Shown here in pieces: positions 1-64,000 of a DNA stretch of 64,000 nucleotides. The notes under the pieces were generated by a model. That model saw only the letters and a list, made by a program, of their open reading frames with translations, was not told where the DNA came from and made no database searches. The translations under genes were made by a program, and so were the position numbers. Origin of the DNA: Pseudomonas fortuita (GTDB taxonomy: Bacteria; Pseudomonadota; Gammaproteobacteria; Pseudomonadales; Pseudomonadaceae); assembly GCF_026898135.2 (NCBI RefSeq), contig NZ_CP114035.2, positions 2,087,501 to 2,151,500 of the forward strand, in the 5' to 3' direction. Position 1 is the stretch's first letter. Each line of letters begins with the position of its first letter.

Positions 1-245
1 GCCAGGTGCGCGGTGTGGCTGGGCCGCTGCACCACCACCTGCTGGTCGGACAGGCGCCCAAGCACACGGCGTATCACGGTGCGGCTGACGCCAAAGGCAT
101 GGCCCAGCGCCTGCTCGGGCAACAGGGCGCCCGGTGGCAGGCGCTGTTCGAGAATGGCGTCGAACAGCCGAGGGTAGATTTGCTCGGCCGACAGACGGGT
201 TTCGCCAGCAGCCAGCAGGGCTGGCAGGTGGGGGGCGGCATTCAT
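1..245 (-). CDS. GntR-family transcriptional regulator, N-terminal part (cut by left window edge)
   Basis: Reading leftwards from an ATG at 245, the frame stays open to the window edge and gives 81 residues of a winged helix-turn-helix. Residues about 20-75 carry the GntR pattern: a helix (AEQIYPRLFDAIL), a 'PPGALLPEQALGHAFGVSRT' stretch, then 'VIRRVLGRLSDQQVV'. An AGGAG Shine-Dalgarno sits just upstream of the ATG. It begins 16 bp after the stop of the other GntR gene, so the two are probably co-transcribed. The effector domain (FCD in most such proteins) lies outside the window, so its ligand cannot be guessed. Confidence 0.8.
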   Translation of the reverse strand, partial: MNAAPHLPALLAAGETRLSAEQIYPRLFDAILEQRLPPGALLPEQALGHAFGVSRTVIRRVLGRLSDQQVVVQRPSHTAHL

Positions 246-261
246 GGTCGCTCTCCTGGGG

Positions 262-981
262 TCATGGGCGCGGGTGTTCGTCCGGGATGTTCAGCGGGAT
301 GCCCATGCGTTGGCCTTCGGCCAGAATGTGCTGGCGCATTTGGGCGCTGGCCTGGGCACTGTTGCGTTCGCGAATGGCGCGTACCACGGCTTCGTTTTCC
401 TTGAGCCGTGCTGCCAGGTGTTCGGGCGAATTGCGCAGCATGTCGGCACTTTGCTTCAAGGCATTACCGGTCTGTTGCACCACGCTCTGGAAGATCGGGT
501 TGGTGGTCAGGGTGAACAGCGCCTCATGGAAAGCGATGTAGGCTTTTACCCCGGCTTCGCTGTCATCGGCCTCCAGCGCTTCACGCATGTCCATCAAGGT
601 GAGGCGCAACTGGCCGACGTCCTGGCTATTGGCCGACTGCGCCACCAGCCCGACGATGAAAGGCTCGAGGGTGTAGCGCAGCTCCAGCACATCGGCCAGG
701 CTGGCCGCAGCACCGGTGTCCATGCCCTGTTCCTGAGTGACGGCGTCGGCATCCAGCACCAGGACGCCCTTGCCCGGCAGCGAGCGCACCAGGCCCAAGG
801 TTTCCAGTACGGTCACCGCTTCGCGCAGGCTGGGCCGGCTGATGCCCAGCTGTTCGGCCAGCTCGCGCTGGCCCGGCAGCATGTCGCCGGTGCGCCATTG
901 GCCCCGGGCCAGGGCCTGGCGCAGTTTTTCCACCACTGAGTTGACGACGGTCGATGAGCTGATCACGGTTCGCTCCTGCAA
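262..981 (-). CDS. GntR/FadR-family transcriptional regulator
   Basis: A 239-residue FadR-type regulator. Residues about 10-75 form the winged HTH ('VVEKLRQALARGQWRTGDMLPGQ', then 'ELAEQLGISRPSLREAVTVL'), followed by an all-helical FCD domain ('LADVLELRYTLEPFIVGLVA') that in this family binds a small carboxylate, often with a metal. It lies 29 bp downstream of the dicarboxylate symporter gene on the same strand, so the likely role is local control of that transporter in response to an organic acid. The ligand is not deducible from sequence. Two CTTACCGGT-type sites upstream of the transporter are candidate operators. Confidence 0.85.
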   Translation of the reverse strand: MQERTVISSSTVVNSVVEKLRQALARGQWRTGDMLPGQRELAEQLGISRPSLREAVTVLETLGLVRSLPGKGVLVLDADAVTQEQGMDTGAAASLADVLELRYTLEPFIVGLVAQSANSQDVGQLRLTLMDMREALEADDSEAGVKAYIAFHEALFTLTTNPIFQSVVQQTGNALKQSADMLRNSPEHLAARLKENEAVVRAIRERNSAQASAQMRQHILAEGQRMGIPLNIPDEHPRP

Positions 982-1010
982 GGGCCGGCGTCATCGCCGG
1001 CCACTTTCGG

Positions 1011-2324
1011 TCAAAATTCCTGTTGATGGTGCGTATTGGGCTGTTTGCGCGGGGTTGGGGTAAAGCCGAGCTTGCCGTCGAGCACGTTCTGCGCGCGTTC
1101 CAGGTCAATATCCTTTTCCCAGCGGGCGATGGCCACGGTGGCCACGCAGTTGCCAATCAGGTTGGTCAGCGCCCGGCCGATGCCCATGAACCAGTCCACC
1201 GCCAGCACCAGCACCAGGCCTACCACCGGGATTGCCGGCACGGCAGTCAGGGTGGCGGCGAGGATCACCAGTGCCGAGCCTGGGATGCCATGAGCCCCCT
1301 TGGAAGTCACCAGCGACACCAGCAGGATGGTCAGCAGGTCGGTCATTTCCAGCGGCGTGCCGGTCGCGTTGGCGATGAACACGATGGCCAAGGTCAGGTA
1401 GATGGAGAAACCGTCGAGGTTGAACGAGTAGCCGGTGGGGATCACCAGGCCGACCGTGGAACTGCCAATGCCCAGGTGCTCCAGCTTGCGCATGATCTGG
1501 GGAAGCACAGCGTCGGAAGACGCGGTACCAAGGACGATGGTCAGCTCCTCTCGCAGGTACTTGATCAACGGCAGCAGTTTCAGCCCCGACAGGCGCATCA
1601 CCGTACCCAGCACAATCAGCACGAAGCCGGCGCAGGTCAGGTAGAACAATGCCACCAAGCCGCCCAGGTGTTGCAGCGATTCCAGGCCGTACTTGCTGGT
1701 GGTAAAGGCGATGGCGCCGAATACGCCGATGGGGGCCAGGCGTACGATCATGCCCATGATGCGGAAGATCACATGGCTCAGCTCGTTGATAAGCCGCGAG
1801 ATACCGGCGGCCGAGTCACCTACCAGGTTCAGTGCACTACCGAACAGCACCGAGAACAGCAATACCTGAAGAATGTTGTTGTCGGCGAAGGCACCTACCA
1901 CGGAGGTGGGGATCAGGTCCATGAAGAACGCCGTGGCGCCATGGATGTGCTGGCCGCGCTCGGCCAGGCCATTGGCATCGGCGCTGGATAACTGGTCCAG
2001 GTGGATGTTGGCACCGCTGCCGATGCCACTGCTGAAAGCGAACACCAGACCGATCACCAGCGCCAGAGTGGTCAGCACTTCAAAGTAGATCACCGACTTC
2101 AGGCCGATGCGTCCGACCTTTTTCAGGTCGCCCGCGCCCGAGATGCCGCTCACCACCACACAGAACACGATCAGGCCGATGAGCATCTTGATCAGCTTGA
2201 TGAACCCGTCGCCGAGGGGTTTGAGTTGCAGGGAAAGGTCGGGAAAACTGAGACCGCAGGCGATGCCGAGGGCAAGGCCGAGCACGACTTGCAGGAATAT
2301 CGAACGCGAGCACCATTTGAGCAT
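1011..2324 (-). CDS. dctA: DctA-like C4-dicarboxylate:cation symporter (DAACS family)
   Basis: An inner-membrane symporter of 437 residues, close to the usual DctA length (about 430), expected to import succinate, fumarate or malate with protons or sodium. The N-terminus 'SIFLQVVLGLALGIACG', the hairpin motif 'TSKGAHGIPGSALVILAATL' and the C-terminal 'ALTNLIGNCVATVAIARWEKDID' are DAACS signatures. The chosen ATG at 2324 begins 'MLKWCSRS' as in DctA; a frame-consistent extension of 14 codons upstream looks unlikely. The SGSGF of classical DctA is replaced by PGSAL, so it may be a paralogue with shifted substrate range. Two GntR regulators follow it. Confidence 0.85.
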   Translation of the reverse strand: MLKWCSRSIFLQVVLGLALGIACGLSFPDLSLQLKPLGDGFIKLIKMLIGLIVFCVVVSGISGAGDLKKVGRIGLKSVIYFEVLTTLALVIGLVFAFSSGIGSGANIHLDQLSSADANGLAERGQHIHGATAFFMDLIPTSVVGAFADNNILQVLLFSVLFGSALNLVGDSAAGISRLINELSHVIFRIMGMIVRLAPIGVFGAIAFTTSKYGLESLQHLGGLVALFYLTCAGFVLIVLGTVMRLSGLKLLPLIKYLREELTIVLGTASSDAVLPQIMRKLEHLGIGSSTVGLVIPTGYSFNLDGFSIYLTLAIVFIANATGTPLEMTDLLTILLVSLVTSKGAHGIPGSALVILAATLTAVPAIPVVGLVLVLAVDWFMGIGRALTNLIGNCVATVAIARWEKDIDLERAQNVLDGKLGFTPTPRKQPNTHHQQEF

Positions 2325-2400
2325 GGGGGGAGTCTCTGATCGGTGTCCTTGCTTCGGTAGCCGCACGGGGCGAAAGAGCGCAGGACTTAATTATTGTGGT

Positions 2401-2483
2401 CTTACCGGTTTGTTCAGCGCGAAGCCATAAAAGCGCGAAAAATCCGACATTGCAAGGGTTTTTGGCCTTACCGGTCTGACCAG
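2401..2483. promoter_or_regulatory. Candidate GntR operator pair upstream of dctA
   Basis: CTTACCGGTTTG at 2401-2412 and CTTACCGGTCTG at 2467-2478 are direct copies 66 bp apart. The second continues to CGGTCTGACCA, close to the TGGTCTGACCA type of site bound by several FadR-subfamily regulators such as LldR. That a neighbouring GntR protein binds here is inference. Confidence 0.4.
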
Positions 2484-2710
2484 TTATGGGGCACTCTGGC
2501 TTGCCAGGCTCTAGTTCGGTGCGCGCCATGCAGGTGGCTCGTACGAAATTGTGCAGGGCTTGACCAGCGCCTCAAGGGCTTTGCAATCAGCTTGCCAAGC
2601 CCAGCCAAGGGCCTTGAATAATAGATAACGCCATGATCCGTAAGGTTTATTTGCTTTATGTGTTGGGGCTCGTAGAATCCGCGCCTGACTGGGCAGTCAC
2701 CAAGCAGGTG

Positions 2711-2735
2711 TTTGCGGGATTATTTATCCCGCAAA
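2711..2735. promoter_or_regulatory. Perfect inverted repeat in the aer leader
   Basis: TTTGCGGGAT and ATCCCGCAAA form 10-bp perfect arms around a TATTT loop, 48 bp before the aer GTG. No T-tract follows, so it is more likely an operator or an mRNA structure than an ordinary terminator. Confidence 0.5.
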
Positions 2736-2782
2736 ACGCTCGGTAGCAGCCGCCTGGCACCCCCCATGAATGGAGTCTCACT

Positions 2783-4348
2783 GTGCGTCTCAACTTGCCG
2801 GTAACCCCGGTCGAGCAACGTTTTCCCTCTGATCAGCGGCTCATTTCCGCTACCGATACCGCCAGCCTGATCACCTATTGCAACCCCGAATTCGCCGCCA
2901 TCAGCGGCTACAGCGACGCTGAACTGATCGGCAGCCCGCACAACCTGGTGCGCCACCCGGACATGCCGCCGGCGGTGTACGAACTGATGTGGCGCTACCT
3001 GAAGGCTGGCAAGAGCTGGATGGGTATCGTCAAGAATCGCTGCCGCAACGGCGACTACTACTGGGTCAACGCCTATGTCACGCCGATTCTCGAAGGTGGG
3101 CGGGTGGTGGGCTATGAGTCGGTAAGGGTGTGCCCCACGCGTGAGCAGGTGGCACGCGCCGAGGCCCTGTATGCGCGGATGCGTGCCGGCCAGGCGGCAC
3201 TGTCGGTACCGCGCCGGCTGAGCATGCTGGTGCAGGCCTTGGCCTTGCCACTGGCCGGCGGGCTGCTGGCGCTGGGCGCCAACCAGCTGTGGCCTGGCCT
3301 GGTGGGGCAGGGGCTGACCGTGGGGTTGTTCCTGGCCTACGGGCTGTGGGCGCACAACGCCATCGGACGCCGGATGCAACAGGTGGTCGAGGGTGCCGAA
3401 GGTACCTTCGCCGACCCGGTCGCGGCCTTGACCTACAGCGACCTGCCTGGCGCTGCCGGGCAACTGCAACTGATGCTGATCAGCGAAGAAGCGCGCCTGA
3501 AAACCGCGTTGACGCGGTTGAGCGACCTGGCCGGGCAAATGGCCGTGGCGGCCCACGATGCCGGGCAGTTGTCACGCAGCACTGAGGCGGCGTCGCTGGA
3601 GCAGCGCGCAGAAACCGATCTGAGTGCCACAGCGATGAACCAGATGGCGGCCTCCATCGGTGAAGTGGCCAACCACGTGCACTTGACTGCTGCCGAAGCC
3701 CGCACTGCGCACCAGTTGGCCGAACAGGGTAGCCAGGTGGCCGATGCCAGTGGCGCGGCGATTCGCACCTTGGCCAGCACCGTAACCCAGATCAACCAGG
3801 CGGTCAGCCACCTGGCCGGTCAGACCGGTGCCATCGCCGAAGCTGCCGGGATGATCCGCGGTATTGCCGAACAGACCAACCTGCTGGCCCTCAACGCAGC
3901 CATTGAAGCTGCGCGTGCGGGCGAACAAGGCCGTGGTTTCGCCGTGGTTGCCGACGAGGTACGTGCACTGGCTGACAAGACCCGCCAGTCAACACTGCAC
4001 ATCCAGGCCATCATCGACACCTTGCGCACTGGCGCCGAGGAGGCCGTGGCCATTGCCAGCCAAGGCATCATTGGCGCCGAGCAAGGTGTTGCTCAGGTCC
4101 AGGAAGCCCGGCAGGCATTGCATGGCATTCGTGACGCGGTGCAGCGTATCAGTGACATGAGCCAGCAGATGGCGACCGCCTCGCAGCAGCAGTCGGCGGT
4201 GGCAGAAGACGTTTCGCGGCAGATCAACGGCGTAGCCGGAATTGCCCAGCATAGCGCTCACAGCGCCAACGCCGCCGCCTCGCGCGGCGCCGAACTGGAA
4301 CAGGTGTGCGCCGGATTGCGCGCCCTGGTGGAGCGCTTCAACCGCTAA
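2783..4348 (+). CDS. aer: Aer-type aerotaxis/energy-taxis chemoreceptor (PAS + methyl-accepting domain)
   Basis: A 521-residue soluble-sensor chemoreceptor. Residues about 15-125 are an Aer-type PAS domain ('[17 protein letters not shown]', '[16 protein letters not shown]', '[13 protein letters not shown]'), which in Aer binds FAD and reports redox or oxygen state. A hydrophobic hairpin at about 150-185 anchors it without a real periplasmic domain. The signalling domain carries the conserved hairpin '[38 protein letters not shown]'. The start is GTG with GGAG 7 bp upstream. It appears co-transcribed with the c-di-GMP gene 13 bp downstream. The arrangement matches what I recall as aer2-PP_2258 of P. 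putida KT2440. Confidence 0.93.
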
Positions 4349-4361
4349 GGCAGGATGCTTT

Positions 4362-6050
4362 ATGGATGATAACTATCGCGCGGCCGTAGATGCGGCCGCG
4401 ATCTTTTCCGAAACCGACCTGCGTGGGAACATCACCTACGTCAACCAGCAGTTCTGCAGCATCTCGGGCTACAGCCGTGAGGAGCTGCTGGGCGCCAACC
4501 ACCGCATCCTCAACTCCGGCCTGCACGAGCCGGCGTTCTTTGTCGGCATGTGGCGCGCCCTCGCCGCCGGGCGGGTGTGGAAGGGGGAGATCTGCAACCG
4601 GTCCAGAGACGGTTCGCTGTATTGGGTCGACAGCACAATGGTGCCACTGGTCGATCCGCTGACTGGCCAGGTGCGCAAGTATGTGTCGATCCGCTTTGAC
4701 GTCACCGAGAAGCGCCAGTTGCTGCATACCTTGCAGTGGCGGGTGGGTCACGATGTGCTGACGGGCCTGCCCAACCGTGCCTACCTCTCCGACCTGCTGA
4801 ACCAGGCCTTGGCCTACTCACGCCGCGAAGACATCTCGCTGGCGGTGTGCATGCTCGACCTGGATGGCTTCAAGGCGGTCAACGACGGTTACGGGCATGC
4901 CGTGGGCGACCTGCTGCTGGTGGAAGTGGCGCAGCGCTTGAAGGGTATCCTGCGAGGGGGTGATGCCGTGGCCCGGTTGTCGGGTGACGAGTTTGTGCTG
5001 ATCCTGCGCCATGTTGATGATGAGCGCCAGCTGCATGCAGCCCTGAGGCGGGTGTTGCGGGCATTGGCGGCGCCCTGTGTGGTACGTGAACACACGCTGT
5101 CGCTCAGCGCCAGTATTGGCGTGACCCTGTACCCGCAGGATGACGAAGATGCCGATACGCTGGTACGCCACGCCGACCAGGCCATGTATCTGGCCAAGCA
5201 GCGCGGGCGCAACCGCTATCACCTGTTCGACGTATCGCAGGAGCAGGAGCTCAAGGCTACCCACCAGACGGTGGCGCGGGTGCGACGGGCACTGACCGAC
5301 CGCGAGCTGTGCCTGTATTACCAGCCCAAGGTGAACCTGCGCAGTGGTCAGGTGCTGGGCTTCGAGGGCTTGCTGCGCTGGCAGCGGCCTGGCCGGGGCG
5401 TGGTGCCGCCCGGCGACTTTTTGCCTTGGGTTGAGCAGACCGACCTGATCGTTGAAATCGGCGAGTGGGTGATCGGCCAGGCGCTGAGTCAGTTGCAGGC
5501 CTGGGGGCGGCAGGGGCAGCCTTGGTCATTGAGTGTGAATATTGCGGCGCGGCATTTACAGCGCAGTGACTTTACCGAGCGGCTGCAGCAGCTGTTGGCA
5601 GAGTACCCGGAGGTGAACCCGTCCCGGCTTGACCTGGAAATCGTCGAGTCAGTGGCCATCGACAACCTGCAGCACGTCAGCCGCTGCCTGGATGCCTGTC
5701 GTGCACTGGGCGTGCGCTTTTCGCTGGACGATTTCGGCACCGGCTATTCGTCGTTGAGTTACCTGAAACGCTTGCCCACCCAGACGATCAAGATCGATCA
5801 GTCGTTCGTGCGCGACATCCTGCACGACCAGGACGACCTTGCGCTGACCGCCGCCGTCATCGGCCTGGCGCGAGCCTTCGGTCGCGAGGTGGTAGCCGAA
5901 GGGCTGGAGAGTGTGGAGCACGGCAGGGTGCTGATGGGCCTGGGCTGCGAGCTGGCGCAAGGTTATTGCATTGCCAGGCCGATGCCGGCCGGCGAAGTGC
6001 AAGCCTGGGCGCAGGCCTACCGGCAGCCGGTGCAGTGGCGCCAGCCCTGA
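4362..6050 (+). CDS. PAS-GGDEF-EAL bifunctional c-di-GMP signalling protein
   Basis: A 562-residue protein that may both make and degrade cyclic di-GMP. The PAS domain covers about 5-125 ('YVNQQFCSISGYSREELLG'). The GGDEF domain has SGDEF at about 207, a permitted variant, preceded five residues earlier by RGGD, an intact RxxD inhibitory I-site. The EAL domain has EGL in place of EAL but retains the partner residues in 'LSVNIAARHL', 'LDLEIVES', 'SLDDFGTGYSSLSYLK' and 'VVAEGLE'. Start ATG at 4362 follows AAGGCAGGA, 13 bp after aer. Coupling to an aerotaxis receptor suggests motility control. The P. putida homologue is reported to affect motility. Confidence 0.92.
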   Translation: MDDNYRAAVDAAAIFSETDLRGNITYVNQQFCSISGYSREELLGANHRILNSGLHEPAFFVGMWRALAAGRVWKGEICNRSRDGSLYWVDSTMVPLVDPLTGQVRKYVSIRFDVTEKRQLLHTLQWRVGHDVLTGLPNRAYLSDLLNQALAYSRREDISLAVCMLDLDGFKAVNDGYGHAVGDLLLVEVAQRLKGILRGGDAVARLSGDEFVLILRHVDDERQLHAALRRVLRALAAPCVVREHTLSLSASIGVTLYPQDDEDADTLVRHADQAMYLAKQRGRNRYHLFDVSQEQELKATHQTVARVRRALTDRELCLYYQPKVNLRSGQVLGFEGLLRWQRPGRGVVPPGDFLPWVEQTDLIVEIGEWVIGQALSQLQAWGRQGQPWSLSVNIAARHLQRSDFTERLQQLLAEYPEVNPSRLDLEIVESVAIDNLQHVSRCLDACRALGVRFSLDDFGTGYSSLSYLKRLPTQTIKIDQSFVRDILHDQDDLALTAAVIGLARAFGREVVAEGLESVEHGRVLMGLGCELAQGYCIARPMPAGEVQAWAQAYRQPVQWRQP

Positions 6051-6122
6051 GCGGCCACCCGCGGAGGGTGGTAAAGACTCAGGCCTGCCAGCGTGCTGCC
6101 AGCGCATTGCTTATGGGCAAAA

Positions 6123-6155
6123 AAAACGGCACCTGCCAGAGGTGCCGTTTTCACA
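6123..6155. terminator. Bidirectional terminator between the GGDEF-EAL gene and folD
   Basis: AAAACGGCACCT and AGGTGCCGTTTT form 12-bp arms around GCCAG. A-rich and T-rich flanks on the two sides let it serve both convergent genes. Confidence 0.85.
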
Positions 6156-6165
6156 TCACGTACTG

Positions 6166-7020
6166 TTACTTATGCAGCTCTTCCGCCGCATACAGCGTGT
6201 TTTCCAGCAGGCAGGCCCGGGTCATCGGCCCGACGCCACCCGGCACCGGGGTGATCCAGCCAGCGCGCGGCAGGGCGGTCTCGTAGACCACGTCGCCCAC
6301 CAGCTTGCCGTCTTCCTGGCGGTTGATGCCCACGTCAATGACGATGGCGCCTTCCTTGACCCACTCCCCCTTGACCAGGCCCGGCTTGCCGGCAGCCACA
6401 ACCACCAGGTCGGCACGCCCGACATGGCCGGCCAGGTCCTTGGTGAAGCGGTGGCAGACGGTCACGGTGCAGCCGGCCAGCAGCAGCTCCATGGCCATCG
6501 GGCGACCCACGATGTTGGAGGCGCCGACGATGACCGCATCCATGCCGTACAGGTCCTGACCAGTGCTTTCCAGCAGGGTCATGATGCCTTTCGGTGTGCA
6601 TGGGCGCAGCAGCGGGATGCGTTGGGCCAGGCGGCCTACGTTGTACGGGTGGAAGCCGTCCACGTCCTTGTCCGGGCGAATGCGCTCGAGCAGCAGCGAG
6701 GCGTCCAGGTGCTCCGGCAGCGGCAGTTGCAGCAGGATGCCATCTACGGCCGGGTCGTCGTTGAGGCGATCGATCAGCTCGGTCAGGGCCTGCTGCGAAG
6801 TGTCGCTGGGCAGGTCGAATGCCTGCGAAATGAAACCGACCTCTTCGCAGTCCTTGCGCTTGTGCGAGACATAGACTTGCGAGGCGGGGTCGGTGCCGAC
6901 CAGGATCACTGCCAGGCCCGGCGTACGCAGGCCTTGCTGGCGACGCTCCACGACACGTTGAGCGATCTGCTTGCGCAGGCTGGCGGCGATCGCCTTGCCA
7001 TCGATTAGGTGTGCAGTCAT
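6166..7020 (-). CDS. folD: Bifunctional methylene-THF dehydrogenase / methenyl-THF cyclohydrolase FolD
   Basis: Cytosolic one-carbon enzyme that oxidises 5,10-methylene-THF with NADP and hydrolyses the product to 10-formyl-THF. At 284 residues it has the family length. Visible motifs are the '[15 protein letters not shown]' segment with the active-site lysine, the substrate loop 'GILLQLPLP', and the Rossmann segment '[15 protein letters not shown]'. The end motif '[19 protein letters not shown]' is the FolD C-terminal signature. The start '[12 protein letters not shown]' at 7020 aligns with other FolD proteins; six codons upstream another ATG (7038) is possible. No strong Shine-Dalgarno is visible before either. 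Confidence 0.97.
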
Positions 7021-7119
7021 AGACGCGTGATTAACCATCGAGAAGGAAACAATAAAGAACGCGTATTCTCGCACGACACGCGCCAAGGGCAAAGGCGGGT
7101 GGTCGGGCAAATCCCCTAA

Positions 7120-7190
7120 CCCCTTAAATAATTTAAATTTTTTTGAAAAAGGTGTTGACGACTTTCGGGGTCGCCTATAAGATTCGCCGC
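7120..7190 (+). promoter_or_regulatory. Promoter of the tRNA cluster
   Basis: TTGACG at 7155-7160 and TATAAGAT at 7176-7183 form a sigma-70 promoter. An AT-rich UP-like stretch lies at about 7123-7150. The GC-rich discriminator after the -10 (TCGCCGC) is typical of stringently controlled stable-RNA promoters. The first tRNA begins about 100 bp downstream. Confidence 0.7.
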
Positions 7191-7290
7191 ACTTGTCGGG
7201 CACAGCCTAGCACTGGTTGGCTAAGTCGGGCAGAATGAGTGGTTTAGCAGTTACCTGTTAATGACTTGTTCGGTTAGGCTTCAAGCTTAA

Positions 7291-7367
7291 GCGCCCGTAG
7301 CTCAGCTGGATAGAGCATCCGCCTTCTAAGCGGATGGTCGCAGGTTCGAGTCCTGCCGGGTGCGCCA
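7291..7367 (+). tRNA. tRNA-Arg (anticodon TCT)
   Basis: A 77-nt cloverleaf with acceptor arms GCGCCCG and CGGGTGC (one G-U pair), the D-loop TAGCTCAGCTGG, anticodon loop CTTCTAA in a TCCGC/GCGGA stem, TΨC arm GGTTCGAGTCC, and an encoded CCA. It reads AGA. Confidence 0.96.
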
Positions 7368-7401
7368 TTAGGCAGCTTGGGCAAGCAAGTAAAGTTGTAA
7401 T

Positions 7402-7489
7402 GCAATATGGTGGGCGTAGCTCAGTTGGTAGAGCGCTGGATTGTGATTCCAGTTGTCGTGGGTTCGATTCCCATCGTCCACCCCATATT
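7402..7489. repeat. 88-bp direct repeat carrying tRNA-His, copy 1
   Basis: This segment is repeated exactly at 7659-7746. The duplication includes the tRNA and 5-7 bp of flank on each side. The flanks AATATGG and CCATATT are complementary and would extend the acceptor stem in the precursor. Confidence 0.85.
7410..7485 (+). tRNA. tRNA-His (anticodon GTG), copy 1
   Basis: Acceptor arms GTGGGCG and CGTCCAC, anticodon loop TTGTGAT, discriminator C and encoded CCA. The extra G at 7409 pairs with the discriminator C, as is diagnostic for tRNA-His. It is identical to the second copy at 7667. Confidence 0.96.
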
Positions 7490-7493
7490 CTTC

Positions 7494-7528
7494 AAAGGCG
7501 CCTCGATAGCTTCTGGCGCCTTTGTTTT
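7494..7528 (+). terminator. Terminator-like hairpin between tRNA-His and tRNA-Leu
   Basis: AAAGGCGCC and GGCGCCTTT arms around a 12-nt loop, followed by GTTTT. It would end or attenuate the Arg-His transcript before tRNA-Leu. Confidence 0.7.
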
Positions 7529-7537
7529 AAGCGTTAC

Positions 7538-7622
7538 GCGGACGTGGTGAAATTGGTAGACACACTGGATTTAGGTTCCAGCGGCGCAAGCTGTAAGAGT
7601 TCGAGTCTCTTCGTCCGCACCA
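7538..7622 (+). tRNA. tRNA-Leu (anticodon TAG)
   Basis: An 85-nt class II tRNA with acceptor arms GCGGACG and CGTCCGC, anticodon stem CTGGA/TCCAG with loop TTTAGGT, a long variable arm (CGGCGCAAGCTG), TΨC arm AGTTCGAGTCT and encoded CCA. It reads CTA. Confidence 0.95.
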
Positions 7623-7658
7623 TGCTTCTGTAAAGCTGTACCGCAACATCGCAAGACC

Positions 7659-7746
7659 GCAATATGGTGGGCGTAGCTCAGTTGGTAGAGCGCTGGATTG
7701 TGATTCCAGTTGTCGTGGGTTCGATTCCCATCGTCCACCCCATATT
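7659..7746. repeat. 88-bp direct repeat carrying tRNA-His, copy 2
   Basis: Exact second copy of 7402-7489, offset by 257 bp, with tRNA-Leu between the copies. Confidence 0.85.
7667..7742 (+). tRNA. tRNA-His (anticodon GTG), copy 2
   Basis: Identical in sequence to the copy at 7410, including the G-1 nucleotide (7666) and encoded CCA. Confidence 0.96.
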
Positions 7747-7750
7747 TCAG

Positions 7751-7791
7751 AAAAGGCGCCTTGATCGTGAGATCGGGCGCCTTTTTGTTTT
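7751..7791 (+). terminator. Terminator of the tRNA cluster
   Basis: AAAAGGCGCC and GGCGCCTTTTT outer arms with an inner GATC/GATC pairing, followed by a T-rich run (TTTTTGTTTT). Confidence 0.85.
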
Positions 7792-7952
7792 GGCGCTGTG
7801 CGTGCCTTCCATGCGCTGAAAATGTCGTGGCGAACGCCCTCACCGTCAATTCACATCCGCCCCCTTGCAATCCTCTAGTGGCATCCCAATAAAAGCTGTT
7901 AGATTTCAGCCGGTTGAAACACCGGTCTTTTGGCCGGCAGAGGAACAGCCGA

Positions 7953-8252
7953 ATGATCGCAAAAGAATCCCGTCAGGCCCTGGCGCTACAGCGCTTCGCA
8001 GAGGCCAACCCGCAGTTGCTCGAGGAGATCCGCGAGCTGGATGCGCGCGAGCAGGCCCAGCAAATCGAGTGGGCGTTCGAGGACGCGGCCGAGGAGCAGG
8101 GCGTTCAGCCCTGGGAATTGGCGCTGCAATTGATTGCCGAAACCCCGGAGCAGCTGCAGGCCATGCGCCTGGAGACGCACCGCGAGGTGGCCGAGGCGCT
8201 GGGGATGGAGTGGGAAGAATATTGCCAGTTCAACGAAATCGAACCTGAATAA
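7953..8252 (+). CDS. Small conserved-looking protein of unknown function upstream of tig
   Basis: A 99-residue acidic, helix-rich protein without cysteine, signal peptide or membrane segment. Start ATG at 7953 follows AGAGGAA at good spacing. The sequence reads as heptad-like helices ('LALQRFAEANPQLLEEIRELDAREQAQQIEW') and ends with an acidic, Trp-containing tail ('MEWEEYCQFNEIEPE'). Codon use resembles the neighbours. I do not recognise a characterised family. It sits between the tRNA cluster and the trigger factor gene. Confidence 0.75.
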   Translation: MIAKESRQALALQRFAEANPQLLEEIRELDAREQAQQIEWAFEDAAEEQGVQPWELALQLIAETPEQLQAMRLETHREVAEALGMEWEEYCQFNEIEPE

Positions 8253-8409
8253 AGGCAGCGATTTCGCCACTGGCAGTTGTTTGACAAGGTATTTCGGCTA
8301 CAGGGCGCTACGGGCGCCGTGCGGCCCCTATTGGAAGCAGGCCTGGCGGTATGCCGTGCGGGCCATGAAAGTTAATCGACCGGCGTGGTTTCCCGTCGTC
8401 CCGAGTGGG

Positions 8410-8438
8410 GTGACTTCTGCTGCGCGACTCACTAGAAT
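8410..8438 (+). promoter_or_regulatory. Candidate sigma-70 promoter of tig
   Basis: GTGACT at 8410-8415 and TAGAAT at 8433-8438 are separated by 17 bp. The -10 box is 62 bp before the tig ATG. Confidence 0.5.
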
Positions 8439-8500
8439 GCTTGCCCTTGATTCTGGAGTCGGGCTAACGCCGGCTAACGTCTGTGCAACGAGGAATATCC

Positions 8501-9814
8501 ATGCAAGTTTCTGTTGAAAACACTTCCGCTCTCGAGCGCCGCATGACCATCGCCGTTCCGGCCGAGCGCGTCGAGAACGAAGTCAACAAGCGTCTGCAGC
8601 AGACTGCCAAGCGCGCCAAGATTGCGGGCTTCCGTCCTGGTAAAGTGCCGATGAACGTGATCCGTCAGCGTTTCGAAGCTGACGCCCGTCAAGAGGCTTT
8701 CGGTGACCTGGTCCAGGCATCCTTCTACGAAGCCATCGTCGAGCAGAAGCTGAACCCGGCCGGCGCCCCCGCTGTAGAGCCGAAGTCCTTCGAAAAGGGC
8801 AAGGACCTGGAATTCGTCGCCATCTTCGAAGTGTTCCCGGAGTTCACCGTTGCCGGCCTCGAGTCGATCAGCGTCGAGCGCCTGAGCGCCGAAGTGGCTG
8901 ACGCCGACCTGGACAACATGCTGGAAGTGCTGCGCAAGCAGAACACCCGTTTCGAGGCTGTCGAGCGCGCCGCGCAGAACGACGACCAGGTCAACATCGA
9001 CTTCGTCGGCAAGGTCGACGGTGAAGTGTTCGCGGGTGGTTCGGCCAAGGGCACTCCGCTGGTGCTGGGTTCCGGCCGCATGATCCCGGGCTTCGAAGAA
9101 GGCCTGGTTGGCGCCAAGGCTGGCGAAGAGCGCGTTGTCAACGTGACCTTCCCAGAGGACTATCAGAACCTGGACCTGGCTGGCAAGGCTGCCGAGTTCA
9201 CCATCACCGTCAACAGCGTTGCCGCCCCTGTGCTGCCAGAGCTGAACGAAGAGTTCTTCGCCCAGTTCGGGATCAAAGAGTCGACCCTGGAAGGCTTCCG
9301 CACCGAAGTTCGCAAGAACATGGAGCGTGAACTGCGCCAAGCGATCAAGACCAAGGTGAAGAACCAGGTCATGGACGGTCTGCTGGCCGCCAACCCGATC
9401 GAAGTGCCAAAGGCTTTGCTGGAAAACGAAGTCAACCGTCTGCGCGTGCAGGCCGTTCAGCAGTTCGGTGGCAACATCAAGCCTGAGCAGCTGCCAGTTG
9501 AGCTGTTCGAAGAGCAAGCCAAGCGCCGCGTAGTGCTGGGCCTGATCGTGGCCGAAGTGGTCAAGCAGTTCGAGCTGAAGCCTGATGACGCCAAGGTTCG
9601 CGAGATGATCGAAGAAATGGCTTCGGCTTACCAAGAGCCTGAGCAGGTCATCGCCTGGTACTACAAGAACGACCAGCAGATGAACGAAGTCCGTTCGGTT
9701 GTGCTGGAAGAGCAAGTTGTAGATACTGTCCTGCAGAAAGCGACTGTGACCGACAAGTCGGTCTCGTACGAAGAAGCCGTAAAACCAGCTGAGGCACCTG
9801 CCGCTGCTGAGTAA
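8501..9814 (+). CDS. tig: Trigger factor, ribosome-associated chaperone and peptidyl-prolyl isomerase
   Basis: A 437-residue chaperone that binds the ribosomal exit tunnel and meets nascent chains. The N-terminal ribosome-binding domain contains '[16 protein letters not shown]', the family signature. The FKBP-type isomerase domain covers about 155-240 ('[18 protein letters not shown]', '[17 protein letters not shown]'), and the helical substrate-binding arms follow. The ATG at 8501 follows ACGAGGA. A further ATG six codons upstream is less likely. It leads the conserved tig-clpP-clpX-lon block. Confidence 0.98.
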
Positions 9815-9839
9815 CGGGCTTCTCTCGTAGGAAACCCCC

Positions 9840-9867
9840 ACAAGCCAGCCTTCGAGCTGGCTTGTGC
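9840..9867 (+). terminator. Hairpin between tig and clpP
   Basis: CACAAGCCAGC and GCTGGCTTGTG are perfect 11-bp arms around CTTCGA. No T-run follows, so it may attenuate or stabilise rather than fully terminate. Confidence 0.55.
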
Positions 9868-9905
9868 GTATTCAAGCCATGACTATTTGGGAGTGAGCGC
9901 AGGAC

Positions 9906-10547
9906 ATGTCCCGCAATTCTTATATTCAGCAGAGCTCTGACATCCAGGCCGCAGGCGGCCTGGTCCCGATGGTTATCGAGCAGTCCGCCCGTGGCGAACG
10001 TGCCTACGACATTTACTCGCGCCTGTTGAAGGAGCGAGTGATCTTCCTGGTCGGTCCTGTAGAAGACTACATGGCCAACCTGGTAGTGGCGCAGATGCTG
10101 TTCCTGGAAGCGGAAAACCCGGACAAGGATATCCATCTTTACATCAACTCCCCAGGCGGCTCGGTGACTGCTGGCATGTCGATCTACGACACCATGCAAT
10201 TCATCAAGCCGGATGTCTCGACCATCTGCATCGGCCAGGCCTGCAGCATGGGTGCCTTCCTGTTGACCGCCGGTGCCAAGGGCAAGCGTCATTGCCTGCC
10301 TAACTCGCGGGTGATGATTCACCAGCCGCTGGGCGGCTTCCAGGGCCAGGCTACCGACATCCAGATCCACGCCCAGGAAATCCTCAGCATCAAGGCGCGT
10401 CTCAACGAGCTGCTGGCCTATCACACCGGCCAGGACCTCGAGACCATCCAGCGTGACACTGAGCGTGACAACTTCATGAGCGCCTCGCGCGCGGCCGAGT
10501 ACGGCCTGATCGACTCGGTCTACGACAAGCGGCAACTGGCCTCCTGA
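9906..10547 (+). CDS. clpP: ATP-dependent Clp protease proteolytic subunit ClpP
   Basis: A 213-residue serine peptidase that assembles as a 14-mer and degrades substrates fed by ClpX or ClpA. The catalytic serine is in '[14 protein letters not shown]', the histidine in '[11 protein letters not shown]', and the aspartate in the '[11 protein letters not shown]' region. The N-terminal '[22 protein letters not shown]' is the axial-loop and processing region. The ATG follows GCGCAGGAC. ClpX lies 108 bp downstream on the same strand, the usual ClpXP arrangement. Confidence 0.98.
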
Positions 10548-10655
10548 ACCGGGGCGCCAGAGCAGGCAGGCGCGCAAACCGCCTGCCTGCGGACTTGAAA
10601 AAGCCCGCAATTGCCTTCATCTTGTGTTGCAAGCCTACCGGATTGGATCGATCGA

Positions 10656-11939
10656 ATGACTGACACCCGTAACGGCGAGGACAGCGGCAAATTGCTCTAT
10701 TGCTCCTTCTGCGGCAAAAGCCAGCATGAAGTGCGCAAATTGATTGCCGGGCCCTCGGTATTTATCTGCGACGAGTGCGTCGACCTGTGCAACGACATCA
10801 TCCGTGAGGAGGTGCAGGAAGCCCAGGCCGAGAGCAGCGCGCACAAATTGCCTTCGCCGAAAGAAATCAGCGGCATCCTTGACCAGTATGTGATTGGTCA
10901 GGAGCGCGCGAAGAAGGTGCTTGCCGTAGCGGTGTATAACCACTACAAGCGCCTGAACCAGCGTGACAAGAAGGGTGACGAAGTCGAACTGGGCAAGAGC
11001 AACATCCTGCTCATCGGGCCGACCGGCTCGGGCAAGACCCTGCTCGCCGAAACCCTGGCACGCCTGTTGAACGTACCGTTCACCATTGCTGACGCCACCA
11101 CCCTGACCGAGGCCGGTTATGTGGGTGAGGACGTCGAGAACATCATTCAGAAGCTGTTGCAGAAGTGCGACTACGATGTGGAAAAGGCCCAGATGGGCAT
11201 TGTCTACATTGACGAAATCGACAAGATCTCGCGCAAGTCGGACAACCCGTCCATCACCCGTGACGTCTCGGGCGAGGGCGTGCAGCAGGCGCTGTTGAAA
11301 CTGATCGAGGGCACTGTGGCCTCGGTGCCGCCGCAAGGCGGGCGTAAACACCCGCAACAGGAATTCCTGCAGGTTGATACCCGCAATATCCTGTTCATTT
11401 GCGGTGGCGCGTTCTCGGGTCTGGAAAAAGTCATCCAGGGCCGCTCCACCAAGGGTGGCATCGGTTTTGGCGCAGAAGTGCGCAGCAAGGAAGAGGGCAA
11501 GAAGGTTGGCGAGTCCCTGCGTGAGGTCGAGCCGGACGATCTGGTCAAGTTTGGCCTGATTCCGGAATTCGTCGGCCGTCTGCCGGTGCTGGCTACCCTC
11601 GACGAGCTGGACGAGGCTGCATTGATGCAGATCCTCACCGAGCCGAAGAATGCTCTGACCAAGCAGTATGCCAAGCTGTTCGAGATGGAAAGCGTCGACC
11701 TCGAGTTCCGCAGCGATGCGCTCAAGGCCGTTGCCCGCAAGGCCCTGGAGCGCAAGACTGGCGCCCGTGGCCTGCGTTCGATCCTCGAAGGCGTGCTGCT
11801 CGACACCATGTACGAGATCCCTTCCAAAAAGGATGTCAGCAAGGTGGTGATCGACGAGAGCGTCATCGAAGGCACCTCGCAGCCGCTGATGATCTACGAA
11901 AACAGCGAGCCGCAAGCCAAGGCCGCGCCAGACGCCTGA
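10656..11939 (+). CDS. clpX: ATP-dependent Clp protease ATP-binding subunit ClpX
   Basis: A 427-residue AAA+ unfoldase. The N-terminal zinc-binding domain has two CxxC pairs ('[10 protein letters not shown]', '[10 protein letters not shown]'). Walker A is GPTGSGKT and Walker B lies in '[10 protein letters not shown]'. The IGF-type loop that docks onto ClpP is visible in 'GGIGFGAEV'. Start ATG at 10656 ('[11 protein letters not shown]') is chosen by family alignment, since an in-frame ATG 15 codons upstream lacks homology. It delivers ssrA-tagged and regulatory substrates to ClpP. Confidence 0.98.
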
Positions 11940-11972
11940 TTCAGGCAATGGCCGGTGGCGGTTGCAAGCAAG

Positions 11973-12003
11973 AAGGGGGGCCTACGGGCCCCTTTCTGCT
12001 TTT
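11973..12003 (+). terminator. Terminator after clpX
   Basis: A G-rich/C-rich hairpin (AAGGGG..GCC-TAC-GGGCCCCTT) followed by TCTGCTTTT separates clpX from the lon promoter. Confidence 0.7.
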
Positions 12004-12015
12004 CCTGCGCTAGCG

Positions 12016-12046
12016 CTTGTAATTTCCCAGGCATGCCCCCACATTA
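12016..12046 (+). promoter_or_regulatory. Heat-shock (sigma-32 type) promoter of lon
   Basis: CTTGTAA at 12016-12022, a 13-bp spacer, then CCCCCACATTA from 12036. This is close to the RpoH consensus CTTGAAA-N13/14-CCCCATNT and lies 58 bp before the lon ATG. It agrees with heat-inducible lon expression in other proteobacteria. Confidence 0.75.
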
Positions 12047-12103
12047 GGTCCAAGCATCATTTCCACCGGTTTCCGGCCATAAGGCCGCTGTAGAGGCGAA
12101 ATC

Positions 12104-14500
12104 ATGAAGACAACCCTCGACTTGCCTCTTTTGCCATTGCGCGATGTCGTTGTTTACCCGCACATGGTTATCCCGCTGTTCGTGGGGCGCGAAAAGTCCA
12201 TCGAAGCCCTCGAGGCAGCGATGACGGGCGAAAAGCAGATCCTCCTGCTTGCCCAGAAAAACCCGGCCGACGACGACCCGGGCGAGGACGCCCTGTATCG
12301 TGTCGGTACCGTTGCCACCGTACTCCAACTGCTGAAACTGCCTGATGGCACCGTCAAGGTGCTGGTCGAGGGCGAGCAGCGCGGCGCCGTCGAACGTTTC
12401 ACCGAAGTAGAAGGGCACATCCGTGCCGAAGTCTCCCTGATCGACGAAACCGACGCCGCCGAGCGCGAGTCGGAAGTGTTCGTGCGCACCTTGCTGTCGC
12501 AATTCGAGCAGTACGTGCAACTGGGCAAGAAAGTCCCTGCCGAAGTGCTGTCTTCGCTGAACAGCATCGAGGAGCCAGGGCGTCTGGTCGATACCATGGC
12601 CGCCCACATGGCCCTGAAGATCAAGCAGAAGCAGGAAATTCTCGAAATTGTCGATCTGACTACCCGTGTCGAGCACGTATTGGCGCTGCTGGATGCTGAA
12701 ATCGACCTGCTGCAGGTTGAAAAGCGCATCCGCGGCCGGGTCAAGAAGCAGATGGAGCGCAGCCAGCGCGAGTACTACCTGAATGAGCAGATGAAGGCCA
12801 TTCAGAAAGAGCTCGGTGATGGCGATGAAGGCCACAACGAAGTCGAAGAGCTGAAAAAGCGCATCGAAGCCGCTGGCCTGCCCAAGGATGCCCTGGCCAA
12901 GGCCCAGGCAGAGCTGAACAAGCTCAAGCAGATGTCGCCAATGTCGGCCGAGGCCACTGTGGTGCGCTCGTACCTCGACTGGCTCGTGCAGGTGCCTTGG
13001 AAAGCCCAGAGCAAGGTGCGTCTGGACCTGACAAAGGCCGAGGAAATCCTCGATGCCGACCACTACGGCCTGGAAGAGGTCAAGGAACGCATTCTCGAGT
13101 ACCTTGCCGTGCAGAAGCGCGTCAAGAAAATCCGCGGCCCGGTGCTCTGCCTTGTTGGCCCGCCTGGCGTCGGCAAGACCTCGCTGGCTGAATCGATCGC
13201 TGCTGCCACCAACCGCAAGTTCGTGCGCATGGCCCTCGGTGGCGTGCGTGACGAGGCAGAGATCCGTGGCCACCGCCGTACCTACATCGGCTCCATGCCT
13301 GGCCGTCTGATCCAGAAGATGACCAAGGTGGGGGTGCGCAACCCGCTGTTCCTGCTCGACGAAATCGACAAGATGGGCAGCGACATGCGTGGCGACCCGG
13401 CCTCGGCACTGCTTGAAGTGCTCGACCCTGAGCAGAACCACAATTTCAACGACCACTACCTGGAAGTCGACTACGACCTCTCGGACGTGATGTTCCTGTG
13501 CACCTCGAACTCGATGAATATCCCGCCGGCGCTGCTCGACCGGATGGAAGTCATCCGCCTGCCGGGCTACACCGAAGACGAGAAGATCAACATCGCGGTC
13601 AAATACCTGGTGCCCAAGCAGGTCAAGGCCAACGGCCTGAAGAAGGACGAGCTGGAGGTCGATGTCTCGGCGATCCGCGACATCATCCGCTATTACACCC
13701 GCGAAGCCGGTGTGCGTGGGCTGGAGCGGCAAATTGCCAAGGTCTGCCGCAAGGTCGTCAAGGAACATACCGGGCAGAAGCTGGTCAAGGTCAAGGTGGC
13801 CAGCGAGCAGCTGGAGCACCTGCTGGGTGTGCGCAAGTTCCGTTACGGCCTGGCCGAGCAGCAGGACCAGATCGGTCAGGTCACCGGCCTGGCCTGGACC
13901 CAGGTGGGTGGCGAGCTGCTGACCATCGAGGCCGTGGTCATTCCTGGCAAGGGCCAACTGATCAAGACCGGCTCGCTGGGCGATGTGATGGTCGAGTCGA
14001 TCACCGCCGCACAGACCGTGGTGCGCAGCCGCGCCCGCAGCCTGGGGATTGCCGCCGACTTCCACGAGAAGCGCGACGTGCACATTCACATGCCGGAAGG
14101 CGCCACGCCGAAGGACGGCCCAAGCGCGGGTATCGGCATGTGCACTGCACTGGTGTCGGCGCTGACGCAGATTCCGGTACGTGCCGACGTGGCCATGACC
14201 GGCGAAATCACCCTGCGTGGCCAGGTACTGGCCATTGGCGGGTTGAAGGAAAAACTGCTGGCGGCACACCGTGGCGGCATCAAGACGGTGATCATTCCAG
14301 AGGAGAATGTTCGCGATCTGAAGGAGATTCCGGAAAATATCAAACAGGATCTTCAGATCAAACCGGTCAAATGGATTGACGAAGTCCTGCAAATTGCGCT
14401 GCAATACGCCCCGGAGCCCTTGCCAGATGTGGCTCCTGAGATTGTCGCGAAAGATGAAAAGCGCGACGGCGATGCTAAGGAAAGAATCAGCACGCATTAG
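12104..14500 (+). CDS. lon: ATP-dependent protease Lon (La)
   Basis: A 798-residue soluble AAA+ serine protease that removes misfolded and short-lived regulatory proteins. The N-terminal substrate-binding domain starts '[23 protein letters not shown]'. Walker A is GPPGVGKT and Walker B 'FLLDEIDKM'. The catalytic Ser is in '[11 protein letters not shown]', with the Lys partner in the '[19 protein letters not shown]' segment. The length is typical for Pseudomonas LonA. It has its own heat-shock-like promoter and is followed by hupB, a conserved order. Confidence 0.98.
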
Positions 14501-14524
14501 TAGTTTTTGGCTGGGGGGCTTTCC

Positions 14525-14554
14525 TTGACAGTTTTTTCGGGCCCTTGCTATAAA
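14525..14554 (+). promoter_or_regulatory. Promoter of hupB
   Basis: A perfect -35 TTGACA (14525-14530) and TATAAA (14549-14554) with an 18-bp spacer lie about 100 bp before the hupB start, after the end of lon. Confidence 0.75.
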
Positions 14555-14652
14555 GCGGCACGCTATTGTCATCAGGCCACCCAGCGCACGTTTCATAAGC
14601 TTTTCATTACATACTTAGAAACAAACTCATTAGAGAAATAAGGGGACTTAGA

Positions 14653-14925
14653 GTGAACAAGTCGGAACTGATTGACGCTATCGCTGCATCGGCTGACATT
14701 TCCAAAGCTACCGCAGGTAAGGCTTTGGACGCTGTGATCGACTCCGTAACCGGTGCCCTGAAAGCAGGCGACGACGTCGTTCTGGTTGGCTTCGGTACCT
14801 TCTCGGTCAAGGACCGCGCCGAACGTACTGGCCGCAACCCTCAAACCGGTAAGGCCATCAAGATCGAAGCCGCCAAGGTTCCAGGTTTCAAGGCTGGCAA
14901 AGGCCTGAAAGACGCCGTCAACTAA
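14653..14925 (+). CDS. hupB: DNA-binding protein HU-beta
   Basis: A 90-residue histone-like nucleoid protein. '[28 protein letters not shown]' is the HU helical body, and the β-arm motif is '[14 protein letters not shown]'. The GTG start is set by AGGGGA seven bases upstream and by the fixed family length. It bends and compacts DNA non-specifically. It has its own strong promoter and a following terminator, so it is an independent unit between lon and ppiD. Confidence 0.98.
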
Positions 14926-15012
14926 GTCGTCTTTCAGCCGGCCCCGGCCTTGCCGGGTCCGAGCACGCTGAAGGCGGGGCGCAAACGTTCCCGCCTGACA
15001 CGTTTGCTAAGA

Positions 15013-15043
15013 AAAGGCGCATCCTCGGATGCGCCTTTCTTTT
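15013..15043 (+). terminator. Terminator after hupB
   Basis: AAAGGCGCATCC and GGATGCGCCTTT arms followed by CTTTTAT. Confidence 0.85.
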
Positions 15044-15106
15044 ATCAGGATTCTACCCACGCTCCGCGGTTGTCGACGCAGTGGTACAGCCGTTTCTGGG
15101 GGACGC

Positions 15107-16978
15107 ATGCTGCAAAATATCAGGGACAATTCACAAGGTTGGATTGCCAAGACCATCATCGGCCTTATCGTCGTCTTGATGGCGTTGACCGGTTTCGAAG
15201 CCATTTTCCAGGCCGCCACCCATAGCCAGGACGCCGCCAAGGTGAACGGCCAGACCATCAGCCAGAACGAGCTGGGGCAGGCTGCCGACATGCAGCGCCG
15301 TCAGTTGATGCAACAGTTGGGCAAGGATTTCGACCCAGCGCTGCTGGATGACAAATTGCTGCGTGAAGAGGCGCTCAAGGGCCTGATCAGCCGCAAGTTG
15401 CTGCTGCAAGGCGCCGAAGATGCCAAGTTTGCCTTCTCCGAGGCTGCGCTGGATCAGGTGATCCTGCAAACCCCGGAGTTCCAGGTGGACGGCAAGTTCA
15501 GTGCTGACCGCTTCGACCAGGTCATCCGCCAAATGGGTTACGGCCGCATGCAGTTCCGCGACATGCTCGCCGAGGAAATGCTCATCGGCCAGCTGCGCAC
15601 CGGCCTGGCCGGCAGCAGTTTTGTCACCGACCAGCAGGTCGATGCCTTCGTTCGCCTGGAGAAGCAGACCCGTGACTTCGCCTCCCTGACCTTCAAGGCC
15701 GACCCGGCTGCGGTCAAGGTCAGCGACGAAGAGGTCAAGGCGCATTACGAGCAGCACGCCAAGGAGTTCATGTCGCCTGACCAGGTGGTGATCGACTACA
15801 TCGAACTGAAGAAGTCGGCGTTCTTCGACCAGGTCAAGGTGACCGACGAAGAGCTCAAGGCCCAGTACGAGAAGGAAATCGCCAACCTGGCCGAGCAACG
15901 CCATGCCGCGCACATCCTCATCGAGGTCAACGACAAGGTCACCGACGCCCAGGCCAAGGCCCGTGCCGAAGAGATCGAGCAGCGCCTGGCCAAGGGTGAA
16001 AGCTTTGCCGCGTTGGCCAAGGAGTTCTCCCAGGACCCGGGTTCGGCCAGCAGCGGTGGTGACCTCGGCTTTGCCGGCCCGGGTGTCTACGACCCGGCGT
16101 TCGAGGACGCGCTGTACAAGCTGCAGGACGGCCAGGTCTCGGCGCCAGTGCGCACCGAGTTTGGCTACCACCTGATCAAGCTGCTGGGTGTGCAGGCGCC
16201 TGAGGTGCCGAGCTTCGCCAGCTTGAAGGACAAACTGACCCGTGACCTGAAAATCCCGCTGGTCGAGCAGCGTTACGTCGATGCCAGCAAGCAGCTGCAG
16301 GATGCTGCCTACGAGGCTTCCGACCTGGCCCAGCCGGCTCAGGACCTGAACCTCAAGGTGCAGACCTCTGCAGCCTTTGGGCGCGAGGGTGGTGAAGGCA
16401 TTACCGCCAACCGTTCGGTGGTGCAGGCTGCGTTCTCCGAAGAAGTGCTGGAGGAGGCTGCCAACAGCACCGCGATCGAGCTCGACCCGGAGACCACCGT
16501 GGTATTGCGCGTCAAGGAGCACCGCAAGCCGGAGCAACTGCCGCTGGAAGCGGTGGCCAGCAACATCCGCGAACACCTGGCCAAAGAGAAGGCGACTGCC
16601 GAGCTGAAGGCCAAGGCGGACAAGCTGATTGCCGGCCTGCGTGATGGCTCCATCGCCGCAGGCAGCGTGCACGAAGGGCAAGGCTGGAAGGCCCATGAAG
16701 CAGTCACCCGTGGCGAGGACGGTATTGATCCGGCCGAACTGCAGGCGCTGTTCCGCCTGGGCAAGCCGCAAGCCAAGGACAAGCCGGTGTATGGCAGCGT
16801 AGTGCTGCGTGACGGTAGCCTGGTGGTGCTGCAGCTCAAGGGTGTCAACGAAGGCGCTACCGCCACCGACGAAGAGAAGCAGCAGATCCGCCGCTACCTC
16901 GCATCGCGTGCTGGTCAGCAGGACTTCGCGGCGTACCGCAAGCAGCTGGAAGCCAATGCTGACATCACCCGTTACTGA
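15107..16978 (+). CDS. ppiD: Peptidyl-prolyl isomerase/chaperone PpiD (SurA N-domain + PpiC domain)
   Basis: A 623-residue inner-membrane chaperone acting at the periplasmic exit of the Sec translocon. One N-terminal membrane anchor follows 'MLQNIRDNSQGWIAKT' ('IIGLIVVLMALTGFEAIFQA'). The SurA-like helical domain spans about 30-190. A parvulin domain lies at about 265-360 ('RHAAHILIEVNDKV', 'FSQDPGSASSGGDLGF', 'FGYHLIKLL'). The ATG at 15107 follows a GGGGGA Shine-Dalgarno. Upstream in-frame codons lack PpiD similarity. Its place after lon-hupB is conserved in gammaproteobacteria. Confidence 0.96.
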   Translation: MLQNIRDNSQGWIAKTIIGLIVVLMALTGFEAIFQAATHSQDAAKVNGQTISQNELGQAADMQRRQLMQQLGKDFDPALLDDKLLREEALKGLISRKLLLQGAEDAKFAFSEAALDQVILQTPEFQVDGKFSADRFDQVIRQMGYGRMQFRDMLAEEMLIGQLRTGLAGSSFVTDQQVDAFVRLEKQTRDFASLTFKADPAAVKVSDEEVKAHYEQHAKEFMSPDQVVIDYIELKKSAFFDQVKVTDEELKAQYEKEIANLAEQRHAAHILIEVNDKVTDAQAKARAEEIEQRLAKGESFAALAKEFSQDPGSASSGGDLGFAGPGVYDPAFEDALYKLQDGQVSAPVRTEFGYHLIKLLGVQAPEVPSFASLKDKLTRDLKIPLVEQRYVDASKQLQDAAYEASDLAQPAQDLNLKVQTSAAFGREGGEGITANRSVVQAAFSEEVLEEAANSTAIELDPETTVVLRVKEHRKPEQLPLEAVASNIREHLAKEKATAELKAKADKLIAGLRDGSIAAGSVHEGQGWKAHEAVTRGEDGIDPAELQALFRLGKPQAKDKPVYGSVVLRDGSLVVLQLKGVNEGATATDEEKQQIRRYLASRAGQQDFAAYRKQLEANADITRY

Positions 16979-16996
16979 GGTGGTTGCTGCATGAAG

Positions 16997-17028
16997 GAAC
17001 AGGCCGCCTCGTGCGGCCTGTTTCGTTT
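16997..17028 (+). terminator. Terminator after ppiD
   Basis: GAACAGGCCGC and GCGGCCTGTTTC arms around CTCGT, then CGTTT. It is followed at 17036 by a degenerate half REP sequence. Confidence 0.8.
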
Positions 17029-17082
17029 CAGTACCTGTGGGGGCGGGCTACCGCGAAGAGAGCGGCACAGGTGCTATAGCGC

Positions 17083-18123
17083 TTAGCGCTTCACCCCTTC
17101 GTGGTTATCCAGCGTATCCCGCGCAATTTCCCGTCCCAGGGCAATCAGCTCGGGCGCCTTGTAGAACTCGAAGAATCGGCACACCCGTTTGGGCACGTTG
17201 ATCAGCACGTCCGGTGGGTAGCCGGCGATCTTGTATTGCGCCAGCGAAGTCTGCATGACCTCGAAGCTCTGGTTGATCAGGTCCAGCAGCGAAGCAGGCC
17301 CCACGTTGTCGATGATGAACGAGCCGGTCGCCGATTTTGGCGCGCCCTCGCGTTCCGGTGCCGCCGCCGGTTGTTGGCCTTCCGGGTCGGCGGCATCTGC
17401 CAGCCAAGGGTTTGGCGGTGCCAGGCCATCGGCAGCGATCTCCTGTTCGATACGCATCAGCTCTTCCGCCGGCTTGCGCCGGAACGGCAGGCGAGAGCCC
17501 AATGAACTCAGCAAGGAGTCAAAACGCATCTTGAACGCCGCAGGGCGCTCAATCACCGGCAACTGGTATTGCTTCTGATTGGTGGCGTTGAGGTTGACCG
17601 CGATGATCAGGTCGCAGTGGCTGGATACCACAGGCACAATCGGCAGCGGGTTGAGGATGCCCCCGTCGACCAGCATACGGTTGCCCTGCATCACAGGGGT
17701 GAACAGGCTTGGGATGGCCGCCGAGGCGCGCATGGCCTGGTGCAGGCAGCCTTCCTGGAACCAGATTTCCTGTTGGTTGGTGAGGTCGGTTGCAACCGCT
17801 GTATAGGGGATGCGCAATTGCTCGATGTTGATTTCGCCGACGATCTTGCGGATTTGCCCGAACACCTTGTCGCCACGAATGGCACCGAGGCGAAAGCTGA
17901 CGTCGACCAGGCGCAGTACATCCAGGTAATCGAGGCTCTCGATCCAGTTGCGATAGTCGCTCAGCTTGCCGGCGGCATAGATGCCGCCAACCACTGCACC
18001 CATGGAGCAGCCGGCAATGCAGGCAATGTCGTAGCCGCGCCGCTCGATTTCTTCAATCACACCGATGTGTGCATACCCCCGGGCTCCGCCTGAGCCCAGT
18101 ACCAGTGCCACGCGTTTGCTCAT
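17083..18123 (-). CDS. Patatin-like phospholipase family protein (RssA-like)
   Basis: A 346-residue predicted serine acyl hydrolase. The oxyanion glycine run is 'VLGSGGARGYAHIGVIEE', the nucleophile lies in GCSMG (a GxSxG motif), and the partner aspartate is in 'LVDGGILNPLPI'. No signal peptide or membrane segment is visible, so it is probably cytosolic or membrane-peripheral. A non-conserved, Pro/Ala/Glu-rich insertion lies at about residues 230-265. It is convergent with ppiD and divergent from a lipoprotein gene. The substrate is unknown. Confidence 0.9.
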   Translation of the reverse strand: MSKRVALVLGSGGARGYAHIGVIEEIERRGYDIACIAGCSMGAVVGGIYAAGKLSDYRNWIESLDYLDVLRLVDVSFRLGAIRGDKVFGQIRKIVGEINIEQLRIPYTAVATDLTNQQEIWFQEGCLHQAMRASAAIPSLFTPVMQGNRMLVDGGILNPLPIVPVVSSHCDLIIAVNLNATNQKQYQLPVIERPAAFKMRFDSLLSSLGSRLPFRRKPAEELMRIEQEIAADGLAPPNPWLADAADPEGQQPAAAPEREGAPKSATGSFIIDNVGPASLLDLINQSFEVMQTSLAQYKIAGYPPDVLINVPKRVCRFFEFYKAPELIALGREIARDTLDNHEGVKR

Positions 18124-18301
18124 GAATATTCCCCGTCCAGTGCAACCATGGTCCTACAATGCACCCATCACAGGCTGTGCTTCAATGTCGATCGCGCTGA
18201 GCTACTGTAATAAAACCGGCCAGGCACAGTTGGTCGGGCAGGGCACTTTTCAGCTGCCGGGGCGTCGAACAGCCACTGTTTTTTCCATTGAGGTATTACT
18301 G

Positions 18302-18580
18302 ATGAAAGCCTGGATCTGCCTTCCACTGATTGCCTTGGCCCTTGCTGGCTGCGCAGGCAAGACGGCCTACCGTGACAGCTGCGCGACCCAGCTGGATGCC
18401 GCCTGGAAGGAATTGGACCTGGCCAAGGCCGAAGGCTTTGCCGGTGCTGTCAGTTACTCCAAGGCTTTGTCGCTGTTGACCGGGGCCAAGACCCAGCAGC
18501 AGTTCGAAGGTTATGAAAGCTGCACGCGCAAAGCCGAAAAGGCGCGCTTCTACATTCGTGAGTCGCGCGCTGGGCGCTGA
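18302..18580 (+). CDS. Small predicted lipoprotein
   Basis: A 92-residue protein with a signal peptide ending in the lipobox LAGC (lipidated Cys17). The mature part is short, mostly helical and has two further cysteines ('YRDSCATQLD', 'YESCTRKAEK') that could form a disulfide. The start ATG at 18302 follows GAGGTATT. I do not recognise a named family. The CHAD gene begins 14 bp downstream, so they are likely one operon. Confidence 0.8.
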   Translation: MKAWICLPLIALALAGCAGKTAYRDSCATQLDAAWKELDLAKAEGFAGAVSYSKALSLLTGAKTQQQFEGYESCTRKAEKARFYIRESRAGR

Positions 18581-18594
18581 CCGAGGAGCGTCGT

Positions 18595-19362
18595 ATGTCT
18601 GCCATGCTAGACCATGTCGTTGCACAGATCCTGGCGGTGCAGGTGCGGCTGCTGGCTTGCCGGGAACGCCTGGCCGCTGATACTGACAGCGAGGCCTTGC
18701 ACGACCTGCGCATCAGCCTGCGGCGCTTGCGCAGCCTGCTGAGGCCCCTGCGCGGGCTGCCTGGTGTGGAGCAGTTGGAGGAGGCCGCCAGCGCGTTGGG
18801 TACCCTGACCACGCCATTGCGTGACCGCGAGGTGCTGGCAGCGGAACTGATCGGGCGCGGCCATACTGCAGCAGGGCAGCGGCGCCTGGAAGGGCGTAGC
18901 AGGACCTTTGCCAGTGTGGCTGCCAGCCCACAACTGACCCGGGTGCTGGCGATTGTGGACGCGTTTCCGTTGTTCTTGCGGGCGGCAGGCCGTGAGGGGC
19001 TGGTCAAGTCGCTGGACAAGCGCATTGACAAGCGCCTGGTCAAGCAGTGGCGTAGGCTGCACGAAGCCCTGCAAGACCCTGCTCACGACCGCCACCGCCT
19101 GCGCTTGCTGATCAAGCGTGCGCGCTATGGCGACGAAGCCTACCCGCAGCTCGACCATGCCGGGAAAAAACTGCAGCGCCTGCTGAAAAAGGCACAGGCA
19201 GACCTGGGCGGCTGGCATGACCGCCTGCAGTGGTTGCTGCAGGCACGCGACCATGCTGACCTGGCCCCTTGCAAGGCCGCGTGGGAGCAGGAACTGCACG
19301 AGGCGGAACGCACGGCGGATGTGACGCTGGATGCCCTGCTGCGCGCGCTGGCGCGTCGCTAG
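18595..19362 (+). CDS. CHAD domain-containing protein
   Basis: A 255-residue all-helical protein. It shows the CHAD pattern of conserved His and basic residues: 'ALHDLRISLRRLRSLLRPLRG' near the N-terminus and 'HRLRLLIKRARYGDEAY' around residues 155-175. CHAD domains bind polyphosphate through these basic faces. No CYTH domain is fused, unlike the two-domain forms. GAGGAG precedes the ATG. It follows the small lipoprotein gene closely. Confidence 0.88.
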   Translation: MSAMLDHVVAQILAVQVRLLACRERLAADTDSEALHDLRISLRRLRSLLRPLRGLPGVEQLEEAASALGTLTTPLRDREVLAAELIGRGHTAAGQRRLEGRSRTFASVAASPQLTRVLAIVDAFPLFLRAAGREGLVKSLDKRIDKRLVKQWRRLHEALQDPAHDRHRLRLLIKRARYGDEAYPQLDHAGKKLQRLLKKAQADLGGWHDRLQWLLQARDHADLAPCKAAWEQELHEAERTADVTLDALLRALARR

Positions 19363-19450
19363 CCCGAACATTGACCGATATGCGGGCTGATCGCCTGGAG
19401 TTTGCTGGCTACGATGGGCAGACCTTATCGCTGTGGGCAGGAGCCAGCCA

Positions 19451-20248
19451 ATGAACTTCAACCAACTGCTTGACGCCGTGCGGGCCAATCCGGATGCCGT
19501 CAGTATCCCGCCTGGCTGGGCCCAGGGTCGCGCCGCCTTTGGCGGCCTCATGGCGGCCATGGTTTATGAGGCCATGTGCCTGAAACTGTCCGACAGCCGC
19601 CCTGTGCGCTCGCTGGCCATCAGTTTCGTCGCGCCTGCTGCTGCCGATGTGCCAATCCGTTTCGAAGTGGAGGTGCTGCGCGAAGGCAAGGCGGTCAGCA
19701 CATTGCTCGGCCGCGCCGTGCAGGATGGCCAGGTGGTGACCCTGGTGCAGGGTAATTTCGGTGCAGGCCGGCCTTCGGTGGTCGAGGTGCCAGCGTTACC
19801 GGCGATGGAAATGCCAGCACTCGATGACGCAGCGCCCGAGTTGCCGTATATCAAAGGCGTTACTCCGGAGTTCATGCGGCACGTGGCCTTGCGCTGGGCA
19901 GTGGGTGGGTTGCCATTCAGTGGCAATCAGTCGCGCAAGATGGGCGGTTGGGTGCGCTTGCGCGATGTGGCTGAAGAACAGGTCAATGAGGCGCATTTGC
20001 TGGCGTTGGTCGATGCCTGGCCACCCAGCCTGATGCCCTTTCTCAAACAGCCCGCAGCAGGCAGCACCCTGACCTGGACCATCGAGTTCATTCAGCCCAC
20101 GGCGAAGCTGTCGACCCTGGACTGGTGCCGCTACTGCGTGGAGACCGAGCATGCGCGGGAGGGTTATGGGCATGCTGCGGCGGCGTTGTGGACGGCGGAA
20201 GGCGAATTGCTTGCCCTGAGCCGACAGACTGTGACCGTGTTTGCCTGA
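19451..20248 (+). CDS. Acyl-CoA thioesterase, TesB-like double hotdog family
   Basis: A 265-residue predicted thioesterase. The first hotdog contains 'GWAQGRAAFGGLMAAMVYEAM' and 'RSLAISFVAPAAADVPIRFEVEVLREGKAVSTL', the second 'LTWTIEFIQPTAKLSTLDWCRY' and 'GYGHAAAALWTAEGELLALSRQTVTVF'. It should hydrolyse acyl-CoA to free acid and CoA in the cytosol; chain-length preference cannot be read. Start ATG at 19451 follows CAGGAG. It lies 88 bp after the CHAD gene. Confidence 0.88.
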   Translation: MNFNQLLDAVRANPDAVSIPPGWAQGRAAFGGLMAAMVYEAMCLKLSDSRPVRSLAISFVAPAAADVPIRFEVEVLREGKAVSTLLGRAVQDGQVVTLVQGNFGAGRPSVVEVPALPAMEMPALDDAAPELPYIKGVTPEFMRHVALRWAVGGLPFSGNQSRKMGGWVRLRDVAEEQVNEAHLLALVDAWPPSLMPFLKQPAAGSTLTWTIEFIQPTAKLSTLDWCRYCVETEHAREGYGHAAAALWTAEGELLALSRQTVTVFA

Positions 20249-20255
20249 TCAATCT

Positions 20256-20378
20256 TGGGAGCGCTGCGCGCTCCTTTCGCGAGACAAGGCCGCTCCCACA
20301 AGGATCTCGCAATTTTCAGATTGCGCGTGATTCCTGTGGAAGCGGCCTTGCGTCGCGACTGGGCTGCAAAGCAGCCCC
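20256..20378. repeat. REP pair (BIME-like) between convergent genes
   Basis: Inverted REP units at about 20278-20303 (CGAGACAAGGCCGCTCCCAC) and 20333-20357 (GGAAGCGGCCTTGCGTCGCG) are followed by the short hairpin GGGCTGC-AAA-GCAGCCC (20361-20377). It lies between the stops of the thioesterase and Mpo1-like genes and probably ends both transcripts. Confidence 0.8.
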
Positions 20379-20384
20379 ATGGCA

Positions 20385-20753
20385 TCAATGGCGGTGTTTG
20401 TGCCGCTCCCGCCAGGCTTTCCACCACGCCCCGCTCAGCACAAAGCGCGGAAAGGTAATGAACTGCTCTGTCAGCAGGCGCTGCACGGCATCCTGGCGGT
20501 TGGCAAAGGGTTCGGGCTGCTCTACCTCCAGGCGGTGGCCATGGCGCTGTAAGCCAAGGCCGGCAATCAGGGCGATCACGCCAACGGCGATCTGGCCCAG
20601 GTCCAGGGCGAAGAGGCCCGACAAAATCAGCAGGGCGCCCAGTATGAACAGCGGCACCGCAATCAGGTGCAGCACCAGATTGGCGGGGTGACGGTGGTTA
20701 TTGTGATAGCCGCGCCATTGCCAGGCGGGCAGGTTGGGCAGGCGTTTGCTCAT
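20385..20753 (-). CDS. Mpo1/DUF962-like small membrane protein
   Basis: A 122-residue protein with two adjacent hydrophobic segments (about 25-75). The stretch 'GYHNNHRHPANLVLHLIAVPLFILGALL' matches the DUF962/Mpo1 pattern of histidines spaced around a P-x-N motif. Yeast Mpo1 is an iron-dependent dioxygenase of 2-hydroxy fatty acids, and the histidines fit a metal site, but activity here is inference. ATG at 20753 follows GAGAGGAA; a TTG two codons upstream is less likely. Confidence 0.65.
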   Translation of the reverse strand: MSKRLPNLPAWQWRGYHNNHRHPANLVLHLIAVPLFILGALLILSGLFALDLGQIAVGVIALIAGLGLQRHGHRLEVEQPEPFANRQDAVQRLLTEQFITFPRFVLSGAWWKAWRERHKHRH

Positions 20754-20828
20754 GGGCAATTCCTCTCGGTCATGCCCAAAGTCTAGTGCGGTTGCCGGGC
20801 GCAGGCCAATCGAGGCAGGCTATGGCGA

Positions 20829-22307
20829 CTATAGCTTGAGCTGGCCAATGGCCCTGTTCAGTTCGCCGGCCAGGGTCGCCAATTCGCTACTGGTATTCGC
20901 CGAGCCCACCGTCTGCTGCACGGTCTGTTCGGTGACATCGCGGATGCTCACCACCGCCCGGTTCATTTCCTCGGCCACCTGGCTTTGCTGCTCGGCCGCC
21001 ACGGCAATCTGGGTATTGCTTTCGCGCATTTGCGCCACAGCTCCGGTAATCTCGGCCAGTGCTTCGCCGGCCTCCTTGGCCTGGCGCACGCAATCGTCTG
21101 CCTTGAACGAGCTTTCCTGCATGAATTCCACGGCATCGCGGGTGCCTGATTGCAGGGCAGAGACCATGGTGGTGATTTCGTCGGTTGAGGTTTGCACGCG
21201 CTTGGCCAGGTTACGTACCTCATCGGCCACCACAGCAAAGCCGCGGCCCAGATCCCCGGCGCGCGCCGCTTCGATGGCCGCGTTGAGCGCCAACAGGTTG
21301 GTCTGCTCGGCGATGCTGTGGATCACACCGACCACGCTGTTGATTTTCTGGCTGTCGTCAGCCAGTTGGCGAATCATTTCAGCGGTTTGCTGAACACCGC
21401 TGGAAAGCCCGGAAATCGAATCCTGCACCCGGCTGACCACCTCTTGGCCGCTGCCGGCCAAGGTGTCGGCGGTTTGTGACAGGTCACGGGTGGCACCGGC
21501 ATGCTGGGCAATATGGTGCACCGTCGCCGACATTTCGTTGATGGCGGTGGCGGCCTGATCAGTCTCGCTCTGCTGGCCGAGCATGCCGTGGCGGACGTTG
21601 CTCATGCTGGCGGCCAGGCGTGCGGCGCCCGAGTCCAGCTGTGCCGCAGTGTGGGCGACGGTGCTGACCACGCGGTGGTAGGTGGCCTGCATGGCATTGA
21701 AGGCGCCGGCCATCTGGCCGACCTCGTCGCCGCAGGCCAGCGGCACACGGGCAGCAAGGTCGCCGGTCTTTTCCACGTGCAGCATCACATCCTTCAACGT
21801 ATTGAGCTGGCTGAGCAGGAAGCGGATCAGCAACTGCGAGGCGCCGAGCATGGCCAGCATCAGGATCAGGACGCACACCGCGTAGTTGCTGAAGCGGTCG
21901 AAAAATACCTGACGCAGGCTTGGCGACTGCGCCAGTACGGCCACCTGCTGGTCGCCGTTGCGCAAGACCTGCGCACCGCGCAACGGGTTTTCGCCGAGGA
22001 TCCAGGCGCTCGGCAGCTCGACCCAACCTTGGCCGCTGCGCAGGCTATCGAGCGCTTCACCGGCGAAAATCGGCGTTTGCCCGGCCGACCAGCTGATGAC
22101 GTTGGCCGTGCGTGGCAATGCTTGCCCGGCAGGCCAGGCAGCCAGCAGCTGGGCTTGCGCTGCCGCCTGCGCCTGCGCCGCTTCGGCGCGGGCGCGTTGC
22201 TCAAGGTGTACGGCGTAGAGCACCAGCAGCAGGGTCGTGACAAAGGCCACCGCATTGACGGCCCAGAATTTGTACTTCAGGGAAACATTGCTAAGCCAGG
22301 CACCCAT
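20829..22307 (-). CDS. Methyl-accepting chemotaxis protein
   Basis: A 492-residue chemoreceptor. TM1 is at about 12-30 and TM2 at about 140-163, enclosing a periplasmic domain of only about 110 residues that I cannot assign to a ligand-binding family. A HAMP domain follows ('[39 protein letters not shown]'). The signalling tip '[38 protein letters not shown]' is typical. No CheR-binding pentapeptide is seen at the C-terminus ('[10 protein letters not shown]'). No signalling partner genes are adjacent. Confidence 0.95.
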
Positions 22308-22416
22308 GGGCAGGTCTTCTCTGAGTTGAGCGGAAACAGTATTCGCAAGGTGCCATCATTGTGCCTGCATCTACTCAGCCGGATGTTGACCCATATCAAC
22401 AGCCCGCGCACAGGGC

Positions 22417-23316
<900 letters not shown>

Positions 23317-23335
23317 TCACTTGGCGGCTCAACCC

Positions 23336-24778
23336 ATGGATACCGCCCAACCACCACGGACACGTTTTGGCATGCTGCGATGCTGGCTTGTTTTTCTGCT
23401 GACGCTGGGCCTGACCCTGACCGGCCCGGCCCAGGCGCGCGCGCCGGGGCCGCAGCAGAACATACCACCCGCCAAGGTGCGTGACCTGCAGCAGGTTCGC
23501 ACCAGCAAAGTGCTGCGGGTGCTGGTCAACCAGAGCCGTAACAGCTCTGGCGAGGTCAAGGGCGAGCCAGTTGGCATCGAGTACTATCGCCTGCGTGCCC
23601 TGGAGCATTACCTCAATGCCCGCAACGCGGACGACCAGCAGATCCAGCTAAAGCTCATCCCACGTGCCAAGGAGCAGTTGCTGGGCGCTCTGGCCCGCGG
23701 GGAGGGTGACCTGGCTGCGCCGGGCGAGCTGCTCGACCCTGGCACGGTACGCGGCGTCAGCAGCACTGCGCCGATACTCGACCAGGTGCCGTTGACGCTG
23801 GTGGGGCGCAAAGGCGAGCGAAGCTTCAGCAAGGTCGAACAGCTGTCCGGGCGTACCGTGGCCTTGACCAGCGCGAGTGCCGCCGGCCCGCTGATCCAGC
23901 AGGTCAACCAGCAACTGGCGCTGCGCAAGCGGCCGCCGATCAAGGTGGAGTGGGTTGACTCCACGTTGGCGGTGGAGGATGTACTGGAAATGGTGCAGGC
24001 AGGCATCTACCACCTTACCGTTGTCGAACAGCCGATTGCCCGGCGCTGGGCGCGGGTTATGCCGCGCCTGCGGCTGGACAGCCGTGTGCGCCTGGGGCCA
24101 CCGCAAGCCATGCGCTGGTATGTGGGGCGCGATGCGCCGCAGCTGTTGGCCACGGTGGATCACTTTCTGCGAGGTTACCGCGCGCCAGACAATCAGGATG
24201 CCGCGTTCGAGCGCATCTACCGGCGCCAGTACCGGGTGCACAACCCATTGGCCAGCAAGGACCGCCAGCGGCTGGCCTCGGTGCGGGCAGTGCTGCAGAA
24301 GCATGGTCAGGCGCAGCAGATCGACTGGCTCAACCTGGCGGCGCTGGCTTTCAAGGAATCGACGCTCAACCCGGCCGCACGCGGCACGGGCGGTGCCCAT
24401 GGCCTGATGCAGATTACCCCTTCGGCGGCCCAGCGCGTGGGGGTAAGCAACACCGCCACGGTAGATGGCAATGTACAGGCCAGCGCACGCTACCTGGCCC
24501 TGATTCGGCGTAAGTTCTTTGCCAGCCCCAGAATCAACGAGCGTGAGCGCATGGCCTTTGTGCTGGCGGCTTACAACCTCGGCCCCGAGCGCGTTCAGGC
24601 CATGCGCGCCGAAGCCCGGCGGCGCGGCCTTAACGGCAATCAGTGGTTCTTCCAGACCGAACGCATCGCCATGGAGCAGGTAGGCATGGGGCCGGTCAAC
24701 TTCGTCAACAGTGTCAACAAGTACTTTTTGGCATTCAACCGCGAGCGGGCCGTGCTGGAGCGCGTAGCGAAGCGTTGA
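23336..24778 (+). CDS. MltF-like lytic transglycosylase (SBP_bac_3 + SLT domains)
   Basis: A 480-residue envelope enzyme that cleaves peptidoglycan glycan strands to anhydro-muropeptides. A signal segment 'MLRCWLVFLLTLGLTLTGPAQA' is followed by a solute-binding-like domain (about 50-280). The SLT domain has the catalytic Glu in 'FKESTLNPAARGTGGAHGLMQI' and the 'VLAAYNLGPERVQAM' motif. Start choice is uncertain: ATG at 23336, ATG at 23372 directly before the signal peptide, and a longer frame from 23285 are possible. It is divergent from tatD. A tandem repeat follows 25 bp after the stop. Confidence 0.88.
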   Translation: MDTAQPPRTRFGMLRCWLVFLLTLGLTLTGPAQARAPGPQQNIPPAKVRDLQQVRTSKVLRVLVNQSRNSSGEVKGEPVGIEYYRLRALEHYLNARNADDQQIQLKLIPRAKEQLLGALARGEGDLAAPGELLDPGTVRGVSSTAPILDQVPLTLVGRKGERSFSKVEQLSGRTVALTSASAAGPLIQQVNQQLALRKRPPIKVEWVDSTLAVEDVLEMVQAGIYHLTVVEQPIARRWARVMPRLRLDSRVRLGPPQAMRWYVGRDAPQLLATVDHFLRGYRAPDNQDAAFERIYRRQYRVHNPLASKDRQRLASVRAVLQKHGQAQQIDWLNLAALAFKESTLNPAARGTGGAHGLMQITPSAAQRVGVSNTATVDGNVQASARYLALIRRKFFASPRINERERMAFVLAAYNLGPERVQAMRAEARRRGLNGNQWFFQTERIAMEQVGMGPVNFVNSVNKYFLAFNRERAVLERVAKR

Positions 24779-24803
24779 TAAATGATTTTGCTGGCGTGCT
24801 TTT

Positions 24804-24894
24804 GCTTGCAGCTTGCAGCTTGCAGCTTGCAGCTTGCAGCTTGCAGCTTGCAGCTTGCAGCTTGCAGCTTGCAGCTTGCAGCTTGCAGCTTGCA
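24804..24894. repeat. Tandem heptamer repeat, 13 perfect copies of GCTTGCA
   Basis: Thirteen uninterrupted copies of the 7-bp unit GCTTGCA fill 24804-24894, followed by a decayed unit (ACTTGTA). It starts 25 bp after the transglycosylase stop. It is intergenic and likely to vary in copy number. Confidence 0.97.
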
Positions 24895-25059
24895 ACTTGT
24901 AGCTCATCGCTCTAGCATACCGCCTGCGCCGATTTAAACAGCTACTTGCGGGGCGCAGGAAAGCCCCACCTCCGGGCCATCCGAAATACCGCTAAAGCGC
25001 TGGTTCGGTGACGCCTCCCACCGCTGCCCAGCGGGATTCGCGAGGCGGAGAGAAGCTCC

Positions 25060-25368
25060 ATGAGTTGTCCACGTACCAGTGTCTGTTTGAGCCCTTTGCC
25101 TGCCAGCCAGGCCACCCGCACACCGCGCATTCTGCTCGGTGGTCAGCATCAGCCCACCCTTTTGCGTCATCTCGAAGGCCTGTCCCGGCGCAAGGGCCAG
25201 GCGCGTGCCTTTCTGATCCAGTTCGCTGAAATCGGCTGCCACCTGGCGCAATACGGCAATGACCGTTTCGACCTGGCCGTAATTCAGGCCCCGGCGCCGG
25301 GCGAGGCCGCAGAAGTCATTGGCCACCTCACTCGCATCGCGCGCCAAGGCCTTATTACCCGCCGCTGA
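25060..25368 (+). CDS. Hypothetical protein upstream of greB
   Basis: A 102-residue open frame with ATG at 25060 preceded by GGAGAGAAG. The C-terminal half reads like a folded domain ('ARAFLIQFAEIGCHLAQYGNDRFDLAVIQAPAPGEAAEVIGHLTRIARQGLI'). The first 20 residues are low in similarity to anything I know. The stop is 11 bp before the greB start, and its stop region supplies the greB Shine-Dalgarno, which supports a real operon partner. No function is suggested. Confidence 0.6.
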   Translation: MSCPRTSVCLSPLPASQATRTPRILLGGQHQPTLLRHLEGLSRRKGQARAFLIQFAEIGCHLAQYGNDRFDLAVIQAPAPGEAAEVIGHLTRIARQGLITRR

Positions 25369-25379
25369 GGAGTGCGCTG

Positions 25380-25853
25380 TTGAGTACCAACATCATCACC
25401 ACGCAAGGCCATGAGGCGCTGAAGAAAGAACTGGACCACCTGTGGCGGGTATATCGCCCGGAGATCACCCAGAAGGTTGCCTGGGCCGCGTCGCTGGGCG
25501 ACCGCAGCGAGAATGCCGACTATCAGTACAACAAGAAGCTGTTGCGCGAAATCGACCGCCGGGTGCGTTACCTGCGCAAGCGTCTTGAAGATGTAAAAGT
25601 GGTGGCCTACTCACCTCAGCAGGAAGGCAAGGTATTTTTCGGTGCCTGGGTCGAAGTCGAGAATGACGATGGCGAGACCATGAAATTTCGCATTGTCGGC
25701 TATGACGAGATCTACGGGCGCAACGATTACATCTCGATCGACTCGCCCATGGCGCGCGCCTTGCTCAAGAAGGAGGAGGGCGATGAGGTAGTGGTGCACA
25801 CGCCTACCGGTGAAGCGACCTGGTATGTCAACAGTATCAGTTACGGCCAATAA
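25380..25853 (+). CDS. greB: Transcription elongation factor GreB
   Basis: A 157-residue factor that enters the RNA polymerase secondary channel and stimulates cleavage of backtracked RNA. The N-terminal coiled coil holds 'RPEITQKVAWAASLGDRSENADYQYNKK', the DxxE-type acidic tip region characteristic of GreB, with an FKBP-like C-domain. It begins at a TTG codon, supported by GAGGAG nine bases upstream and by the family N-terminus. An unusual start codon may keep expression low. Confidence 0.93.
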   Translation: MSTNIITTQGHEALKKELDHLWRVYRPEITQKVAWAASLGDRSENADYQYNKKLLREIDRRVRYLRKRLEDVKVVAYSPQQEGKVFFGAWVEVENDDGETMKFRIVGYDEIYGRNDYISIDSPMARALLKKEEGDEVVVHTPTGEATWYVNSISYGQ

Positions 25854-25859
25854 ATTGAT

Positions 25860-25915
25860 GTTACCTGCACCGGCCCCTTCGCGGGCACGCCCGCGAAGGG
25901 GCCGGTGCAGGTAAC
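25860..25915. terminator. 56-bp perfect palindrome between greB and the ABC permease gene
   Basis: Two 27-bp arms match perfectly around a central AC (left 25860-25886, right 25889-25915). The core CCCCTTCGCGGGC-GCCCGCGAAGGGG resembles Pseudomonas REP units. It sits 7 bp after greB and 2 bp after the permease stop, so it most likely terminates both. Confidence 0.85.
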
Positions 25916-25917
25916 CC

Positions 25918-28425
25918 TCAACCCTCGCGCAACACCGTCAACGGGCTGGCATTCAACGCCCGCCGCGTGCCCAGTACTCCGGCACCGCCCACCAGCAGCG
26001 CCCCCGCCAGCGGCAACGCCAGCAGCCACGGGTGCGGGCTCCACTGCAAGTCGAAGGCATAGCGGTACAGCACCAGGGTAATCAGTTCACAGCCCACTGC
26101 GGCCAACAATCCGCTGGTTGCCCCCAGCAAGCCGAACTCGATACGCCGTGCCTTGACCAGCAATGGCCGCCCGGCCCCCAGCGCACGGAGCAAGGCACCC
26201 TGGCGAATGCGTTCATCCAGCGTTGCCTGCAAACCGGCAAACAGCACCGCCAGCCCGGCAGCCAGCACAAAGACCAGTACATACTCCACTGCCAGGGTCA
26301 CCTGGGCGAGGATGCTGCGCAGTTGGTCGAGCAAGGCATCCACCTGCAAGATGGTCACTGCCGGGAATGCCCGTGACAGCGCCACCACGTCCAGGTCGTG
26401 GCCCGGCGCCAGATAGAAGCTGGTCAGGTAGGTGGTCGGTAGCCCCTGCAGCGTGCCGGGTTGGAAGATCATGTAGAAGTTTGGCTGGAAGCTGTCCCAG
26501 TGCACGCTGCGAAGGCTGCTGACCCGCGCTTGGCGCTGCTGGCCGCCGATGTCGAAGGTCAGCAGGTCGCCCATTTTAAGCTTCAGGCTGCTGGCCAGCT
26601 CGGCCTCCACCGAAACGCCAGGGGTCTCGTCGTCGGCGGGCAAGGCTTGCCACCAGTTGCCGGCGGTCAGTGCATTGCCTTCGGGCAGCTCGGCGGCCCA
26701 GGTCAGGCTGAGGTCGCGCTGCACGGCGCGCTCACCCGCCGAATCCTTGCTGACGATTTGCTGTACCGGTTGCTGGTTGATTTGCACCAGGCGCCCGGGC
26801 GTTACCGGGTATAGCGGTGCTGAAGTGGCATTGACCTGATGCAGCCGTTCAGCGAACGGTTCACGGTCATCCGGCAGGATGTTCAGGGCGAAGTGGTTGG
26901 GGGCATCCTTTGGCAACTGAGCTTGCCAGGTGTCGAGCAGTTCTGCGCGTAGCAGGGCGACCAACCCCATGGCGAGCAGGATCAGGCCGAAGGCCAAGGC
27001 CTGGCCGGCGGCTGCCGTGGGGTGGCGCAGCAACTGGCCCAGCCCCAGGCGCCAGGCCAGTGGTGCGCCGGCCAACAGCCGGCGCAGGCTGCGCAAGCCG
27101 AGCAAAAGCAAGCCACCGAGCAGTAGCGCGGCGACCAGCCCGCCACCGAGCAGGGCGAAGGTGAGCAGCAGGTCAAGGCTCAGGCGCCACATGATCAGGC
27201 CCAAGGCAAACAGTGCGGCGCCGTACACCAACCAGCTGCTCGGTGGTATCGGCAACAGATCACGGCGCAGCACCCGCAGTGGCGGGACTTGGCCCAAGGC
27301 AGCAATCGGCGGCAGGGCGAAGCCGGCCAGTGCAACCAGCCCGGTGCCGATGCCAGCCAGGGCAGGGACGATGCCGCCGGCCGGCACCACGCTCGGCAGC
27401 AGGCCGTGCAGCAGGCGGAACAGGCCCAGCTGTGCCAGCCAGCCGAGCAGGGCGCCGGCAAAGGCGGCGACCAGGCCGAGCATGGCCAACTGCAGGCAAT
27501 ACAGGCCCAGTGCCTGGCGGCGTGAGAGCCCCAGGCAGCGCAGCAGCGCGCTGGCATCCAGGCGCCGAGCGGCATAACGGCTGGCCGACAGGGCCACGGC
27601 GACCCCGGCCAGCAGCACCGCCACCAGACTCGCCATGTTCAGGTAGCGTTCGGCCTTGCCCAAGGCGCCACCGATCTGCTGGTTGCCATCGCGTGTGTCG
27701 CGCAAGCGCTGGTTGGCGGCCAGGTCTTTTTCCACGGCCTGGCGGTATTGGGCCAGTGCCTCGGCATCGCCGCGCCACAGGTCGCGGTAGGTAACCCGGC
27801 TGCCAGGCTGGATAACACCGGTGGCTTCCAGGTCGGCCAGGTTCATCATCACCCTTGGGGTAAGGCTGTAGAAGTTGTTGGCGCGGTCCGGTTCGTAAGT
27901 AAGCACACGGCTCATGCGCAGGGTTTTCATGCCTACGTCGATGCTGTCGCCAATCGCCAGCCCCAGCGCCGCCAACAGGCGGGGCTCGACCCACGCCTCG
28001 CCAGGTGCCGGGCCGCCACCAGGTATTTCCTCTGCATAGGGCGCCGGTGCGCTGCGTACCTGCCCGCGCAATGGGTAGGCAGCGTCGGCGGCCTTGACGC
28101 TGGACAACTGGATGCCGTTGTCGCCGCCCACCACACTGGTGAACTCGATCACCTGCGCGTGGCGCAAGCCAAGTGCCGTGCCGGTAGCGATCTGTTGCTC
28201 GCGAGCGGGGGCACTGCCCTGTAGCACCAGGTCGGCGCCCAGGAATTCGCTGGCGCGCAGTTGCATGGCGCCATTCAGGCGTGCACCGAAGTAGCCGATG
28301 GCGGTGCTGGCTGCCACCGCCACCAGCAGGGCGAAGAACAGCACGCGTACTTCGCTGGCGCGAAGGTCGCGTAGCAACTGGCGCAGGGCCAGGCCGTACA
28401 GGCGGGACAACGGCATATGTTTCAT
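25918..28425 (-). CDS. ybbP: ABC transporter permease, FtsX/YbbP type
   Basis: An 835-residue inner-membrane protein with the duplicated FtsX/MacB permease plan: one N-terminal TM ('VRVLFFALLVAVAASTAIGY'), a large periplasmic domain, TM clusters at about 255-500, a second soluble domain, and three C-terminal TM helices. The start ATG at 28425 overlaps the ATPase stop (TGATG), so translation is coupled. In E. coli the same trio tesA-ybbA-ybbP occurs. The substrate is unknown; extraction of lipoproteins or lipid-like molecules is a family-based guess. Confidence 0.9.
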   Translation of the reverse strand: MKHMPLSRLYGLALRQLLRDLRASEVRVLFFALLVAVAASTAIGYFGARLNGAMQLRASEFLGADLVLQGSAPAREQQIATGTALGLRHAQVIEFTSVVGGDNGIQLSSVKAADAAYPLRGQVRSAPAPYAEEIPGGGPAPGEAWVEPRLLAALGLAIGDSIDVGMKTLRMSRVLTYEPDRANNFYSLTPRVMMNLADLEATGVIQPGSRVTYRDLWRGDAEALAQYRQAVEKDLAANQRLRDTRDGNQQIGGALGKAERYLNMASLVAVLLAGVAVALSASRYAARRLDASALLRCLGLSRRQALGLYCLQLAMLGLVAAFAGALLGWLAQLGLFRLLHGLLPSVVPAGGIVPALAGIGTGLVALAGFALPPIAALGQVPPLRVLRRDLLPIPPSSWLVYGAALFALGLIMWRLSLDLLLTFALLGGGLVAALLLGGLLLLGLRSLRRLLAGAPLAWRLGLGQLLRHPTAAAGQALAFGLILLAMGLVALLRAELLDTWQAQLPKDAPNHFALNILPDDREPFAERLHQVNATSAPLYPVTPGRLVQINQQPVQQIVSKDSAGERAVQRDLSLTWAAELPEGNALTAGNWWQALPADDETPGVSVEAELASSLKLKMGDLLTFDIGGQQRQARVSSLRSVHWDSFQPNFYMIFQPGTLQGLPTTYLTSFYLAPGHDLDVVALSRAFPAVTILQVDALLDQLRSILAQVTLAVEYVLVFVLAAGLAVLFAGLQATLDERIRQGALLRALGAGRPLLVKARRIEFGLLGATSGLLAAVGCELITLVLYRYAFDLQWSPHPWLLALPLAGALLVGGAGVLGTRRALNASPLTVLREG

Positions 28426-29108
28426 CAAGCCTCCACCGGGGCCACCAAGCGCCCCGCATCCAGGCGGATCTGGCGGCGGCAGCGTCGGGCCAGGCGTTCG
28501 TCATGGGTGACCAGCACCAGGGTAGTACCGCGCTCTTTGTTCAGTTCAAACAACAAGTCGCTGATGCGCTCGCCTGTGTGGCTGTCGAGGTTGCCGGTGG
28601 GTTCGTCGGCAAACAACACCGCAGGCTGCGCGGCGAAGGCGCGGGCGATGGCTACCCGCTGCTGTTCGCCGCCCGACAGTTGGCGCGGGGTGTGGCTCAG
28701 GCGCTTGCCCAGGCCGACCCGTTCCAGCAGGCTGCGCGCCTGTTCGCGGGCGTCGCGGCGGCCGTCCAGTTCCAGTGGCAGCATCACGTTCTCCAGCGCA
28801 TTCAGGCTGTCGAGCAGCTGGAATGACTGGAACACAAAGCCCACATGTTCGGCACGTACCCGGGCGCGCTGGTCTTCATCCAGTGGCCCCAGGTCGGTGC
28901 CGGCGAGGAGGACTTTGCCCGCGCTGGGCTGGTCGAGGCCGGCGAGTAGGCCGAGCAGGGTCGACTTGCCCGAGCCCGAGGCGCCGACGATGGCCAGGCT
29001 GTCGCCTTTGGCCAGCTCGAGGGAGAGTGCGTGGAGGATGGTAAGGTCACCTTCCGCGCTGGGGACCACTTTGCTAAGGTTCTGCGCAACGAGTATGTTG
29101 GGGCCCAT
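28425..29108 (-). CDS. ybbA: ABC transporter ATP-binding protein, YbbA/LolD type
   Basis: A 227-residue ATPase with Walker A GASGSGKST, the Q-loop 'GFVFQSFQLL', signature LSGGEQQR, Walker B 'AVLFADEP' and the H-loop 'LVLVTHDERLA'. It belongs to the MacB/LolD/FtsE class that drives mechanical work on the inner-membrane permease rather than canonical import. Its ATG (29106-29108) faces that of tesA on the opposite strand. It is translationally coupled to the permease downstream. Confidence 0.95.
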   Translation of the reverse strand: MGPNILVAQNLSKVVPSAEGDLTILHALSLELAKGDSLAIVGASGSGKSTLLGLLAGLDQPSAGKVLLAGTDLGPLDEDQRARVRAEHVGFVFQSFQLLDSLNALENVMLPLELDGRRDAREQARSLLERVGLGKRLSHTPRQLSGGEQQRVAIARAFAAQPAVLFADEPTGNLDSHTGERISDLLFELNKERGTTLVLVTHDERLARRCRRQIRLDAGRLVAPVEA

Positions 29109-29118
29109 GGAGAATCCG

Positions 29119-29724
29119 ATGCGAGTGTGGTGGTTGAGTGCCGGTCTGGCCCTGTATTGCCTGGCTCAGAGCGCGGCGGCGGGAACACTGCTGGTTGTTG
29201 GCGATAGTATCAGCGCCGGTTTTGGCCTGGATACCCGCCAGGGTTGGGTCACCCTGTTGCAGACCCGTCTCAAGGACGAAGGTTTCGACGACAAAGTGAT
29301 CAATGCGTCAATCAGTGGCGACACCAGCGCAGGTGGCCACGCGCGGCTCCCGGCGCTGCTTGCCGCGCATAAACCGGACCTGGTGGTGCTGGAGCTGGGC
29401 GGCAACGATGGCCTGCGGGGGCAGCCGCCCGCGCAATTGCAACAAAATCTTGCCTCGATGATCGGGAGCGCGCGGCAGGCCGGCGCCAAGGTGCTGCTGC
29501 TGGGCATGCGCCTGCCACCCAATTACGGCGTGCGCTATACCACCGCTTTTGCCAAGGTGTATGAGCAGCTGGCCGCGGACATGCAGGTGCCGTTGGTGCC
29601 GTTTTTCCTCGAAGGGGTAGGAGGGGTGCCCGAATTGATGCAGGCCGATGGCATCCACCCGGCCCAGGGTGCCCAGCAGCGCCTGCTGGAAAATGCCTGG
29701 CCGGCGATAAAACCCTTGCTGTGA
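29119..29724 (+). CDS. tesA: Periplasmic acyl-CoA thioesterase / lysophospholipase / arylesterase TesA
   Basis: A 201-residue GDSL hydrolase. The signal peptide 'MRVWWLSAGLALYCLAQSAAA' leads into block I 'VVGDSISAGFGLD' with the nucleophile serine. Block III is 'LGGNDGLRG' and the Asp-His pair is in 'QADGIHPAQGAQQ'. The ATG at 29119 has GGAG 6 bp upstream. An earlier in-frame ATG at 29107 overlaps the start codon of the opposing ATPase gene and lacks a Shine-Dalgarno. It is divergently paired with ybbA as in E. coli. Confidence 0.93.
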   Translation: MRVWWLSAGLALYCLAQSAAAGTLLVVGDSISAGFGLDTRQGWVTLLQTRLKDEGFDDKVINASISGDTSAGGHARLPALLAAHKPDLVVLELGGNDGLRGQPPAQLQQNLASMIGSARQAGAKVLLLGMRLPPNYGVRYTTAFAKVYEQLAADMQVPLVPFFLEGVGGVPELMQADGIHPAQGAQQRLLENAWPAIKPLL

Positions 29725-29782
29725 TGCTTTAAACGGGGCGGGCTTTCGGCTAATGTTGCGCCCCCCGTTTCGAGTGCACCCG

Positions 29783-30073
29783 ATGCCGCGCCCTGCCTGG
29801 TCCCTGTATGCCTATCAACTGATCGAGCCCGACGAGCAGCTCGACCTGTTCGCCTGCCAGGAAATCCGTGTCCACCTGGTGGCCCGCCAGCTTGAGCTGG
29901 GCGTGCCGGTAGACCGTACCTTGTGCGGCGGTCTGCTGCCAGCGCAGCCGCGTTGGTCAGGGGTGCCGCGCGCGATCTACCGCGACAGCCGCCTGTGTGA
30001 CTTGTGCCGTGCCATCCTCGACGCTCAACGGCGCGGCATGCGCCCGGTCTGGCCAGAGCTGCAAGCCAGCTGA
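29783..30073 (+). CDS. Small protein of unknown function with a CxxC motif
   Basis: A 96-residue soluble-looking protein with 'RDSRLCDLCRAIL' near the C-terminus, a possible metal or redox CxxC. The rest ('LIEPDEQLDLFACQEIRVHLVARQLELGVPVDRTLCGG') has no family I recognise. Start ATG at 29783 is chosen because the ten upstream in-frame residues look non-coding. The ribosome site is weak. It lies between tesA and the L,D-transpeptidase gene on the same strand. Confidence 0.65.
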   Translation: MPRPAWSLYAYQLIEPDEQLDLFACQEIRVHLVARQLELGVPVDRTLCGGLLPAQPRWSGVPRAIYRDSRLCDLCRAILDAQRRGMRPVWPELQAS

Positions 30074-30186
30074 ACGGCACGCACCTTTCATCATCTGAAA
30101 CGCTTGCATCGCGCCAATGCCTCCCGCTTGCATCGGTGCGGGTGTACAATCGATCCTCTTGACCCACCTTTCGAAGGATTTACCGG

Positions 30187-31164
30187 ATGTTGCCGCGCTT
30201 TCCTGCCGTCACCCGTAGCCTGTCCCTGGCCGCCCTGCTGGTAGCGGGCCCCGCTGCTGCGCTGGAGCTGCCACTGCCACCGCCCGGTGAAGACATCGTC
30301 GGCCAGGTGCATGTGATCAAGGCAAAGTACGAGGACACGTTCGCCGACATCGGCACCGCCAACGACCTCGGCTACCTGGAAATGATTGCCGCTAACCCGG
30401 GTGTCGACCCTTGGCTGCCGGGCGCCGGTACCGAGATCATCCTGCCGACCCGCTACGTCCTGCCGCCGGGCCCGCGTGAAGGCATTGTCATCAACCTGGC
30501 CGAGTACCGCCTGTACTACTACCCGAAAGGGCAGAACGTGGTGCATACCTTCCCGCTGGGCATTGGCCGTGAGGGTTGGGGTTCGCCGATCGCCAACACC
30601 AAGATCACCGCCAAGACGCCGAATCCGACCTGGACGCCACCCGCTTCGATCCGCAAAGAGCACGCGGCGGACGGTGACATCCTGCCGACTGTGGTACCGG
30701 CTGGCCCTGATAACCCGCTGGGGCCGTTCAAGTTTACCTTGGGCGTGCCGGGCTACTTGATCCATGGATCGAACAAGAAGTTCGGCATTGGCATGCGTAC
30801 CAGCCACGGCTGCTTCCGGATGCTCAACAACAACGTGCTGGAACTGTCGAAGATGGTGCCTGTGGGCACTCCGGTGCGCATCATCAATGAGCCTTACAAG
30901 TTCGGTATCAGCGGCGGCAAGGTCTATCTGGAGGCGCACACGCCGCTGGACGATCAGGGTAACCCTTCGGTGGTCGACAAACACACCGCAGTTATCAATG
31001 CGCTGCTCAAGCGTGAAGACTTGGCCAATAACCTGCGCATGAACTGGGACATGGTGCGTGACGTGGTGGCTGCAGAAGATGGCATGCCGGTAGAAATTGC
31101 CGTGCCGGTCGAGACCCAGGGTGGCGCGCCAATGGTGTCGAGCATTCCGCCTGAACTGCAGTAA
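30187..31164 (+). CDS. L,D-transpeptidase (ErfK/YbiS/YcfS/YnhG family)
   Basis: A 325-residue periplasmic enzyme. A signal peptide ('SLSLAALLVAGPAAALE') precedes a LysM-like segment (about 40-95) and the YkuD domain. The active site is 'HGSNKKFGIGMRTSHGCFRM', with the SHGC cysteine as nucleophile. Family members join Braun-type lipoprotein to peptidoglycan or make 3-3 crosslinks. Its convergent neighbour is oprI, the Pseudomonas Lpp equivalent, so attaching OprI is an attractive but unproven role. Confidence 0.93.
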   Translation: MLPRFPAVTRSLSLAALLVAGPAAALELPLPPPGEDIVGQVHVIKAKYEDTFADIGTANDLGYLEMIAANPGVDPWLPGAGTEIILPTRYVLPPGPREGIVINLAEYRLYYYPKGQNVVHTFPLGIGREGWGSPIANTKITAKTPNPTWTPPASIRKEHAADGDILPTVVPAGPDNPLGPFKFTLGVPGYLIHGSNKKFGIGMRTSHGCFRMLNNNVLELSKMVPVGTPVRIINEPYKFGISGGKVYLEAHTPLDDQGNPSVVDKHTAVINALLKREDLANNLRMNWDMVRDVVAAEDGMPVEIAVPVETQGGAPMVSSIPPELQ

Positions 31165-31183
31165 GGTAATTGCGACACATCAC

Positions 31184-31210
31184 GGCCCGCCTAAGTGCGG
31201 GCCTTTTCGT
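31184..31210 (+). terminator. Terminator of the L,D-transpeptidase gene
   Basis: GGCCCGC and GCGGGCC arms around CTAAGT, followed by TTTTCGT. Confidence 0.75.
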
Positions 31211-31244
31211 GAATGTCGGGCGTGTTTGCCTGGCTGGCAGGCAA

Positions 31245-31280
31245 TAAAAAAGCCGACCCACAAGTGGGTCGGCTTCTTAA
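31245..31280 (-). terminator. Terminator of oprI
   Basis: AAGCCGACCCAC and GTGGGTCGGCTT arms around AA. On the minus strand it ends in a run of U (from the AAAAAA at 31245-31250), as a strong terminator for an abundant mRNA. Confidence 0.85.
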
Positions 31281-31296
31281 CAATCCGTGAGGATTA

Positions 31297-31548
31297 TTAC
31301 TTGCGGCTGGCTTTGTCCAGCATACGCAGAGCGCGCTCGTTGGCTTCGTCAGCGGTCTGCTGAGCCTTCTGAGCGGCTGCCAGTGCGTCGTCAGCCTTAC
31401 GGTAGGCTTCGTCAGCACGAGCTTGAGCGCGAGCTGCTGCGTCTTCAGTCGCAGTCAGACGAGCTTCGGTTTCTTTGGATACGCTGCTGCAACCGGTAGC
31501 CAGAACTGCGGCCAGAGCCAGAGCAGAGAATTTCAGAACGTTGTTCAT
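31297..31548 (-). CDS. oprI: Major outer-membrane lipoprotein OprI (Lpp homologue)
   Basis: An 83-residue lipoprotein of exactly the OprI length. The lipobox LATGC gives lipidated Cys20 followed by Ser, so it is sorted to the outer membrane. The mature part is an Ala-rich trimeric coiled coil ('[27 protein letters not shown]') ending in Lys, the residue that is joined to peptidoglycan. The ATG at 31548 has AGGGG upstream. The mRNA is expected to be very abundant. Confidence 0.96.
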
Positions 31549-32056
31549 CGTGTTCCCCTTCAAGGACTTTCTATTAAAGAGCCATCTCTCAGGAAAGAGA
31601 AACTGGCCGGCGTACATAGTACCCATTACTTGTAGTAAGTAAACTGACTGAGCGCAAGAACTGCAAAAAAAATGTGGCTAGACGCCGTCCCGACAAGATT
31701 TGCGACGCGCACGTGAAAAAAACGTGCACGGTTCCCAAGCTGTTGTAGTACAGGAACTTTTTTGTTGAACTAACGGTGACTTTAACTGTCTTTGGACGTC
31801 TTAAGCCCTACAACATCCGGCGGCTATTGAGCGTACAGGGAAGAGTCGCTCTCTCAGCATTTTCACCCTTTTTTAGCCACCGCCACCTTGAGCAATCCCA
31901 TTCGCGGCGCCTACTATCTTGTGAGTGCCAGAGGCTTCGAACGATTACAATCGTCCAGAGGTCGAAGGGGCAACAGGTGGCGTCGAGGATTTTGCGCCGG
32001 ATAAACCACCATCGGTTAAGGTATGGGTCTGCCGAGAAGACCTGCGAGGAGTAGTG
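31549..32056. other. Intergenic region between divergent oprI and the acetyltransferase gene
   Basis: About 500 bp, noticeably richer in A and T than its surroundings. It should hold the oprI promoter and leader on the minus strand. A 6-bp hairpin with an A-run loop (GCACGT-GAAAAAA-ACGTGC) lies at 31709-31727. I could not fix a convincing -35/-10 pair, and short open frames here do not look coding. Confidence 0.5.
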
Positions 32057-32338
32057 ATGAGCGAAGCGCTGACCATCCACCATGACCAGGCCGGTCATCA
32101 GTTCGAGACCAACGTGGACGGTCATCGTGCCTATCTTACGTACATGGATCTGGGCAAGCAGACGCTGGACATCTATCGCACCTTCGTGCCCAACGCCTTG
32201 CGGGGCCGCGGCATTGCTGCCGCACTGACCGAGCGGGCTCTGGAGTACGCTGAACAGATGGGCTACACGGTGATCCCGTCCTGCTCATATGTGGAACGCT
32301 ACATGGAGCGCCAGCAGCGGCACTCGAGCAAGGCCTGA
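32057..32338 (+). CDS. Small GNAT-fold N-acetyltransferase (YjdJ-like)
   Basis: A 93-residue minimal GNAT domain. The acetyl-CoA pyrophosphate-binding loop is 'VPNALRGRGIAAALTERALEYAEQMG', and the end 'VIPSCSYVERYMERQ' is typical of the small YjdJ/YidJ group. ATG at 32057 follows GCGAGGAG. An in-frame extension of 44 codons upstream lacks GNAT similarity. The substrate is unknown. Confidence 0.88.
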   Translation: MSEALTIHHDQAGHQFETNVDGHRAYLTYMDLGKQTLDIYRTFVPNALRGRGIAAALTERALEYAEQMGYTVIPSCSYVERYMERQQRHSSKA

Positions 32339-32348
32339 CGCACCCCTA

Positions 32349-32464
32349 AAAAAGCGGGGCCGCTTCGCGCCCCATCGCGGCACAAGGCCGCTCCTACAGG
32401 AAATCGCATAGACCTGTGGGAGCGGCCTTGTGCCGCGATGGGGCGCGAAGCGGCCCCGCTTTTT
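32349..32464. repeat. REP pair forming a 52-bp near-perfect inverted repeat
   Basis: Left arm 32349-32400 and right arm 32413-32464 match at 51 of 52 positions around a 12-nt loop. The inner parts are REP units (GCGGCACAAGGCCGCTCC), and the outer ends carry A5 and T5 tracts. It separates the convergent acetyltransferase and DAHP synthase genes and can act as a terminator in both directions. Confidence 0.88.
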
Positions 32465-32473
32465 CTACATCAC

Positions 32474-33550
32474 TCAGCCACGCTTACGCTGCGGCAGCAC
32501 ATCCTTGAGCTTGGCGTGCATGCTGCGCAGGGTCTTCTCGGTCGCCGACCAGTCGATGCACGAGTCGGTAATCGAGACGCCGTACTGCAATTCGTTCAAA
32601 TCTTTCGGAATCGACTGGCAGCCCCAGTTCAGGTGGCTTTCGACCATCAGGCCGATGATCGACTGGTTGCCTTCCAGAATCTGGTTGGCAACGTTCTCCA
32701 TTACCAGTGGTTGCAGGGCCGGGTCCTTGTTGGAGTTGGCGTGGCTGCAATCGACCATGATGTTGGCCTTGATCTTGGCCTTGGCCAGGTCCTGCTCGCA
32801 CAGGGCGACGCTGACCGAGTCGTAGTTAGGCTTGCCGTTACCGCCGCGCAGTACCACGTGGCCATACGGATTACCCTTGGTGGTGACGATCGACACGCCG
32901 CCTTCCTGGTTGATGCCGAGGAAGCGGTGTGGCTTGGACACCGACTGCAGGGCATTGATGGCAACGGTCAGGCCGCCATCAGTGCCGTTCTTGAAGCCGA
33001 CCGCCGAGGACAGGCCTGAGGCCATTTCGCGGTGGGTCTGCGATTCGGTGGTGCGGGCGCCGATGGCCGACCAGCTGATCAGGTCTTGCAGGTATTGCGG
33101 GGAAATCGGGTCCAGTGCTTCGGTAGCGGTCGGCAGGCCCATTTCGGCCAGATCCAGCAGCAACTGACGGCCGATGTGCAGGCCATCCTGGATCTTGAAC
33201 GAGTCATCCAGGTACGGGTCGTTGATCAGGCCTTTCCAGCCGACGGTGGTGCGCGGCTTTTCGAAGTACACACGCATGACCAGGTACAGCGTATCGGACA
33301 CTTCTTCGGCCAGTACCTTCAGGCGCTCGGCGTATTCGTGGGCGGCCTTGATGTCGTGGATGGAGCAAGGGCCGACCACGACGAACAGGCGATGGTCCTT
33401 GCCGTCGAGAATATTGCGCACCACTTCACGGCCGGCAGTCACGGTCTGCAGGGCCTTGGCGCTGAGGGGGATTTCCTTCTTGAGCTGATCGGGGGTGATC
33501 AGGGTCTCGTTGGAGGCAACGTTCAAGTCATCGATCGGTAAATCAGCCAT
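32474..33550 (-). CDS. aroF: 3-deoxy-7-phosphoheptulonate (DAHP) synthase, class I (AroF/AroG type)
   Basis: A 358-residue enzyme condensing PEP and erythrose-4-phosphate in the first shikimate step. Visible signatures are 'VVVGPCSIHDIKAAHEYAERL', the PEP-binding 'RVYFEKPRTTVGWKGLINDP', 'PTATEALDPISPQYLQDLISWSAIGARTTESQ' in two parts, and 'NIMVDCSHANSNKDP' with metal ligands. Start ATG 33550 ('MADLPIDDLN') is chosen over an upstream in-frame ATG. The feedback amino acid (Tyr, Phe or Trp) cannot be told by eye. The symbol follows what I recall of P. putida. Confidence 0.93.
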   Translation of the reverse strand: MADLPIDDLNVASNETLITPDQLKKEIPLSAKALQTVTAGREVVRNILDGKDHRLFVVVGPCSIHDIKAAHEYAERLKVLAEEVSDTLYLVMRVYFEKPRTTVGWKGLINDPYLDDSFKIQDGLHIGRQLLLDLAEMGLPTATEALDPISPQYLQDLISWSAIGARTTESQTHREMASGLSSAVGFKNGTDGGLTVAINALQSVSKPHRFLGINQEGGVSIVTTKGNPYGHVVLRGGNGKPNYDSVSVALCEQDLAKAKIKANIMVDCSHANSNKDPALQPLVMENVANQILEGNQSIIGLMVESHLNWGCQSIPKDLNELQYGVSITDSCIDWSATEKTLRSMHAKLKDVLPQRKRG

Positions 33551-33783
33551 CGTGTTACTCGTCAGGTCACGGGTGCCGGCCGCCAACTATCCCCGTGCGG
33601 CCCAGCAGCAAGAATAATCGCAGCGGGGAGCCGAACCTTAGCGCGTTACGGGTGGCGCGACAATGGGCGCAAGTCCCGTCAGCGTGCTGTTTTACCTGCT
33701 CCTTTAGCGCGCTGGTGTCGATGGGCTACCTGACAGTGCGCAAGCGGTGTAAAAAGAAGGCTGATATTTCCCGGGAGGTCCGC

Positions 33784-34731
33784 ATGCATCCGCACACACC
33801 ACGCATTGGCATCATTGGCAGTGGGGCTATCGGTGGCTTCTATGGTGTGATGCTGGCTCGCGCGGGTTTCGACGTGCATTTTCTGCTGCGCAGCGAGTAT
33901 CAGGTTGTACGCGAACAGGGGTTGGCGCTGGACAGTGCGGTGCACGGCAAGCTGCTGATGAAGGTGCAGGCCTATGCCAATGCCGCAGATATGCCGGCTT
34001 GCGACTGGTTACTGGTCGGTGCCAAGGCCACCAGCAATGACCAGCTGGCGCCTGTGATCGTGCAGGCTGCTGCGCCGGGCGCCAAGGTTTTACTGCTGCA
34101 AAACGGCCTGGGTGTGGAAGAGCAGCTGCGTCCGGCATTACGTGGCGACATGCACCTGCTCGGCGGCCTGTGCTTCATCTGCGTCAACCGCCACGCGCCG
34201 GGTGTAATTCGTCACCAGGCCCTGGGGGCGGTCAACCTGGGCTATCACAGTGGGCCGGCCCGTGAGGGTGGTGCCGCAGTTGTCAGGGAAGGTGCCGGGT
34301 TGTTCCAGGCGGCGGGCATCGATTCGCAGGCCATGCCGAACCTGGACTTGGCGCGCTGGCAGAAGCTTGTATGGAACGTGCCTTATAACGGCCTGTCGGT
34401 GCTGCTGGGTGAAGGCACCACCGGGCTGATGGCAAGCAGCCACAGCCGTGCCCTGATACAGGCCTTGATGGCTGAGGTGGTGCAAGGCGCTGGCGCCTGC
34501 GGGCACGTATTGCCCGAGGGCTATGCCGAGCACCTGTTCCAGATGACTGAGCGCATGCCCGACTACTGGCCAAGCATGTATCACGACTATGCCCTCATGC
34601 GCCCGTTGGAACTGCAGGCTATCTATGCTGAACCGCTGGCGCGTGCACGTGCGGCAGGCTGCAGCTTGCCACGCACCGAAACGTTGTACCAGGCACTGAG
34701 TTTTCTCGACGACAGCGATCGACCCCGCTGA
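33784..34731 (+). CDS. panE: Ketopantoate reductase family protein (PanE/ApbA)
   Basis: A 315-residue NADPH-dependent reductase. The Rossmann motif is 'GIIGSGAIGGFYGVMLARAGFDV' and the central catalytic region contains 'WQKLVWNVPYNGLSVLLGEGT' with the conserved Lys and Asn. The C-domain 'DYWPSMYHDYALMRPLELQAIYAEPL' matches the P/S-M-x-D motif of the family. Pseudomonads carry more than one paralogue, so the pantothenate role is probable but not certain. GGGAGG precedes the ATG at 33784. Confidence 0.85.
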   Translation: MHPHTPRIGIIGSGAIGGFYGVMLARAGFDVHFLLRSEYQVVREQGLALDSAVHGKLLMKVQAYANAADMPACDWLLVGAKATSNDQLAPVIVQAAAPGAKVLLLQNGLGVEEQLRPALRGDMHLLGGLCFICVNRHAPGVIRHQALGAVNLGYHSGPAREGGAAVVREGAGLFQAAGIDSQAMPNLDLARWQKLVWNVPYNGLSVLLGEGTTGLMASSHSRALIQALMAEVVQGAGACGHVLPEGYAEHLFQMTERMPDYWPSMYHDYALMRPLELQAIYAEPLARARAAGCSLPRTETLYQALSFLDDSDRPR

Positions 34732-34866
34732 GCTGGCTTTGACCCCGATGGCGCGATTTTGCGGGGCCTCCAGCCCGTGCCGGTAGCGCGCCGGACGGCA
34801 AAGCGTGTGTCCGGTGCGCTGCTAAGCTGAAGCTTGCTCTGCCGCTGCGGCAGTCGAGGAGGTCGA

Positions 34867-35364
34867 ATGATCCGCTCCATGCTGTACGCCACCGACCTCG
34901 GTGTCTACGCCCCTTTTGTGATGCAGCACGCGCTGGCCTTGGCGCGCACGTTCAATGCCGAGCTGTATGTGATCCATGCGGTGGAGCCAATGGGGCAATT
35001 CGCCGAATCCCTGCTGCAAAGCTATCTCGATGAGCAGACGCTTGACCAGTTGCACAGCCAGGGGGTGAGCACGGTGATGGCCAACATTGAGCAGCGCGTG
35101 CTGGAGAGCTTCCGCGATGAGCTGGGCGAGGAGGCCGACCTGGCAGTGATCAAAGCGGTGCGGGTACGCCAAGGTGACCCCGCGCAGGTGATCCTTGACC
35201 AGGCGCAGCGGTTGAGCGTTGACCTGTTGATTTTCGGCAGCCACAGCGCCGGTGCCGGTGTGGATGTGCCCTTGGGGCGTACGGCGGTGCGGCTGCTGCA
35301 GCTGTCGCCGGTGCCGGTGTACATGGTGCCGTTGGCGCAGCATCTGGGGCGTAGGAAAGTGTGA
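34867..35364 (+). CDS. Universal stress protein (UspA family)
   Basis: A 165-residue single-domain Usp. It starts 'MIRSMLYATDLG' (β1 with the conserved Asp). The nucleotide-binding region appears as 'GSHSAGAGVDVPLGRTAVRLLQLSPVPVYMVP', a relaxed version of the G-2x-G-9x-G(S/T) motif, so ATP binding is uncertain. GAGGTCG precedes the ATG. It stands alone between panE and cysB. Confidence 0.88.
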   Translation: MIRSMLYATDLGVYAPFVMQHALALARTFNAELYVIHAVEPMGQFAESLLQSYLDEQTLDQLHSQGVSTVMANIEQRVLESFRDELGEEADLAVIKAVRVRQGDPAQVILDQAQRLSVDLLIFGSHSAGAGVDVPLGRTAVRLLQLSPVPVYMVPLAQHLGRRKV

Positions 35365-35432
35365 AGATGGCCGTAGGCTGTTTGCGGGGGCATGTAACAA
35401 AATAGTTCTAGATTTATTTCCAGAACCACTAA

Positions 35433-36467
<1,035 letters not shown>

Positions 36468-36480
36468 TCCACGATTGCAG

Positions 36481-36499
36481 GGGGCTGCAAAGCAGCCCC
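36481..36499. terminator. Short hairpin between cysB and cysH
   Basis: GGGGCTGC-AAA-GCAGCCCC lies 13 bp after cysB in the convergent gap with cysH. It has no T-run and is one of several copies of this motif in the window. Confidence 0.5.
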
Positions 36500-36506
36500 G
36501 GCTATC

Positions 36507-37241
36507 TCAAGCCTTGCTGATCAGGTTGCCTGCGTGCAACCCGCATTCCTTCTGCGTTGACTCTTCCCACCACCAACGCCCTTCGCGCTCATGCTGGTTT
36601 GGCAGTACCGGGCGGGTGCATGGCTCGCAGCCGATGCTGATGAAGCCGCGCTCATGCAGGCTGTTGTATGGCAGCTCAAGCATGCGGATATAACCCCACA
36701 CTTCTTCACTGCTCATCTGCGCCAGCGGGTTGAATTTGTAGAGGGTGCGCTCGGGCGTGGAGAAAGCGCTGTCGATTTCCAGTGCCGCCACCTGGCTGCG
36801 GGTGCCTGGGCTCTGGTCGCGGCGCTGGCCGGTAGCCCAGGCGCTCACGGTGGCCAACTTGCGGCGCAGCGGCTCGATCTTGCGAATACCGCAGCACTCG
36901 CCGTGGCCGTCCTTGTAGAAGCTGAACAGGCCCTTTTCCTTGACGAACGGGTCGAGTTTGGCACGGTCGGGGCTGAGCAGTTCAATCGGCAGGTTGTACT
37001 GCTCGCGCACCTGGTCGATGAACCGGTAGGTCTCCGGGTGCAGGCGGCCGGTGTCGAGGCTGAACACCTTGACCTGCTTGTTCAGCTTCCAGGCCATGTC
37101 GACCAGCACCACGTCCTCGGCGCCGCTGAAGGAAATCCACAGGTCATCACCAAAATGCTCGAAGGCGAGCTTCAGAATATCCTGTGGGGACTTGTTGGCG
37201 TAGGTCGCGGCCAGGGCGGCGACGTCGAAGGGTTGGCTCAT
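36507..37241 (-). CDS. cysH: Assimilatory adenylylsulfate (APS/PAPS) reductase CysH
   Basis: A 244-residue enzyme reducing activated sulfate to sulfite with thioredoxin. The PP-loop-type core has '[22 protein letters not shown]'. The pair '[14 protein letters not shown]' and '[11 protein letters not shown]' supplies the four cysteines of a [4Fe-4S] cluster, which marks the APS-using type rather than the E. coli PAPS type. The C-terminal 'KECGLHAGN' carries the catalytic cysteine. Confidence 0.95.
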
Positions 37242-37320
37242 CAGGCGGTTTCCATCTTGGCTGTGGCGCTGTGCGCTCGTAGTGAGGTGATGGTAACAAA
37301 AAAACGCGGGCTAGACGGAC

Positions 37321-38664
37321 TCACAGGCCCTGCAAGGTCTGCATCAGCACCCGCACCTTGGCGATCGACTCTTCATATTCGGCCTGCCACTCGGAGTCGG
37401 CCACCACGGCACCGCCGCCCCAGCAACTGACCTGGCCGTCTTTGACCAGCAGGCTGCGAATGGCAATCGAGCTGTCCATCTCGCCGCGCACGTCCACATA
37501 CAGCAGCGAGCCGCAGTACAGCGCCCGGCGCGCCGGCTCCAGCTCGTCGATGATCTGCATGGCGCGAATCTTCGGCGCCCCGGTGATCGAGCCGCCGGGG
37601 AAGCTGTCGCCGATCAGGTCCAGGGCATCCTTGTCGCTGGCCAACTGGCCGGTGATGCTGCTGACCAGGTGGTGGACGTTAGGGTAGCTCTCCAGGCTGA
37701 ACAGCTCCGGTACCTTCACCGAACCGATCTTGCAGCTACGCCCGAGGTCGTTGCGCAGCAGGTCGACGATCATCAGGTTTTCCGAGCGGTCTTTGGGGCT
37801 GTGCAGCAGCTCTTCGGCATTGCGCTTGTCTTCAACCGGGTCGTGGGCGCGTGGGCGCGTGCCCTTGATTGGTCGGGTCTCAACCTGGCCTTGGCTGACA
37901 CGGATGAAGCGCTCAGGCGAAAAGCTCAGCAACGCGCTGCCGTCGGCCAGTTGCTGGTAGCCGGAAAACGGCGTCGGGCAGGCTTGCCGCAGGGCCTGAT
38001 AGGCCCTCCAGGGGTCACCTTGGCAGGGTGCGCGGAAGCGTTGGGTAAGGTTGATCTGGTAGCAATCGCCGGCCTGGATGTAGCGTTGTACCTGGTCGAA
38101 GGCGGCACGGTACTGTTCAGGCTGCAGGTCGCCGGCCATCGGCGTGAGCAGCTGGAAGTCGCCAATTGCGGTGCTGCTGGCGCTTTCGAAAAGCGTGATC
38201 AGGCGTTCACGTTCGCTGTCTGCCAGGCTTGGGTGGAACACCAGTTGACTGGTGCCATGCATATGGTCACTGACCAGTGCCCAGGCATACAGACCCAGTT
38301 GTGCGTCGGGCAGGCCAAGGTCGTCCACAGCCAGGCTGGGCAGGTGTTCCAGACGGCGGCCGAAATCGTAGCTCAGGTAGCCGATCAGGCCCCCGGCGAA
38401 GGGTAGCGCGCTGCCTTCGGGCAGTTGCGCATGGCCCAGTTGCGCCAGGCCGGCGCGCAAGCGTTGGAGGAAGGCGCGGCCTTGTTCACCGGGGTGCGCT
38501 TGAAGCTGCTGCAGCGGCCACGCGCTGAGCAGGTCGAAGCGGCCGCGTTCGGCGCCGGGGCGGGCGCTGTCGAGCAGAATCGCCCCAGGGGCCTGGCGCA
38601 GGCGGGCGAAATACGCGGCAGGGTCGGGCTGGTAGGGCAGGGGGTAAAGCGTACAGGTCGGCAT
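37321..38664 (-). CDS. pabB: Aminodeoxychorismate synthase component I PabB
   Basis: A 447-residue chorismate-utilising enzyme. With the PabA glutaminase it makes 4-amino-4-deoxychorismate for folate. The motif 'RPIKGTRPR' (PIKGT) distinguishes PabB from anthranilate synthase (PIAGT). Other signatures are 'SPERFIRVSQGQVETRP', 'NLMIVDLLRNDLGR', 'SFPGGSITGAPKIRAMQIIDELE' in part, and the closing 'GGGAVVADSEWQAEYEE'. The start at 38664 has only a weak ribosome site. Confidence 0.94.
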   Translation of the reverse strand: MPTCTLYPLPYQPDPAAYFARLRQAPGAILLDSARPGAERGRFDLLSAWPLQQLQAHPGEQGRAFLQRLRAGLAQLGHAQLPEGSALPFAGGLIGYLSYDFGRRLEHLPSLAVDDLGLPDAQLGLYAWALVSDHMHGTSQLVFHPSLADSERERLITLFESASSTAIGDFQLLTPMAGDLQPEQYRAAFDQVQRYIQAGDCYQINLTQRFRAPCQGDPWRAYQALRQACPTPFSGYQQLADGSALLSFSPERFIRVSQGQVETRPIKGTRPRAHDPVEDKRNAEELLHSPKDRSENLMIVDLLRNDLGRSCKIGSVKVPELFSLESYPNVHHLVSSITGQLASDKDALDLIGDSFPGGSITGAPKIRAMQIIDELEPARRALYCGSLLYVDVRGEMDSSIAIRSLLVKDGQVSCWGGGAVVADSEWQAEYEESIAKVRVLMQTLQGL

Positions 38665-38763
38665 CAGTGTGGACGGCGATGTAAAAGCGAGGAGGGCGAT
38701 TGTAGACCTGTGCAGGAAAAGCGCCTAGCACTGGGCGCGACATTCAACAGAGGGTTTGGCCCA

Positions 38764-38866
38764 TTCGCAGCACAAGGCTGCTCCTACAGGTGAAACGCAG
38801 CCCTGGAAACCTGCGCAGTAACTGTAGGAGCAGCCTTGTGCTGCGAAAGGGCTGCCAGGCAGCCCC
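38764..38866. repeat. REP pair between pabB and the ATP-grasp gene
   Basis: TTCGCAGCACAAGGCTGCTC.. at 38764-38789 and its exact 26-bp complement at 38822-38847 are followed by GGGCTGC-CAG-GCAGCCC (38849-38865). The position upstream of pabB and just past the stop of the RimK-like gene suggests 3'-end formation of the latter's mRNA. Confidence 0.82.
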
Positions 38867-38872
38867 GGCACT

Positions 38873-39853
38873 TCAGCGGTTAGGCACGTGCCCGAACAAA
38901 CCCTGAGCTACCCGAACCCGCTGTTCGGCATCTTCGGTGATGCCGTCCTTGGCCAGTGCTTCGATGTGCGCCTCGATGGCATGTGTGCGCTGGGTCAGGC
39001 CGCAGTCGTTGGCAATCTGGATGTTCAGGCCCGGACGGGCGTTGAGCTCAAGAATCAGTGGGCCCTTCTCCTGGTCCAGTACCATGTCCACACCGATGTA
39101 ACCCAGCCCGCACAGTTCATAGCAGCCGGCGGCCAGTTTCATGAAACCGTCCCAGTTCGGCAACTGCACGCCGTCCACTGCGTTGGTGGTATCCGGGTGC
39201 TTGCTGATGATGTTGTTCAGCCAGGTACCGCGCAGGGTTACGCCGGTGGCCAGGTCAACGCCTACGCCGATGGCGCCCTGGTGCAGGTTGGCCTTGCCGC
39301 CGGACTGGCGGGTCGGCAGGCGCAGCATGGCCATTACCGGATAACCCATCAGTACAATGATGCGAATGTCCGGCACACCTTCGTAACTGATGCTTTTGAA
39401 GATCTGGTCGGGGGTAACCCGGTACTCGATCAGCGCCCGGTCGCGGTGCCCGCCCAGCGAGTACAGGCCAGTGAGGATGCTCGAAATCTGGTGCTCGATT
39501 TCCTCATGGCTGATGATCTTGCCCGATACCGTGCGGTAGCGGTCCTCGAAGCGGTCGGCGATCACCAGGATGCCATCACCGCCGGCGCCTTGCGCCGGCT
39601 TGATGACGAAATCACTGCGCCCGCCAATGATCTGGTCGAGCTTCTCGATTTCTTTCTCGGTTTCGATGATGCCGTACATTTCCGGCACATGGATGCCGGC
39701 CGCCAGGGCGCGCTCCTTGGTGATGATCTTGTCGTCGACGATCGGGTACAGGCTGCGCTTGTTGTACTTCAACACGTAGTCCGCGTTGCGCCGGTTGATA
39801 CCCATGATGCCCCGGGCCTCCAGGGCTTTCCACGTCTTGATCAGGCCAAACAT
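38873..39853 (-). CDS. RimK-like ATP-grasp ligase (alpha-L-glutamate ligase homologue)
   Basis: A 326-residue cytosolic ATP-grasp enzyme that should join an amino acid or other amine to a carboxylate through an acyl phosphate. The ATP-binding lysine lies in 'GRSDFVIKPAQGAGGDGILVI' and the metal-binding end is 'GPLILELNARPGLNIQIAN', with Glu and Asn as expected. The substrate is unknown. The ATG overlaps the stop of the 7TM gene by one base (TGATG). It is the last gene of a three-gene operon with a 7TM transglutaminase-like protein and a retropepsin-like protease. Confidence 0.88.
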   Translation of the reverse strand: MFGLIKTWKALEARGIMGINRRNADYVLKYNKRSLYPIVDDKIITKERALAAGIHVPEMYGIIETEKEIEKLDQIIGGRSDFVIKPAQGAGGDGILVIADRFEDRYRTVSGKIISHEEIEHQISSILTGLYSLGGHRDRALIEYRVTPDQIFKSISYEGVPDIRIIVLMGYPVMAMLRLPTRQSGGKANLHQGAIGVGVDLATGVTLRGTWLNNIISKHPDTTNAVDGVQLPNWDGFMKLAAGCYELCGLGYIGVDMVLDQEKGPLILELNARPGLNIQIANDCGLTQRTHAIEAHIEALAKDGITEDAEQRVRVAQGLFGHVPNR

Positions 39854-41388
39854 CAGGCGTCAGCCTTCTTCAGGAATGCCTTGAAGCGGAGAAGTTCGGT
39901 CAGGCGGTAGCCACGATAGCGGCCCATCGCCAGCATGAAGCCCACCAGGATCAGCAGCACGGCCGGGAACGTGAACACGAAGTACACCAGCTCGGGCACC
40001 ATCATCAGCAGGTGCGCCACCGAGGCGGCAAACAGGGTGCCAATGGCCACTTTCATGGCATGGCCACCGCCACGCTCTTCCCAGGTGATCGACAGGCGCT
40101 CGATGGTCATGGTCAGGATCACCATCGGGAACAGCGCCACCGACAGCCCGCGCTCAAGGCCGAGCTTGTGGCTGAACAGGCTGATGGCTGCGATCAGCAC
40201 CACGACGAAGGTCAGCACCACCGACAGGCGTGGCAGCATTTGCAGCTTGAGGTGTTCAAGGTACGAGCGTAGCGACAGGCCAAGGGCGGTAATCACCGTG
40301 AACAGCACGATGCCGAAGCCTAGCTGCGTTTCGCGGAACGCCAGGGCGATCAGCACCGGGGTGAAGGTACCCAGGGTCTGCAGGCCGACCAGGTTGCGCA
40401 GGACCAGAATCACCAGCACGCCGATCGGGATCATTACCATGATCATGAAGGTTTGCTGGGTCTGCAACGGCAGGCCGTACAGCGAATACTCGAGGAAGTC
40501 GGCGTCGGTGTTCTCGTCGGTCAGCTTGGCCAGGCGGATGGCGTTCATCTCGCTGTTGTTCATGCTGAAGGTAACGTTGGCCTTCTTGCCGCCATCGACG
40601 GTGATCAGGTTGTCGTCACCGGTCCACCACAGCAGGCGATCGTTGGGCAGGCCTTGTTCACCGGTGTCGGGGTTGAAGTACAGCCAGTCGTTACCGTTGA
40701 AGCTGCGCAGCCATAGCTCCGGGGTTTGCGGGGTGTCAGCCACCAGGCGGATGGTGTGCACCTTTTCCATCGGCACGTGGGCAATCGACAACAGCAGGTC
40801 GATGACCTGAGCTTTCTTCATCGGTGAGGTGTCGCCGGCCAGCAGCAGCTTGACGTTGTCGTCGTTGAGGTTGTTGACACGCTTGATGGTCTCGCTGACG
40901 AAGGTCTCGACGTCGGCGGAGTGCTGGCGAATCGGCGCCATCAGGGCTTCGGCGGCGATCTTCTCGGGGCCTTCGATAGCCAGGCTGTCCCGGAAGGTCG
41001 GGCCTTTGACCGTGGTCTTTTCGTTGCTGTAGCGCTTGGTAAGCACCAGGCGGTAGTAGAGGGTCTGGTTGCCGCTGGCGCGACGGGCCGACCAGGTGAC
41101 CTTGCGGTTGCCGTCGGCGCGGTTGACGCTCACCCCGTAATTGTTGGAGATGAAGCTCTCGTTGAGGCTCACGTAGTCGCGGTTCAGTGGTGGCACGAAC
41201 ATCTGCACCTTGACCGGGTCCTTGGTGCTGGCCACAAACTCGACCTTGGCGTCGATGTTCCACAGGTCGTCGGTTTCGTCTTCGGTCACCGGAATGCCGA
41301 GGAAGAAGATCTGATAGGCCGTGACCGCCACGCCCAGTAGCACCAGTACGGTGATCAGGACTTTCAGATGGAGGGTAAGAGAGCGCAT
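39853..41388 (-). CDS. Inactive transglutaminase-like domain fused to a 7TM region
   Basis: A 511-residue membrane protein. An N-terminal anchor ('VLITVLVLLGVAVTAYQIFFLG') leads to a periplasmic region of about 290 residues whose second half resembles a transglutaminase-like fold ('VIDLLLSIAHVPMEKVHTIRLV', 'GNDWLYFNPDTGEQGLPN'). Several hydrophobic helices follow from about residue 315 to 490. I find no cysteine in the whole protein, so transglutaminase chemistry is impossible. It probably binds a peptide or couples the periplasmic protease to the cytosolic ligase. Confidence 0.87.
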   Translation of the reverse strand: MRSLTLHLKVLITVLVLLGVAVTAYQIFFLGIPVTEDETDDLWNIDAKVEFVASTKDPVKVQMFVPPLNRDYVSLNESFISNNYGVSVNRADGNRKVTWSARRASGNQTLYYRLVLTKRYSNEKTTVKGPTFRDSLAIEGPEKIAAEALMAPIRQHSADVETFVSETIKRVNNLNDDNVKLLLAGDTSPMKKAQVIDLLLSIAHVPMEKVHTIRLVADTPQTPELWLRSFNGNDWLYFNPDTGEQGLPNDRLLWWTGDDNLITVDGGKKANVTFSMNNSEMNAIRLAKLTDENTDADFLEYSLYGLPLQTQQTFMIMVMIPIGVLVILVLRNLVGLQTLGTFTPVLIALAFRETQLGFGIVLFTVITALGLSLRSYLEHLKLQMLPRLSVVLTFVVVLIAAISLFSHKLGLERGLSVALFPMVILTMTIERLSITWEERGGGHAMKVAIGTLFAASVAHLLMMVPELVYFVFTFPAVLLILVGFMLAMGRYRGYRLTELLRFKAFLKKADA

Positions 41389-41393
41389 CGGGA

Positions 41394-41930
41394 TTACTCT
41401 GCTTTGGGAGCGTCGGTGGCACAGGCAGGTTTGCCGGCCGCATATTTAAGGCTTGGGTCGACCAGCGCGTCGAAGTGCTTGAGCGCCTCGGAGCCGATCA
41501 GCAGCGGGAACTGGAAGGCGCTGCGGTCGGTGAGGTTGACTTCGATGGTGCGCATGGCCTGGCCCATGCAGATTTCAAGTTCGATGACCGGGCGTGCCGT
41601 GTAGGCCTTGCCCGATTCGGCATCATAGTCGCCGGCCCGGCGCTTGATCTTGCTCACGCGTGCCAGCGGACGCTCGATCGGGTGCGAATGGGCAGCATCG
41701 ATGGCCAGGTAGAAGCGCACCCAGCTTTCGCCGTTGCGCTTGAAGCGCTTGATGTCACGGGCGCTGAGCGAGGCGGTCTTGGCACCGGTGTCGAGCTTGG
41801 CAGCCACTTCCAGGTCCAGGTCGCCCAGCCGTGCATATTCGTTCAGGCCATAGACGGTCTTGCCCGCAGCTTGGCCAAGGGCCGGCAGCAGGGTGAGGCA
41901 TAGCAGCAATAAAACGGGTGTAAGTCTCAT
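41394..41930 (-). CDS. Periplasmic retropepsin-like aspartic protease ('ATP-dependent Zn protease' family)
   Basis: A 178-residue secreted protein. Signal peptide 'LLLLCLTLLPALGQAAG' is followed by a pepsin-like half-domain with the catalytic-type motif 'AAKLDTGAKTASLSA' (DTGA) and the distal 'FPLLIGSEAL', which corresponds to the hydrophobic-Gly flap-side motif of retropepsins. The family name mentions zinc and ATP, but no zinc-binding HExxH or Walker motif is present. It begins the operon with the 7TM and ATP-grasp genes (5-bp gap). Cleavage or sensing of a periplasmic peptide is inference. Confidence 0.88.
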   Translation of the reverse strand: MRLTPVLLLLCLTLLPALGQAAGKTVYGLNEYARLGDLDLEVAAKLDTGAKTASLSARDIKRFKRNGESWVRFYLAIDAAHSHPIERPLARVSKIKRRAGDYDAESGKAYTARPVIELEICMGQAMRTIEVNLTDRSAFQFPLLIGSEALKHFDALVDPSLKYAAGKPACATDAPKAE

Positions 41931-42236
41931 AATCCTGGCGCGGTGCAGTGCAAGGTTCTAGGCAAGGTTCTGGTCAAGGCGACTGGCAACGACTGCGCAA
42001 CCTTCCTCTTGTATCTGTCAACAAGCATGAATGTATGACAGACAGGCTATCCATACCCCAACGGAGGCGCGGCATTCTATCACGCCGACGTCTTGACGCC
42101 AGCGGTGCGCGATCTGACATCACCTGGGCGGGGTTAGTTCGTTCTTAGACGATTGTCGACAATATTCATTTTTTCTTTGACTGGGTCGCTTTAGTTCGCT
42201 AATTTCTGGCGAATAGATTTTCAAGGTGTCGACAAT
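41931..42236. other. Intergenic region between divergent protease operon and prpR
   Basis: About 300 bp. The prpR-proximal half is AT-rich and contains the two TGTCGACAAT sites. The other half has no recognised element apart from presumably the promoter of the minus-strand operon. Confidence 0.5.
42152..42236. promoter_or_regulatory. Candidate PrpR operators
   Basis: ATTGTCGACAAT (42152-42163) is a perfect palindrome. TGTCGACAAT recurs at 42227-42236, 73 bp later, between the Shine-Dalgarno AAGG and the prpR ATG. The spacing of seven helical turns suits looping or cooperative binding by a dimeric GntR repressor acting on its own operon. Confidence 0.65.
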
Positions 42237-42953
42237 ATGCAGGACCTTTCCACCCCCAGCCCGGTGCTGACAGACGAAACGGAAACCTTGTCTGAAAACG
42301 TCTTCAGGCGCATTCAGGCGGCCATCGTCAAGGGCGAAATCGCCCCCGGCAGCAAGATTTCCGAGCCGGAGCTGGCGCGCACCTACGGCATCAGCCGCGG
42401 GCCGCTGCGCGAGGCCATCCACCGCCTGGAGGGCCAGCGCCTGTTAGTGCGCGTGCCGCATGTTGGGGCGCGCGTGGTGTCGTTGAACCACGCCGAGCTG
42501 ATCGAGCTCTACGAAATTCGCGAGTCGCTGGAAGGCATGGCCTGCCGCCTGGCTGCCGAGCGCATGAGCCAAGGCGACATCGACGAACTGCGCCGGGTGC
42601 TCGATACCCATGAGCGCGATGCTGCGTTTCAGGCCGGCCTGGGTTACTACCAGCAGGAAGGCGACTACGACTTCCATTACCGGATCATCCAGGGCAGCGG
42701 CAACCAGACCTTGGTCAAGATGCTGTGCGGCGAACTGTACCAATTGGTGCGCATGTATCGCATCCAGTTCTCTGCCACGCCCAATCGGCCACGCCAGGCG
42801 TTTGCCGAACACCACCGCATACTCGATGCCATCGCCGACCGTGACGGCGAGCTGGCCGAACTCCTGATGCGCCGCCACATCGGCGCGTCCAAGCGCAACA
42901 TCGAGCGTCACTATCTGGACGCCCACAACAACAGCCCACGAGGTGAGAAATGA
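42237..42953 (+). CDS. prpR: GntR-family (FCD) regulator of the 2-methylcitrate cycle operon
   Basis: A 238-residue GntR regulator. The winged HTH lies at about 20-90 ('[19 protein letters not shown]', '[23 protein letters not shown]') and the FCD domain at about 95-225 ('[21 protein letters not shown]'), with histidines consistent with metal-assisted ligand binding. Its stop overlaps the prpB ATG by 4 bp (ATGA), so regulator and enzymes are one transcript. Unlike enterobacterial PrpR it is not a sigma-54 activator. Ligand 2-methylcitrate is an inference. Confidence 0.9.
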
Positions 42954-43840
42954 CTGTGAAGAGCACCCCCGGTCAGCGTTTTCGCGATGCCGTTGCCGCC
43001 GAGCATCCACTGCAGGTGGTTGGCGCCATCAACGCCAACCATGCGCTGCTGGCCAAGCGCGCCGGCTTCAAGGCCATCTACCTGTCCGGTGGCGGTGTGG
43101 CCGCAGGCTCGCTGGGCCTGCCGGACCTGGGCATCACCGGCCTGGACGACGTGCTCACCGATGTGCGCCGGATTACCGACGTGTGCGACGTGCCGTTGCT
43201 GGTGGATGTCGACACCGGCTTCGGTGCGTCAGCCTTCAACGTCGCCCGCACCGTGCGCTCGATGAGCAAGTTCGGCGCTGCCGCCATCCATATCGAGGAC
43301 CAGGTTGGCGCCAAACGCTGTGGCCACCGCCCGAACAAGGAAATCGTCAGCCAGCAGGAAATGGTCGACCGCATCAAGGCGGCCGTCGATGCCCGCAGCG
43401 ACGACAGCTTCGTGATCATGGCGCGTACCGATGCCCTGGCCGTCGAAGGCCTGAACGCAGCCCTTGATCGCGCCGAGGCGTGCATCGAGGCTGGCGCCGA
43501 CATGATCTTCCCGGAGGCCATCACCGAGTTGCAGATGTACAAGACGTTCGCTGATCGGGTGAAGGCACCGATTCTGGCCAATATCACCGAATTCGGCGCC
43601 ACGCCGCTGTATACCACCGAAGAGCTGGCCTCGGTCGACGTGTCTCTGGTGCTGTACCCGCTGTCGGCGTTCCGAGCCATGAACAAGGCGGCCGAGAACG
43701 TATACACCGCGCTGCGCCGCGACGGCACCCAGAAAAATGTGATTGACACCATGCAGACCCGCATGGAGCTCTACGATGCCATTGGTTATCACGCCTTCGA
43801 GCAGAGCCTCGACGCGCTGTTTGCCCAGAAAAAGGGCTGA
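42950..43840 (+). CDS. prpB: Methylisocitrate lyase PrpB
   Basis: A 296-residue enzyme of the isocitrate-lyase superfamily that splits 2-methylisocitrate into pyruvate and succinate. '[24 protein letters not shown]' and 'LVDVDTGFG' form the metal site. The catalytic loop motif is KRCGH with Cys as general acid. The translation start overlaps prpR. It is the last chemical step of the cycle although first in gene order. Confidence 0.97.
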
Positions 43841-43898
43841 GCAACACCCCGAATTAGCCAGAGCAAATCCATAACAAGTTCAAGAAAGGAGAAACACC

Positions 43899-45026
43899 AT
43901 GGCCGAAGCGAAAGTACTCAGTGGCGCAGGTCTGCGCGGTCAGGTGGCCGGCCAGACCGCACTGTCGACCGTGGGCCAGGCCGGTGCCGGGCTGACCTAT
44001 CGCGGTTACGACGTACGTGACCTGGCAGCAGGTGCCGAATTCGAAGAAGTCGCTTACCTGCTGCTGTACGGCGAACTACCCTCCCAGGCCGAGCTGGATG
44101 ACTACAAGCGCAAGCTCAAGGGCCTGCGTGACCTGCCGCAAGCCTTGAAAGAAGTACTGGAACGTATCCCGCGTGACGCTCACCCGATGGACGTGATGCG
44201 CACCGGTTGCTCGGTGTTGGGCACCCTGGAGCCAGAGCTGACCTTTGAAGCCCAGCGTGACAAGACCGACCGCTTGCTGGCGCTGTTCCCGGCAGTGATG
44301 TGCTACTGGTACCGCTTTACCCACCATGGCGTACGCATCGACTGCACCAGTGACGAAGACACGCTCGGCGGCCACTTCCTGCATCTGCTGCACGGCAAGA
44401 AGCCGAGCGAGCTGCACGTCAAGGTCATGAATGTGTCGCTGATCCTCTACGCCGAGCACGAGTTCAACGCCTCGACCTTCACCGCCCGCGTCTGCGCGTC
44501 GACCTTGTCCGACCTGTACTCCTGCGTCACGGCCGCCATCGGTTCGCTGCGCGGCCCGCTGCACGGGGGGGCCAACGAGGCAGCGATGGAGTTGATCGAG
44601 CGTTTCCAGAGCCCGCAGGAAGCCACTGCCGAGCTGCTGCGCATGCTGGAGCGCAAGGACAAGATCATGGGCTTTGGCCACGCCATCTACAAAGAGTCCG
44701 ACCCGCGCAACGAGGTGATCAAGGGCTGGTCGAAGCAGTTGGCTGACGAAGTGGGCGACACCGTGCTGTACCCGGTTTCCGAAGCCATCGACAAGACCAT
44801 GTGGGAGCAGAAGCGCCTGTTCCCCAACGCTGACTTCTACCATGCGTCGGCGTATCACTTCATGGGCATTCCGACCAAGCTGTTCACCCCGATCTTCGTC
44901 TGTTCGCGCCTGACCGGCTGGGCGGCGCACGTCTTCGAGCAGCGCGCCAACAACCGCATCATCCGCCCGAGCGCCGAGTATGTCGGCGTCGAGCAGCGTC
45001 AGTTCGTGCCCATCGAGCAGCGCTGA
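43899..45026 (+). CDS. prpC: 2-methylcitrate synthase PrpC
   Basis: A 375-residue citrate-synthase-family enzyme condensing propionyl-CoA and oxaloacetate. Typical features are 'GLTYRGYDVRDLAAGAEFEEVAYLLLYGELP' split across the N-domain, the active-site 'PLHGGANEAAMELI' and 'IMGFGHAIYKESDPRNEVIK' with catalytic His, and the closing 'SAEYVGVEQRQFVPIEQR'. The shorter length compared with GltA (about 430) is typical of PrpC. AGGAG precedes the ATG. Confidence 0.97.
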   Translation: MAEAKVLSGAGLRGQVAGQTALSTVGQAGAGLTYRGYDVRDLAAGAEFEEVAYLLLYGELPSQAELDDYKRKLKGLRDLPQALKEVLERIPRDAHPMDVMRTGCSVLGTLEPELTFEAQRDKTDRLLALFPAVMCYWYRFTHHGVRIDCTSDEDTLGGHFLHLLHGKKPSELHVKVMNVSLILYAEHEFNASTFTARVCASTLSDLYSCVTAAIGSLRGPLHGGANEAAMELIERFQSPQEATAELLRMLERKDKIMGFGHAIYKESDPRNEVIKGWSKQLADEVGDTVLYPVSEAIDKTMWEQKRLFPNADFYHASAYHFMGIPTKLFTPIFVCSRLTGWAAHVFEQRANNRIIRPSAEYVGVEQRQFVPIEQR

Positions 45027-45048
45027 CAGACCGAACCTGTGGGGTGGC

Positions 45049-45156
45049 CTGGTCCGGCCTCATCGCCGGCAAGCCAGCGCCTACAGGTGTTGCACCGCCC
45101 TTGAGGCTTGCGCTGCACCTGTAGCAGCTGGCTTGCCGGCGATGAAGCCGGACCAG
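45049..45156. repeat. REP pair between prpC and acnD
   Basis: CTGGTCCGGCCTCATCGCCG.. at 45049-45089 is inverted at 45116-45156 with a few mismatches. This is a second REP subtype (CGCCGGCAAGCCAG core), inside an operon, and may tune expression between prpC and acnD. Confidence 0.8.
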
Positions 45157-45219
45157 CCAACACAGGACAGCAATTAGAAAGCTATCCACGACCGTACCGT
45201 GACCGAGCCTGATAACGAT

Positions 45220-47808
45220 ATGAACACAGCATTTCGCAAGCACCTGCCAGGCACCGACCTGGACTACTTCGATGCCCGTGCGGCGGTCGAGGCGATCAAG
45301 CCCGGCGCCTACGACGGCCTGCCTTACACGTCCCGCGTGCTCGCCGAGAACCTGGTGCGCCGCTGCGACCCGGCAACCCTCGACGCCTCGCTGGGCCAGC
45401 TGATCGAGCGCCAGCGCGACCTCGACTTCCCATGGTTCCCGGCCCGCGTGGTGTGCCACGACATCCTCGGCCAGACCGCGCTGGTCGACCTCGCCGGCCT
45501 GCGCGATGCCATTGCCGACAAGGGTGGCGACCCAGCTGCCGTCAACCCGGTGGTACCGGTGCAACTGATCGTCGACCACTCGCTGGCAGTGGAGTGCGGT
45601 GGCTTCGACCCGCAGGCCTTCGAGAAGAACCGCGCCATTGAAGACCGCCGCAACGAAGACCGCTTTCACTTCATCAACTGGACCAAGAAGGCGTTCAAGA
45701 ATGTCGACGTGATCCAGCCGGGCAACGGCATCATGCACCAGATCAACCTGGAGAAGATGTCGCCTGTCATCCACAACGACCGCGGCGTGGCCTACCCGGA
45801 CACCTGCGTCGGCACCGATAGCCACACCCCGCATGTTGATGCCTTGGGCGTGATCGCCATCGGCGTGGGCGGCCTGGAAGCAGAGAACGTGATGCTCGGC
45901 CGCGCCTCCTGGATGCGCCTGCCGGAAATCGTCGGCGTCGAGCTGACCGGCAAGCTGGCACCGAACATCACCGCCACCGACCTGGTGCTGGCCTTGACCG
46001 AATTCCTGCGCAAACAGAAGGTAGTTGGCGCCTATCTGGAGTTTCACGGTGAAGGTGCCCGGGCCCTGACCCTGGGCGACCGCGCCACCATTTCCAACAT
46101 GGCGCCGGAATACGGCGCCACCGCAGCGATGTTCGCCATCGACCAGCAGACCATCGACTACCTGCGCCTGACCGGCCGTGAAGAGCAGCAGGTCAAGCTG
46201 GTGGAAACCTATGCCAAGGCCACCGGCCTGTGGGCTGACAGCCTGGGCGGCGCCGTCTACGAGCGCACCCTGCGCTTCGACCTGGCGAGCGTGGTGCGCA
46301 ATATGGCCGGCCCGTCCAACCCGCACGCTCGCGTGGCTACCAGCGACCTGGCAGCCAAAGGCATTGCCGGTAGCTGGGAAGAGGTGCCTGGGCAGATGCC
46401 GGACGGCGCGGTAATCATTGCCGCGATCACCAGCTGCACCAACACCAGCAACCCGCGTAACGTGATCGCCGCTGGCCTGATTGCACGCAATGCCAACAGG
46501 CTGGGGCTGGCCCGCAAACCGTGGGTCAAGTCGTCGCTGGCGCCAGGTTCCAAGGCTGTGCAGCTGTACCTGGAAGAAGCGGGGCTGGAGAAGGAGCTGG
46601 AGCAACTCGGTTTCGGCATCGTCGCCTTCGCCTGCACCACCTGCAACGGGATGTCCGGTGCCCTGGACCCGGCGATCCAGCAAGAAATCATCGACCGAGA
46701 CCTGTACGCCACCGCCGTGCTGTCGGGCAACCGCAACTTCGACGGGCGTATCCACCCGTATGCCAAGCAGGCCTTCCTGGCCTCGCCGCCGCTGGTGGTG
46801 GCCTATGCCATTGCCGGTACCATCCGCTTCGACATCGAAAAGGATGTGCTGGGCGTGGTCGATGGCAAGGAAATCCGCCTCAAGGACATCTGGCCGAGTG
46901 ATGAAGAGATTGATGCCGTGGTGCGTGCTGCGGTGAAGCCAGAACAGTTCCGCAAGGTGTATATCCCGATGTTCGCCATCGAGGAAGACCGTGGGCCGAA
47001 GGTGGCGCCGCTGTATGACTGGCGCCCGATGAGCACCTACATCCGTCGCCCCCCGTACTGGGAAGGCGCATTGGCGGGTGAGCGTACCCTGCGCGGCATG
47101 CGCCCGCTGGCGGTACTGCCGGACAACATCACCACCGACCACCTGTCGCCGTCCAACGCCATCATGCTCGACAGCGCCGCCGGTGAGTACCTGGCGAAGA
47201 TGGGCTTGCCGGAAGAGGACTTCAACTCCTACGCCACTCACCGTGGCGACCACCTGACCGCTCAGCGTGCCACCTTCGCCAACCCCAAGCTGTTCAATGA
47301 AATGGTGCGCAAGGAAGACGGTAGCGTGAAGCAGGGCTCGCTGGCGCGTATCGAGCCGGAAGGCAAGGTCACCCGCATGTGGGAGGCAATCGAGACCTAC
47401 ATGCAGCGTAAACAGCCGCTGATCATTGTTGCCGGCGCCGACTACGGCCAGGGTTCGTCCCGTGACTGGGCGGCCAAGGGCGTGCGCCTGGCGGGTGTCG
47501 AGGCCATTGTCGCCGAGGGCTTCGAACGCATACACCGCACCAACCTGGTGGGCATGGGTGTATTGCCGCTGGAGTTCAAGCCAGGCACCGACCGCAAGAC
47601 TCTGGGCCTGGACGGCAGCGAGACCTATGACGTGATTGGCGCGCGTACGCCACGGGCGACCCTGACGTTGGTGGTTACCCGCGCCACTGGCGAGCGCCTG
47701 GAAGTGCCGGTGACCTGCCGCCTGGACACTGCAGAGGAGGTGTCGATCTACGAAGCGGGCGGCGTGCTGCAGCGCTTTGCCCAGGACTTCCTCGAAGCGA
47801 CCGCCTGA
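45220..47808 (+). CDS. acnD: Fe/S-dependent 2-methylcitrate dehydratase AcnD
   Basis: An 862-residue aconitase-A-type enzyme that dehydrates 2-methylcitrate to a 2-methylaconitate isomer. The [4Fe-4S] ligands are in 'ITSCTNTSNPRN' and 'FACTTCNGMSG'. 'GTDSHTPHVDALGVIAIGVGG' and 'ADYGQGSSRDWAAKGVRL' are aconitase signatures. Start ATG at 45220 ('MNTAFRKHLPGTDLDYFDAR') agrees with AcnD. A GTG seven codons upstream is an alternative. It needs PrpF to isomerise its product for AcnB. Confidence 0.95.
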   Translation: MNTAFRKHLPGTDLDYFDARAAVEAIKPGAYDGLPYTSRVLAENLVRRCDPATLDASLGQLIERQRDLDFPWFPARVVCHDILGQTALVDLAGLRDAIADKGGDPAAVNPVVPVQLIVDHSLAVECGGFDPQAFEKNRAIEDRRNEDRFHFINWTKKAFKNVDVIQPGNGIMHQINLEKMSPVIHNDRGVAYPDTCVGTDSHTPHVDALGVIAIGVGGLEAENVMLGRASWMRLPEIVGVELTGKLAPNITATDLVLALTEFLRKQKVVGAYLEFHGEGARALTLGDRATISNMAPEYGATAAMFAIDQQTIDYLRLTGREEQQVKLVETYAKATGLWADSLGGAVYERTLRFDLASVVRNMAGPSNPHARVATSDLAAKGIAGSWEEVPGQMPDGAVIIAAITSCTNTSNPRNVIAAGLIARNANRLGLARKPWVKSSLAPGSKAVQLYLEEAGLEKELEQLGFGIVAFACTTCNGMSGALDPAIQQEIIDRDLYATAVLSGNRNFDGRIHPYAKQAFLASPPLVVAYAIAGTIRFDIEKDVLGVVDGKEIRLKDIWPSDEEIDAVVRAAVKPEQFRKVYIPMFAIEEDRGPKVAPLYDWRPMSTYIRRPPYWEGALAGERTLRGMRPLAVLPDNITTDHLSPSNAIMLDSAAGEYLAKMGLPEEDFNSYATHRGDHLTAQRATFANPKLFNEMVRKEDGSVKQGSLARIEPEGKVTRMWEAIETYMQRKQPLIIVAGADYGQGSSRDWAAKGVRLAGVEAIVAEGFERIHRTNLVGMGVLPLEFKPGTDRKTLGLDGSETYDVIGARTPRATLTLVVTRATGERLEVPVTCRLDTAEEVSIYEAGGVLQRFAQDFLEATA

Positions 47809-47819
47809 ACATGAATCGG

Positions 47820-47922
47820 GGGCCGCATTGCGGCCCATCGCGACACAAGGCCGCTCCCACAACGGGCGGCGCAGTACCTGTGGGAGCGGCCTTGTGTCGC
47901 GAAAGGGCTGCATAGCAGCCCC
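47820..47922. repeat. REP pair with two short hairpins between acnD and prpF
   Basis: GGGCCGC-ATT-GCGGCCC (47820-47836), a REP unit at 47839-47861, its exact 23-bp complement at 47879-47901, and GGGCTGC-ATA-GCAGCCC (47905-47921) follow each other in the acnD-prpF gap. Confidence 0.82.
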
Positions 47923-47958
47923 AGGGTATTTCACCGGACTATCAGGATGCCCAAGACA

Positions 47959-49149
47959 ATGGCACATGTACCCCAGATCAAAATCCCCGCTACCTATATC
48001 CGTGGCGGCACCAGCAAGGGCGTGTTCTTCCGCCTGCAAGACCTGCCCGAACAGGCGCAAATCCCCGGCCCCGCGCGCGACGCACTGCTGCTGCGGGTCA
48101 TTGGCAGCCCTGACCCTTACGGCAAGCAGATCGACGGCATGGGCGGCGCGACGTCGAGCACCAGCAAGACCGTGATCCTGTCGCAAAGCATCAAGCCTGA
48201 GCACGATGTCGACTACCTGTTCGGCCAGGTCAGCATCGACAAGGCTTTCGTCGACTGGAGCGGCAACTGCGGCAACCTGTCCGCCGCAGTGGGTTCGTTC
48301 GCCATCAGCAGCGGCCTGGTCGACCCGGCGCGCATTCCGCGCAACGGCATCGCCACGGTGCGTATCTGGCAGGCGAATATCGGCAAGACCATCATCGCCC
48401 ACGTCCCGATCACCGAAGGTGAAGTCCAGGAGACCGGCGATTTCGAGCTCGACGGCGTGACCTTCCCGGCCGCCGAGGTGCAACTGGCGTTTCTTGACCC
48501 GGCAGCCGATGAAGACGGCGACGGCGGCGCCATGTTCCCTACCGGCCAGCTGATTGATGACCTGGAAGTGCCGGGTGTCGGCACCTTCAAGGCGACCTTG
48601 ATCAATGCTGGTATCCCGACCATTTTTATCAACGCTGCCGATCTCGGCTACACCGGTACCGAACTGCAGGACGCCATCAACGGCGACCCTCAGGCGCTGC
48701 TGCGGTTCGAGACCATTCGCGCCCATGGCGCCGTGCGCATGGGGCTGATCGACAACGTTGAACAGGCTGCCGGGCGTCAGCACACACCAAAAGTGGCGTT
48801 CGTTGCGCCACCGAGCACCTACACTGCGTCCAGTGGCAAGTCGGTGCAGGCAAGTGATATCGACCTGCTGGTGCGGGCCTTGTCGATGGGCAAGCTGCAC
48901 CATGCCATGATGGGGACGGCGGCGGTGGCGATCGGCACTGCGGCGGCCATTCCGGGCACGCTGGTCAACCTCGCCGCTGGTGGGGGCGAGCGTAGCGCTG
49001 TGCGTTTTGGCCACCCTTCGGGCACCCTGCGGGTCGGGGCCGAGGCGCGGCAGGTGGGGGGGGAGTGGACAGTAACCAAGGCAATCATGAGCCGCAGTGC
49101 TCGCGTGCTGATGGAGGGCTGGGTTCGCGTGCCTGGCGACAGCTTCTAA
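47959..49149 (+). CDS. prpF: 2-methylaconitate cis-trans isomerase PrpF
   Basis: A 396-residue protein of the diaminopimelate-epimerase fold that converts the AcnD product into the form that AcnB hydrates. 'IPATYIRGGTSKGVFFRLQDLP' and 'GMGGATSSTSKTVIL' are signatures, and 'DWSGNCGNLSAAVG' carries the conserved Cys-containing loop. The start could instead be ATG at 47947 (400 residues). An AGG lies directly before that codon. Always partnered with AcnD in other bacteria, as here. Confidence 0.94.
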   Translation: MAHVPQIKIPATYIRGGTSKGVFFRLQDLPEQAQIPGPARDALLLRVIGSPDPYGKQIDGMGGATSSTSKTVILSQSIKPEHDVDYLFGQVSIDKAFVDWSGNCGNLSAAVGSFAISSGLVDPARIPRNGIATVRIWQANIGKTIIAHVPITEGEVQETGDFELDGVTFPAAEVQLAFLDPAADEDGDGGAMFPTGQLIDDLEVPGVGTFKATLINAGIPTIFINAADLGYTGTELQDAINGDPQALLRFETIRAHGAVRMGLIDNVEQAAGRQHTPKVAFVAPPSTYTASSGKSVQASDIDLLVRALSMGKLHHAMMGTAAVAIGTAAAIPGTLVNLAAGGGERSAVRFGHPSGTLRVGAEARQVGGEWTVTKAIMSRSARVLMEGWVRVPGDSF

Positions 49150-49179
49150 AGCACCACTGGCGCTCGGCTTTAGTTCGTT

Positions 49180-49198
49180 GGGGCCGCATAGCGGCCCC
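49180..49198. repeat. Short hairpin between prpF and prpD
   Basis: GGGGCCGC-ATA-GCGGCCCC, 31 bp after prpF and 24 bp before prpD, without a T-run. It belongs to the recurring GGGCYGC-N3-GCRGCCC set. Confidence 0.6.
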
Positions 49199-49221
49199 GG
49201 CAATTCTGAAGGGAGCTGGAT

Positions 49222-50706
49222 ATGAGCGCCAACGTAGACCTCAACGACCGCCCGGACTACGACCGGGTGCTGCAAACCCTGGCCGACTACGCCCTCGGTT
49301 ACCGGGTCGAGTCCCTCGAGGCCCTGGACACCGCGCGCAATTGCCTGATGGACACCCTTGGCTGCGGCCTGCTGGCCCTGCGCTTCCCTGAATGCACCAA
49401 GCTCCTCGGCCCTCAGGTGGAAGGCACGCTGGTCCCCAATGGTGCCCGCGTCCCCGGCACCGCCTACCGTCTGGACCCGGTCAAGGCTGCCTGGGACATC
49501 GGCTGCACGGTGCGCTGGCTGGACTACAACGACACCTGGCTGGCCGCTGAATGGGCTCATCCCTCGGATAACCTTGGCGGTATCCTGGCTGTTGCTGATC
49601 ACCTGTCCCAGAAACATGTAGCCGCAGGTGAGGCACCGCTGCTGATGCGTGATGTGCTTGAGGCCATGGTCATGGCGCATGAGATCCAGGGTGTGCTGGC
49701 ACTGGAAAATTCATTCAACCGCGTCGGCCTCGATCATGTGATTCTGGTGAAGGTGGCTTCAACCGCCGTGTGTGCCAGGCTGATGGGGGCCAATCGCGAG
49801 CAGATGCTCTCGGCCTTGTCCCACGCCTTTGTCGACGGTCAGGCCCTGCGTACCTATCGCCACGCGCCCAATGCAGGTTCGCGCAAGTCCTGGGCCGCTG
49901 GTGATGCTTCCAGCCGGGGCGTGCGCCTGGCCGATATCGCCCTGCGCGGGGAGATGGGCGTGCCGAGCGTGCTCACGGCCCCGCAGTGGGGCTTCTACGA
50001 CGTGTTGTTCAGCCATACCAACAAAGATCTGGCACTCAAACCTGCCGGGCAGCAGGCGCTGCGTGTGTCGCAGGCCTTGGGCAGCTACGTGATGGAAAAC
50101 GTGCTGTTCAAGGTCAGTTTCCCTGCCGAATTCCACGCCCAGACCGCCTGCGAGGCGGCGGTAACCCTGCATCCACTGGTACGCAACCGCCTGCATGAAA
50201 TCGACCGTATCGTCATCACCACTCAGGAGTCGGCGATCCGCATCATTTCCAAGAGTGGCCCGCTGGCCAATGCTGCCGATCGTGACCACTGCCTGCAGTA
50301 CATGGTGGCGATACCGCTGATCTTTGGTCATTTGATGGCCGAGCATTATGAGGATGCCTTCCATGCCAACCACCCGAGCATCGACCGCCTGCGCGAGAAG
50401 ATGGAGGTGGTCGAAGACCCGCGCTTCAGTCGCGAGTATCTGGAGCCGGACAAGCGCTCGATTGCCAACGCGCTGCAGGTGTTTTTCAAGGATGGCAGCA
50501 GTACCGCGCAGGTCGTGGTGGAGTACCCGATCGGGCACCGGCGGCGGCGCGGGGAGGGCATACCGCTGCTGGAGGCCAAGTTCAGGGCAAACCTGGGGAC
50601 GCGATTTGCCCGTCAGCGGTGTGCGCAGATTGTGAATGTGTGCAAGGACCAGCAGCGGCTGGAGGGGATGGCGGTGCACAGGTTTGTGGATTTGTTTGTG
50701 ATCTGA
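49222..50706 (+). CDS. prpD: 2-methylcitrate dehydratase PrpD (iron-independent)
   Basis: A 494-residue MmgE/PrpD-family enzyme that dehydrates 2-methylcitrate to cis-2-methylaconitate without an Fe/S cluster. '[23 protein letters not shown]', '[23 protein letters not shown]' and '[21 protein letters not shown]' are family landmarks. GGGAG precedes the ATG at 49222. It duplicates the chemistry of AcnD plus PrpF in the same operon. It is the last gene before a bidirectional terminator. Confidence 0.96.
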
Positions 50707-50731
50707 GGTTGCCAGTACAGCCTGAAACAAA

Positions 50732-50762
50732 AAAGCCCCGGCATCGCTGCCGGGGCTTTCTT
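50732..50762. terminator. Bidirectional terminator between prpD and acnB
   Basis: AAAGCCCCGGC and GCCGGGGCTTT arms around ATCGCT, with A-rich and T-rich flanks. Confidence 0.9.
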
Positions 50763-50780
50763 TACAACCTGTAACTCAGC

Positions 50781-53390
50781 TTAGGCCTGAACCACCGGGA
50801 TCTTGGCGTTGGCTGCCGCTTCGCGGAACTCGGCGATCTGGTCGAAGCTCAGGTAGCGGTATACATCGGCAGCCATGCTGTCGATGTCTTTCGCGTACTG
50901 CATGTACTCTTCGACGGTCGGCAGCTTGCCGATGATCGAAGCGACAGCAGCCAGCTCGGCCGATGCCAGGTACACGTTGGTAGCATCGCCCAGACGGTTC
51001 GGGAAGTTACGGGTCGAAGTGGAGACCACGGTCGAACCGGTCTGCACACGCGCCTGGTTACCCATGCACAGCGAGCAGCCTGGCATTTCCATGCGCGCAC
51101 CGGCCTTGCCGTAGATGCCGTAGTAGCCTTCTTCGGTCAGCTGGTGAGCATCCATCTTGGTTGGCGGAGCCAGCCACAGGCGGGTCGGGATACCGCCCTT
51201 GACCTTCTCCAGCAGCTTGCCGGCAGCGCGGAAGTGGCCGATGTTGGTCATGCACGAACCGATGAACACTTCGTCGATCTTCTCGCCCTGTACCGAAGAC
51301 AGCAGGCGGGCGTCGTCCGGGTCGTTCGGCGCGCAGAGCACGGGCTCTTTGACGTCGGCCAGGTCAATTTCGATGATTTCGGCGTACTCGGCATCGGCGT
51401 CGGCCGACAGCAGCTCAGGGTTGGCCAGCCAGGCTTCCATGGCCTGGGCGCGGCGTTCCAGGGTGCGGGCATCGCCGTAGCCTTCGCCGATCATCCAGCG
51501 CAGCAGGGTGATGTTGGACGTCAGGTACTCGGCAATGGCCTTCTCTGGCAGCTTGATGGTGCAACCGGCAGCGGAACGCTCGGCCGAGGCGTCGGACAGC
51601 TCGAAGGCTTGCTCGACGGTGAGTTCGTCCAGGCCTTCGATTTCCAGGATGCGGCCGGAGAAGGCGTTTTTCTTGCCTTTCTTCTCGACGGTCAGCAGGC
51701 CTTTCTGGATGGCGTAGTAAGGGATGGCATGCACCAGGTCACGCAGGGTGATGCCGGGTTGCAGTTTGCCCTTGAAGCGCACCAGGATCGACTCTGGCAT
51801 GTCCAGCGGCATGACGCCGGTGGCGGCGGCGAAGGCCACCAGGCCGGAACCGGCCGGGAACGAGATGCCGATCGGGAAGCGGGTGTGCGAGTCGCCGCCG
51901 GTACCGACGGTGTCAGGCATCAGCATGCGGTTCAGCCAGCTGTGGATGATACCGTCGCCTGGGCGCAACGACACGCCGCCACGGGTGCGGATGAAGTCTG
52001 GCAGGGTGTGGTGGGTGGTGACGTCGATCGGCTTCGGATAGGCCGCGGTGTGGCAGAACGACTGCATGACCAGGTCAGCGGAGAAGCCCAGGCACGCCAG
52101 GTCTTTCAGCTCGTCGCGGGTCATCGGGCCAGTGGTGTCCTGGGAACCGACGGTGGTCATCTTCGGCTCGCAGTAAGCACCTGGGCGCACGCCCTGGCCT
52201 TCTGGCAGGCCACAGGCACGGCCAACCATTTTTTGCGCCAGAGTGAAGCCCTTGCCGGAATCGGCAGGCTGCTCGGGTTTCTTGAACAGGTCGGAAGCAC
52301 CCAGGCCCAGCTCGGCGCGGGCTTTTTCGGTCAGGCCACGGCCAACGATCAGCGGGATACGGCCGCCAGCGCGGACTTCGTCCAGCAGCACTTCGGTTTT
52401 CAGCTCGAAGTTGGTGACCAGTTCGTCGCTGCCGTGACGGCGTACTTCACCTTTGTAAGGGTAAACGTCGATGACGTCGCCCATGCCCAGGTTGGTGCAG
52501 TCGAATTCGATCGGCAGGGCGCCGGCGTCTTCCATGGTGTTGTAGAAGATCGGGGCGATCTTGGTGCCGAAGCAGAAGCCACCGGCGCGCTTGTTCGGCA
52601 CGTACGGAATGTCGTCGCCGAAGAACCACAGTACCGAGTTGGTAGCGGATTTACGCGAGGAGCCGGTACCGACCACGTCACCTACATAGGCAACCGGGAA
52701 GCCCTTGGCCTTGACGGCTTCGATCTGTGCCAGCGGGCCGACCGAACCAGGCTGCTGCGGCTCGATGCCGTCGCGGGCCATTTTCAGCATGGCCAGGGCG
52801 TGCAGCGGGATGTCAGGGCGCGACCAGGCGTCCGGAGCAGGCGACAGGTCGTCGGTGTTGGTTTCGCCAGGCACCTTGAACACGGTCAGGGTGTACTTCT
52901 CGGCGATGGCCGGGCGGGCGGTGAACCACTCGCCGGCAGCCCAGGAGTCCAGCACGGCCTTGGCGTGAGCGTTGCCGGCCTTGGCTTTTTCGGCCACGTC
53001 GTGGAAGGCATCGAACATCAGCAGGGTGTGCTTGAGCTGTTCGGCCGCGACGGCGCCCAGTTCGGCGTCATCCAGCAGTGCGACCAGCGTTTCGATGTTG
53101 TAGCCGCCCTGCATGGTGCCCAGCAGTTCGGTGGCGTGCTTGCGGTCGATCAGTGGCGACTTGGCTTCGCCCTTGGCAACAGCAGAGAGGAAAGCGGCCT
53201 TGACGTAGGCAGCTTCGTCGACCCCTGGCGGTACGCGGTTGGTGATCAGGTCTACGAGGAAGGCTTCTTCGCCGGCCGGCGGGTTTTTCAGCAGCTCGAC
53301 CAGGCCTGCAGTTTGTTCGGCGTTCAGCGGCTGGGGCACGATACCCAGGGCGGCACGCTCTTCGATGTGTTTGCGGTAGGCTTCAAGCAC
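50781..53390 (-). CDS. acnB: Aconitate hydratase B / 2-methylisocitrate dehydratase AcnB
   Basis: An 869-residue TCA-cycle aconitase that also hydrates 2-methylaconitate to 2-methylisocitrate. The N-terminal HEAT-like domain ('[29 protein letters not shown]') and swivel domain precede the catalytic core. Fe/S ligands are in '[12 protein letters not shown]' and '[10 protein letters not shown]'. The GTG at 53390 gives the family N-terminus '[13 protein letters not shown]' and has GAGGG upstream. An ATG five codons earlier (53405) also has a good Shine-Dalgarno. It completes the methylcitrate route started by the convergent prp operon. Confidence 0.96.
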
Positions 53391-53796
53391 AGTTATTTCC
53401 CTCATCAGTGGTCCCTAAAGGGGGTCCGGGACGCTTATCCAGCATTCAATGCACCCATGCGCTGCGCCGGCTTTGTGGGCCGCCCAGCCAGAGTCGCAAA
53501 GAATCCTTACAGAAGCTGCTTTCAAAGTTTTACGCCTGCAGAACGGGGAGCTGATGAGGGCTGGCACGGGCATGCGAGGGGTGCATGGCCCGGGCCAACG
53601 CCGTTCTACCGGATTAACTGTGCTCGTGACGCTTTGAAAACAGCTTCCAACGGACATTGTTGCCTTCGAAAAGGCCGGATGATTCTACGGCAAAAAAAGC
53701 CCGAAGGTAAGGCGGTGAACATGACTTTAACGAGTGACCCTGGTTAGACAAAGGGCTAACATGGGCCGGTGTTCCACCGCCAAGCTGTTGTTTTTC
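53391..53796. other. Intergenic region upstream of acnB and the DUF1289 gene
   Basis: About 400 bp between divergent genes. It must contain the acnB promoter. I recognise no repeat, RNA motif or conserved small gene; the short open frames here look incidental. Confidence 0.45.
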
Positions 53797-54279
53797 ATGT
53801 CCAACAAGTCCATCAAAACCCCTTGCGTCGGCCTGTGCTCCACGGTGTACGGAGACACGGTGTGCCGTGGCTGCAAGCGTTTTCACCACGAAGTGATCAA
53901 CTGGAACGGCTACGACGACGCGCAGAAGCGTGCGGTGTGGCTGCGCCTTGAGCAGTTGCTGGTACAGGTGATGATGGCCAAGCTGGAAGTGTTCGACAAA
54001 AGCCTGTTGCGCCAGCAACTGGAGCAGCGCTCCATCCGCTTTGTCGATCAGCAGTCGGAATATTGCTGGGCTTACCAGCTGATAGCCCGCGGGGCGCGGA
54101 TGATCCGTGACCTGGAGGCCTACGGCATGGTGTTGCTGCCGGAGTTCCGTGGCTGGGAACTGCCGCAACTGCGCGACGCCATCGATCGCGAGTTCTTCCT
54201 GCTTTCAGAAGCGCATTACCAGCGCTACATCGCTCCCAGCTTCCTGCGCGATGCCATGGGCAGCGCGCAGGGCCAGTGA
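53797..54279 (+). CDS. DUF1289 domain-containing protein
   Basis: A 160-residue protein with an N-terminal DUF1289 domain: 'KTPCVGLCSTVYGDTVCRGCKRFHHEVINW' carries four cysteines in a C-x3-C ... C-x2-C pattern suited to zinc or an Fe/S cluster. The rest (about 55-160) is helical with conserved-looking aromatic residues ('FRGWELPQLRDAIDREFF'). Start is uncertain: ATG at 53797 begins directly before the domain but has a weak ribosome site, whereas ATG at 53761 has AAGGG. Function unknown. Confidence 0.82.
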   Translation: MSNKSIKTPCVGLCSTVYGDTVCRGCKRFHHEVINWNGYDDAQKRAVWLRLEQLLVQVMMAKLEVFDKSLLRQQLEQRSIRFVDQQSEYCWAYQLIARGARMIRDLEAYGMVLLPEFRGWELPQLRDAIDREFFLLSEAHYQRYIAPSFLRDAMGSAQGQ

Positions 54280-54289
54280 GCAGGGCGAA

Positions 54290-54646
54290 TCAGTCGCCGG
54301 TATATTCGCAACCACTGGTGCAGGTTTCGTGGATGCGCACCTTCGACAGCTCTGGCATCAGCGGCTTGACCTGGTCCCAGATCCACTTGGCGATCACTTC
54401 GCTGGTCGGGTTTTCCAGGCCAGGGATGTCGTTCAGGTAATTGTGGTCCAGTTGCTCGTAAATGGGCTTGAAGATCGCCTTGACCTCGGCGAAGTCGCGG
54501 ATCCAGCCCGTGTGCGGGTCGAGCGGGCCGGTCAGGTGCAGGCCGACCTTGAACGAGTGGCCATGCAGGCGGCCGCATTTGTGCCCTTCAGGGACGTGGG
54601 GCAGGCGATGGGCCGATTCGAATGTGAATTCTTTGAAAATTTCCAC
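54290..54646 (-). CDS. queD: 6-carboxy-5,6,7,8-tetrahydropterin synthase QueD
   Basis: A 118-residue enzyme of the PTPS family in queuosine/7-deazaguanine synthesis from dihydroneopterin triphosphate. Zinc ligands are the His of 'ESAHRLP' and the two of 'GRLHGHSF', with the catalytic Cys in 'HKCGRLHGH'. '[11 protein letters not shown]', 'LDHNYLNDI' and '[10 protein letters not shown]' complete the site. It starts at GTG, fixed by the family N-terminus '[17 protein letters not shown]'. Convergent with the DUF1289 gene, 10 bp apart. Confidence 0.95.
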
Positions 54647-54699
54647 GCTGTCATAACTCTGTGTGAATCAATAATGCGCGCAGTCTACCAGCATGGCCG

Positions 54700-55779
54700 T
54701 TACAAGGCTTGCAGGCGTTCATGCAGCCGCCCGGTGGCGACCAGCTCCAGCAGCTCGTCGCCCAGGCGCTGGCTTTCAGCGATGGCCTTGTACCAATAGC
54801 GCTTGCGGCCTGGTGCATCGCCCAGGAAGCGCTTGAAGTCGTTGCGGTCGGGCAGCTTGCCGTAGGGCAAGGCGGCCAGGTATTGCGGCGAAGGGGTCAT
54901 CAGCAGCACGTTCTGCAGGCGGGTGGCATCGCCCTTGCGCCAAGGCAAGGCTTTGTCGAACCAGCCCGGTACCACCTTGTCGGTGAAGTGCGGGTACAGC
55001 ACCAGATCGTCGCCACGGTAGGGCAGGTCGAGGTGGTAGTCGAGCAGGCCGCCGTCGCGGTAGGTGCCGGCGCCAGCACCGGGGATGTCTTTCACGCCGT
55101 GCATGACCATGGGGATCGAACCCGAGGCCAGCAGGGCGTGGCGCAGGTTGGTCAGGTCCAGCGGCAGGTAGCGTGAGGGGAAGTCGGTCAGTGCGTCGAG
55201 CGGCGGCGCGGCGCGCCCGTCATGCAGGATGATGCGCTCGAAGTGGCGCGCCAGCCGCGAACGGCCAAGCAGGTTGCTGGCAACTACCGAGCCCAGGCCC
55301 AGGCCCAGCCGGCCGCGATGGTCGTGGGCAAGCTGGCCGTGGCTTTTCACTACCAGGATATTCAGGTGATAGTGCGGGTTGGCCAGCAGTTGGGCGTCAC
55401 GGCCCTGCAGCAGGTCGTCGAGCATGCGTTGGCAACTGTGGCTGATTTCGGCCGGGGTGGCGCCCTTGGCAAAATCCAGTTCGGTGTACAGCTCGCCCAG
55501 CCGACGGATACCGGCGATGGGGTCCTCGAGGCAGGCGCTGGCGAAGCGCCAGGCACCGATCGAAGCGCCTATCAGGGCGCGCTGGCGGGGTGCCGAAGGC
55601 AGCCACTCGCCGAACAGTGCCAGGTCCAGCCCCTGGATACCCAGCGGCTTGGGCCCACCGGCTGCACCCGGCAGCACCCCGACATCGGCGGCTTGCAGGC
55701 CGCGCTCGCGGATGTGTTGCAGGGCACGCTGGCCGGCCTTGAAGGTGAGGGCAGGGTACTTGATGTGGATGGCGCTCAT
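54700..55779 (-). CDS. Patatin-like phospholipase family protein (second, divergent type)
   Basis: A 359-residue predicted serine hydrolase unrelated in detail to the one at 17083. The nucleophile motif is GASIG ('RALIGASIGAWRFASACL'), preceded by a glycine-rich loop ('VGVLPGAAGGPKPLG') and matched by 'YRDGGLLDYHLDLP' with the catalytic Asp. No signal peptide. ATG at 55779 is preferred over one six codons upstream. The substrate is unknown. Confidence 0.85.
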   Translation of the reverse strand: MSAIHIKYPALTFKAGQRALQHIRERGLQAADVGVLPGAAGGPKPLGIQGLDLALFGEWLPSAPRQRALIGASIGAWRFASACLEDPIAGIRRLGELYTELDFAKGATPAEISHSCQRMLDDLLQGRDAQLLANPHYHLNILVVKSHGQLAHDHRGRLGLGLGSVVASNLLGRSRLARHFERIILHDGRAAPPLDALTDFPSRYLPLDLTNLRHALLASGSIPMVMHGVKDIPGAGAGTYRDGGLLDYHLDLPYRGDDLVLYPHFTDKVVPGWFDKALPWRKGDATRLQNVLLMTPSPQYLAALPYGKLPDRNDFKRFLGDAPGRKRYWYKAIAESQRLGDELLELVATGRLHERLQAL

Positions 55780-55972
55780 GACGGATCTCTCGGGCATGTC
55801 GGTGCGAAAGGGCCGTCATAGCCTACACAACTGGCTGCACCAGCTGCAGACCGAGTCTGTCTGAAGGTGTAACTGCGCTATCATGCCGCCAGCTGTTTTC
55901 AGGTTCAATTAAGGACCGGTGGTTAGTCTTGATTGCGTAGACAACTTACACAGTTCTCAGGAGAGAAGAACG

Positions 55973-56281
55973 ATGAAAACCTTGACTGCCCTGTTCGCCG
56001 CCACCGCCCTCGCCCTGGGGGCCAATGCTGCTTTCGCCAAGGATGTACAGCCTGACGAAGTGGTCAAGCTGGTCAACGCCAAGACCATCAAGTCGCTGGA
56101 TGAGCTCAAAGCCGCCGCCGTGGCCAAGCACCCCGGTGCCACCGTCACCGACTCGGAGCTGGAAAACGAATACGGTCGCTACATCTACAAGGTAGAGATG
56201 CGTGACACCCAGAACGTCGAATGGGACGTCGACCTGGACGCCAAGACCGGTGAAGTGCTGAAGGACGAGCGGGACAGCTGA
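55973..56281 (+). CDS. Secreted PepSY-domain protein 1
   Basis: A 102-residue protein with a signal peptide ('LTALFAATALALGANAAFA') and one PepSY domain ('DELKAAAVAKHPGATVTDSELENEYGRYIYKVEMRD', ending 'DAKTGEVLKDERDS'). AGGAGAG precedes the ATG. It is the first gene of a four-gene operon with another PepSY protein and a two-component system; its stop overlaps the next ATG. PepSY proteins are thought to bind peptides or metal ions in the periplasm. Confidence 0.9.
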   Translation: MKTLTALFAATALALGANAAFAKDVQPDEVVKLVNAKTIKSLDELKAAAVAKHPGATVTDSELENEYGRYIYKVEMRDTQNVEWDVDLDAKTGEVLKDERDS

Positions 56282-56595
56282 TGATTCACTTACCGCGGCC
56301 AGCGCGCTACCTCGCGCTGGCGCTGTTGGCCGTATGCTCTCTGGCCGCTGCCCGCGACCTTGACCAGGACGAAGCCCTGAAGCTTCGCCAGAAGGGCGTC
56401 ATCCTGCCGCTTGAGCAATTGCTGGAAACCGCCTTGGGGCGTTACCCCGGGGCGCGCCTGCTGGAAGCCGAGCTGGAAGAAGACGACGATCGCTACGAAT
56501 ATGAAGTCGAGCTGCTGACGGCTGAAGGTGTGGTGCGCGAGATCAAGCTCGATGCCAGCACCGGTGCCCTGCTCAAAGACGAGGAAGACGACTGA
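56281..56595 (+). CDS. Secreted PepSY-domain protein 2
   Basis: A 104-residue protein with a signal peptide ('YLALALLAVCSLAAARD') and a PepSY domain ('LEQLLETALGRYPGARLLEAELEEDDDRYEYEVELL'). It ends with an acidic tail (LLKDEEDD) that could bind cations. The ATG overlaps the stop of the first PepSY gene by one base (TGATG), and the response-regulator ATG follows its own stop immediately. Confidence 0.9.
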   Translation: MIHLPRPARYLALALLAVCSLAAARDLDQDEALKLRQKGVILPLEQLLETALGRYPGARLLEAELEEDDDRYEYEVELLTAEGVVREIKLDASTGALLKDEEDD

Positions 56596-57264
56596 ATGCG
56601 CCTGTTGCTTGTCGAGGACAATGTCCCGCTGGCTGACGAACTGACTGCTGGCCTGCAGCGCCAGGGCTATGCCGTGGACTGGCTGGCCGACGGCCGAGAC
56701 GCGGTCTACCAAGGCCAGAGCGAACCCTACGACCTGATCATTCTCGACCTTGGCCTGCCTGGCTTGCCGGGCCTGGACGTACTGGCCCAGTGGCGCGCTG
56801 CCGGCCTGGCCACCCCGGTGCTGATCCTCACCGCCCGTGGCTCCTGGGCCGAGCGCATCGAAGGGTTGAAGGCCGGGGCCGATGACTACCTGAGCAAACC
56901 GTTTCACCCGGAGGAGCTGCAATTGCGTATCCAGGCGTTGCTGCGGCGTGCCCGGGGCCTGGCCAACCAGCCGAAACTGGAGGCGGCCGGGCTGCACCTG
57001 GATGAAAGCCGTCAGTGCGTGAGCCGTGATGGCGTGGATGTGCAGCTGACTGCTGCGGAGTTCCGGCTGCTGCGTTACTTCATGCTGCACCCGCAGCAGA
57101 TCCTGTCCAAGAGCCACTTGGCCGAGCACCTTTACGATGGTGAAACCGAGCGTGACTCCAACGTGTTGGAAGTGCACGTCAATCACTTGCGGCGCAAGCT
57201 GGGCCGTAGCGTGATCGAGACCCGTCGCGGGCAGGGCTATATCTATGCCGGGAGCGCTGAGTGA
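56596..57264 (+). CDS. OmpR-family response regulator
   Basis: A 222-residue DNA-binding regulator. The receiver has '[14 protein letters not shown]', phospho-acceptor Asp in '[11 protein letters not shown]', 'LILTARG' and the Lys of '[12 protein letters not shown]'. The winged-helix output is at about 125-220 ('[25 protein letters not shown]', '[13 protein letters not shown]'-like end). It is directly followed, with a 4-bp overlap, by its sensor kinase. Paired PepSY genes suggest an envelope or metal-ion stimulus. Confidence 0.94.
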
Positions 57265-58580
57265 AGTCGATCCAGGCCCGCCTGAGCCTTGGCCTGGTGG
57301 CGGTGCTGGTGGTGGTGGGCGTGGTGCTGGCGCAACTGACTTTGTGGCTGTTCGAAGCCGGCCTGCAGCGCTATCTGGAAAACGGCCTGCGCAAGGAAAG
57401 CGAGAACCTGCTGGTGGCATTGGTGCGTGGCCCGTCCGGCCTGCAGCTGGATGAGCGCCGTATTTCGGCTGCCTACCAGCGGCCCTTTTCCGGTTACTAC
57501 TTCCGCATCGATTTCGACAAAGGTACCTGGAGGTCCCGTTCGCTGTGGGATCTGGACATGCCGAAACCTTCGGCGCCCGGGCTCTCCGACAGTCATGAAC
57601 TCGGCCCGGAAGGCCAGCAACTGTTGGCCCTGCGCGCCGACTACCGGCGCCTGGGCCAGGACATCTCGATCAGCGTGGCGCAGGACTATTCGCCGGTGCG
57701 CGAAGGCTTCCGGCGCTTGCAGCAGATCGGCCTGGGCATGGGGTTGGTGGCCCTGATCCTGGTCCTGGTGCTGCAGCGCATCACGGTTACCCGCTCGCTG
57801 CGGCCGCTGGAGCGGGCACGCCAGCAAATCGCCCAACTGCAGCAGGGCCAGCGCTCGCAGCTGGATGAGGAGGTGCCCAGCGAATTGGCGCCACTGGTGG
57901 GGCAGGTCAACCACCTGCTCAGCCATACCGAAGATAGCCTGCGCCGTTCGCGCAATGCCTTGGGCAACCTGGGGCATGCGCTGAAGACGCCGTTGGCAGT
58001 GCTGCTGAGCCTGGCCTCCAGCGAGCGTCTGAAGGATTTGCCCGAAGTCCGCGCGCAGATGCGCGAGCAGCTGGAGCAGATTCAGCAGCGGCTGGCGCGC
58101 GAGCTGAACCGTGCGCGGCTGGCGGGTGACGCGTTGCCAGGCGCGCAGTTCGATTGTGACGCCGAGCTACCGGGGTTGCTGGGCACGTTGGGCATGATTC
58201 ACGGAGAAGGCCTGCTGTTGGCAAGTGATGTGCCGCCCGGGCTGTTATTGCCATGGGACCGTGAAGACTTCCTGGAGCTGCTGGGCAACCTGCTGGATAA
58301 CGCCTGCAAGTGGGCTGACAGCGAGGTGCGACTGGGTATTGCGCCTAGTGCCGAGGGTTATCAGCTGTGGGTCGATGACGACGGTCCCGGCATCCCTGAG
58401 GGCCAGCGCCAGCAAGTGCTGGAGCGTGGTTCGCGGTTGGACGAGCAGGTGGACGGGCATGGCCTGGGCTTGGGCATCGTGCGCGATATCGTCGACGCCT
58501 GGGGCGGGCAACTGGCCTTGGAAGAGAGCCCGCTGGGCGGATTGCGCGTGAGCATTGACCTGCCGCGCAAGGCCCGGTAA
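57261..58580 (+). CDS. Sensor histidine kinase
   Basis: A 439-residue inner-membrane kinase. TM1 ('[22 protein letters not shown]') and TM2 ('[17 protein letters not shown]') bracket a periplasmic domain of about 125 residues. A HAMP region follows, then the H-box '[18 protein letters not shown]', N-box '[12 protein letters not shown]', G1 'DDDGPGIPE' and G2 'GHGLGLGIV'. It starts at GTG overlapping the regulator stop (GTGA). The organisation resembles PepSY-linked systems such as BqsRS/CarRS of P. aeruginosa, but I see no RExxE iron motif. Confidence 0.93.
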
Positions 58581-58585
58581 TGCAG

Positions 58586-58622
58586 GGGCCGCTGTGCGGC
58601 CCATCGCGACACAAGGCCGCGC
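58586..58622. repeat. Short hairpin and single REP half
   Basis: GGGCCGC-TGT-GCGGCCC (58586-58602) runs into one REP unit (ATCGCGACACAAGGCCGC, to 58620) whose inverted partner is missing. It is a truncated version of the arrangement seen at 47820. Confidence 0.65.
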
Positions 58623-58643
58623 AGCGCCCCTTTGGCCCTATCA

Positions 58644-58680
58644 GTACTGCAAAAAAACTGCAGTACAGCCGCAGTTTTTT
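58644..58680 (+). terminator. Terminator with an overlapping alternative stem
   Basis: AAAAAACTGC (58652-58661) pairs with GCAGTTTTTT (58671-58680) as a terminator after the kinase gene. GTACTGC (58644-58650) can instead pair with GCAGTAC (58660-58666), which shares bases with the terminator stem. Confidence 0.65.
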
Positions 58681-58719
58681 GAATTAGCCCAATTTCCCTC
58701 CACCCGGCAAAATCCCCCT

Positions 58720-58822
58720 CACGAAACCCTGCGGTTTCCATCTCTCCACGGACGGAGCCCCTTGTGGTATTGCACGCGCAATACGAGGCCCAGGCCAGCT
58801 CGGCTGGGCTTTCTTTTTAATC
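58720..58822 (+). ncRNA. Candidate structured RNA (sRNA or leader) with an RsmA/RsmE-type hexaloop
   Basis: Four consecutive hairpins fit: GAAACC-CTGC-GGTTTC (58723-58738), CTCC-ACGGAC-GGAG (58744-58757), GTATTGC-ACGC-GCAATAC (58767-58784), and GCCCAG..CTGGGC (58788-58809) followed by TTTCTTTTT. The last is a terminator 30 bp before the next gene. The ACGGAC hexaloop on a C/G stem matches the ANGGAN loop bound by RsmA/RsmE. No clear promoter was found, so it could be an attenuator leader instead of an independent sRNA. Confidence 0.45.
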
Positions 58823-58850
58823 AGAAATAGCAAAGATCCCGATTACCTAA

Positions 58851-60005
58851 ATGTCTGCCTCGCGTTCCGAAAACCGTCTGCAGCGCCTGTTGCCGGCGCC
58901 TCTGAATACCCCTCCAAAAGAATGGTTGCGTGCCGGTATCGGTGCGGTGTTCGGTTTGTTCCTTGCGGGCTGGCTGACCAGCATGGCCTACGGTCCCGAC
59001 ATCGCCTTGCACCTGCTGGGCCCGCTGGCTGCCTCGGCAGTGCTGGTATTCGCCGTGCATTCCGGCCCATTGGCCCAACCTTGGCCGGTGCTGGGTAGCT
59101 ACGCGCTGGCTGGCGCGGTCGGCCTGGCCCTGCGCCAAGGCTTTGGCCCGGAACTGTGGGTGGCCGCTGCGGCCCTGGGTATCTCGATCCTGGTCATGTG
59201 CCTGCTGCGCTGCCTGCACCCGCCGGGTGGCGGGGTGGCGGTGAGTGCAGTGCTGGCCGACACAGGGCTGACCGCCATGGGTGATCACCTGCTTGAGCCG
59301 ATCCTGCTCAATGCACTGATCCTGGTGAGCGTGGCGGTGCTCTACAACCGCCTCACCGGGGTGCGCTACCCGAAAGGCGTCGCGGTACGCAAAGACTCGC
59401 ACCACACCCACGACCGACAGCCCAGTGAACGGGTCGGCATCCGTGGCGAGGACCTGGACCAGGCCCTCGAAGAGTTGGGTGAGTTCGTCGACGTTACCCG
59501 TGACGAGCTGGAGCGCATCATCCTGGCCACCGAGCAGCACGCCCTGCAGCGCAGCCTTGGCGGTATTACCGCGGCCTCGGTAATGTCGCGCGATGTTCAG
59601 TTTGCCACGCCCCAGACTACCCTCGAGCAGGCCTGGAAAATGCTGGCCAGCCACCACCTGAAAACCCTGCCGGTGTTGCAACAGGGCAGGCTGGTGGGCA
59701 TCGTCAGCCTTAGCGACCTGGTGGGCCCGGCGATGCAGCATGGCCGCTTCAGCTGGCGGGGGCTGTTCGGCCGCAAGGCGGTACGCATGGAGCAGGTGAT
59801 GAGCCGGCGGGTGGTCAGTGTCAGCAGTCAGCACCCGCTTGAGTGCCTGCTGCCGTTGCTGTGCGAGCAAGGTCTGCACTGCCTGCCGGTGCTCGATGGC
59901 GACCAGTTGGTGGGGGTAATCACCCAGACCGACCTCATCGCCGGCCTCAAGCGGCAACTGCTCAGCAAAGCCGTGGCCTCAGATAACCGGGTCCCAGCGT
60001 TGTGA
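58851..60005 (+). CDS. HPP-family membrane protein with two CBS domains
   Basis: A 384-residue protein. Four or so hydrophobic helices occupy about 25-170 and include the family motif 'CLHPPGGGVAVSAVL'. Two CBS domains follow at about 240-375 ('VMSRDVQFATPQTTLEQAWKMLASHHLKTLPVL', 'VVSVSSQHPLECLLPLLCEQGLHCLPVL'), which usually bind adenine nucleotides and gate transport. HPP proteins have been linked to nitrite transport in plants, but the substrate here is open. Its end overlaps the 3' end of the convergent LysR gene by 27 bp. Confidence 0.87.
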   Translation: MSASRSENRLQRLLPAPLNTPPKEWLRAGIGAVFGLFLAGWLTSMAYGPDIALHLLGPLAASAVLVFAVHSGPLAQPWPVLGSYALAGAVGLALRQGFGPELWVAAAALGISILVMCLLRCLHPPGGGVAVSAVLADTGLTAMGDHLLEPILLNALILVSVAVLYNRLTGVRYPKGVAVRKDSHHTHDRQPSERVGIRGEDLDQALEELGEFVDVTRDELERIILATEQHALQRSLGGITAASVMSRDVQFATPQTTLEQAWKMLASHHLKTLPVLQQGRLVGIVSLSDLVGPAMQHGRFSWRGLFGRKAVRMEQVMSRRVVSVSSQHPLECLLPLLCEQGLHCLPVLDGDQLVGVITQTDLIAGLKRQLLSKAVASDNRVPAL

Positions 60006-60845
60006 CCAGTCGCTGGCGCCGGCGGCGACCAGCCGGCGCAGGATGGCGAAGGCCTGTTGCAGGGCCTCGCTGTCGCGCTTGCGTGGGTACACCAGAAAGG
60101 TCGGGTAGGTGAATTCCGGTGCCTGCGGTACCCGCTCGAACACGCCACTGTCCAGGTAAGCCTGCACCACCCGCGTACGAAAATAACCGCTGCCGCCCTG
60201 ATCGAGGATGAACTGCAAGGCCAGTGGGCCCAGGTTGAAGCTGAGCGCCGGGCGGGCGCAGTCGGGCAGGGCGGCATCGTGCTGGCGGCGGAAGGCCTCG
60301 CCCCAGTCGATGTACACATAGGGCTCTGGCCGGTCGACCCGGCGCACGCGGATCAGCTTCTCTTCCATCAACTGTTCCACCTGCAGGCCCGGCCCGTAGG
60401 TCGGCTGGTACACCAGCGCAGCGTCCAGCAAACCCATCTCGACCTTGCGCAGCAGCGACTCGCCGTCGCTCACCTCGCTGCGGATGGCATGGCTGGGCAG
60501 CTCACGGTGCAGGGCGCTGACCCAGTCGAGCAGCATCGGGTTGCCCAGGCTCACTTCTCCCCCCACATGCAGCACTTGCTGGCAGCCCTCAGGTAGCGGC
60601 AGGTCACGTCGCGCCGCTTCCCAGGTTTGTACCAGCTGGTTGGCATAACTGACGAATGCCTCGCCATCGCTGGTCAGGCTGGCGCCGTTGCGGCTGCGCA
60701 CGAACAGCTGGCAGCCCAGTTGCTGCTCCAGGCGCTGAACCCTGGCGGTTATGGCCGTTTGTGACACGAACAGGCGTTCGGCGGCGGCGACCAGGCTGCC
60801 GCAACGCACGATTTCCAGGAAGGTTCGGGCCTGATCGATGTCCAT
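59979..60845 (-). CDS. LysR-family transcriptional regulator
   Basis: A 288-residue LysR regulator with the HTH 'MDIDQARTFLEIVRCGSLVAAAERLFVSQ-TAITARVQRLEQQLG' region at 1-60 and a periplasmic-binding-like effector domain ('VLHVGGEVSLGNPMLLDWVSALH'). It is divergent from prpE with 178 bp between the start codons, the usual place for a LysR target, so prpE control is possible. Its 3' end overlaps the HPP-CBS gene tail to tail. Confidence 0.92.
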   Translation of the reverse strand: MDIDQARTFLEIVRCGSLVAAAERLFVSQTAITARVQRLEQQLGCQLFVRSRNGASLTSDGEAFVSYANQLVQTWEAARRDLPLPEGCQQVLHVGGEVSLGNPMLLDWVSALHRELPSHAIRSEVSDGESLLRKVEMGLLDAALVYQPTYGPGLQVEQLMEEKLIRVRRVDRPEPYVYIDWGEAFRRQHDAALPDCARPALSFNLGPLALQFILDQGGSGYFRTRVVQAYLDSGVFERVPQAPEFTYPTFLVYPRKRDSEALQQAFAILRRLVAAGASDWSQRWDPVI

Positions 60846-61023
60846 GGGCTGCTCGGTGGCTGAGGGTGGCCTATTCTAGAGGCTTTGCACCGTTATGGGG
60901 CGTTTTTGCGTTGTCTGCAAATTTGCAGGTCGGTTGTGACTTTAGTCCCCTGGCGGCGCGGGTGTAGCGGTCCATACTCAGGGTTCGCCCTTCAATAACA
61001 ACAAGTACCGGGTTCCCTTCGAT

Positions 61024-62913
61024 ATGAGCTATCAGCACAGCTACGCCCATTCCATTTCCGACCCTGCCGCTTTCTGGGCGGAACAGGCCGCGCACCTGGC
61101 CTGGCACCGCAAGCCTGCCGTCATCCTGCAAGACAACCCTGACGGTACCCACCGCTGGTTCGCCGACGGCCGCCTGAACAGTTGCTACCTGGCCCTCGAT
61201 CACCAGATCGAGCAGGGCCGTGGCGAGCAGTTGGCGCTGGTCTACGATTCGCCAGTCACCGGCGTGCAGCAGGCCTACACCTACAACCAGCTGCGCGATG
61301 AAGTGGCGCAACTGGCCGGTTTGCTGCGCCAGCTAGGGGTGACAAAGGGCGACGGGGTGATCATCTATATGCCCATGGTGCCGCAAGCGGCCATGGCCAT
61401 GCTGGCCTGCGCGCGGATCGGTGCAGTGCATTCGGTGGTGTTCGGCGGCTTTGCCGCCAACGAGCTGGCTTTGCGCATCGATGACGCCCGGCCCACGCTG
61501 CTGTTGACGGCATCTTGCGGGCTGGAATTCGACAAGGTGATTGCCTATAAGCCGCTGGTCGACCGCGCCCTGCAGCTGGCCCGGCACCAGCCGCGCAATG
61601 TGCTGGTGCTGCAACGACCGCAGGCGCAGGCTGCACTGCACCCAGGCCGCGACCTGGACTGGCAGGCAGCGTTGGCCGGCGCCCAGCCGGTGGCACCGGT
61701 CGAGCTGGATGCCGGCGACCCGCTGTACATCATGTACACCTCGGGTACCACCGGCAAACCCAAGGGCATCGTCCGGGAAAATGGCGGCAATGCCGTGGCG
61801 CTGTGCTATGCCATGCGCCATATCTATGGCATGCAGGCCGGCGACGTGTGGTGGGGCATTTCCGATGTAGGGTGGGTGGTCGGCCATTCGCTGATCGTCT
61901 ATGGGCCGCTGATGAGCGGCTGCACCACCGTGTTTTACGAAGGCAAGCCGATCCGCACCCCGGATGCTTCGGCCTACTGGCGGGTGGTGGAGCAGTACAA
62001 GGTCAACGCGCTGTTCTGTGCGCCTACCGCCATGCGTGCCATCCGCAAGGAAGATCCGGAGGGCGAGTTGATCCGCAGGCACGACCTCAGCTCGCTGCGC
62101 CAGCTGTTCCTGGCGGGTGAGAAGCTCGATTCCAGCACCCATGAATGGCTGGAGCGGGTCACTGGCAAACCGGTGCACGACCACTGGTGGCAGACCGAGA
62201 CCGGCTGGCCGGTCACCGCGCCCTGTGTGGGGCTGGAAGGCAGTGCGGCGAAGCCGGGCTCAAGCAACCGGGCGGTGCCGGGTTATCACGTGCGTGTGCT
62301 GGATGACGAGGGCCACTTGCTGGGCCCCAACCACCAGGGCTCGATCGTCATTGCCTTGCCACTGCCGCCTGGGTGCAGCCAGACCCTGTGGGGCGACCAC
62401 GAGCGTTACTTGCAGGCTTACCTGCGCACCTACCCGGGGTATTACCACACGGGCGACGGCGGCTTTCTGGATGATGACGGTTTTGTCTACATCATGGGGC
62501 GCACGGATGACGTGATCAACGTGTCCGGGCACCGGCTGTCTACCGGCGAAATGGAGGACCTGGTGGCCTGCCACCCGGCAGTGGCCGAGTGTGCGGTGAT
62601 TGGCGTTCATGATGAAATCAAGGGGCAAGTGCCGTTGGCGCTGGTTGTCCTCAAGGACGGCGAGGGCATTGCCGAGGCGCAGTTGCTGGTGGACCTGGTG
62701 GGTAGCGTGCGCGAGTCTATTGGCCCGCTGGCCTGTTTCAACCGGGTTCGGCTGGTGAAGCGGCTGCCCAAGACCCGCTCGGGGAAAATCTTGCGCGCGG
62801 TGCTGCGCAAGATTGCCGATGGGCAGGATTACGTACCGCCTTCTACCCTGGACGACCCGGCGGTGCTTGGGGAGATCGAGGCGGTGCTGGCGGATTTGCC
62901 CAGGGCGGGTTGA
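61024..62913 (+). CDS. prpE: Propionyl-CoA synthetase PrpE
   Basis: A 629-residue acyl-adenylate-forming enzyme that activates propionate to propionyl-CoA. Key motifs are 'YIMYTSGTTGKPKGIVRENGGNA' in two parts, 'WWQTETGWPV', 'YYHTGDGGFLDDDGFVYIMGRTDDVINVSGHRLSTGEME' in parts, and the C-terminal 'KTRSGKILRAVLRKI' with the lysine that is acetylated in Acs/PrpE enzymes. It feeds the 2-methylcitrate operon that ends 10 kb upstream. Unlike in enterobacteria it is not in that operon. Confidence 0.95.
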   Translation: MSYQHSYAHSISDPAAFWAEQAAHLAWHRKPAVILQDNPDGTHRWFADGRLNSCYLALDHQIEQGRGEQLALVYDSPVTGVQQAYTYNQLRDEVAQLAGLLRQLGVTKGDGVIIYMPMVPQAAMAMLACARIGAVHSVVFGGFAANELALRIDDARPTLLLTASCGLEFDKVIAYKPLVDRALQLARHQPRNVLVLQRPQAQAALHPGRDLDWQAALAGAQPVAPVELDAGDPLYIMYTSGTTGKPKGIVRENGGNAVALCYAMRHIYGMQAGDVWWGISDVGWVVGHSLIVYGPLMSGCTTVFYEGKPIRTPDASAYWRVVEQYKVNALFCAPTAMRAIRKEDPEGELIRRHDLSSLRQLFLAGEKLDSSTHEWLERVTGKPVHDHWWQTETGWPVTAPCVGLEGSAAKPGSSNRAVPGYHVRVLDDEGHLLGPNHQGSIVIALPLPPGCSQTLWGDHERYLQAYLRTYPGYYHTGDGGFLDDDGFVYIMGRTDDVINVSGHRLSTGEMEDLVACHPAVAECAVIGVHDEIKGQVPLALVVLKDGEGIAEAQLLVDLVGSVRESIGPLACFNRVRLVKRLPKTRSGKILRAVLRKIADGQDYVPPSTLDDPAVLGEIEAVLADLPRAG

Positions 62914-62926
62914 TGCTTGACCTCAG

Positions 62927-63020
62927 GGCCTCATCGCCGGCAAGCCAGCCCCCACAGGTTGGTCACAGACCCTGAAGCCTGCGCGGTACCTGTGGGAGCC
63001 GGCTTGCCGGCGATGAGGCC
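62927..63020. repeat. REP pair between convergent prpE and the ZapE-like gene
   Basis: GGCCTCATCGCCGGCAAGCC.. at 62927-62959 is inverted at 62988-63020 with two mismatches in 33 bp. This is the same REP subtype as at 45049. It lies in the convergent gap and probably forms both 3' ends. Confidence 0.83.
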
Positions 63021-63038
63021 GGTGCGGGCAATTCAGGT

Positions 63039-64000
63039 CTAGGGGGCTACCTGGTGCAGTTGCCCCAGCCGGCTGCGGGTACGCATCAGGTCGGCGAGTG
63101 GGCCGCCCAGGCTCTCTTCCAGCGGCCGTTTGCCAATCACCGTCACCTGTCGGTCCTGGTCATACAACACATCCACCAGGTTGACGAAGCGCTGCTGGGC
63201 CGCCAGCGAGCACTGCGCCAGGTCATCCAGCCCATCGATGATCCATTCATCGTACTGCTGCGCCAGCGCCAGGTAGTCGATCACCGCGGTGGCCTTTTCA
63301 CACAAATCGTCAAAGCCAAGTACCACCCGCCGGCCATCGATAGCCAGCGCACGCAGCGGGCGTTTGTTCACTTCAAGCATGACCGGCTGCTCGTGCGGCA
63401 CGCTCAGCACCTGGCGCTGTGCTGCCGTCCCTGGCCATACATAGTGGCCCTGGGTAAAACGCTGGTGCTCGCGATTGGCTGGCAAGCTACGGAAGTCGGT
63501 GTCGCCACCCACCTCCAGCACTTGCATGCGCCCGTTGATCAGACGGATTACCGGCAGGAAGCGCTCGTGGTACAGCGGGTTGGGCAATAGCCCTTCGGGC
63601 GCATAGTTGGAGGTCACCAGCAGGAACACGCCGCGGGCGAACAGCGCGTTGAACAAGCGGGTAAGCAGCATGGCATCGCCGATGTCATGCACGTGAAATT
63701 CGTCGAAGCACAACACCTGGCAGCCGCCCACCAGTTCGTCGAGGGTCGCGCCCAACGCATCGTCCAGGGCTCGATGGCGGTGCATGCCCTGATGAAGGCG
63801 GGCAAAGAAGTCATGAAAATGCAGGCGGCGCTTGGCCTCGACCGGCACCGCCTGGAAGAAGCCGTCCAGTAGCCAGCTCTTGCCGCGCCCCACCGCCCCA
63901 TAGAGGTACAGGCTGCGCGGCTGGCCGTGTTCAAGCAGTACCAGTTGTTCGGCCATGCAGTGGATCACCTGTCGCTGGCCGTCACTGAGCTGGTAACCCC
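63039..64000 (-). CDS. zapE: AFG1/ZapE-family ATPase (N-terminus beyond right window edge)
   Basis: At least 320 residues of a P-loop ATPase open to the window edge. Walker A is 'YGAVGRGKSWLLD', Walker B 'VLCFDEFHVHDIGDAMLL', and sensor-like 'LLVTSNYAPEGLLPNPLYHERFLPVI' follows, all AFG1/ZapE hallmarks. In E. coli ZapE associates with the Z-ring under stress. The usual ATG lies outside the window; the frame continues upstream of a GTG at 63968 with family-like sequence ('GYQLSDGQRQ'), so that codon is not the start. Pseudomonads may hold more than one AFG1 paralogue. Confidence 0.88.
   Translation of the reverse strand, partial: GYQLSDGQRQVIHCMAEQLVLLEHGQPRSLYLYGAVGRGKSWLLDGFFQAVPVEAKRRLHFHDFFARLHQGMHRHRALDDALGATLDELVGGCQVLCFDEFHVHDIGDAMLLTRLFNALFARGVFLLVTSNYAPEGLLPNPLYHERFLPVIRLINGRMQVLEVGGDTDFRSLPANREHQRFTQGHYVWPGTAAQRQVLSVPHEQPVMLEVNKRPLRALAIDGRRVVLGFDDLCEKATAVIDYLALAQQYDEWIIDGLDDLAQCSLAAQQRFVNLVDVLYDQDRQVTVIGKRPLEESLGGPLADLMRTRSRLGQLHQVAP

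What the first reader, a model, noticed from the sequence alone, without database searches (positions are those of the whole stretch)
38873..41930. Envelope-spanning three-gene system: retropepsin-like protease, cysteine-free 7TM transglutaminase relative, RimK-like ligase
Three tightly coupled genes (5-bp gap, then a TGATG overlap) place a secreted DTGA aspartic protease in the periplasm, a membrane protein with a dead transglutaminase-like periplasmic domain in between, and an ATP-grasp peptide ligase in the cytosol. The layout suggests a peptide tag made inside and trimmed or sensed outside, with the 7TM protein as conduit. As far as I recall, comparative genomics predicted such a neighbourhood but the substrate is not established.
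Basis: partly seen in the sequence, partly recalled or inferred. Interest (0 to 1): 0.8.

Follow-up and report, generated by a model that had tools for sequence, protein, structure and literature searches.

The report
Known rlo envelope-stress operon, Pseudomonas copy
These three neighbouring bacterial genes are a copy of the recently described rlo operon, which probably makes an acidic peptide product at the inner membrane and trims it on the outer side, and comparison with distant relatives suggests how its unknown job could be tested.

Summary
The genes are rloA, rloB and rloC, named in P. aeruginosa in mBio 2025 (PMC12239564). RloA and RloB pass rlo-named NCBIfam models and RloC passes TIGR02291, so the finding is already known. 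In that paper, loss of the secreted proteases is suppressed by deleting rloB or rloC, and RloA cuts chains of 8 or more glutamates in vitro. The natural substrate is unknown.

New here: in 276 gammaproteobacterial genomes, 46 have canonical rloB and the same 46 have rloC next to it; RloA lies just upstream in 43. A sister branch keeps Cys and His in the RloB transglutaminase domain. None of its 54 loci (47 distinct) shows RloA in the stretch examined. Of 34 with room, 33 carry a TPR protein and 29 a barrel-like protein (one modelled, 16 strands). On the tree this is one split, so it only suggests that a periplasmic amide-cutting step can be served either way. At least 21 of 73 canonical RloAs look like lipoproteins.

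Best mechanism: RloC ligates glutamate-like residues, RloB handles the product at the membrane, RloA trims it. RloB's conduit role is untested.

The parts
41394..41930 (-). rloA: secreted retropepsin-like aspartic peptidase (178 aa)
   Evidence: NF052262 344 bits over cut-off 280; PF05618 157.1 bits; solved relative 9g58_A E 8.1e-88
41868..41930 (-). RloA N-terminal signal-peptide-like segment (residues 1-21)
   Evidence: hydrophobic stretch ending GQA-A in the translation; boundary is my reading, no signal-peptide program was run
41781..41792 (-). RloA catalytic motif DTGA (residues 47-50)
   Evidence: all 8 polyglutamate-contact residues named for P. aeruginosa RloA are present at the matching positions
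39853..41388 (-). rloB: inner-membrane protein with dead transglutaminase-like periplasmic domain and 7TM domain (511 aa, no Cys)
   Evidence: NF052267 1072.5 bits over cut-off 900; PF14400, PF14402; Cys count 0
40543..41274 (-). RloB periplasmic domain (residues 39-282), transglutaminase/cysteine-protease fold without catalytic residues
39922..40467 (-). RloB membrane helices (residues 308-489)
   Evidence: hydropathy, helices in the model, PF14402 residues 260-505
38873..39853 (-). rloC: cytosolic ATP-grasp amide ligase (326 aa)
   Evidence: TIGR02291 565.5 bits over cut-off 314.2; PF14397 residues 21-294; K42, K85, R178, N189, D256, E269, N271 invariant in 48 active-branch rows (duplicates included) and 78 other RloCs
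39851..39855 (-). TGATG stop/start overlap of rloB and rloC
41389..41393 (-). 5-bp gap between rloA and rloB

Best explanation
This is the rlo operon of a Pseudomonas of the P. putida kind. Shown: the identity, the operon layout, the intact ATP-grasp residues of RloC, the intact active site and polyglutamate-contact residues of RloA, and the absence of cysteine from RloB. Taken from published P. aeruginosa work: RloA proteases cut chains of 8 or more glutamates in vitro, and losing all three secreted RloA proteases harms growth in low salt unless rloB or rloC is also removed. Inferred: RloC joins glutamate or similar residues into an acidic peptide or onto an acceptor at the inner face of the membrane. 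RloB brings the ligase to the membrane and moves or presents the product to the periplasm. RloA trims it there, and untrimmed product disturbs the cell envelope. The least certain step is what RloB does with the product.
For: RloA and RloB pass rlo-named models, RloC passes TIGR02291. rloB and rloC are adjacent in 46 of 46, with rloA upstream in 43 of 46, and one natural RloB-RloC fusion of 838 aa exists (L033). With a profile of 21 RloCs the nearest solved relatives are glutamate or cyanophycin ligases: S6-glutamate ligase 5zct E 1.8e-8, cyanophycin synthase 1e-5, tubulin polyglutamylase TTLL7 1.1e-4. RloA keeps D47 and all 8 contact residues. Suppression genetics and polyglutamate cleavage: PMC12239564 sections 8, 11, 12. 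The related cytosolic pair RimK/RimB makes and cuts poly-alpha-glutamate (PMC11957791, passages including part of the abstract).
Confidence: 0.6

Rival explanations
1. RloB is a sensor, not a conduit: its dead periplasmic domain binds acidic peptides or a cell-wall ligand and controls RloC in the cytosol, while RloA sets the ligand level outside.
For: Dead enzyme domains often bind former substrates (general knowledge). The membrane core carries charged residues R331, E430, R431, E498, R501 conserved in both branches. A RloB-RloC fusion exists. It equally explains why removing rloB or rloC suppresses rloA loss.
Against: Between residues 113 and 320 no column keeps the same residue at 88% or more in both branches; one (254) is fixed to different residues, which is weak support for a shared ligand site. 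The sister branch keeps the Cys-His pair and travels with a TPR protein and barrel, more like processing or export.
Confidence: 0.2
2. The operon modifies a particular envelope protein or peptidoglycan-linked factor with an acidic tail, and RloA removes the tail (a reversible modification as in RimK/RimB, but in the envelope).
For: RimK/RimB precedent; peptidoglycan-type phenotypes and suppression; RloA cuts polyglutamate both within proteins and at their C-termini.
Against: RloC is predicted to be cytosolic while the trimming enzyme is outside, so the target would have to cross the membrane after modification. The authors' search for encoded acidic stretches gave one candidate, which was not cut, although that search could not see modified proteins.
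Confidence: 0.15
3. RloC is a second ribosomal S6 or cytosolic ligase and its link to the protease is incidental.
For: RloC is a distant RimK relative.
Against: A separate RimB with a RimK carrying both RimK domains sits elsewhere in the same genome. RloC lacks the RimK N-terminal domain. Adjacency with canonical rloB is 46 of 46. rloC deletion rescues protease mutants.
Confidence: 0.03

Closest known systems
rloABC operon of Pseudomonas aeruginosa (PMC12239564; PA1768-PA1767-PA1766 in PMC7314104)
   Same: Same gene order, same families over curated cut-offs, same catalytic motif and polyglutamate-contact residues
   Different: The window's genome has two secreted RloA proteins (RloA and an RloA2 near CreC) and one RimB; P. 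aeruginosa has three secreted ones plus RimB
RimB-RimK (ribosomal S6 polyglutamylation and poly-alpha-glutamate synthesis)
   Same: Pairing of an ATP-grasp ligase with a retropepsin-like protease
   Different: Both proteins are cytosolic, there is no RloB, and RimK has an N-terminal domain that RloC lacks
Transglutaminase-7TM (Cys-His kept) / ATP-grasp / TPR / barrel operon (sister branch found here, e.g. L121, L128, L131; no name found in the searches listed)
   Same: RloB-like membrane protein followed by an RloC-like ligase with the same invariant ATP-grasp residues
   Different: Cys-His pair intact, no RloA seen in the locus, TPR protein and barrel added
Poly-gamma-glutamate capsule machinery of Gram-positive bacteria (recalled, not compared here)
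   Same: Works like: ligase plus membrane partner plus a hydrolase acting outside
   Different: Different protein families as I recall; no membership is claimed

Membership tests
rlo operon | RloA passes the RloA1 model NF052262 | tested here: met
   344 bits, cut-off 280
rlo operon | RloB passes NF052267 | tested here: met
   1072.5 bits, cut-off 900
rlo operon | RloC passes TIGR02291 | tested here: met
   565.5 bits, cut-off 314.2; TIGR02291 is not named after rlo
rlo operon | gene order A-B-C on one strand, tightly spaced | tested here: met
rlo operon | protease loss is suppressed by rloB or rloC loss | not testable with these tools
   known to me for P. aeruginosa only
retropepsin-like secreted peptidase (RloA) | DTGA motif and N-terminal export segment | tested here: met
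   (export segment by hydropathy only); solved relatives 9g58, 9g59
active transglutaminase or cysteine protease (RloB) | catalytic Cys-His-Asp | tested here: not met
   no cysteine in the protein; aligned residues P, E, N
transglutaminase-like fold (RloB periplasmic domain) | structural match to a transglutaminase-like enzyme over the domain | tested here: met
RimK (S6-glutamate ligase) | RimK N-terminal domain PF18030 and RimK-family cut-off | tested here: not met
   PF18030 not reported at E 0.001; TIGR00768 49.9 bits against cut-off 143.4
ATP-grasp amide ligase | nucleotide- and metal-binding residues conserved | tested here: met
   K42, K85, R178, N189, D256, E269, N271 invariant and shared with the RimK of the same genome; their roles are recalled from the ATP-grasp family
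Rnf-Nqr type membrane subunit (RloB 7TM) | shared fold and sequence profile | tested here: inconclusive

The most novel reading that the evidence does not exclude
RloB-RloC is a conserved core that makes an acidic, probably glutamate-rich, product and delivers it to the periplasm, normally paired with a periplasmic enzyme that cuts amide bonds. In the sister branch that enzyme is the intact transglutaminase-like domain of RloB itself, and the product is passed on by a TPR protein and a 16-strand barrel, perhaps to the cell surface. In the Pseudomonas branch the domain is dead, the exporter parts are absent, and a separate retropepsin, free or lipid-anchored, does the cutting. The active four-gene operon would then be an undescribed poly-amino-acid export or surface-modification pathway, and rlo a variant of it that destroys or trims its product.
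Probability: 0.3. Interest if true: 0.75.

Novelty: already known. Interest (0 to 1): 0.47.

Why it matters
The rlo operon affects low-salt survival, cell shape, biofilm and antibiotic tolerance in P. aeruginosa, but what RloC makes and what RloA cuts in the cell are not established. The comparison gives a direct way in. A sister operon that keeps the catalytic pair and adds its own outer-membrane barrel may make the same kind of product and leave it outside the cell, where it could be collected. The lipoprotein forms of RloA suggest that, in part of the family, trimming happens at a membrane.

Tried and rejected
Rejected: chance clustering (46 of 46 rloB-rloC); RloC as the S6 ligase; RloB as an active cysteine enzyme.

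Counts. Class sample: 59 of 276 genomes match PF14402, 58 over cut-off. 46 are 'canonical' (E under 1e-90). Of the others, 6 are active-branch with an RloC-like gene, G213 is split by contig ends, 5 have no RloC in the locus, and G067 is below cut-off with nothing found. The strict script gives RloA upstream in 42 of 46; the 43rd (L077) fails only because the longest-ORF start of RloB overlaps RloA. The phylum sample had 71 hits in 397 genomes. Outside the class sample I fetched 36 of these loci (16, 20): 31 canonical, 3 active, 2 with RloB lacking the transglutaminase domain. RloA is upstream in 30 of the 31 (28 by the strict script; L110 and L118 fail as L077 does; L103 has none).

Rows dropped before the tree: 7 duplicate records, recognised by equal contig lengths (L030, L031, L032, L034, L112, L113, L114), and 5 broken or cut-off ones (L041, L043, L126, L155, L157), then rows at 80% identity or more (128 to 104).

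Literature: 9 searches listed no paper that I recognised as describing the active four-gene operon or lipoprotein RloA; one search stripped underscores from model names, so it is weak. Iyer et al. 2009 is not held and may describe part of this.

Full report
What is there. The 5-bp gap and the TGATG overlap are real. RloA has a hydrophobic start and DTGA at residues 47-50. RloB has no cysteine. RloC keeps the ATP-grasp residues. The neighbours look unrelated: pabB, cysH and cysB on one side, and a GntR-family regulator (PF00392 and PF07729) followed by methylcitrate-cycle genes on the other.

Identity. NCBIfam names the first two outright: RloA 344 bits (cut-off 280) and RloB 1072.5 (cut-off 900). 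RloC passes TIGR02291 at 565.5 (cut-off 314.2). Several RloB homologues of Pseudomonas, P. putida among them, carry the name 'osmotic stress tolerance membrane protein RloB' in the protein search. The operon was described in Pseudomonas aeruginosa in 2025 (PMC12239564; I read the abstract, sections 5, 8, 11 and 12, and passages). Earlier it appeared as PA1768-PA1767-PA1766 in a table of suppressor insertions (PMC7314104, one passage). [quoted passage not shown] So the finding is already known.

What the paper settles and leaves open. Three secreted proteases act redundantly; losing all three harms low-salt growth, biofilm, shape and antibiotic tolerance. Deleting rloB or rloC fully restores low-salt growth and partly restores the rest. 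RloA cuts reporters with 8 or 10 glutamates but not 6 or fewer. All eight residues named there as contacting polyglutamate are conserved in the window's RloA. The natural substrate and how RloA, RloB and RloC act together are left open.

Own genome. It holds three PF05618 genes: the window's RloA, an RloA2 near creC (295.4 bits, cut-off 250), and a RimB (287.5 bits, cut-off 200) next to a gene with both RimK domains (PF08443 234.7 and PF18030 156.2 bits). Only one PF14397 gene passes the family cut-off, the window's RloC. RloC is therefore not the genome's S6 ligase by default.

Co-conservation. In a 276-genome sample of the class, PF14402 is over cut-off in 58 genomes. 46 of these are strong (E under 1e-90, here called canonical), and RloC is over cut-off in 46. 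They are the same 46, always adjacent on one strand with rloC downstream. RloA is directly upstream in 43 of 46; the other three are G244, G149 and G103. Of the remaining 12 genomes over cut-off, 6 belong to the sister branch below, one (G213) is split by contig ends, and 5 have a divergent dead RloB without RloC in the locus. Of 31 further canonical loci fetched from a phylum sample, 30 have RloA upstream.

A sister architecture. A second branch of RloB (21-25% identity to the window protein in the 31 rows aligned) matches the transglutaminase core PF01841 in 9 of 9 members scanned. Across the loci examined, 54 have Cys and His at the catalytic columns (51 with Asp, 3 with Cys in its place); 7 of these are duplicate records, leaving 47. 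None of the 54 has an RloA match in the fetched stretch; 41 of the 47 have at least 1.5 kb upstream of RloB to look at. The record titles name gammaproteobacterial MAGs, Nitrospirota, Desulfobulbaceae, Mariprofundaceae, Campylobacterales, Spirochaetes, Flavobacteriales and others. In the 34 loci with at least 4.2 kb downstream, 33 carry a TPR protein and 29 a barrel-like protein of about 400 aa; among 85 loci outside this branch none matches the barrel profile. One barrel (L121) was modelled: confident (pLDDT 89.3, pTM 0.82) with 16 strands, matching porins and the alginate exporter AlgE. RloC of this branch shares the invariant ATP-grasp residues with the canonical RloC (48 rows, duplicates included, and 78 rows). 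That the Cys-His domain is catalytically active is inference from the residues and the weak profile match to a putative cysteine protease, 3isr, E 0.015.

How far this goes. On a tree of the 7TM part (104 rows) the rows with the pair form one side of one branch (SH-aLRT 99). The triad state changes once, so the association with RloA is a single contrast. It is a hypothesis, not a statistic: both branches need a periplasmic amide-cutting activity, in cis in one and in trans in the other. Whole-genome searches fit mostly but not fully. Of 18 active-branch genomes searched (for 18 of the 47 loci), 13 have no PF05618 match. Of the 5 with matches, four have a copy without a hydrophobic N-terminus, three of these beside a RimK-like ATP-grasp gene; one of the four (G265) also has a secreted-looking copy beside a second, dead RloB; the match in G653 lies in a broken frame. 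Of 6 genomes with a dead or missing transglutaminase domain and no adjacent RloA, two have a secreted-looking RloA elsewhere and four do not.

Other variants. A few loci have a divergent dead RloB and an RloA but no RloC: L038, L039 and L043 (cut off by a contig end) with the two genes side by side, L040 with them about 5 kb apart, and L036 with a true RimK on the other side. Two loci from elsewhere in the phylum have a 7TM protein without any transglutaminase domain next to RloC (L115, L116). The membrane domain is thus the constant part, usually with a ligase. At least 21 of 73 canonical RloAs have a lipobox by my pattern; in the 19 where it could be measured, 84-148 residues lie between the lipid cysteine and the catalytic Asp. 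The 2025 paper's text contains neither 'lipoprotein' nor 'lipobox'. The window's RloA was not among the 21.

Mechanism. I favour: RloC forms peptide bonds with glutamate-like residues, since its profile's nearest solved relatives are S6-glutamate ligase, cyanophycin synthase and tubulin polyglutamylase (the window sequence alone finds none). RloB, tied to it by overlap and once by fusion, takes the product to the periplasm, and RloA trims it. The first part is family inference, the middle is topology, the last is published biochemistry plus genetics from a relative. Overall confidence 0.6; identity alone is close to certain.

Rechecking the calls changed some statements (PF01841 members, own RimK, the list of RloC-less loci, upstream room, G653); some searches were added.

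Noticed in passing
L121:7001-12628, and the like in L123, L128, L131, L132: Four-gene operon for which I found no description: transglutaminase-7TM protein with Cys-His kept, ATP-grasp ligase, TPR protein, predicted outer-membrane barrel, in records of several phyla.
   Followed up: partly
L085, L086, L087, L092, L093, L120 and 15 more loci: RloA predicted as a lipoprotein; in 19 of the 21 the lipid cysteine is 84-148 residues before the catalytic Asp.
   Followed up: partly
L033:3476-5992: Natural fusion of RloB and RloC in one 838-aa frame.
   Followed up: partly
L115:4080-5237, L116:3900-5021: 7TM protein without any transglutaminase domain next to RloC; L115 also has RloA and a true RimK in the same stretch.
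   Followed up: partly
L021:1-2452, L022:207-2668: In two canonical loci without RloA, FAD_binding_3 genes stand upstream of rloB instead.
   Followed up: no
window 38764-38847: A pair of 26-base arms in inverted orientation (TTCGCAGCACAAGGCTGCTCCTACAG and its complement, read off) just downstream of rloC, like Pseudomonas REP elements (label recalled).
   Followed up: no
window 42237-47808: A GntR-family regulator followed by methylcitrate-cycle genes (methylisocitrate lyase, 2-methylcitrate synthase, AcnD), divergent from rloA.
   Followed up: partly
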